Notes under the pieces: generated by a model
The model's database searches: none
What the model was told of the DNA's origin: nothing
Seen by the model: the letters and a program-made list of their open reading frames with translations, nothing else
Part shown: one piece after another, positions 1 through 64,000 of the stretch
Layout of the letters: the number at the start of each line of letters is the position of its first letter
Numbering within the stretch: the first letter of the stretch is position 1
NCBI RefSeq assembly: GCF_048128805.1
Contig: NC_136010.1
Location: 21,169,480-21,233,479 of the forward strand
Origin: Centroberyx gerrardi
Taxonomy: Eukaryota; Chordata; Actinopteri; Beryciformes; Berycidae
Length of the DNA: 64,000 nt
Reading direction: 5' to 3'
Position numbers and translations under genes: made by a program

Positions 1-132
1 AGTAATGCAAGGATTAGCCTATTGATGGCAATGGTGTTCTGCAGTACTCTGATGATGTAGGACTTATTTGGACAGTAGCTGAGGAAAGTTAGTTAATCAC
101 TTTTCAGATGAAATAGACCGTTGACAGTCTGT

Positions 133-415
133 CTTTTTTTTAACCTTTATTTATCCAGGGACGGTTTCAGCAACGCCCTGTTTCACATTTGCTCAGTCAC
201 ACAGATTCGTGGGAGCTGCCCAAAACAACCACAGCCTTACTGGAGGACATTGATCATCTGGAGCAGTTGGGGGTGAAATGCCTTGCTCAAGGGCACCTCA
301 ACAGTGGTTGTTTAGGGAGAGGAGGACATTACTTATTCCCTTTCTGCACCCACATTTTCCCAGCCAGGGATTTGAACCGATTTCAGCCTAGCAAATGAAC
401 CAATAACCCTCCTAA
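133..415 (-). mobile_element. tRNA-derived fish SINE
   Basis: On the minus strand it begins with a tRNA-like part containing a pol III B box (GGTTCAAATCC, complement of 368-378). Then comes a CCTTGAGCAAGGCA region common in dispersed teleost repeats, and the end TAAATAAAGGTTAAAAAAAA. The open frame 189-398 is only a passage through this repeat. Confidence 0.6.
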
Positions 416-680
416 TGTTTGAAAAGTTGCTTTTCTCCGTACAAGGTATTTTGCACGGCAATGAAACTACACTTCTATACTACTACCTGCTTTGAAGGAG
501 ATGGTCTTAGAAGATAATTACCTTTTTAAAAGCTGAACGAATATTAGAGACTCAATTTTCCAAGTGTATTTTCACACATGCTTGACTGTGGAGCGATGGA
601 ATCACACTTGGAGGTTTTACTGCTGTGGTTCAGTCTGTTTGGGGAGGTGAGAGCATGTTCCAGTCAAAAGCTCTGATCCA

Positions 681-775
681 GGCGCGTGTTGCGGCCCAGC
701 TGGCTGAGGCACACACCATGTACCTGTGCCATCCTGGGTTTGAATCCGGCATCAGGCTGCTTCTAAGTGAACCCG
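681..775 (+). mobile_element. tRNA-like SINE fragment
   Basis: An A-box-like TGGCTGAGG (701-709) and B box GGTTTGAATCC (737-747) lie 36 bp apart, but there is no pairing acceptor stem. It is a SINE head rather than a tRNA gene. Confidence 0.5.
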
Positions 776-1728
776 AGAGTGTTTCATTTTGAGTAAAAAT
801 GCAATCTGGATCAAAGACTGACTGGCCCTTTCTTACATTTTAACACATTGTTCTTGATTCGCTGTTTGCCACCTCCTTATGAGGATCCAATATGTTTTTT
901 CATGATTGACCAGTCTGCATGAACATAGTTTTTTGTTGCTTAAGTATGGTTCTGTTATTTAAAAGCAATGGGAAGCAAAACCCAAGCCCAACGCTAATAA
1001 AGAAAAACTACACCTGCGATTAGGACTAAACTGAATGCGCTACAAAGGAGAAAGCACACTGAAGTAGTTAGGGTAGTTAAAAAGGCATTTGCTATTTTAG
1101 TAGTGTGTTTACCTCACGTTTTCTCACACAGTAATCGGCTTATGCCTGAACAGTGTGAGTGTAAGTTGGCTTGATGTCCATGAAGTGATTTTACTAGACA
1201 TGGGAAAGACTGAATTCATCGGCAATCTCACTTGACAATAAGTTGAGTGCCAGTTGGCCTTTGGGCCTGATCGGACTGTACAATGCAGTAGATGTAGCAC
1301 AACACACCATGCTGTGTAGCTTATCTTTTAGTACATTTTATTTTCATTACCCAGACATTAGATTCCTATGTTTATGGGGCCATCAAGCCTCTGTTGGAGT
1401 GCCTCTCTGTGTATTATGACTGTTGCAGTATGGATCCCAGCTTCCCCAGCAGGCTACAACAGGCTCCCATTTGCGCACACACGGCGTTACAGTCATCCGC
1501 TGTGAGCCAATCAAACGGGTGTCTTCCGCCCCGCTGTACTTTTCCAGTCGCTTGGGATGTTATGGTCCAGAGAGAGAGGCTGATTCTGAGCAAAGACCCA
1601 CATGGAGGGTGTTGTGGTGTCATTTTTCTCCAGGATTACTTGGTTTGAGACAGTGACTCATTTACAGAAAAACAGTAACCTAGCCATAATGGAGACATCA
1701 AAGGGATATACATGACACAATGTGGTTG

Positions 1729-1805
1729 ATTCTAAGTAGGGATGCAAATTTTCAGAAATTTCCTTAATAAATCATCGATTAATCATTAACATCCCTAATT
1801 CCAAG
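1729..1805. mobile_element. hAT-like MITE, 61 bp, with 8-bp target duplication
   Basis: Terminal inverted repeats TAGGGATG (1737-1744) and CATCCCTA (1790-1797). They are flanked by ATTCTAAG (1729-1736) and ATTCCAAG (1798-1805), 7 of 8 matching. The 8-bp duplication fits the hAT superfamily. No coding capacity. Confidence 0.6.
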
Positions 1806-3973
1806 GAAATGCAAGCTCTCAATCACAAAGTTTTGGTTTTTACTCGGAAAGTGGATTTCGTCACTATTTACCTGACGCATTTTGATAAGGCCTACCTAAC
1901 CTAAACCTAACAGGCTAATACTAAATAAAATACTCAATTCAGTACATCAATTCTGCACATACAGTATAAACATAACTGCCATCCACTGGATTTCAAAATC
2001 AAAACACAGACCCACAGAATTCTGTAACACACCACTCAAATATGGAAAAAAGGGGGATGCCTGTCCGTCAGGGTTAGTGTATAGAAAAGCGTCCAACAAT
2101 AACAAACAAGTTGGACACTGAGTTACGTGTGTCCATCGATAGAATGTCTTGTTGGGGAAGTAAAAGCTGTAGAAGAGGGGTCCCAGTGACGCCAGCTCCA
2201 GCCCCCAGGAGCATCCCTGTCAGGAAGCAGCATCGCGGCAGACAGGGGAATAACAGGAAGAGGGTACCTGACTGACGCTCCAATGGAAACGGCCTTGGTC
2301 GGGCCGACCAATATAGCCGGGGTTCAAAGACTGAGGAGAAGGCCCCCAGTGAGGAGCCGGGGTTGAGAAAACAACCCTTAATCCCTCGCATGCGAAGAGT
2401 CTCCTCCTGGCAAACCCCACTAATTGTTGGTTTGCTTTGAGTTTTCTGAGAGTGTAAACAACTGCCGCTTAATGAAGTGTTCTGAGAGTGGCAGTCTGCG
2501 CGGCTTAGTTAGAGAGGCGATAATAAGCTCGGAAAAATCTCCAATTCAAAACTTGTTATTATCGTCGTGGAAATGAGTAATGGCTGCTCCCCCCGACATC
2601 AGTCGGAGCTGAACCCAAACCGCGCAACCGTGGAACTTCCAGCAGCATCGCGGGCGAAATATTCAGCTTTAATCCCTTCTTATTCCTTCATTTTTCCTTT
2701 TCCCCCCCCCCTCACACTAACTTGCTCGTCCTTGTTATCTTCACACTCACATTTCCCTTTGTTTTTCCCTCTCATTTAACCACTCTCTTGGAGACCTAAC
2801 GAAAGAAAGAATTTTTAGCTTATGGTCATTGAAGGGTTAAATGCCAAGGTCAGGCATCAAGGGAAGGTCGCTCCCCCTCCCCCCTCTGTCTCTGCCTCCA
2901 ACAATGGCAGTGCCACTAGGGTCTAATCCTTCAGGGTAATTGCATCGCTGCTGTCCCTCCTTTTAAATATAGTCTTCCCTAATTAAGGCTGACAACGGGG
3001 GGCGGCGGGGCGGAGATGGATTCTGCTGCCGTCCTAGTCTTGTTTTGAAGACATAGGACAGGGAGAGGTGGGGATTGGGCAGTACGACCCCCCCTCCTCC
3101 GCCTTCCACTCCACTCCCATTCCCCACATGTGGCCCCCAGCCTCGGGGGGGGGGGGATATGTCTGAATTGTTTTTGTGAGCTAGCTAATTGTGGAGGATT
3201 TAAACGCGGTTCATCTAGGCTTAACCTGCACGACAAAAGAGCAGGGAGTAGTGGGCCGTCCCGCGTGTTTGTGGTCAGCACAGTCGACCCTGCCAAGGCA
3301 TGTGGCAGGCACAAGCAGCCTACCAAACGACTGTGAAAAAAAGTCTATAATTAAAAAAAAAATGTATCCCTACACTCGCTTTGCGCCGCTGCTCGCTTTG
3401 GGCGCACTGTGGAAAAATTTTGCTCTCTTTGCGAGCGAAACAGCTGAAGAAAAGCGGTCTGAGTTATAGGCCAGACAGTGTGTGATTACATGGTATCATG
3501 AATGTATGCATGGTGACGTTGGAGCTGAAGTGTTGCTGTGAGGTTATGTCAGAACAGGTTTACTTGCAGGTTTGACAGGTTTAATCCTCCTATTTATGAG
3601 AACTTGTGTCTTCTTATAGAAAAAGACTACTCCACAACTTCCCCCGGCCGGTCAGCACTTTCGAAAAGGAAACAAACTAAATTCCCCTGATCTGACCCGG
3701 TGTCACAGCGGGGTCAAAGTTCAAACGAAGGGACAAATAGAGCAAGAGAGTTTAGCATAGAAATCAATAGGGGCAGATGTGACCGTGCTTGCTAAATGTA
3801 ATGTTTGATTTACAGCAAGATAGTCAAAACATCAAAGAACTAATACAGATGGAAAACTTTGGTAACTCGTCAAAAAGCGTTGTTTCCTTGTGATTTTACA
3901 TGAGTCAGCCAGGATGTGTGTGAGCCTGTGCGGCTGTGATTGAGAGGTAGGCGGGGTTGACGATTTTTTTTGT

Positions 3974-4289
3974 GTGTGTGCGTTCTCGTTGGACTGCTGT
4001 AGTAAACACTCAGCCTCTCGGCTCTCACATGTTCTTGCTCATTCGATCCCGGCGTCTATCAGATTAACAGCTGGTTGTTGTAGCCGTAAGACTGGGAAGT
4101 TTCAGGAACTTCAAACACACTCGCATACATACACACACACACTCCGCCGAGGGACTACAGAGGAAGCTCGGCTCAGGTTGGGATTTCAACCTTCACCACC
4201 TGCCATCTATTGGACCTTGGAACTATTAATCAATTCTTCCATTGGAACTCGGAGGGCTTGCCTTTCCTGGAAAGCGCTGTTTGTCTATG
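3974..4289 (+). other. plekhg5: Candidate distal first exon of plekhg5 (exon 1a)
   Basis: The stretch ends in ATG (4287-4289) followed at once by a strong donor GTGAGT (4290). The exon at 13842 begins in phase 0 with GTT TGC CAC CAC, so joining gives M-VCHHPDCQ, the long PLEKHG5 N-terminus. The frame upstream of the ATG is closed by TAA at 4227, so this ATG would be the start. Its context is weak (T at -3) but G follows. The left boundary is arbitrary. Another ATG|GTGAGT occurs by chance at 6477-6485, so this is a candidate only; cDNA or CAGE data would decide. Confidence 0.35.
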
Positions 4290-4675
4290 GTGAGTAGTGC
4301 TGTAGAGAACAAGCTTTCTCCTTGATGCTGAGCATGTGAAGGCACTTTATGATGTTGCAATGGGAATAGCGAAATGAAATCTGAATCTAAATTGTCTTGG
4401 ATAAGCCTTGAGGGTGTTTTTGATTTGTGTTGTTCTTTACTAGTACTGCTGGATTTTGATTCTAGAAATATTCTGCATTAGAAGTTTTTTGAATTTGTCA
4501 TTCATTCACTGTAAAAAGAAAGGATGAGGAGAGAGAGCAGGCACACATAGCTTGTATCAGAGCTGAACATTTAACAGTAAGTTAGGGCAGATTGTTTTAC
4601 CCTGACTGATACGTTGGACAGGTTGTGTTTTTGTGATCTCTTTGGTTTCATTAATTATTTCACTTGGCTCCAAAA

Positions 4676-4680
<5 letters not shown>

Positions 4681-4712
<32 letters not shown>
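4681..4712. repeat. (CT)16 microsatellite
   Basis: Pure CT run followed by interrupted CT. Confidence 0.95.
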
Positions 4713-4717
<5 letters not shown>

Positions 4718-5208
4718 AGCTCTGTCTCTCTTTCTCTCTCTGTCTGAGCTTTCTGCTGGCTTCTAGTTATGAAGATGGCACACACACACACACACACATC
4801 AGTGCAGTGCAGCCCGGCAGTCTTTAAGTCCGTTTTTCCTCCAGTGTCTGCATATTTCACATCTGCTTCTTATATCAACTGCCCAAGGTCCCCCTTGGCA
4901 CCCGGCTGGGTTCTCTCCTTTCCATATTCTCTATACAGAATCGAAAGTTGCTTCCAAATAATCAATTTCCAAGTCAAATTTGGAACAGCTTGTGTCCAAA
5001 TCAGCAGTCAGTGGAAGTTCTAATTTGAAATGGAGTACCCAGCTCTTTTTTTCCCCCTCTCACTTCCTCCTTTTTTGGTCTTGTACACCGCCCTCCTGTC
5101 TATCTCCCCTTCTCCTTCTGCCCTGAAGCTATGGATAGGAAGGCTGGTTGCGTCATAGTCCAGCCAACATTGCCCGAGACAGCCTCCAGTACACTTGACT
5201 CTGTTAGA

Positions 5209-5234
5209 AGAGAGAGAGAGAGAGAGAGAGAGAG
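5209..5234. repeat. (AG)n microsatellite
   Basis: Pure GA run. Confidence 0.95.
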
Positions 5235-8200
5235 ACCAGCTGCTGGTGAGTGGTGCTTTTCTCTTGTGGTCATATTGATTAGCCTGGACTGTTGCTTGAA
5301 AATGTCACCTCTCATTTAACTAGAGTGTTGGGTGTCTTTCAGGCTCCATCTTTAGTCCTTCAGTTCTAAGAGGATTTAGTGGTGTTTCTCTACTTAAGCA
5401 GCAGATTCAGTATGTTGTTTTTCTCAGTGACAACAGCATGACAGTGGCATATGTCATCAGGATGTCATGTAAATAGTTGACTGTACTGCAGCGTTGACCT
5501 CAATTCTCTTTTAATGCAATCAGTCACGGAGTAGATGCTTCAAAATGTTGAAAATTAAATTCTTGTACATAAAAGTAAAGCTTTTGCTCTAAAAATGCCT
5601 CTAAATCCAATCTGTAAAGAAATTGACGAATGCTCTATCACCAATTAGTGAATTGTAGTTTCAGTTTATATTTGGAAGTTGGAATTGATTGACATGAAAG
5701 GAACCTGGTACCTGATCCCATCTGTGCAGTAGTGGGCTGTGTCCTAAGATGGGGAGGTAATACTTCTCTCACCTTATGCATGTTATGTTGCATTATGTTC
5801 TGCTCTCCATGTGCAGCGAGTGAGTGGGCAAAGCTTCTCCCTCCCTGCATGTTGAAACAAACTTTTCCATGGAATGCATAGCTTACTTCACAAGAAAGGA
5901 GTTATTTCCTGTGAGTGTGTCGTAGGGGTTTTGTTCTGGGAGTCTGTGGCTGTCTGTGGCGAACACACAAGCCTATAGTGCCTGCGTGCTGTTCAGTGGA
6001 CCTTTGGCCAGTGTCAGGAGTTTGTTTTGGTTTTTTGTTTTTCTTTAGACTATTTTATGGTATAGCTGTATGCGATGGAGGCAGGAAAGAAAGACAGAGG
6101 GGATGATACGTGCGCTGCCAGGACTAACTTTCCACTGATGCGTTAACGAATAATAGGGCTCAGACTCAGCACCAGTCATTAGCAGTGTGAGTATTAGATA
6201 GAGGAGGAAATGCTATTATCTTATGTCAGATTGGTCTTGCAGCATGAATATAAAAGTGACGCTATCTGTTACTGACAGAAAAGGGGCCCCATTTCTCCTA
6301 AAATGTCTGTGGTGTGTAATCTGGGAAAAACCAGTCCTCTTCCTACAGTGTGTGTCACTGTGCAGAGGAGGATGACATTATGAAATGCTGCTTGCAGTTC
6401 CACAGTCTGCCTGACATCATATTAAAATGCGCATGAGCAAATGAGTCATGACCTGGAGTGTTTGATTGAGCATGATATGGTGAGTAAGCTTTGTTGGTGT
6501 GCAGTTTTTAATTAAATTTCAGTGCCTGGATATCAGTGTCGGGGTAGTTATTTAGCCTTTTCGGGATCGTTACATACACTTGCTTTGCTATCACCTGCAG
6601 ACATTGGCTTTGCATGCGATGACATCATCCCCTGTTAATCATCCCTCTCCATGCCTGTATTTGATCCGTGTTCATGAATGAATGCTATTCACCAGAATTT
6701 ACCAGTGTGGGTCCTTTTATGAACATACTCGACATGTGTTTGGGTAACGCACGCACACACACACACACACGCACACTTTGGTCTCTCCTGGGAGGATGAA
6801 ACACAACAAGTGCCTCTGTTTGAGCAAATCCATATGTGTCTGAGGAGTGAGGACTGTACTGTACCAGAGTGAGGGAGAGTTAGTGAGTTAATAGGAAGCA
6901 GGCAGGCAGGCAGTGTTATTGCATAAGGCCCACAGTAAAAAGCCAGGCCCTGGCACTCCTCCTCCTCCTCGCCCAGCCAGAGGACAGATGGCGGCAGAAG
7001 AAAGAAAGCGAGCGGCGGCGGCTCCCTCTCCCCTGCCACTCCTCAACCGACGCACCGTTTATTTATTGAAAAATAAATCAGACCCGGGCCGGGCCTGACC
7101 AGGCTCCCCCTTTGATCTCTCGCAGCCTTTACTGGCCGCTGTTTCCAATCCCACCTACCGGGCCACAGCTAATAGCAACTCTGTGTAATGTTTAGGAAAG
7201 GAGGCTCTCTCTCCAGTACGCGCAGGGGGGCCCTGTGGGGTCGCGTGCTCTGCTCCCAAGAGGACCATGAAAATTAGCTAAAAAAAAAAGGTAGTGAAAT
7301 AGTAACATGTTGCAGAGTCAGAATTGTCTCGGTTTCTGTCAGCTCAGCTTGATGGAAAGCACGCTCCCTCTGCAGGCATTTAGCTCTTAAAACGTTTTCT
7401 GTGCCGATCCATCATGCTTAATGCAGTAAAACCGTGAGCCGATGCTGTATTTTTAGCTGCAGTTAAGAATTCATCAGTGTCGTGGCAGCACAGCTGGATG
7501 CAGGACGGCGAGTGGCTGGAGAGAGCAAGTTCCTGCCAGCATGTGATTGGTGGGCTGAGAAGATGAGGAAGGAACCTGTGGATGTGGACTTTTGACTTCG
7601 AAAAACATCAGCACAGCACACCGATATCTTTGATTGATTTTAAGCTTTCAAAACAAATGAAAATGTTCCAGTCGGATTTTCTACTAGTCTAAGGTTCTAT
7701 TAAGGTCTCATTCCACAAAAGCACAGAAAGTAATTTACACAATTGCATGGTGAAATGTGCTTGAAAGAAAGGTATTGTTTTATCAGCGTTGAAACTGGTT
7801 TGGTACACCTGTGTTTGTGCATGCTCTACACTCGTACATTTGTATGTGCCTGTACATGACTGTATTGATTTGTGTACATTTCAAAGGTCAGCGCGTTTGT
7901 GTATTTGACTGTGAAAATGAGACAGCGGTTGTCTTTTCTTTCTCAGTCACAGACTATGAACCACTGATGATGTGTACTTCTGTCTGACTTTTGGGTTATC
8001 TTTGATTAGTTAGATGTTGTAGACTCGCATGAGTTGGTCCGACCAAAGTCTGTCTGGGTTTGGGTGTGTGAGTGAGTTCACAACAATCACACTATTTGAA
8101 CAAGACCGTGCATGACTGTACACTGTCTAACCAATCGTTTGCGTGTGTGGGTGTGTTTATTGGGATGCGTTTGAGTGTCTCTCTCTCTCTCTGTCTCTCT

Positions 8201-8848
8201 GTGTGTTTGTCCATGTTTGTGTGTGTGTGTGTGTGTGAGAGAGAGACGAGGCCAAGGTGTGTGTCAGAGAGAGAGAAGAGGGTGGGAGATTCAGGACATT
8301 GACTTGCAGCTACTGTGAGACAGCTGAGCTCACTCCTCCAATTCCTCCTGACTGATGAGGAGTGGAGTTACTGCTAACACAACTTACTGCAGAGGGGAAT
8401 CTCGTCCAGTTGCCAAATCAGTGATGACTTGCATGTCAGGACAGGACCGTAAAGCAGCCTTTTCTGTGGGAGTGGAGTGATGGTAAGGATTAAAGTTGGC
8501 CCGCGTAATAAAACACAGTGTAGCTGGATGTCGCCCGCAGTCTTAACAACGCAGCCTGAGGACTGAAGTGCAATGAAACTTTTTAGTGTTGTACAGAAGG
8601 TTGGCCTGAACAATATGGTTTGCACTCAGCTTGCACCAAACATTATTAGCTATTGTCCTAATATGATGCATTAGTCAAGCCGTTGTGTTTTGTGTTGATT
8701 CAGGCTGGCTTTGATTTCATGTTCTCTGTTGTGTGTGTGTGTGTGTGTGGGGGAGTGTGGGAGCGAGCGGAGGTTGATGATGGCCTGTTGGAAGAACGGC
8801 AGGGAATTGAGTTTGCTCTATGGGCGTGGGCACCGCTAGGACAAACAG

Positions 8849-8850
<2 letters not shown>

Positions 8851-8890
<40 letters not shown>
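8851..8890. repeat. (GT)20 microsatellite
   Basis: Pure run; a shorter GT run lies at 8729-8749. Confidence 0.97.
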
Positions 8891-8892
<2 letters not shown>

Positions 8893-10345
8893 TATGGTGG
8901 GGCAATAAAGGGGTGGGAATTACTAGAAAGTTCCTGTTATCACAATACATGGTTGGTGATATAAAAACAGTACAGATAAGACTTGTAATGTTTTGCAGTA
9001 TGATACGGAAGTATACTGTGTTGCAGGCTGTTCAGTTGTTTTCATTTGGATGCAGTAAATTAAAGTGTGTACTTTAACCACCCCCACCACACACACACAC
9101 ATGCACACATGCACACACACACACACACACAGTAAACAAAACGCAATAAGGGCTTTATTAAAACCCCGAGCTGGAGCCTTGTTGCTCTCCTGCCACGTGT
9201 TCCTCTGTTATCTGTTTCTTCTCACCCATCATTCATTTCTGATGCAGTGATGTGACACTAGTAGGCCAGCCATTGTTTTGCGCTGACATAAATGCATCCA
9301 CCATTGCAAAACAAGGGAGTAGTTATGACCTATTGTGCTACTTCTTAAGATACACTATGTTACTGGGCTGTATGAGAAACTGTAGCCCGCGGCTCATGTA
9401 TCCTCTTTTTACCCCTCCTCTTACCTGATACACACACACACACACACACATAAACATGCATACACACACAGATGCTTGGTGTTACATAAGTGCTAGGTGT
9501 GCTCTGGCAGGACAAGCTGTTCAGGAGAAGGCTGAGGTCGGGGGGGGGGGGGTGATGCAGCCAGGTTGCAGGCAGACAGTGGGTTTGATCCAGCACTGTT
9601 TGGCTTCGCAACCCCATGAATTTTATCAGTGCGTTCCTCACGGACTGGGCGACGGAGACAGAAAGAGAATAAGCCTTATAATGCAGATCCACTCACCACG
9701 CTGTGATGGATATGTGTTGCATCACATTGAGTCAGAGCTGTCATCGGTGTTTGAATTTATCTGTGATGTTTTAGCCAAGCATATCCCTCAATGTATATTA
9801 TCATTCCATAGAGAGAGATTGAACCAGCCTGCTAACCTGTGGCTAGTGTTCATTTGCCAAAACTTGTGTAAACTTGTCTTCAGTAGCCAGAATCTGGATG
9901 GTGGCTAATAGAGATGTCGAGAAGATCGCAGCCAAATAAAACGGCTCGCAATCTACAAGTTCCATCCTTGATTATAGATCATGTATAGACAAATTGAATC
10001 GAATGTGTCTAAAAAATTTGCCGCATCCCAGGTTGGTGGCATCAGCGGTCTCTACTGTTTCCATATTGGTCTTGTTTGTACCTAATAAGATCAGGCTAAC
10101 CCTCACATGTGGCAGTAGGTACAGTATGTACTGTAAAGTGTGTTGTAATAGCCTTCGTATGTAGTTCATGCCTGTCGTTTGGAGGATTAAGTGTTAAGGT
10201 AATAATCCTGATTCACCTCAAGAGACTCCAGTCATTTTCTTTCAAACAGAACAGCCTTATTACAGCTGAGCGGCTGGCCTACTGCTCATCGATGACACAG
10301 CCTTGGAATGGGCAGGCCTGTGTCTGCAAGCCCATTTATGTATGA

Positions 10346-10350
<5 letters not shown>

Positions 10351-10384
<34 letters not shown>
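10351..10384. repeat. (TG)17 microsatellite
   Basis: Pure run; more GT/CA-rich tracts follow to 10730. Long frames here are repeat artefacts. Confidence 0.97.
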
Positions 10385-10386
<2 letters not shown>

Positions 10387-12333
10387 CGTCAGTGCCTTGG
10401 CGTGTATACAGTATGCGTGGAAACAAGGGTGCATAAGCAGGTGCCACGTGGCAATGGATGTGCTAAGCCGGGACAAGGGCCGCTGTGGTGCCGGTGTGTG
10501 TTTGCAGCTGTCGGGTGGGGGGTGTGTGTGTATGTATGTATGTATGTGTGTATGTGTACGTGTGTGTGTGTGTCTGCGTGCTGTTTCATCTACAGTCACT
10601 GTTGCTCCCCCACTAATCCAGCCAGATCTAAGAGCAGGCGTCCGGGGGAGACACGAGACACACACACACACACACGCACTCACATGACACATGCTGTCTC
10701 GCACACACTCACTGTACACACACTCGCAGTACAAAGCATGCGCGGCTGCCCCTCAGCTGTCCTCCCAGCATCACCTTCTCTTTACAGTGCGCCTCGGCTC
10801 CGTCACTCACGCGCTCCTCCCCTGCCCAGCCCCGCTCCTGCTCTGCTCCGGTTCAGAGATATTCTAAGTGTATCCGGCTGGGAGAGAATATGCAGGGTAA
10901 TGGAAGTCAGGCCAACCTTATACCCAAGTATCAATCACCCCCTCTCATTGATAGGAATGTTCAGAATTACAAAAATCAGTCATATCCTGAGCTGTTTGAA
11001 TGTCAAAACGCACTTCTATTAGGTGCATATCTCCAGGTGTCTCAGCCCCGTCTGTCTCACTTGTCAATGGGAGCTTTTCATATATTCGGTACCTTTCTGG
11101 TCCGGTAAAAGAAGCCTTTTTCCTCCTCTTCTGACGCACTCATTTGTTTTGGCTCAAGCACCAGATATTTTCAGCTGCTTTAGTCGCAAGCAGGAATGTG
11201 AACGCCCTAACTTGTTAGTTAGGCAGGCCTACCTATCTGGGCCATTGTCTAAATATGGCATCTGATTTGCTCATATTTCCCTGGCCCGACCGTCTGTCTC
11301 CACATCTCATGCAGAACATGTCGCTCCTGTCTGATGGGACTTTGGAGTCTGTTTCTCTTCAGGAGTGAATTCGCTAGTCCGTGTGTTCGTGGACATGCAC
11401 TTCAGAGGAGCATAGGTAACTGTTGTGACGTGTTTGTTTTTTCCTTGATGCTCTCACTATGGCACCGTGGTCATCAAGAGGCAAATTCATGTCGGTCAGT
11501 CAGAGGTGAGACGCTTCACTCCTCTTTGCATGTGTGCTATCAAACTTCAGCACAGTTTAGCACTTGAAAAATGTAATTTTCTACAAATCATGTCTGTTCT
11601 TTGAGCAGTATCTAATTCATAAATTGAAGTTAAAGTTGTATTACTATGAAAATTGAACTTGAACTAAATATTCACACATTCAGCTTCCACAATCCTCTTC
11701 TTATATTCAGAAAGAAAAGAACTAAACATTGTCACTGCAAATCTGCCGTGGGACTGAACAGGATCCGTTTCAAATAAAGAGAGCTCAAGGAAAGAGCTGA
11801 GAGTCTCCTCCAAATTCATTATCAGTTTAGTGTCACTTCACCATCACGACAATACTGAGGAAACAAGACCTGTCTTTGAAGTTTCGCATGAAGCTGCCTT
11901 TTCAACAGGCCGATAACATCCTATGTCTAATGACATGAAAGTACGCCTAACCTAATTGTGCTTATTGGAGGAGAGCATGTCATGCCTATCAGAGTAAACA
12001 AGGCCATTCTCTTACTCCATTTAGCTTCAGAACTCGCTCAGTGACTCTTGTCTCTCTCTCTGTCTGTCAATCTCCCTCCTCCCCCCTTTCTATTTAAAGC
12101 CTCTTGCAGGTTGGGGCTCTCAGTGTAGTGACCCCGGGTGTATGAGGAGGAAGGGAGGAGTCGGGGCTGGAGAGAGAGAGAGAGAGAGAGAAAAAGAGGA
12201 GAAGACCCTGGCTGAGCAGGGCTGTTTAATCTCTGCAGGACCGTCAGATGGCTTTGACAGAGCGCAGGCACCAATTAGGCCGCAAGATTAGGGGGGCTTT
12301 GTACTTCTGAAAAGCTTCTGGATGGACCCTTCG

Positions 12334-12354
12334 TTTTTTTTTTTTTTTTTTTTT
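12334..12354. repeat. Poly(T) tract, 21 nt
   Basis: Mononucleotide run followed by CCTTCC repeats. Confidence 0.95.
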
Positions 12355-12979
12355 CCTTCCTTCCTGCTTTGGGTTTATGTCTTTACTGGGACTCCTCACT
12401 CTGCTCACCCTGCTTTAACCTTATCCCTCCCTCCTCCCTCTGTCCTCTCCCAGCTCTCCGACCAGCTCCTCAAAATCGGCGCTTAACCTGGCTAGACATT
12501 GAGAGGAATAGGATTAATAAGGCAGCTCGTCAGTGTGTTTTCAGAGGTAGTAGGGTGCGGAGCTAGTCGGCGGGCCGGCGAGGCGGTGGATGGTTACTGG
12601 GGGTCCTGGGTGCCTGCTGGCAATGGATATGGAGCCAACCTGCAGGACTGGGGGAGATTCCTGCTCCCATCTGCAGACGCTGACGGTACCGTACCGGGAG
12701 AGGGGTGGGGGGCATGGAGAGAGACTGCTTCCATTGTATTTAAACCTGAGTCACTCGACTGCTTTCAGACACTGTGTAGCTGGTCAGACAGAGCATATGT
12801 TAAATTGGACAGCTGTATTTGGCATAGGGTAAGTTTATGTGTTGCAATGGTGTGGTTATGTAAGAAAGGCCTATATGATGCCATTTTACCAAGGGGGGTG
12901 ATGTCTACCTCTAGCAGATCTGTGTTTGTTGTGTTTACATGAAAGCCAGACTCCCTGGCACGAGTTCCTCCCTGGCGTG

Positions 12980-13034
12980 TACACACACACACACACTCAC
13001 TCACTCACTCACTCACACACACACGCACACACAC

Positions 13035-13071
<37 letters not shown>

Positions 13072-13072
13072 T
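12980..13072. repeat. Compound microsatellite (AC)n(TCAC)n(AC)n(AT)n(AC)n
   Basis: Several simple motifs in succession, with a TATATATATATA core. Confidence 0.95.
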
Positions 13073-13195
13073 GCACAGACACACTGCTCCTCCTGAGTAC
13101 ATGGAAACAATCACAGGAAGTACATTAGCGGGACCTCCATTGTATCTCCCCATACGTCCTCGCTTCCTGAGCAGGGTGCGGGTGATGTTGAAGAG

Positions 13196-13223
13196 GGTGG
13201 TGGTGGTGGTGGGGGGGGGGGGG
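13196..13223. repeat. (GGT)n followed by poly(G)
   Basis: GGT repeats run into 13 G residues. More GGT/G runs at 13290-13342. Confidence 0.9.
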
Positions 13224-13841
13224 TGATACCCAGGGTGGAGATGTAGAAGAGCCCCCCTGGTGTTCCCGACCCTCTGCTGAGGTGAGGGATGGGGGGGGAT
13301 GAAGGAAGGAGGAGGTGGGTGTGGGGGGTGGTGGTGGTGGGGGGATCTGTCTGGCCCAAGGCAGAGAGAGCTTAATCCCGCAGCCTTCTGCTGCCTGTCT
13401 GCTCGGCTCTGCGGCTTTGGAGCTTCCGCGGCCTGGAATTCGCCCAGTTGCTGACCCGTGGTCAGTTTCACTGTTTTACCTCTTATGGTCAGATTTTGGA
13501 TTGTGCAACGGTGAGCTGGTCCCAGATCGGTACACCAGGTGAAAAACTCCTAGTGTGACTTGAGGCAACTTGGTTGTCGTCGTCCCGGGCAGGGGGACAG
13601 ATGGAGGGAAGTGGGAGTCACCAAACCTCAGGAATGCCATGGCCAACAATGGCAGCCTCCATGGCCATTTGATGGCGGCAGAAACAATAGTCAGGGAGGG
13701 AGCTGTTTGTTCTAAATGTGTGTGACTGCTTTGCCCTTTTCACTTTCATCAAGTATTTTTAAAATGCTGTTTTTGTATGTCAATGCAGGGACTTTGTGTA
13801 TTTTGTATTTTTGATCTATATCTCTCTTTTTCTGTCTCTAG

Positions 13842-34791
<20,950 letters not shown>

Positions 34792-36615
34792 CCACTCTGG
34801 CAGACAGCTGATCAGTAGCATGTGGCCATAATAAGGAGCAACACTTGTTTTGAGTCTGCGTGGATGGACTGAATTTCTTGACACAAATGCACTCTCTCTT
34901 GCTGCCCCCTCCCCTCCCGTTGCTTGTTGGACACTGTCTGAACCATTTTTGCATTTGAACAAAAACTTTTTGCTGTTGCATTGGTTTCTGATTCTTTTTT
35001 CGCATGGAGGGGAGAGGCAGGGAGACATTAACTGCTTGCACTTTGTAACGGAAGTAGCATTAAGGGGCCGGGACCTTAAGGTGGACTGGGGCGTGTACAA
35101 GGCGCGGAGGTGCTACCCCAGCAGAGAGAGGAGACGGACAGGCAGAGACGGGGCCTTTAGGCAAAGGTCTTACGATCTCTCCCCTCTCTGGACTGGAGAA
35201 GAGGTTGAGCTGAAGGGGGGCAGATGGGTAAACTGATCACCCTCGCCGTCTCCATCACCGGAGTAGAAGAGGAGCACCAAGTCTTGAAAATAACCTCTAG
35301 ATGTGGTTAAATAGCAGCACCTAGGACGTCCTAGTATTTGTACTACTCCTGGTTTGCTTCAAGAAAAGAAAACAAATGAATATTGCACAGTTGTTATCTT
35401 TGTTAAGTAGAAGAATCACTAAGGAGTGAATTTACATTTACAGTTACACAATGAATTTGAATTTATTGTTTGCTGTTTGTGTGCGCTTGTGTATGGGTGT
35501 GTGTTTGCGTGTGCGTGTGACCGTGAACGTGTGACTGAGTGAGTGTGTCTGTGTGTGAATGATACATGGTCCTTGATTCCTGACTGAACCAAACTGATTT
35601 CCATCTCCTGTGAATATGCTAACCTGCCCAAAGATGGAAGACCTGAGTAGCCAGTAGATTTCCAACAAAAAAGTGCATCCAAAGACAAGAGATCCAGCAG
35701 CCAACAAAAGAGAACATGTTTGCAGTTGCTGTGATTGTCCCAGCTTACAGAGCACCTCAGAACATGGCTGCATTTCAATCAGTATAGAGATCACTACAGA
35801 GATGGACTTCTTTACTGTTTATCTTACGGTTGAACTAATGCCATTTGGTATGATGAACTAATAAGAAGATGAGTTGGAAGAAAATGACTCTTGAATTGAC
35901 TGAATATGGGTGACTAAAGCTGTTTTGAGGAATTTTCTGCACTAAAGTATACTATGGCTTGAGCGTGCAGTCACCCCAGAGGCCTCATGTATCAAAACCA
36001 TCACATACACAAATGCACAAGTAAGAACGTGGTCATGGGAAAGAAAAAAAAAAAAGAAGTCTACACTTAAGTAATCCATGTGTTGGAGCACCTTGCTTGG
36101 AGACATTTCATTTCTTGTGTTTCAGTAATAAGAGATTGAACATTGGTTTGGGTTGGATAATCTGTGTAATGAGTGAATCTGCAGAGCTGGCTTTAGTTGA
36201 ATGGCTTTCTCCACATCGGCCTAACAGGAGCAGATAAAAAAAAAAAATAACTTGTTGGTAGGAGTTTTGATCACCACAGTAAATTAACATTCACACTGAT
36301 GTTCAGCTTTTTCAGATCAATGATTTAGTTTCAAGTCCTATAACCTTATTCCAAATGTTGCCCAAACCAAATAGGTTAACTTTGTTTACTTTTAGTTTTG
36401 TTTATGTGTAATATTTATTACGCCGGCTATGTTTTATATATAAGATATTGTTTATATTGTTTGCTCTCATGATTTGTACATTTTTTTTTGTTGATGTAGT
36501 CTTAATAATTTGTTTTTCTTGTCAGGCATACATGTGCTATGAACCAAAATCATTTGTCCCCCCTTTTCAGGAATGTCTCTAAAGTGTCTTACAAAATAAA
36601 AAATCCTAAAATATT
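34792..36615 (+). other. plekhg5: plekhg5 3'UTR
   Basis: About 1.8 kb without a credible coding frame, AU-rich toward the end, closing at an AATAAA signal (36595). A piece near 35980-36040 with CCTCATGTATCAAAACC resembles a dispersed fish repeat seen in many 3'UTRs. The end is inferred. Confidence 0.7.
36595..36600 (+). promoter_or_regulatory. plekhg5: plekhg5 poly(A) signal AATAAA
   Basis: Canonical AATAAA in an AU-rich stretch, first good signal after the stop with T-rich sequence downstream. Confidence 0.65.
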
Positions 36616-39600
36616 TTATAATCCTTCTTTTAATGTTTTAATCCAATGTAATGGAGTGATTTGAGGAGAGAGCCTGAATCAGAATGGCATCACATTAAAA
36701 AACCTTGACTGGTCATACCATTCTCATCTGTCTCATGTTTTTAATACAGACAGCAGGTGGCGAAAGAGTCTCTAGTGAGGTGAGAAGAGGGTGCAGCCCT
36801 GTTGGGAATTCATTTCTTGCATCATCCTTATCACAGCATGGTGTCAAGCTGTACCTGTTGCTTTGGCTCAGATCAGTAAAGCAGCGGGTGTACAGCCAGG
36901 CCAGTTTTCCACTGAGGGCCATATTGGAAATAAGTGATTTAATACTTCTGTGTGCATATTTTAACATGCATACTTCTTTTTGCCCTAAGTATTTAAGATA
37001 ATTTAATTTAAAATCAAATAGCTTGCTTGTAAGTTTGGTGCAGAAGCACTGTAATAATCTTTACCTACAATACAAATGTAGCAGATGGATTCATGTATAC
37101 AGATGTCTGCAGACTGTAATATATAGATGTTTATATTAATATCCCTCCACCTAACTCGTTTTAAGCCTACCTCTCATTTGCACATATTTTTCCCAAAATA
37201 TACACACAGTCACTTAGCAGTTGGTCTTCTCTTGTTCATCTTCTAAAATGGGTCTAAACATCCCTTTGTAAAGTGCTCTCTCATAGGACTTATGGTAGAA
37301 TTGTTTAAGGGAGTTAAACAGCATTCATCTGTTGGGTTTAGTTACAGGGACAGTTTCTGGGACAGGAACTGGCTGAGATCACATATCGTGTACAGCTGTC
37401 TGTCTGGTCCGCCTGTCTGGGCCGACTGCCCTCCTCTGCTTCCCAGGAAGTGCAGCTCACGTCAAATCTGGTTTTGTCAGAGGAACCCATCTCAAACACA
37501 CTTGCGACACATCCGCCCAGGGCAGAGCAGGGGCCGATGGTCCAAGGTAATGCCATGGCCAAGGTGTATTTACAGGTGATTATATCAGCTAATCGGTGGA
37601 TTACAGCATGTTGAGTCCACACAAGCCCCTAATCTGCAGGGAAAAGACAGTGCAGTCCTCTGGGATTTTCCCTTTAATCTGGCCCAGAGCGCAGTGGCCC
37701 CGCCCGTTCTCACATCTGGCCCTTTGGGATTTACTGTTGTAATCCTTGATTTTAAAACAATTTTATTATGCTTTATCGCTGATATGCTGGACTTTAATTA
37801 TTAAAATGCAGCTTTCTATTTTAGCAATGAAGTAATTACACATCCTTGCTCTATTAGCCTCTGGTAAGTAAGTAATGAGGTTGTGCCACACCCAGCTGTA
37901 GCCCCATGATGGCTTCATGCTGGGTGCAGCCTCACTCTTAATAGGTTCTTGTCTGGTATAAATACGCTATGATAACGCACAGCAAGATGTTATGCAACGG
38001 TAGAGCAGTTGTCAAAATGTCTAAATTAATTGCAGCACTTTTATTTTAAGAGCTTCAACACAAAACAGCAAATTTTCTCTCTGGAAAGTAAAATCAAATC
38101 CCATGACATTGTTTTCATGATAGAAATGTATCATTCCCCCTGGACACTTCTTACTCAAGTGGCCTGGTTTAAAAATCCTGTTTTTTTTTTACTGTGAAAC
38201 AGGGACAGTTGACGTTACTTAGGAAAATGTATGCATATCTAAAATGCAAACTGTTCATGTTTTGCATCCTCTCCTCTTGGCATTCCTCATCCTATTGCAG
38301 TAGTTATATGCCTTGTTTACTGTGCACTTGAGCATTGTCTGTTTGAGTTCTGATGAAAATGCCTTCTTTTTTTTGCTGTGCACTTCATGCAGCTGGGGCA
38401 ATGGAGGGTTAACACCACTTGCTATGGCAGATGTCAAAAACCATGCTGTAAAAAATGTCCGATTAACACAAAGGGGCACTTTGGCAAATCCCGATTATAG
38501 GAGCACTTTCATTTATTAAACTCTGCCAATCCCCTGTACTCTTTTTGAGCAGGGATTAAAACCAGGTAGACACCATTGTCTGTCTAAACAATCCCTCTCT
38601 AAGCCCTGGCCGTTTCCTGCTGCCCTGAGCCCGGGCCTGGCTGGCTGGCTGGCTGGTTGCCTGCCTGTAATCTCAGTAGGGGCTTATAGGTCACTACTAC
38701 CACTACACATTCCCATTAATCAACATCATCCCCTTTAGAGGGACGAGGTGATTGGATTTGGGACATGTTTTACAGGGGTAGAAAAAAGAGAACAGGGAAC
38801 TAAAGCGTGTTTACAAGGGCTGTGCTGTGAAAAGGCCCATGGACAAGTGGCAGCCATATGGAATGGATAACCCCGTGAACATCTGCCCTCTATCAGTGGC
38901 ACGCACTGCCATTAGGCCGGCTGCTTTGACCTTCACATGGTGCAGAGGGCCGCTGCCGAACATCTGGCCCTCGTTTGCTCTTATGGCCCCCAGAGAGCAG
39001 CGTTTAAGCAGACAAGTAGCTACGAAGAAATATATATGTGTGGAACTCTTCATGGTCGTGGATCTTGCAACGCACCGACTGCAAGGATGCCAGATTGATT
39101 GGGTTTCCAACAAATTAACTTGAGACAAATTTGTGTTTTATGCATTCTTAACCGTTTCTGCTGTGTGGAACGTGTTAGTAATTAACATACTGAAGTGACC
39201 ATTTAACATTTACTCCTTAAATGTCCCAAAAAGTGAATTTGCACTGCTGCCACAATTCTTTGGAAGGCATTGTCTACCTGGATGGCTTGAGAAAATGAAT
39301 CACGATTGATGCTTTTGCTGTTTTTTTTTAATCAATACTGGCAAGGTGATAAATGTATTGCCAGCTGCTGTCTGGCATAAATTCATTCCACAAAGACATG
39401 ACATATGTTAGGGGATCAAATTTCTTTATCCTGATAAAAGTTGTGTTGTTTTCTAAATCGAGAGAGCATAAGGTCCCACTTTCACGTGACAATGTAAATT
39501 CCTCACCTCAATAATTGTATCAGCCTATAAGAAGCTTACTGTAATTACAATATTGTCTTTTTTTAGGGTAGTAAAACATGAAATAGAAAATCACTCATTT

Positions 39601-40300
39601 CTTAATTAAATGGAACACTCATTCATAGAGAAGGTATAGCTACTAGTGGAGGACAGAGGGATTAAAATGTAGGTCCAACACATTTAATATTCACAACACA
39701 CTGACACAATTAATCTGACAGTATGTGCTGTGCCATAATAGCTTACTGGCCCCTCCACTCAGGCCATAACAGAATGGGCCCTCTTGCTTTGGATTATGCT
39801 GACTGCATTGCAAACACTGACCACAAGTGACCCCCATAATGCTAACCTAAGACCTCATTCATTTACAAGGAGGAAGGTTTTTTTTTGCCATTTGTGTTGT
39901 GAAATAACAGCAGCCTGGTGTCATGCATTTATACAATGGCTGTTCACTTTGAGTTCATTACTAGTATTCCCATAATACATTTTAAAAGCAACACGTGCAA
40001 ATATTGCCACAAAAAAAGTCCCTATTGGTATAGTATAGGAATATTATGGGTCATTATGTCATAGTGATGCCATAGCAGATAGAAGAAATACCATAAAGTA
40101 TGATAAGGTCACTATAAACTCACCATTGTGTACCACGGACACACTATAAGTCCCTATAGGAATTATATTATAGGGATATTATAGTGATTTTTCGCAAGGT
40201 CAATAGACTACTGACTGAAAAATAATCAGTGAAAAAATGTACAGTTAATTAAGGAGAAGGTTTTGATTGTACTGATTATGTGAAATAGCCCCATCCACAG
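36616..40300. other. Intergenic DNA between plekhg5 and the SOWAH gene
   Basis: No gene seen. Blocks at 37330-37900 and 38540-39120 are non-repetitive, with clustered homeodomain-type sites (TTTAATTATTAAAA near 37793, GTAATTACA near 37831), and could be enhancers. The end holds the palindromic element at 40.0-40.2 kb. Confidence 0.5.
40142..40186. repeat. Imperfect hairpin, possible MITE remnant
   Basis: CACTATAA-G-TCCCTATA (40142-40158) pairs with TATAGGGA-TA-TTATAGTG (40169-40186) around a 10-nt loop. Related CCCTATTGGTATAGTATAGG and CACTATAAACTC pieces lie just upstream (40019-40120). It suggests a small palindromic element about 200 bp long. Confidence 0.45.
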
Positions 40301-40550
40301 AACCTGAATTTGGGGGAAAAACAACACATCTGCTCGTGCCCGCTTTGAAAGGGTTAACAGGAGGAGGCGCAGCAGCGGTCTGCTCGCCTGGGTGGAGTGA
40401 AGTTGGACATGTACTACTATACATTTTCTCCCAAATTAGCCGAGAGGACGGCATTATGCCTGAATAAAATAAAAAAGACCGCAAGAATTACCCCCGAGGA
40501 ACTGAAAACCACTCAGGTCGTTACAAAGCCGTTATAAACATCCAGCTGAA

Positions 40551-40683
40551 ATGAGTGATGTCAGTGAAGAGTCGCTGCTGGATTATTTCTACTCTACCGG
40601 AGGCAATTCAGGCAAAGTCAAAAATGCAGATATATTGAAGACATATAAGCCTTTTATTGGCCATAGTGACTTGCAATTACGTG
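40551..40683 (+). CDS. SOWAH exon 1: start and winged-helix-like domain
   Basis: ATG at 40551 with G at -3; donor gtaagt. It reads MSDVSEESLLDYFYSTGGNS, then GKVKNADILKTYKPFIGHSD. The pattern of helix, then GGK-V-N--L---KPF, is the SOWAH N-terminal hallmark. Ends with one base of the next codon. Confidence 0.9.
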
Positions 40684-43600
40684 GTAAGTAGCGTTCAATT
40701 GTATCAGAGATTCAGCTAGATTAAATTATTTCCCCGAAAATGGGAAAAATGTGTGGTCATACACCAGACTGCACCAGTTACAGTGCTGGTCGACAGTAAA
40801 CTGGCACGAATATCACTTGACCTCGTGTTTGTCTGACCAGCTCATATTTGGGCTATAGTCTATATCGTTCAAATACGCCTTTTCAACGCAGTAACCGTAC
40901 AGCAGCCCTGTTCCCACAAACGGCTTTTCAAATAAACGCCGTTTCATTGTTCTCCGGGATAAAGCAGACATCTGGTTTGCATTAAAAGCCTCTGCAAACC
41001 GATACAGTTTCAACAGGAATTCTGTCATTTCCTCCCTGAGGCCAGTTGTAGCTGCCTGGCAGTGAGTAATACTGGACGAGCCATCACCAAAACATCACAG
41101 TGTTACCTGCAGGCCCTGCGGCTCCAGTTGTTAGCCTGTATAGACTGTTTAAACCACAGTGGTTCCCAATCTGGGTCCTGGGACCTGCGGGGGTCTTTCC
41201 AGCGGGTCCCTTAGCAAAATGAGGAATAGTTCATTTCACTGTTATTTTCCTCAGTTATTTCCCTCAGTGGGAGAATGTATAAGGATGTTTATATTATAGG
41301 CTTCACTCTCCCCTCTGCTCTTCTCCACCCACCTACAGTACAGACAGTTATGCAATCCTGCCCTAAATCATATCTAACAACTAAAATCTTCTCAAATGGG
41401 ACAAAATCTTATTCCCAGATAGTCCAAATAAAATCTCAACCCACTATATCCCATTAAAACCCTGTAACACTACTTTTGTGTGTGCAGTTAAAACACCCTT
41501 CATGAACTAATCTCAATGTACCTGTAGTGTGATTGTATGGATTTATTGACTTAGAAGACAAATAATGAGCTCGTAACGATGTAGTTGTCTATCCAGTGCA
41601 TTCTACAATGCCTTTATCTCTGGCACCAACTGCAATACAAGTAGGCTTAACGTATTTTAACCTCTCCAAACGATTATCCAAAGTGACCTTGTATTGCAGT
41701 CGTCAGCTTGTACTGTCCAGATGCTGTGTCAGCACTGCAGTTGTTGACAGAGGTTTAGGGAACTGCTCTGATAGTGTGCCATCTGACATGGCTGTCCAAT
41801 TAGGGAAATGCTTTCCACATACTTAAAGTCTGTCATAGCATGTGCTTGCAGCTTTTCATGTCATAATTGTGGTGATAGTGTTTTAATCATAATTAAGTCC
41901 ACATGCATGACTAGATCTGGAGCTCTAATGGGGAGCTTTTTCATCAGGATTGGGCAAAATTGGGACGTGGTGGGAAATGTATGAGGTGCTGCTTGTGTGT
42001 GTGTGTGTGTGTGTGTGCCTGCTGTTTGCGCAAACCTCTGGCTAATAAATAACTGGACATGCATACCGTGTTACCCTGCATGGTAAGCAAGGAATTCGTT
42101 TGTTGAGACAGATGTAAGTGGCTGCTTCCTTTGGCTTTCCTGTTGTTGTGAATGTGAACTATGCGACTGTCTCACTACAAATGTTCTTTCCCCTCCGCGT
42201 CAGGAAAAAGGAAACACTTCAATTGTCCAGAGCTGCATACCCGCGCACACCTAGGCATTAATGAAATACCTACGGCTGGAACGTTTCATGACCAGTCGTA
42301 CCGTGTTTGCTTAGCCGCCTGGTCTGCTTGATAACCGTGGGCCTACACTGACAGGCAGCTCTGAGTCACAAGTCTGAATATCTGCTGATCGAATGGTAGA
42401 AACCAGCTTTGTCTGATGAGGCGGAGGTCTACCAGCTACCCAACTGTAGTCTGTTTGGTTCCCACAGGAAAGACTCGGCCTTTGGAGATGCAGTGGAAGC
42501 TGTTTCTATCTTTGCTCATGCTGGAGGAGGTCTTCTTTCCCCTCTGTACCTTGTTTTGCAGTGACCTTTTTTTTTTTTTTTTTTTTTGAAATGACTGTTT
42601 TGCAATGTGAGCTGTGTTCGGCCTGGCCAGCCAGTAGTGTGTTGGAATGGCCCTCCTCCCTCCTAGTGCCTCCAGATGAAGAAACAGGAGAGAGCAGCTC
42701 AGTCCAGCAGACCTTAGCTCATAGACTACACATCTATTGCAAACAGACACCATCACGACTGGCTGGGTCTGTGTGTGGGAATGCTTTAGGTGTAACACAG
42801 AGTGGTGTAAGACAAATCTAATGCTGAACACCAAGAAATGAAACTTTATTCCAGTTCTGTTTATTCATTTAGTGCTGTGGTTTGTGTCTTTTCCCAGTCA
42901 TTTGACATTTTGTGTATCAAAACCCCTAAGGTGAAAGTTAAGTATTATGTGAGAAATGAGAAGTTATATTTAGTTTTTCGATTTTTCATGCCAAACTTTT
43001 TTTCCCCCCCTGCAGCTAAATACAGAGAGGAATTCAAACTCATCATCGACAGAATTGCTGTAGTGAAGTCAGAGAATGTAAGTAAACTAGAAACTGTTTT
43101 TACCTTTTGTGGAAAACGCTCTGCTGCAGTGTGTACTGTATTCATATTTCCACACTGAGGCACACACACACAAATGTATCAGTGCTATAATGAGGTTCTC
43201 ATGGCAGCTAAACTATCTTGACTTAACAAGGAGCTGCCCCATCTGTTTGCTTTGTTTTCTACAGTACTGTATGTACCCGCTGGTTTCCCCCAAGGGACTG
43301 CCGCCTCAGTTCTCCATTTCCTTGTAATGAGCTATTTTTACTATTCAAAAGTATTTTCACATATTGACTCTTAAGGTGATGAGTAATACTGCAAAATCAA
43401 TTCAGTCCAAATTCCTTCCTACACAGAAGACTGGGTTTATATTGAACTTAAACTTATATTTTCATCATCATCTACCTTTTATTTAATCAATCATCTATCC
43501 TTTATTTAATCAGGTAGTCTCATTAAGATTGACATCTCTTTTTCATGAAACCTATAAGAACAAAAAACATTCATAAAATTGACAAAGTCACACTTTCCAG

Positions 43601-46600
43601 CAGCCAAACAGTCAGTAATATACATACAAAAACATTATTTAACATAACAAATACTACATTATACAAAGCAATTACAAACATCATTGAAAACATGAGATCT
43701 TATTACTTTAAATAACTGAAGGGGACAAGAAATTTTCATTTCAAATTGCTTTGCAGTCTGTTCCAGAAAGTAGTGCCAGAAACCGGTCTTGCCACGTTCA
43801 GAATTGATATGCAGAGTATTTAAAACTAACTTTGTCGAGTCTTGTGATCTGGTACCATAATTACTGGATTCAAAATACAGTAGAGTAACCCAGTGTTTTT
43901 ATATCAATTACAATGTTGAGTGTGAAATGTATCTCCTGTAATAGAACAAAAGACACTGTGGTAAACTCCATCCAGTAGTTTCAAAGAAGAAGGGGCAGCA
44001 TGCAAATACAAAATCAAATACAGACATGACTGTGGTTTTTTCTATCTTCTAAAGACTTTCTGTCTCTCTCTCTCAGGGTGAGAAGTACCTGGTCCTGAAG
44101 AAGAAATACAGGCAGCTGCTACATGAGCGAGACGCAGAGCATCATGGGACGGACAGGGACGGACAGAGACATTCCAGCCCGGCCAGAGCGGACGCCTCCT
44201 CTCCTTCTCCTCCCCAGATGGAGCTCCAGGACACTCCTGCTGCGGAGAGGAGGCCTGGTCAGGTGATGTGGTGCGGAGGCTCCAGCATCGCCGCAACAGA
44301 ATCCACTGACCAGGTGAATTTCAAATCATCTGACAGGTCTATTCTATTCTATTCTATTCTGTGAAACTGAAACTGAAACTGTGGGACGAGCTGGGATGAT
44401 TCAGCAACAACATGGGATGTTACAATGCATCTTACTGTATCTGCTGTCAGCTCAGCACAGCACATGTTTACTGTTCATGTGGATGACGTATCTCTCTCTA
44501 AACAAGGCCCTCTTTGTTAGTGTTACTCTGCCATCCATTGTCTCTCCGAGCATGTGTGAGCATTTAATGGCAGTGCTGTGGCATTGACATTTAGACAAGG
44601 GAACAGTGTGGAAATGAATGGGCTCTCATATCTCATAAATATTTTCTTTCTCTGGGGCTGATCGAAGTTCGCTGCTGTGAGAAGAATGGGAGGGTCAAAC
44701 CAAAGTGGTTATGTCTTTACATACAGGGTGGAGCCGTTTAAAGCTTTTTTGCACTGCAGCACTTGACTGCTGTAAAAATAAACCCTATGCACTGGTTAAA
44801 TGCAGGATAATCCACCCAAAAGTACTTTTACAGGGCATATTGTTCATGTGAAGAACTTGAGCGTTTAAGCATAGATTTGAAAGATTAACGTATCCTCAAC
44901 TGGTCGAGTGTCCATGCACATGATTTGCGCAGACAAGCCCTAAAGCAAACATTATCTCTCTACACACAGATGGTGAAGGGAGGAAAAGAGCAAGAGCACA
45001 AAAAAAGGGTTTTACGCAAAGTGTGAATACTGGCTGTTAACCTCAACTGGCAGTTAGAGCAGCTAAATGGTTAGCCTGTGAACACTCATCAGCACTCTTA
45101 GATAATAGTAAGCTTGACTTTACTGTGTCTTTTCCTCTTTTAGGAGCAGCACACAGGGAGGACCGCCACTCTGAGGGAAGCTCCTGTTATCCGAATCGAG
45201 GAACATAGCAATGGGGAGGATGAGCTGGACAAAGATTCGGGGTCAAAGGTGACGACTGGACTGGTTGAAAGGGCCGGGTTCATTTATTTTAAAGTGTTGA
45301 TAATTCTTGTCCTTCTATCACTGAGAGGAATTCAGGCTATAGGACTCCAGAGCATATAATGAACAAATCACTGTGGGTGAATTTCCAGCATTTAATTACT
45401 GTTTTTGGTTAAGGGGAAGCCCACAACTTGCAGGTAACCAGCTTCCTGCTTCCAGTTACAAAATCGAACTTGTTGTTTTATGGGAACTATAAGCATTATC
45501 ACACAGTTTCACCGAGGTCCAGCCAAAAACTCTCCAGTAAAAAGACTCACTTCCAGTTCGGAGATTACACACCAGTGGTTCCTCCAGCACCCACCAGGTG
45601 GTGCTATAAGTAAATTACCTGGATTTGAAACCAATGCTGAACATTTGAGTGGGAGGGGGAACAATATGAAAAGGGGGGTTGACGGGGAGGGGGCAATCTG
45701 CATTTAAATAAAGCCCTCTGTTATTATGTTAAGCAGCAACATGTTGGAACTCATTAGAAAGATAATAATGATTTGTGCCCATTAAAGAGATTGGGATTCA
45801 TCCCAGAGAAAGATATGTGGCTTTCCTTGATGGCCTGAACGATAGACAGATGAAATATGTTGGAGTGTGTTAATATAGCACTACAATCAGATTAAGTGTG
45901 TTTGCTTAAGGTATTAGTCGCACCGTTGAACTCTGTATTTAGGACACCCGGTGAATAACATGACAGTTTTTCTGCGTTGTTGAATCTACCTGGCTGGTTC
46001 ACCGCAGCGTCACACACCATTTTGAATTAGAACACCTTAGACTTTTTAATTATTCTTCGTGCAGCACCCAAAGCTTGGTAGGACTTGTCATTTACAATTA
46101 CTTTAACCTTAAATTTATATCAAATATAGACATCAACATCCTCAAGTATCTTATGGCTGAGTACAGCACTTCAGAACTCAAAGGTTTTTCACATATAGGA
46201 TGGCAAAGTGGTGTTAGGTTTTTCATTCTGTAATGTAAACACTGGTGTGGAAAGAACCTCAGAAGAAGCCTGGTAGTATGTAGTGATTCCCCTGTGTGAT
46301 TTCCACTTTCAATGCAGTCTGTTCACCAGTAGTCAGAGGAATCTCCCCTTTACTTTGAAAACTCTCTCTTGAAATTTGTTTTGGTTGTTGGAGTGCAGCA
46401 TCACTTCACTCTACTTCTCCACACGCCATGTCTAATGCAAGACAAAAGCACTAGAATTACCGTTTATGAACAACAAAATTAAAAAGCGCTGAGAGGGTGC
46501 TTGCCAGAATTCTTGTAACCAGGATCCAACTCTTTACTTCATGCCCAACAATGTTTTTCTCTCCTTCTTATTATGGTTTCCAGCAAAGTGTGAAAAAAAA

Positions 46601-49600
46601 AAATGGACATGTGCCAGTGTGGAATTGGCTGGATAAATACTATCCCTCCACTTTGCCTGTTCAACACAGTGACGTGTGACAGTTGGTGCAAGAGACATGA
46701 AAGGGCTGAGTGTTTTAACGTCGTGTCCCGGTCTGATCTGAGAACAATTTGCAATCAAGTCCTCCTCAGAAAAGGCCAAGAAAAAAAACACAATCTCCCC
46801 TCTCACATTAATCAGCCAAAGTGACACTTTTGTACACTCTGAGAAGGGCTGCGTTCGCTATTTTCAGAGTGTTTCTCTTGACCCCTTCGACTGAAACGGT
46901 GAGAAAAACACATGGCCTGGCTGCAGGCGTGTTGTTTTTTGGTTAATTGTTAATTGGATTGTTATTCATTACCCCTTAAGTGTGAAAGCGTCACCTCTGT
47001 CTCGCTGTCTCATTACCTCTCTATCTGTCTGACACCCTTTGGTCACTTCTCCTCAGCTGAAAAACATCACAACGGTGTGACTGTAGTTGTGTGTGTGTGT
47101 GTGTGTGAATGTGTGTGTGTGTACTGGGTGATGCTGGATCATACTGTATGAGTGTATCACAGTTTATGCTTATTGTCACTTTCCAGAAATAGTCATATGA
47201 TTCTTCCATCATCTGTCTTTTAGTCGGAGTCGGAGCAAGACGAGGAGTGTATGGGCAGCATGGGCTCCACCGCAGTCGCTGTAAGTTCTTTTCTCTTTTC
47301 TCTTTTCTTTTCCTATGCTGTTCTGTCTCAAAGGAAAGGCTTAGAGGAGCCTTAAACAAAACTTTTTAAGAGTTTCCACAGCAGAGATCAAACAGTGGCT
47401 GGGGAACCATGTCAGTGTAGTAGTATTTCCAAAATCGATGTTTTTAGATGTCAGTTGATGCCCATCAAGGGACTGGTCTTGGAAATTCGATTCAGCTCTA
47501 CACAGACGTACAAAACATCAGATGCTGTAGCTGATATGGTATCACTGTTACTGATGCTTGTTCCTTTTAAACAAATAACAGAAGTAAAAGTGGAAACTGT
47601 TGTATCAACTTGCTGCCGTTTCATGGGTGTCTCCCAGACTGTCAGTTGGCTGTGACTCAGTCAGCGGTGGGAAATGGATTAGAGGGCTGTAGCTTCACTG
47701 CTATCAAAAGCCCACAGAACAGGATGTGGATAGTAGAGGGTGTGTGTATGCGTACGTGCACGTCTGTTGAGCCCTCACCTCCTCCCCTGCCTGTTCTAGC
47801 TGGACCCTATAGAGAAGGAGTGGATCTACTCAGCAGCCTGTGCTCGAGTCCCTGACCTGTCCCAGCTGCTCAGACAGGACCCCTCGCTGGCAAACAAGAA
47901 GGTAGCGCCGCTCTCCGCCCCTGTGCCTCTAAATGTAACACAAACGCCACGTCAACAAAGTGAAGTTTTGCAAATAAAAACTCATGCCATCATAGGTTGC
48001 CTTAATCAAACTGAATCAACAGGTCTGTCCTGGTAGTCTGTTGGCTGTGTGTAGTGGGATTCTGATGGTTTGCATTGTATAAGTAAGCCTCTCTAATATT
48101 TGGTTTCTGTCTTTTTTGTTGGGTCAAACCAGGACTTCACCTCAGTGAGTATTGTCTCTAGCATTTTGAGAATTTCTTTGTCGATTGTATGTAACATGTT
48201 GCATCTTGTGTTACAGTATGTACTATAGGTGTAAATATTATTAGTATAAAGTATTGTGATACATGTGGTGTATTACATGACTTTTGTCTGATTTCAAGCC
48301 TTTTATTTGCTCATTTTAATGTGCTGTGGCTCCTGACTGTGACCATGACCATCCTTCTCAGGGGGTAAGTTTATTGATACAGCATGCAGTGATATCACTA
48401 GGTCATAAACCGATTCACGTCTCTCCTCTAATGTCTATTCATGTCTAGCCTGTTGGGCTTGTTGAACAAGTTCATATACAACTTTAGCCCAGGTTACCTG
48501 CATTGCAACTGACCATATAGCAGAACAGTACTTCTTGATTTATCAACTGTGATTGCATGTTTTAGCATGCTATACAAAAAAAACCCTCACTCAGATCCGT
48601 ATTTTGCTTGCATAACTTTCACAAGCTCATTCTGTCGAGATTTTCTCCCTAATTGTATTCTGAGAACCCTGTGTAAAAACATCCAGATCATGCATTTCAA
48701 AGGTCCACTATCAAAAGGATTATGAAAGATAGCTTTTTAGCTCCTGTGCCCCCCTGACAACCCAAATCCTTTTATTTGTCTCCCTGTGCGCTTAAGAGAT
48801 TTGAGCTCATGTTTGTTGTCCCTCCCCTGTGTCACAGTTCTCACACCGTCCTGTGGCCATGGCAGACCACCTTCTAAGAGTAGCCCTAAGCCTCTGCCAT
48901 CCCCACCCGGACAAGATAGCACGGCCGCCATTGAAGTGCAGGGAGATGGGGGGGGATTAAGGAGAGTCTTAATGCGCCACAAAGACTTCACCCACTTAAA
49001 GATAATCTGAAAGTAATAGAGCAGGCTGGGATTAATTGTAGAACAATGTTGGTCGTGTCCCCGGGAAGGTGCTAAGTCCCCCTCAGGCCTCTTTGATGTT
49101 CCCTCTAGCCTTCAGCCTTTCCCTGTTCAGAAGAGGTGGATGCCTTTCCACAGATAGGCTGCAGAGATACCTCACCTACAACCAGAAGTAATAGGAAATC
49201 GCAGGGTGATATTTAGGTTTGTTTTTAAAGCCAGGAGTTATTATTTTTGGTCTCTTGGTTAGACAAATCTTGCTCCATTGCTATGTCAGTATGTTCGGAC
49301 TTTGCTCAATACCAAAACCAAAAACCAGGTAGCAAATCAAATGTTTGACTAAGACTGAAGGGATTACTCATTGCTTCCTTATCCTGGCAGGACTTAAGCT
49401 TTTCCTGTTCTGACCAAATATTGAGGAAAACTTATGTCCCTATACAGATGATTGTTTGGGATTATGCGGGTTTACATTGAGTTTCTAGATATGCCCTAGT
49501 AGCTTAAACCAAACAGTTGTTTGAAGGTGAAATTGCTAACAAGGGAAGACATACCCATATAAACACCCACATCTCACCCAAGCCAAGCGCTAATCACTCC

Positions 49601-52600
49601 TAGTCTCACGCTCTTCTTCTCTTCCTGTTCTCTTGGTGACGCGGGCCACTGTTCCTGCTGTGATGGACTTCCTCTCTCCGTGCCCTACAGTTTGTAAGTA
49701 CATCATTGGCCCATCACTCCTCTCCGTCTTCCTCTAGATCCAGGAAAGTGTCGGGCCACACTGGCCATTGTGTCCCCTGCTGATTTGCGCCTCAGCCCTT
49801 TAGCCACCGCTCCCCTCAGTGGGGAGTGGGTGGCAGGGACAGAGCCGTCCCTGAGTGATCGGACAGGTGGGTGGGGGGGCCGCGGCCACCCCAGTGGGCA
49901 GGAACAGAAACGAGAGGCGCAGGAAGGGAAGACGCCGCATCCTGTTCAGCCTCGTCCATCACCCTCGCCCACTGGGAGACCCGCCGAGCCGCCTGTCAAA
50001 CAGCCCTTCGGCCAATCTGTCTTTAGGATGTGACAGAGGGGGCAGACAAAAGAGATGGAGATACTCCAGCCAGACGGCATCTATCACAATCTGTCTCCCA
50101 GACGGCCCTTAGACAGAGGGATGTGTACCTACCTTTTCCCCGTTCCCTTCTTTGGATACAACGTGGAATATTTCTAATGTCAGCTGTTGCGCAAGCTCAT
50201 TGTGTTGTGGTTTGATTAAGAGATTATGGGGTCAATCCTCAGCAGTGTCGTGGCTTGACACCCAACACAAAATCTGTCTTCAGGTAAAGGACTGGTGTCC
50301 TGTTCAGGCAGTGTACGTATAAGTTGAGATGAAAGTGATGGAATGGAAAGGATCTCCAGTTTCATAGATAAGAGTTCAGAAGCTCTGCTGTTTGTGTTCT
50401 GAAACCCCATGTTATGCTTCAAAACACCTCAACACACTATGTAATGTATCATGTATGTGTCAGAAAACACTCACTGTGGAGTATTTCAGTAGACTGTGTC
50501 ATCAAAACAACAATGCTATGCTATAGTTTTGATTCTTTCTAGTTGTCAACAGCTTGGTTTCCACCACATTTTGGATTTTAGAAAACTTTAAAAATGCAAT
50601 AGTACATTTTGGATTGCATAGTTGGCAACATGTGCTTTCACCAAACAAGTCGTATGTATATACTGTATGTATCATAGTTATTGAAGAAAGGTATCATTGT
50701 AGAACTGGTATTGAAGTTGAAGTATATTGGTTTTGAAAAATTCCTAGTAATGTCAACTTTTTAGGAGCTAAGAAGACTTGCCCTGTTGTTAGCTTGATCA
50801 CCATAAGTTTATCCAGTTGGGTTTGAAAGGGTAGAATTTTCTCAACCCATAGATGAGCATGCAATCCTTCAATTGAAGTGAAAACATGAAAATGAGGTTA
50901 CAAGTTTTTCATCTGACCACAGCGATATGTAATTCTGAGATGATTACCGTTTGATTTGCTGTGTTAAGTCCGGGGTCACACTCAGAAGGAATGGATGTGG
51001 TTACTTGGCTGACATCTGCACCTACGCTGTGCTTTCACCTGTTGATAGCCCATAATTACCCAGCCTAAAGTATGTAGCCCTGACAAGGGAAACACGCTAG
51101 ATCACAGTTGTGCTACTTAATAGTCAGACAGGTGGATGTGGTTGATGCGGTTTGCACGTGACTGTGTGTTTGTGCGTGTGCGTGGTTGTACGTACATGTG
51201 TGTCTATTATTTGCACTCATGTATGAGTATCAGTGTACGCGTGGACATAAGTGTGTATCTCCAAGGTTTGTGTAGCGGGGGCCCTGCTTTCCCTCTGTCG
51301 TGTGCTGACAGTGGTGTGGTGATGCCTGGGTGGGTCTACCCTCTGCGGGTCACACCAACATCATCAATCTTCCCCCGGGTGACAGGCGGCCGGGCCCCCC
51401 AACCGTGGGCACAGTGCTGTGTTGTTTTGTAATTAGGCTCCGTTAGATGGCAGGAAACCATCTCTCTCCATCCCTCCTTCTCTCCATCTCTCCATCCCTG
51501 CACTCCCCTCTGTGCACAGCTGGCCCTCTGCCCTCAAACAGCCAATGAGAACCTCTCAACCTGCTCTGCTCGGCTTAGACAACTTGTAAGCACAGTAATG
51601 ATGCTGTGGCAATTACTATGACAGTACAAAACATAAGGATGTTGGAAAGAATGTGGTTGGTCATGTTTCTCTAGTTTGCATTTCACAGGGAGTAGTTTAG
51701 AAAGAGTGAATTTAAAGACATTATAGTACATTTTATGAATAACTTAGTCTCCCCTCTCTTTATTGTACACAGACAGCTCTGCATTGGGCAGCCAAACATG
51801 GAAAAGAGGACATGGCCGCCCTGGTGGCTAATGCTGGTGCCGATGTCAACACCAAATCAGTGAGTGCTTACTTTCATTTTTAGAAGATCATTTGAATTCT
51901 CTGTCTTCATCAATGCAAAATCACTGACTGATTCATGCAATTCTTTATGTGTTCTCTCTTTTCTTGCAGCATGTGAGTAACTGCTCTCTTATCAAACACG
52001 TATACGAGCAGGAAGTGATTGGTAGGTAAGTCGTTTGATTTTAATGGATAATAATAACCAACAGAACGGGGCCCCTTGGCTGCTGGTTTGAGTTCAGGTT
52101 TCTTCTGTTGTGCCCCTCGGTGATGTAATGCTCCTAAATGATCTCTGTGAAGATCCAGCTGTGCAAATGCATTACAGCAGCACGTGTTGCAGGGAGTACT
52201 CTGCTAATAAATCATGTCATGTCATGTTAATTGTTTCCCAAAACAGTGTCTGAATGTGCCAGCATGCCAAACGCTAGAACTATGCAATTTTCAGCGAATT
52301 ACCAACCAATTACGTTTTTATCATTATCTTGTGTTTCCATAACCTTTGCTAATTTGTATATTTTCTCCCTCGGTGTTTTCACTGGCTGCGTTTGGGCATG
52401 GGAAACTCTAGGGGGTAGGTGGTAAACCTTTCCAGCACTTTTCCACAGTTATTCCTTGAACTCTCTACACAGTAAAAATGCCAAAGGTGATGTTCAGACA
52501 TCTTGGACAGGCTTAGCCCTTTATGTGTGAGCAAAGTGTCAGAGTGTTGAGGATATGCATGCCAGGTCACAAGTGTCTTCTTTTAGAACACACATATCAG

Positions 52601-53338
52601 TAATTAAATTAAATTAAATTTTCTTTATGCATGTTTTTCCTTTGTTTTTACATTTGTTTTTGTCCTACAGGGATACACACCTTTACACATCGCAGCGCTA
52701 CATGGTCATCGGCACATTCTTGACCTTCTCATAGGGACATATGGTAATTAGATGACTTGCATTTAACTCATGGGTTGCAGGGGGTGGGGTAGGCTTACAA
52801 GCATAACCATGAATCCACAATAGCAGAGTTGTATAGCCTTAGGCTTTAGGTATAAGGTGTCAACGAACTAGCTCAACTGCTGCCTTCCATGACCCGTTTC
52901 CAGTTTTCAGAGCTTTTTTCCCTTATCAGGTGCTAGAGAAAACTTAAGGGACTACAGCGGCCGTCTCGCCTGCCATTACCTGAACATCAGGGAACCCGAG
53001 GGACCAGAGGAAGACAGCGAGCTACGTGAGTGTCTCTTACTTTTGCTGCTGCTGAATTATCAAATGATTTGAATGAAATGCCGAGCTGCAGTGGCTAACA
53101 ATGGAGCGTTTATGGGTATAATGAATTCTCACTGGCCTTTTGACTTTTGTTGCATGTGATCCCAGAATTCCAAGTGACCCAGGCCAGAGAGCGGAACAGG
53201 AACAGGAAGTTGACGTCGCTGTTCCAGTCCAAGAAGAAGTGGGGCTCAGCAGAGGAGCTGGCTCCCATAGAGGAGGAGAGAGCAGCCCCACATCAGCTCA
53301 TCCTGCCTGCATTCAGACCCAGGAAGTTCTCCCGCTGA
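40551..53338 (+). CDS. SOWAH-family (sosondowah) ankyrin-repeat protein, whole coding span
   Basis: Exons: 40551-40683, 43016-43077, 44077-44313, 45144-45248, 47224-47280, 47800-47901, 48133-48144, 48362-48364, 49691-49693, 51773-51859, 51970-51972, (52412-52414 predicted), 52671-52743, 52930-53025, 53166-53338. They give 381-382 residues. Residues 1-80 match the SOWAH N-terminal winged-helix-like domain (GKVKNADILKTYKPFI, KYREEFKLIIDRIAVVKSEN, EKYLVLKKKYRQLL). About 80-198 is acidic and variable. Residues 199-315 hold ankyrin repeats (LDPIEKEWIYSAAC, DFTSGFTALHWAAKHG, GYTPLHIAALHGHRHILDLL, RDYSGRLACHYL). A basic WGSAEELAPIEEE tail follows. The biochemical function of the family is unclear; ankyrin repeats suggest an adaptor role. 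The paralogue (A, B, C or D) could not be fixed. Confidence 0.9.
41153..41230. mobile_element. hAT (Charlie-like) end fragment
   Basis: CAGTGGTTCCCAATCTGGG is close to the CAGNGGTTCCCAA terminus of hAT/Charlie elements; followed by GGGACCTGCGGGGGTC. Only one end is seen. In SOWAH intron 1. Confidence 0.45.
42567..42587. repeat. Poly(T) tract, 21 nt
   Basis: Mononucleotide run in SOWAH intron 1. Confidence 0.95.
43016..43077 (+). CDS. SOWAH exon 2: winged-helix-like domain
   Basis: Acceptor cctgcag after a T/C tract, donor gtaagt. It encodes AKYREEFKLIIDRIAVVKSE N, corresponding to the family's RDRFKQFVNNVAVV-type helix. Confidence 0.92.
43455..44035. mobile_element. Probable degraded repeat in SOWAH intron 2
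   Basis: Two copies of ATCTA(T)CCTTTTATTTAATCA and a GTAGTCTCATTAAGATTGACATCTC stretch, typical of dispersed teleost repeats (TTTATTTAACCAGG...CTCATTGAGAT). Boundaries are uncertain. Confidence 0.35.
44077..44313 (+). CDS. SOWAH exon 3: end of winged-helix domain and linker
   Basis: Acceptor tctctcag, donor gtgaat. It starts GEKYLVLKKKYRQLLHERDA, the family's last strand, then a Ser/Pro/acidic linker (SSPARADASSPSPPQ) ending ATESTDQ. Phase 0 at both ends. Confidence 0.9.
44338..44380. repeat. (ATTCT)n then (GAAACT)n
   Basis: Four pentamer copies followed by three GAAACT-type units, just after SOWAH exon 3. Confidence 0.9.
45144..45248 (+). CDS. SOWAH exon 4: acidic linker
   Basis: Acceptor tcttttag, donor gtgacg. 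35 codons: EQHTGRTATLREAPVIRIEE, HSNGEDELDKDSGSK. Low complexity, phase 0 at both ends, so it could be skipped without a frameshift. Confidence 0.83.
47224..47280 (+). CDS. SOWAH exon 5: acidic linker
   Basis: Acceptor gtcttttag, donor gtaagt. 19 codons: SESEQDEECMGSMGSTAVA. Phase 0 at both ends. Confidence 0.83.
47800..47901 (+). CDS. SOWAH exon 6: first ankyrin unit
   Basis: Acceptor tgttctag, donor gtagcg (weak). 34 codons: LDPIEKEWIYSAACARVPDL, SQLLRQDPSLANKK. The LDP-E-xW--AA pattern followed by LL--DPSL is the conserved start of the SOWAH ankyrin block. Confidence 0.92.
48133..48144 (+). CDS. SOWAH microexon 7: 12 nt, DFTS
   Basis: Acceptor caaaccag after a T-rich tract; donor gtgagt. 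Four codons D-F-T-S in phase 0. The family has a DF-x-S/T-GFT-LHW motif here, so the residues are exactly those expected between NKK and TALHW. Confidence 0.85.
48362..48364 (+). CDS. SOWAH microexon 8: 3 nt, Gly
   Basis: ccttctcag|GGG|gtaagt. Upstream, no AG occurs between about 48300 and the acceptor, and ctgac branch-like sequence lies at 48333. It supplies the invariant Gly of the GFT-LHW motif in phase 0. Confidence 0.78.
49691..49693 (+). CDS. SOWAH microexon 9: 3 nt, Phe
   Basis: ctctctccgtgccctacag|TTT|gtaagt. Strong pyrimidine tract and perfect donor around one codon. Phe is the expected residue between Gly (48362) and TALHW (51773). Confidence 0.8.
51773..51859 (+). CDS. SOWAH exon 10: ankyrin repeat TALHWAAKHG
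   Basis: Acceptor gtacacag, donor gtgagt. 29 codons: TALHWAAKHGKEDMAALVAN, AGADVNTKS. A canonical ankyrin repeat with the T-A-LHWAA turn and GADVN loop. It is separated from its own first residues by microexons. Confidence 0.93.
51970..51972 (+). CDS. SOWAH microexon 11: 3 nt, His
   Basis: gttctctcttttcttgcag|CAT|gtgagt: near-ideal pyrimidine tract and acceptor, then a consensus donor. It gives K-S-H before GYTPLH; family members have SHGGYT-LH here. Confidence 0.8.
52412..52414 (+). CDS. Predicted SOWAH microexon 12: 3 nt, Gly
   Basis: Without it the protein reads S-H-G-Y-T-P, one Gly short of the usual SHGGYTPLH. ctctag|GGG|gtaggt fits: no other AG lies between a tgctaat branch-like site (52346) and this acceptor. 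An alternative is GGA at 52193-52195 (gttgcag|GGA|gtactc), with a weaker donor. The exon may also be absent. Confidence 0.45.
52601..52621. repeat. (TAAAT)n short tandem
   Basis: About four AAATT units just upstream of SOWAH exon 13. Confidence 0.9.
52671..52743 (+). CDS. SOWAH exon 13: ankyrin repeat GYTPLHIAALHGH
   Basis: Acceptor tcctacag after a T-rich tract, donor gtaatt. It encodes GYTPLHIAALHGHRHILDLL, IGTY. Canonical ankyrin helices. Ends with one base of the next codon. Confidence 0.94.
52930..53025 (+). CDS. SOWAH exon 14: last ankyrin unit
   Basis: Acceptor cttatcag, donor gtgagt. It reads GARENLRDYSGRLACHYLNI then REPEGPEEDSEL. The RDYSGR-ACHYL pattern is a SOWAH signature. Ends with one base of the next codon. 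Confidence 0.92.
53166..53338 (+). CDS. SOWAH exon 15: C-terminal tail and stop
   Basis: Acceptor gatcccag. It encodes QFQVTQARERNRNRKLTSLF, QSKKKWGSAEELAPIEEERA and ends PAFRPRKFSR with TGA at 53336-53338. Basic tail with a KKKWGSAEELAP motif, a possible 14-3-3 or kinase site by pattern only. Confidence 0.92.
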
Positions 53339-54195
53339 AGAAACACAGAGAGACTGTTCCTAACACACATACAGACTCACATGCATACACCCAAACATAC
53401 ATACATACACACATAATGCAAGCCTAGGTGTTTGTGCACACACACACACACTAACAAACACACTATGCTTACCTACACACAATCACATACAAGTTTACAC
53501 GTGGGCACACAAACAACTCATCTAAGCACTGAACACAGATGCTTTAATATTGAATAGGAGCTGTTGCAGTCGACGCTTTGCTTAGACACTATCAATATTT
53601 ATGCTTACTATAGAAGTATTTTATGAAGCCATTCAATTTAATTAAATGTTGCAAAAGGTTACTGATAGAGCTATTTGCCTTACATTTTCAAATGAGCTCA
53701 GGCCACATAGATTCTCCATGCATGCCATTCCCTTTGTTTATGTGTTAAAGTGAACAACGGCCACATCGTAAGCGTTTCTAGATTCCCTTTCACACTCACA
53801 AATTAATTCTGAGCCAATGACATTCCAGAGTAAATCCCAGTGCTATGTTAACTTTGAAATTTGCACTATTGAGAATCAGTGTCTTAAGAGTTATTTTTTG
53901 TTCATCGGTTTATAAGGGATTCAGTATTGTTCTCAGTCTCGTCAGTATTCGCTTTTTGCATTTGTTGTATTTGTGCTGATAACAAGGCAATGACAAGGTT
54001 GAGGAGGTGGAGGATTCTCAATGAAGTTAGTCATTAGTTCCTGCAATGCAGTGCCATTGTACAAGTTACAGTTATGTTTGCTCAAGCTAATTGTATAGTA
54101 TCATCTTTAAAAGAACCTGCCTCCGTTACATCTTGTTTTGCACAATATTTATATTTTGAAGATATTTTGGTATTAAACTGTATTTTGTATCAGAC
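53339..54195 (+). other. SOWAH 3'UTR
   Basis: Starts with a CA-rich stretch (53350-53530), then AU-rich sequence with no coding frame, ending near an ATTAAA signal at 54172. The end is inferred. Confidence 0.6.
54172..54177 (+). promoter_or_regulatory. SOWAH poly(A) signal ATTAAA
   Basis: The common variant ATTAAA followed within 25 nt by a T/GT-rich stretch. First plausible signal after the stop. Confidence 0.5.
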
Positions 54196-57100
54196 TGTGT
54201 ATGCCCATATTTTATGCCACTCATATTGTTGTCAGGACTTTTCTGCATAGTTCAGCCTACACACAATACAGTATATAAGCCATTTTGTGTCTGTTTTTGC
54301 TGTATTGGAAAAACCTAAAAACATTACACCTCATCAATTTCCCATCTCTGGACTTTTTCATTCGGTCACTCACATGGCAATTCCTCCCTAAGCAGCATTG
54401 ACATGGAACTTGTGATAATGCTTTTTTTTTTTTTCTTTCAACACAATATCCCTCCCAAGTTTCTTAAGCTGCCTTTGATCTTACTTTAACCACCTGACTT
54501 TGTGGGCTACAGATGGAGTAAATATGGGCCCTGCTTACTCTCCATACGGCTTTAGACCTTAATTCCTGATTAGCTGAAAAGGGCAGCACTTGCTTTTGGG
54601 TCTTGGATATCAGACGACAGAGGGGAACAGAGGCAAGTGTTTTTGTGCTTCATTTTTGAAGGGGGGATGTTAGGGGGGGATAAGAGGGAGTTTCTGTAAT
54701 AGATACTTATCTTACTGCCCTCAAGCCCCTCAAACAAAGTCCCCCTCTGAAGAGATTATAACCCAGGGAGGGCACATTAACTCTAATCCGATGCTTTGAG
54801 GCCTGGTCCCCCCATACCACCCTCTGCCCCACTTATTTCAGCCCTTCTGTTGTGGGGGACTACCTTGTATCTGGTGCATGTATGAGGAGAGCCTGTGGCT
54901 ACACATTAGGTTTGTGTGTGTGCATGTGTGTGTGTCTGTGTGTGTGTTTGTGTGTGAGTCAGGGGGGTGGAGTGACTGTTTCAATAGCACGCTGACTCTA
55001 ATGAAAAGCATTGAGGGGTGCATACTGCTGTGTAACTGATTCCTCTCTCTGAAGAGATTAGGCGCTACATTGTTGGTTCGGTTGCTCATTTCCATGAGAG
55101 CACAGCCTCCCACCAGCGGCTGCTTGGCTTTGTTATTTTGAGTTGGAAACACAGAGCCCAATGTCCCGGGCTTCCTTGTTGCCATTGTTTCACAAATAGG
55201 CCGAAATGTAGATGTCACGTCACAGATGCCCAATAACCTCATTAGCTGCTCTCTGTGAGGCTATAGAGGGAAAATAATAGACGCATGAACTTCAGTTTGT
55301 TCAGTTGTAACAGTTTCTGCATGGTAACAGAATCCTACTCTTAAAAACTAATGGTGAAGGAACCTAATTGAATGGCAGTATATTGTTTTACTGAAAATAC
55401 AAAAGTGTCCACGTGGTAAAACAAGTGAATTTGATTGAGAAAAAGATAAATATAGGACATTTTTCATAGTTGTTTTTCATAGTTTCACAGCTAACATCAA
55501 TTACTCCTCTGGAAACCAATCCCTTGTCCTCCTCTTTGCCACTGTTGCACTCATAAACGCTCCTTGGCAGCATGCTGGGCAGGGAGAGGTGGTATCCCTG
55601 CTTTGTCTATCCCACATATGTGCAGAGGAAACTTCTGGACTTCTCCGCAGTGGGTGTCCAAGTCTCTCAGGGTGGACAAGCTGATGTGCAACAACGAGCA
55701 CACCGGGCGCAGGCAAACTGGGCCAGGCTCTAGCTGGGGGCTCCTGGGGCTCCTGCACCCACCGGGGCCCACGGGGGTCGAGCGGGGCCCGACACACAGA
55801 GACACAAGCGGCGGCCCCAGCTGTCACACTGGCCGTCGCAGCCTAACCAACGCCGCCTGTCACTCACCCAGCGGAGGGCCGTCAATCAGGGCGCACCCAG
55901 GAGGGAGCTGGGAGGCGGGCCACTGCCCGGCCCTAAACAAAGACATACTTACATTTGCAAGCGGTTTCAGCGCCACTACTACTTTAAAAGAATGATAGAG
56001 TGGTCCTGATAAGAGTAATGACAAAGGACAAAGAGTGGAAGGGGGTCTGAGAAGAGGGGGATAGATAGTAAAGAGGTGGGAGAGCTTGATAACATTCACA
56101 CTTTGCCTACATCTCTCCATTTGTGTTGGTGTCCCAGGAAAATCCCATTATGGAGGAAAATTGGAGCTCTGGGGGGAGACGGTCATACATTTGTTGTCAA
56201 TTGACTCTCCCAGCTTTTCAGTATAATGATATGCAAATTCTCCTCATCGAATTACTGCATTATATTTGTCTATTGTTGGTATTTTGATCGAGGGCTATTT
56301 AACTGCTCTGTTAAAATACCGTCTTTAAAGCCTGAATGAGGTATATGAATGCATAAAGGTTTCATTGTTTCATTTCATCATCAGATATGAACAGATGACA
56401 CAGTAATAGTAAACACCACAACACAAAACTAAGCATTTCTAAATACTGGAAAAAACAATACATCTGGTTCATTTTTTTGCTTCTTTACTTTTCACCTTTT
56501 TTTAAGCAACTTCCATACAGACATATAACTTAACATCATTTAAATATCCTTAAAATGAATAAAACACTTTCCCCTCTCACCATGCAGTCTTCCCCTTGCC
56601 AGATTTTTATGACTCTCTGTCAACTTTCCCCCCTTTTAGTATCTGGCGGAGTAAAAAATAAACTAACAAGGAATAGGTGTTGAAGACTCTGTGGATTCTC
56701 TTTAGGCTTTTGTTGTCTTGTTCACACCTACCTATGAGCTATTCTAATTACATGCTTAGTCCCTTTGTCAGCTCACAGGCAGGTGATGGCCTGTAATTGA
56801 GGTCACACCTAAACCTATTGTCCTGACCAGCTCATTAGCCCCTTGGACCGCCATTCTGCATTTTATCCAAAACCAGGGCCGCACTTAACAGTCCGTTTAG
56901 TGAGTTATAATGTAAGATACGCACAGGATTTGTAAATAAAGGACGCTGCATTGTTTCCATACAGAGGAATGGGGCCTGGCCTTATCAGAGAGAGAGATAA
57001 TTTCATCCTCTCTGTTATCTTGTACTGCATCTCACTGGGGACTGAGGACAATCGTCTTCCATTTGGTCACTTTTCTCTTCTGTAAACAACTGACATCCTG

Positions 57101-57400
57101 AGAGCAAACAGCACAACCCCGACCTGTCAGAGCAAGACCAACACCTGCATTGTGGCGGAGCTGCCAAAAGGGGAAGAGAAAGAAAAGAGGTTCTACAAGA
57201 GGGACAAAAGCCTCTGCCCTGAGCTGTTTGTGTTGGGAGATGTAGACTACTGATGCCATAAGCCTCCCACTCTTTGCGCTCTAGTCATCCCATTGTAGCT
57301 GCTGTACAAATTTGCTCTAGGCCCTTGTGGACCGCACCCAAATACCTCCTTCCCTCCACCTATGCCACTTTTTATCTCACTCCATCTACCCCCAGCATGG

Positions 57401-57404
<4 letters not shown>

Positions 57405-57488
<84 letters not shown>
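57405..57488. repeat. (CT)n(AC)n compound microsatellite
   Basis: About 66 nt of CT with one G interruption, then nine AC units. Confidence 0.97.
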
Positions 57489-57801
57489 GAACAAACATTT
57501 TCTTCAAACTGGGGGTTTGAGCTTTGGGTCATTGGCTGCATCTTGTTAGTAAACACAACACTATTCTGCTGCACCAGGGAAATCAATACATTATCTTGCA
57601 CAGTTGAACTTTTTCTTATTATGTTTGCAAGCCCAATAGTTTGTTGATATTATTAATAATGCATTATTCAGATAATAATGAAATTGTTGTTGTACAGAAA
57701 TAATACAAAGGTTACAGTGTGGCTCCAACTACTAAAAGTGAAAAAAGAAAAGACAGATTTATGCACACAGATACCAGAGAACTCATAATAATCAGTCAAT
57801 A

Positions 57802-57814
57802 TGTGTGTGTGTGT

Positions 57815-57866
<52 letters not shown>
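57802..57866. repeat. (GT)n(GA)n compound microsatellite
   Basis: GT run with GC interruptions ending in GA repeats. Confidence 0.97.
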
Positions 57867-58631
57867 ACATCTTTAGCTAATGTGAGGCCCAGTGTCAGGT
57901 AGCAACATTGAATTATTATTAAATATAATAATATAATAATATAATTAATTAATTGAATTATTATTATTATTTCTTTAGTTCATGAGACAACAATATATCT
58001 AGCTAGGCAACATATGTATAAAGGCTATTAGCAATGTATTTTCACAACAAGCTATATGATGTATATTGCTTATAGAAAGAACAATGTGTCTTGTGCTCCA
58101 TCTCTTTGATCAGCTTCTTAATAAGAAATTTCAGATTTGAAACTTGATTCATGCAAGGTATAATTGAAAAAAAATTGAAAGAAACTTAAAGATGATTAAA
58201 GGCAACTATCCCATAACTAGCCTAAATTTGTTATCATGAGCCCTAGTGGATCTGATCTGGTTGCTATATATAGCATTTGGCAATAAAAAAAAACAGTGTG
58301 TCTAGTCTACATTTTGGGTTGAAATAAAATGAAACTGAAGAAAGGATGGGGGAAACAAATATTAAAATATAGGGAAATATAGGGAGTATCAATTTGCAAA
58401 GATAGTGTAATAAAATCATTATTCCACACAAATTGATGTATTAAAATTGTTTCAGGGAGTAAAAAGGGGGAACCAATACATGGAAAAAGTATATATTTTA
58501 AACATGTGTCTAGTTTTGACATATGGATCTTGTCTGTTGCATAAATAATGAGTACACAAGCACACTAAGGAAGGTTCACTCTGGCTACACAATTACTATT
58601 AGTACAACTAATACTTCTACTAATACTATTG

Positions 58632-58668
<37 letters not shown>

Positions 58669-58680
58669 CACTACTACTAC
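58632..58680. repeat. (CTA)n trinucleotide repeat
   Basis: About sixteen triplets with one CCA interruption. Long frames of Thr or Ser here are artefacts. Confidence 0.97.
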
Positions 58681-59210
58681 TGCTAATAATCAAAATGATG
58701 CAGAGAAGGGAGTGTGCTGCTTTGAGCACAGACTCTTTTGAAGGGCAGAGGGGGACAGTGGAATAAGAAGTGTAATCTTCTCCTCTTATCTTTAACAATC
58801 CCTCCTGCCTCCCCCACATTAGCATCTGTTATCTCACAATTATCATATACATTAGTCAACACCTGTTTCACTTAACCGCGTTTAATTAGAGCCATTGAAA
58901 CGATGTGCTTTAGTCAAAACAAAACCATCCGACATGTAAAGGACAGTTTGTTATTGTTCAGTCAATAAATTAACAAATAAAAAAGGTATAGTCCTGAGGC
59001 AGGTAAAGTTGAATCTATTCATATGATGAGTTAGGCTATAAAGCATTTTCGGACTTTCTTATATAGCTATCGTTTTGAATGAATGGAATAAAAAATATTT
59101 TGGATGAGGTCTGTCCTTTTTCATCTAGGCCTAAATATGGATTGGCCGAATGCTAATAGGATTGAGGAAAGAATTACGTGGTGTTATACTTTGGAGAATC
59201 CAACGCACAT

Positions 59211-59234
59211 TAAATTAAATTAAATTAAATTAAA
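59211..59234. repeat. (TAAAT)5 tandem
   Basis: Pentamer repeat about 800 bp upstream of irx7. Confidence 0.93.
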
Positions 59235-59985
59235 CTTGAGCAAATCTTTATCACTGCATTTAAGACACTTTCAATGGGCCTGAGGTAAAAACGCTTAACT
59301 TATTTATTAGCATAATTTGAGGCTATTCAGTGGGTTAATTCAATTGACGGACAAGCTGTAGAGATCAGTAGGCGACGCTAAGTGTCAGAACAGACATTAG
59401 AGACTGACATGATGTTGTTAACTGAATTCAGGTGATTTTCTAACCAGTGCTAGACATGAAGGAGTGTTACATTCAACATCAAATACAATTGAATATATTA
59501 TGTCACCATGAGATGTGCTACGAATTAAATTAAATTTCACTCAAATTGCCTTTCTTGTTTATAGGCCTTCTGACAAATGTGTATGGCGCTCTAGCTTTGA
59601 ATAAAAAAAGCGCTCATATCAACATTAACAAAGAAGCCTATGAAAGTCTCCTTGAAAAGTCTCATTGCTATTTTTATTTTAGTAAATGACAAACATTATT
59701 GATATTTGTTACATGGAGATGGGGGATAGTTTTAGCAGGCTATTCACCTTTTCTAGAGAAATGGTTGAATTTGAAGTGAAATTTCAATATTCTACAGAAA
59801 TGATTGTGTGGAGATAAGTATCACATATTTAGCCTCTTTACGACAGCGTTAAAAGGAACAGCGGAGGGCTCCTTTGATGGGATTTGCGGCCAGTGAAAGC
59901 TGTAGGTCTTTTGAACGTAGCTGTCAGTCAACACTAGTGGGACCTCCCCCCCTCCTCCCCACACACACACTCTCTGGCAACTGTG

Positions 59986-59993
59986 TATATAAA
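59986..59993 (+). promoter_or_regulatory. irx7: irx7 TATA box
   Basis: TATATAAA, then a GC-rich stretch (AGGAGGCGGG) and the ATG 56 nt further on. The distance implies transcription starting near 60015-60020 and a very short 5'UTR. Confidence 0.65.
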
Positions 59994-60048
59994 CGGATCG
60001 AGGAGGCGGGATTGCCACTCAAACCCGAATAGCTGGGACGCAGGAAAG

Positions 60049-60270
60049 ATGCCCGCATCACAAACTGGATTTGGCAACTTCTTCTTGGAGAGAAACAGCA
60101 TCAGCATGCCGACTGGATACCAGATACCGCTGCTGGGATGCCCGGCCGGGGTGCAGCAGCAACAAGCTCAGCATCTGGCAGCGATGGCAGCCGGGGTTCC
60201 CATAGCATATTCAGGACTACAGGGATACAACTTCATCCCCTACCCACACCACAGACACATCTCACACATG
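60049..60270 (+). CDS. irx7: irx7 exon 1
   Basis: ATG at 60049 (A at -3), 56 nt after the TATA box; donor gtaagt after HRHISHM. 74 codons. An in-frame GTG upstream (59983) overlaps the TATA box and is not a start. Confidence 0.88.
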
Positions 60271-61549
60271 GTAAGTTGTGATGCGATATGATTCACATAG
60301 ATTACATTGTAATTTAGCCATTGCATGAAAAGTTAAAAGGGCTTCATAAGTAATAATGATGTAGTGATAAATAAAAGGTGGGTAAACAATGACCTCCAGT
60401 CAGTGAACACCCACTAATATAAACAAAAGTCGATTGTATTTTCAGACAAGCATTAAGTAATGTTCTCCCTTGAAGGACCCTAGCTTTGTAACTTACAACG
60501 GTTTTATAATAGTTAGAATGAGCAATGAATTCACATCATAAAGAGTTATGTTAGCCTAAAAAGGGGGATAAACTCTATTCCACACTCATTTACACAGGTG
60601 AAAATGAGTTCAGGTGCGTCAGTGCCTCCACTGTATCCCTGCCAATTAGATGTATCAATCTTGGAATAGCGCTCTGCGTCGGTCGCCAACGCCGTGCGTA
60701 ATTACGCACGGACGCGGTTCCTTGTCACTGGCTCTAAACGTTCCTTCTCTCTATTTTCAGAACAACGGTTTCGACTTGAAGGCTGCATCTCCCTACCATC
60801 ACGCGCTCCTGGCTCGAGGGGGGCCGTTCTACCCGCCGTACCGGCCGGGAGCAGCCGAGGACCCCGGTAGGATCGCCAAGGTGGCCACGCGAGAGAGCAC
60901 CGGCGCGCTCAAGGCCTGGCTGAACGAGCACCTGAAGAACCCGTATCCCACCAAGGGCGAGAAGATCATGCTCGCCATCATCACCAAAATGAGCCTCACG
61001 CAGGTTTCCACGTGGTTCGCCAACGCCAGGCGACGACTGAAGAAGGAGAACAGGGTCAGCTGGGCGTGTAAGGGGAAATCAGACGAGGAGGATGAGGAGC
61101 AGGAGGGCGAGAGCGAGGAAGACGAGAGCTCCCTGCACATTCATCATCATTTGGACGAGCGGGATGAGACGGAGCCTCAAGGTGACCGCGCAGACGCCGA
61201 TGAGGACGCCGGGGACGCGCTGGTCAGCTCAACACCTGTGGATGCGCGTTTGGAGATGCCGCAGCAGCCGCACGACGAGCATAAAGACAGTGAGCTTGCA
61301 CTTGGGAAGAAAGTTGACAAGAACGACTCGGAGCACACGCCATCAGCTTTGGAAAGTAAAGAGAATATTACCAGTCAGAAACCCAAAATCTGGTCCCTGG
61401 CAGAAACCGCCACGTCCGAGACTGTGAAGAAACCCCTGGACAATACTTACCACCCCGCTAGCTCGCAGGTTGGAAAGCTGTGGGCTGACTGGGCTTCCAG
61501 GAACGGACTGTATGTTCCGTCATGTTATGCCACGCATGAAATTCTCTAA
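60049..61549 (+). CDS. irx7: irx7, Iroquois TALE homeobox transcription factor
   Basis: Two exons, 60049-60270 and 60761-61549, give 336 residues. The TALE homeodomain is at about 111-173: [20 protein letters not shown], the three-residue PYP loop insertion (135-137) and recognition helix [13 protein letters not shown] (159-171). An acidic stretch (182-225) follows, then the Irx-family [13 protein letters not shown] motif (281-293). The N-terminus has [18 protein letters not shown]. Irx proteins are nuclear repressors/activators in neural, retinal and heart patterning. The short length, simple two-exon structure and N-terminus point to fish irx7 rather than irx1-6. All homeodomain key residues are intact. 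Confidence 0.88.
60692..60711. repeat. 20-bp perfect palindrome with TAATTA core in irx7 intron
   Basis: Both strands read the same across 20 bp, centred on TAATTA (60699-60704) and flanked by GTGCG/CGCAC. It sits about 50 bp before exon 2. TAATTA is a dimeric homeodomain site, but no binding is shown. Confidence 0.6.
60761..61549 (+). CDS. irx7: irx7 exon 2 with homeodomain
   Basis: Acceptor ctattttcag; begins [20 protein letters not shown] and holds the entire homeodomain and C-terminus. Stop TAA at 61547-61549. High GC compared with its flanks. Confidence 0.96.
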
Positions 61550-61787
61550 CCGGGTATTTAGACAGAGATCAGAGACATTTTCCGCATCTTTTGCACTTTA
61601 AAGTTTTCAAACCTCAGGAATTTGAGTCGTTAATTCCCGAAGTTTGCAGTGAAATGAGAAACAGCTGTGTTCTGAGACCAAAGACTAAACATGTTGTATG
61701 TTGTTGTACATAAATGTAGATGTATTTTTCCATCGCCACTGTAAATTATATTTCCTTTGTCTTATCATGAAGAAATATTTTTGCTTA

Positions 61788-61793
61788 AATAAA
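61788..61793 (+). promoter_or_regulatory. irx7: irx7 poly(A) signal AATAAA
   Basis: Canonical AATAAA 240 nt after the stop in AU-rich sequence, so the 3'UTR would be about 260 nt. Confidence 0.7.
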
Positions 61794-61799
61794 ATTCAG

Positions 61800-62855
61800 C
61801 AAATGATCTAACGAAATTTTGACGTGCTTTACTCATGCATTATGTAGCATTTGTACTTATTAAGCTGGACATGACGTGTTCTCCTTCCATATGATAGAAT
61901 TTGATGCAAAGCCTTATGTTTTATTTATAGCCTAGGCTATATACTTTGGGCACACATAAGAGATAGTCCATACTGAGCTTTGTTTCTTACTGAAAAATGA
62001 CCAAAGTGGTGTGCATCTATTCAAGTAAACTGCCTCTTTAAGGAAAAAAAAAGTGCTATTATTATTACTTAAGGCCCAACTCCATTAAATGCAGAATTAG
62101 CATTTTCTTGCAAATTAATGCATTTAAAATACTTCAGAAGAAAATATGAGGTCAATTTATCTACCTAGTTAGGAGTTTAAAGAAAGCATTGGCCTTACTT
62201 TGCATATCAAACCCATGTCTATTAAATGTATTACCACCTTGTTGTTGGGTGGCGGTCATTACCTTTGACACTTTGATGACATCATGCGCTTGTAGAATTA
62301 AGCAAAAACATCATTTTCTTTCACTAGTTGAGGAAAAGTTATTGTATAGCCTATATAAAGGCTTCAAAGTTGGTCTCAGATGTTTCTTTAAACCAAATTC
62401 TCCAATATGAAATTCTCTCTCTTTGTGTCCCTTCTGCTAAGATCAGACAGGAGCACCAGGCCTCAGGTCTAATAAGGCTTTAGTATTGTTTAGGGGTTGA
62501 CAGAGGGATTCTCCACTATACCAGTCCCCCAGGTTTCCATGTAAATTCAAAGGGCTGTACTTCCATTAATCCAGGGATAATGAGAAAGCCCCTGGGAGCA
62601 AAAGGCCTGAAATGCACAGTCGCCTTGTCTTCCCGCCTCACCTCTTCAAATCCCCACAAACAGAAACACACAGAGGGCAGATTAGCTCCACCTGAGCCCC
62701 TCTTAGGTGGCCCAAATCCCATGGTAAACAGGTGAATACAATGGGACATCAGCTGTCTCAAACTACAAAAAAAATGTTTGGAGGAAGAACTGATTAAATC
62801 AAATACTGGCATGCATACGCAACTCAATGTCCTTTTGATTTTTACCTTTTTTAAT
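61800..62855. other. Intergenic DNA between irx7 and the minus-strand gene
   Basis: AT-rich; a more balanced block at 62420-62770 may be conserved noncoding DNA. No gene seen. Confidence 0.5.
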
Positions 62856-62859
62856 TTTA

Positions 62860-63584
62860 CTTAATGACATTCTATACGTCACTGCAAAGACAACATTAAC
62901 ACTGTATCAGAACATAATATATTTCCAGTTTGAGTCTTTAAGGTGCCATGACATCATCCAGACTGCAACAGTTTCCGGACTCTCAGCAGACTTCAGTGAA
63001 CCACTAGCTCCCCCTAGAGGATGACATGTGGTACTACAGCACCAATTATGATTTTCTACTGCCCACGAGACAGACAGCCCCTCAGAATTAGGAAAAAATA
63101 ACAAACACTCCCATGATGCAGAATTCCATTGGCATAAACTTTAATGCAATACAAAAAAAAGAAGAAAAAAATGTTATTGCTATTTCCATGTCCCATCAAG
63201 GTGCTTTTTCCATGTCCATTAAGTTGGGAATGTTTAATCACCTTGTGCAAATATGAACAAACAGTCTTTTGTAAATAATGCATGTAAACCTCGATGACTA
63301 CCTGCTGCAAAATTACATGCTGACAAAACACAACTTAAAAAATGTCACTGGATTGAAGCGATACAGAAGGAAGTAGGAAACAATAGAACACATGCCACTA
63401 TCTTCCAAGCCATCATTAGACTATAACTCTACAGTTTAGGCATATAAGGTTTCTTTAACAATAAAGGCAATGTACAGCTTTAGTCTCACATAACTATAAG
63501 TGAAATCTGAGGCAATAACACACAAGAGGTTACATTAACAACAATTACATGACAAGGAGCTTAGCGGCCAGACTCAGGTTAGAG
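62860..63584 (-). other. Probable 3'UTR of the minus-strand gene
   Basis: AT-rich sequence after the minus-strand stop. TTTAAT at 63140-63145 (ATTAAA on the minus strand) is a possible poly(A) signal; another lies near 62856. Where it ends is unknown. Confidence 0.3.
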
Positions 63585-63866
63585 TCATAACTGAGTGTTT
63601 ATTGACTCCTGTCGAGAGAGCACTTCTCTTTTCCCTTCCTCCTGTTCCACCAGATTTCCATTTTCAGTGAGACCTGGATCGTCCGAGATCAAAGGCTGGC
63701 TCGGTTCCTCATCAAGCCCGTCCTCATTTTCCTCCGGAGTCTTTGCACCCCCTTCTTGTTCTGAGGATCGCTCCTCATACGATAGCAAGCATGGCTCAGC
63801 TGTCGGGTTTGCTATTGGGTTTGCTTCCCTCTCTGGCTTGTTTGTTCCATCCTCCATGATGCAGCC
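63585..63866 (-). CDS. Last coding exon of an unidentified gene (partial)
   Basis: On the minus strand an acceptor ctctgtag precedes GGC TGC ATC ATG; the frame runs GCIMEDGTNKPEREANPIAN to ...SRQESINTQL with TGA at 63587-63585. About 93 codons, strongly acidic (SEQEGGAKTPEENEDGLDEE), no membrane segment in this piece. C-terminal T-Q-L fits a class I PDZ ligand. This looks like a cytosolic tail of a larger protein beyond the right edge. I do not recognise the family. It is a real exon by its splice site, codon content and long open frame, but unconfirmed. Confidence 0.6.
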   Translation of the reverse strand, partial: GCIMEDGTNKPEREANPIANPTAEPCLLSYEERSSEQEGGAKTPEENEDGLDEEPSQPLISDDPGLTENGNLVEQEEGKREVLSRQESINTQL

Positions 63867-64000
63867 CTACAGAGTGAAATACTGTTAGCATTACAGTGCT
63901 GAAAACACTGAATATGACATTTTCAGTCACTGGAAATGAAAAATATCAAGTACATTGCTAGGAATCCAGTGCAACAGTTTCAGTTACAATTGCTATAATT

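Follow-up and report, generated by a model that had tools for sequence, protein, structure and literature searches.

The 64-kb stretch of DNA analysed here (the window) carries an intact, intron-rich teleost SOWAH (sosondowah) gene, with fifteen coding exons that all splice in frame and are free of stops (Table 1). The original prediction had named the gene as SOWAH, and this was borne out: Pfam finds ankyrin repeats (Ank families) in the spliced window protein, the core motifs of the family are present, and the best relatives among the matches listed are fish proteins named SOWAHA-D. The N-terminal winged-helix domain (PF25877) is precomputed for most of the listed relatives; the copy of Pfam used on the window protein reports none. 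Some 7.3 kb past the SOWAH stop lies a homeobox reading frame, which we take from its motif to be Iroquois-type.

Table 1. Features of the SOWAH locus, in window coordinates.
Feature	Position	Strand	Remarks
SOWAH gene, coding span	40551..53338	+	15 coding exons, 382 aa
102-nt exon LDPIEKEWIYSA...SLANKK	47800..47901	+	upstream neighbour of chain; weak donor GTAGCG
12-nt microexon DFTS	48133..48144	+	donor GTGAGT
3-nt exon GGG (Gly)	48362..48364	+	donor GTAAGT; 63 nt upstream AG-free
Conserved stretch in G/F intron	48832..49137	+	two frames translated, differing between fish models
3-nt exon TTT (Phe)	49691..49693	+	donor GTAAGT; 87 nt upstream AG-free
87-nt exon TALHWAAKHG...NTKS	51773..51859	+	donor GTGAGT
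3-nt exon CAT (His)	51970..51972	+	donor GTGAGT; 83 nt upstream AG-free
3-nt exon GGG (Gly), fourth	52412..52414	+	donor GTAGGT; 117 nt upstream AG-free
73-nt exon GYTPLHIAALHGHRHILDLLIGTYG	52671..52743	+	downstream neighbour of chain
Homeobox frame, 299 aa	60650..61546	+	Pfam Homeobox_KN, E 1.7e-18

The one-codon exons of this gene form two consecutive pairs, G/F and H/G, with the 12-nt exon DFTS ahead of the first, and each microexon has its own acceptor and its own donor. Six of the fifteen coding exons are shorter than 70 nt with a length divisible by three (DFTS, G, F, H, G, and a 57-nt exon); the longest consecutive run of such exons is three. The positions predicted for DFTS, the first GGG, TTT, CAT, and the 87-nt TALHW exon were all correct, and the four smaller exons have the AG ahead, the GTRAGT behind, and the phase 0 attributed to them. 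Three 3-nt exons had been proposed, two of them consecutive. Those three stand, but their number is four, in two consecutive pairs. Likewise, the residues expected of the family do appear in order for G, F, and H, but CAT joined directly to GGATAC would read KSHGYTPLH, which is one Gly short. The fourth exon (AG/GGG/GTAGGT) supplies the missing Gly, and the family motif K-S-H-G-G-Y-T-P-L-H is thus complete. The first GGG exon lies within a run of five G.

Splice sites in the two gaps

Three of the four one-codon exons have a GTRAGT donor, and the AG-free zones upstream of all four rank in the top 0.2–2.1% of background gaps. Two larger exons likewise have long AG-free zones, of 70 and 59 nt, which means that microexons are not alone in this. 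At the fourth exon the donor is GTAGGT and the local pyrimidine tract is weak.

The 3,628-nt gap from DFTS to TALHW has just two AG-NNN-GTRAGT sites, the G and F exons, in the correct order. The number expected there is 0.16, based on a background of 487 kb (twenty arbitrary 10-kb stretches of the same genome together with the non-gene part of the window, on both strands). Across the whole window, the plus strand has six such sites, and the exons G, F, and H account for three of them. When the donor is relaxed to GTRRG, the chance is roughly 4e-4 for an ordered G then F in the DFTS-TALHW gap and 4e-5 for H followed by G in the 811 nt downstream of KS, both figures resting on few background matches (sixteen for G, one for F, and two for H).

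We enumerated one- and two-exon encodings of each missing dipeptide (GF and HG). When GTRRG donors are required, each gap has one solution, which is 3+3 nt in both. GGG at 48362, CAT, and GGG at 52412 are each the sole candidate for their residue with a GTRRG donor in their gap, while TTT is the sole F candidate even with any GT donor. A single hidden exon carrying Gly-Phe had been named in advance as an alternative; neither gap contains a 6-nt exon encoding GF or HG. No combinations were found in the first gap for GF split 1+5, 2+4, or 5+1. Splitting GF 4+2 gave three combinations with plain GT donors, two with GTR, and none with GTRRG. With plain GT donors the HG gap yields three combinations, all 3+3. 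GGA codons at 52193 and 51689 were rejected as G exons, as their donors are weak and the preceding AG is just 12 and 14 nt away, respectively. We also rejected the idea that GF comes from a coding cassette exon at 48838-49012: models from different species read the same DNA in two frames, and in the window the reading frame used for Myripristis is shifted at a G run.

Relatives and gene models in other fish

Each protein search listed 120 of its matches, which numbered 7,495, 582, and 3,906. Sixteen relatives are known only from contigs of 1.2–2.8 kb, which we read here as spliced transcripts. GF and HG are both present in all sixteen, in the form DFTS-G-F-TALHW and K-[SA]-H-G-G-Y-T, and with the contigs read in this way the microexons are present in the spliced mRNA of each. 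The comparison with other fish proposed alongside the original prediction thus came out in its favour. At 1,188 and 1,195 nt, two of these contigs are too short to fit introns beside their frames of 340 and 352 aa. A query stripped of the four residues had eleven short-contig entries among the 120 matches listed, and all of them carried the four. The named relatives among the matches listed are teleosts (P0101 has a ferret name in nr as well), and the pattern spans eels and bonytongues to percomorphs.

Both motifs appear in 18 of the 180 other listed entries, and the full pair is absent from 162, several entries being isoforms of one species. In many of the remaining entries whole exon units are missing or a donor is read through. 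The commonest single class has DFTS and F without G (57/180), and ten entries have DFTS and G without F; G and F therefore behave as separate units. H is found without G in sixteen, and no case of G without H was counted. Read-through of the DFTS donor (DFTSVSI and similar) occurs in ten of the 180, and read-through of the TALHW-exon donor (VS) in twenty-eight. Where a model continues beyond a microexon in the upstream direction, its sequence matches the flank of the window. The Cyclopterus model, for example, has CDYNHPAQ/G/F, and the window has CDHDHPSQ/G at its first GGG. At the fourth exon, the Polymixia and Nerophis models continue a homologous flank (...GKLQ/G) into GYTPLH.

The first G is absent from Salmo salar C0HBN1 (P0126) and present in P0098, also from Salmo salar. 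At the first place, G-[F]-[TS] is retained in each of four intronless paralogues from this genome, and alignments put G at an ankyrin consensus position. In a structure model of Myripristis P0001 (mean pLDDT 58, used for illustration only), G-F falls at a helix start (240–250) and H-G in the loop leading to the following helix (276–283). Within the G/F intron, identity reaches 98% at 48832-48954 (P0014), 96% at 48864-48947 (P0093), and 78% at 49066-49134 (P0093).

Splicing and persistence of the one-codon exons

The original prediction described 3-nt exons as the smallest coding exons known, which is outdated, as 1-nt exons have been reported (PMC4674806, PMC8831610). The Arabidopsis example is constitutive (PMC4674806), and the plant accounts include 1-nt exons of APC11 and VPS55 and, in a peptidase M1 gene, adjacent microexons of 5 and 12 nt (PMC8831610, PMC11096116). 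Plant microexons resemble those of SOWAH in being conserved, tiny, coding, often missed by annotation, and in one case adjacent, but the available text of these accounts describes no run of 3-nt exons. Human RPS24 provides consecutive microexons in a vertebrate gene (3, 18, and 22 bp); these are alternative, tissue-dependent, and near the 3' end with a single 3-bp exon (PMC11162997), whereas the SOWAH one-codon exons lie in the middle of a folded repeat. One-codon exons also occur in mouse Ncam and Drosophila TnT, but singly, and the one in TnT is described as skipped in some muscle (cited in PMC8042270). Flatworm micro-exon genes resemble SOWAH in having microexons in runs and of lengths divisible by three, but their definition requires at least four consecutive exons shorter than 70 nt and skipping that varies the protein, in contrast to the conserved fold here (PMC7653826).

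Our preferred reading, to which we assign a probability of about 0.72, is that the four one-codon exons in their two pairs are included in most mRNA and spliced stepwise, with their introns kept by regulatory DNA. We infer that all four are included in most mRNA and that each codon is likely fused stepwise to a neighbour. Exon definition requires factors at both sides of an exon. A 3-nt exon could hardly be bound at both sides simultaneously, so one flanking intron would have to be removed first. Its removal would fuse the codon to a larger neighbour, and the enlarged exon would in turn present the following splice site. Such a route would be permitted by the strong donors and by the long AG-free upstream zones, with space for a distant branch point, and stepwise splicing is consistent with published arguments about steric limits at microexons (PMC10250204). 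The sites differ from those of recursive splicing as described in the available text of PMC13149111, which are zero-nucleotide AG/GT; the sites here are AG-NNN-GT. Given the excess of DFTS with F over DFTS with G, F could join TALHW first. The H and G counts point to the opposite order, and annotation bias can yield both patterns.

Each one-codon exon might instead be recognised whole through strong flanking intronic signals, with no obligatory fusion. The constitutive 4-nt exon of human MPC1 is spliced in this way and needs just 67 nt upstream and 6 nt downstream (PMC9929638), and the donors and AG-free zones of SOWAH would suit it. However, MPC1 has one microexon between normal exons, while SOWAH has two adjacent 3-nt exons, twice, and the local acceptor context of the fourth is weak. 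We regard whole recognition as improbable. It is unlikely, though worth entertaining, that some of these exons are optional, so that the first G (and others) would be present in some but not all mRNAs and the ankyrin repeats would differ by one residue. The two Salmo salar entries fit this idea, since the one without G may reflect skipping of that exon in some mRNA, as does the frequency of the class with F and no G. Against it are the position of G in the ankyrin consensus, the presence of all four residues in every short-contig entry, and the same result with the query lacking them, although minor forms can drop from view in a database clustered at 90% identity. Finally, the AG-NNN-GT strings might be chance matches, with G, F, H, and G absent or supplied from elsewhere. 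AG-NNN-GTRRG occurs about 0.31 times per kb, which amounts to 1.1 expected sites in the first gap, whatever the codon. Yet no 6-nt exon could replace either pair, the residues agree in kind, order, and number with intron-free relatives, and models of other fish use homologous flanks, which makes chance a very remote explanation.

Under the preferred reading of inclusion and stepwise fusion, the introns would persist because of conserved regulatory DNA inside them, probably belonging to the neighbouring Iroquois-type gene, and the codons would thus be held apart. The enhancer role of SOWAH introns is taken over from the literature, in which an Iroquois-Sowah genomic regulatory block is known (Maeso et al. 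2012, cited in PMC5803294, PMC12311624). The window resembles that block in having SOWAH beside an Iroquois-type homeobox gene, introns with conserved DNA, and intronless copies elsewhere in the genome; microexons, in contrast, are not mentioned in the available text of either citing paper. One may tentatively go further, at somewhat less than even odds, and suppose that the pairs have been kept since before living teleosts split because their introns hold Iroquois control elements and are thereby protected from loss, that each codon is fused in turn to a neighbour in place of exon definition, and that tetrapods escaped when intronless retrocopies took over from the gene.

Four lone-codon exons in one gene provide an extreme natural test of the minimum exon size for splicing. 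Occurring as pairs, twice in one gene and apparently in many fish mRNAs, they offer a substrate for testing whether exon definition is dispensable and for asking in what order introns are removed in vertebrate splicing. The case also exposes a systematic fault of annotation, seen in the 162 other listed entries without both full motifs. Lastly, it points to the regulatory DNA in the intervening introns as a possible reason for the persistence of such awkward exons.

One-codon exons in the SOWAH gene

The SOWAH-type gene lies on contig C14 of the 779 Mb genome, and its coding exons join without a stop into a protein with ankyrin repeats. The closest relatives among the matches listed are fish proteins named SOWAHA, B, C or D, with a few named ACBD6 or uncharacterized. 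This single gene appears in public fish entries under the names SOWAHA, SOWAHB, SOWAHC, SOWAHD or ACBD6.

Every exon named in the original prediction was found, with canonical splice sites. Its join from the CAT exon straight to the next large exon, which yields KSHGYTPLH, has to be revised: a fourth 3-nt exon, GGG, intervenes. The chain therefore runs DFTS (12 nt), G (3), F (3), TALHW (87), H (3), G (3) and GYT (73), separated by introns of 217, 1,326, 2,079, 110, 439 and 256 nt. Three of the four one-codon exons have GTRAGT donors.

Features of the window (positions within the window)
Feature	Position	Strand	Description
Open frame	33482-34573	+	364 aa; no Pfam match
SOWAH-type gene	40551 (ATG) to 53338 (TGA)	+	15 coding exons, 382 aa
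First GGG exon	48362-48364	+	3 nt, Gly
Conserved intronic blocks	48832-49137, 49755-50103, 51280-51375, 51517-51609, 52268-52414		Treated as exons, in differing frames, in several fish annotations
Exon-like stretch	51520-51588		LALCPQTANENLSTCSARLRQL between AG and GTAAGC
Fourth one-codon exon	52412-52414		GGG
Homeobox frame, intact	60650-61546	+	Homeobox_KN, 299 aa; 7.3 kb downstream of the SOWAH stop

Between the CAT and GYT exons, this GGG is the sole AG-GGN site followed by a GTRRG donor. The pyrimidine tract near its acceptor is poor, and its AG-free zone (117 nt) is the longest of all acceptors in the gene; by approximate weights, position -60 has a branch-point-like CTAAT and positions -51 to -38 are rich in pyrimidines. 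Models from Polymixia (GHGKLQ-G) and Nerophis (GPGKLQ-G) read the homologous flank, GHGKL-stop-G in the window, straight into GYTPLH. The genome has four intronless paralogues; two of them carry KTHGGYTPLH at this place and the other two have two different residues there.

The sites are rare. In the 3,628 nt between the DFTS and TALHW exons, AG-NNN-GTRAGT occurs only at G and F, in that order, while 487 kb of background holds 22 such sites for any codon (2 G, 0 F, 0 H), or 151 (16 G, 1 F, 2 H) with GTRRG donors. We enumerated GGNTTY and CAYGGN encodings over one- and two-exon layouts in each gap. GTRRG donors left a single solution per gap, 3+3 in both; plain GT donors gave 4 and 3 solutions, respectively. 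The AG-free zones upstream of G, F, H and G (63, 87, 83 and 117 nt) rank in the top 2.1, 0.6, 0.8 and 0.2 per cent among 32,853 gaps in the background (combined P = 3e-6, assuming independence), and long zones also precede two larger exons (GYT, 70 nt; last exon, 59 nt).

The four codons in other fishes

Three protein searches, with the best 120 matches of each, were pooled into 196 different proteins (P0001-P0196). For sixteen the sole source is the one labelled lgn; their contigs measure 1,188-2,785 nt, their frames run to 340-410 aa, and they share 61-84% identity with a Myripristis SOWAH. Because the window's coding sequence covers 12.8 kb, we read these contigs as spliced transcripts. DFTSGF and HG are both present in 16/16, although clustering of entries at 90% identity may conceal minor forms. 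A query lacking the four residues listed 11 lgn-only entries among 120 matches, and all 11 carry all four.

Among the other 180 entries, whose counts are not independent since isoforms of single species are included, the first motif is complete in 29, the second in 68 (69 by a looser pattern) and both in 18. The first place reads DFTS+F in 57, nothing in 20, DFTS in 12, DFTS+G in 10, donor read-through in 10, F alone in 3 and another sequence or insert in 39. At the second, 43 have nothing, 28 a VS donor read-through, 16 H only and 24 another sequence or insert. In the majority of P0001-P0196, at least one of the four codons is missing.

These faults track exon units. G and F are retained or missing independently and thus sit on separate exons; a Cyclopterus model reads CDYNHPAQ-G-F, where the window has CDHDHPSQ-G. 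Evidence against constitutive inclusion of the first G comes from Salmo salar C0HBN1 (representative P0126, 7 members), which lacks it and which we take to be cDNA-derived; P0098, also from Salmo salar, has it. Since exon-unit faults extend through eels, bonytongues, herrings, catfishes, carps, salmons and percomorphs, the arrangement is, judging from protein models rather than DNA, probably older than living teleosts.

Splicing and the Iroquois neighbourhood

We found no publication joining 'sowah' with 'microexon' in the literature searched. Excerpts on adjacent microexons or 3-nt exons contained no description of consecutive 3-nt exons; Maeso et al. (2012), outside that scope, may have one. 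The nearest consecutive or adjacent cases in those excerpts were RPS24, a plant 5+12 nt pair and flatworm micro-exon genes; mouse Dctn2 has a 9 and 6 nt pair (PMC7821500), and 3-nt exons occur in Ncam and TnT (cited in PMC8042270).

U1 and U2 are argued to be unable to co-assemble on such short exons, and in most SRRM4-dependent microexons, whose 5' sites are strong and 3' sites weaker, the downstream intron is the first to be removed (PMC10250204); the constitutive 4-nt exon of MPC1 requires 67 nt of upstream and 6 nt of downstream sequence (PMC9929638). For the four microexons we favour stepwise fusion, in which each would join a neighbour, in either direction, and give back an exon of normal size.

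By its motif, we take the homeobox frame to be Iroquois-type, and the window spans the ancient Iroquois-Sowah neighbourhood. In the introns around the microexons, models from other species translate 48832-48954 (98% identity) and 48864-48947 (96%), each in a different frame, which indicates conserved non-coding DNA. Further stretches are translated at 53-78% identity (49066-49134, 49755-49877, 49867-50103, 51280-51375, 51520-51591, 52268-52414), and the conserved intronic stretches are likely non-coding elements. Within 48938-48960, the window has a run of G at which the reading frame of the Myripristis isoform X1 'exon' (FSHRPVAMADHLL...) shifts; this counts against a coding exon there. The exon-like stretch is an exon in Diretmus and Polymixia models and is absent from 16/16 short-contig relatives.

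The four SOWAH-like intronless frames of this genome (L001 on contig C21, L002 on C11, L003 and L005 on C16) are consistent with retrocopies.

As Maeso et al. (2012) are cited (in PMC12311624 and PMC5803294), fly Iroquois control regions lie inside SOWAH introns, and in tetrapods a retrogene took the place of Sowah, which disappeared from the locus, while the control modules stayed. With conserved intronic DNA and an Iroquois-type neighbour, the SOWAH gene in the window resembles this block. Such intronic DNA would keep the introns, and hence the isolated codons, in place.
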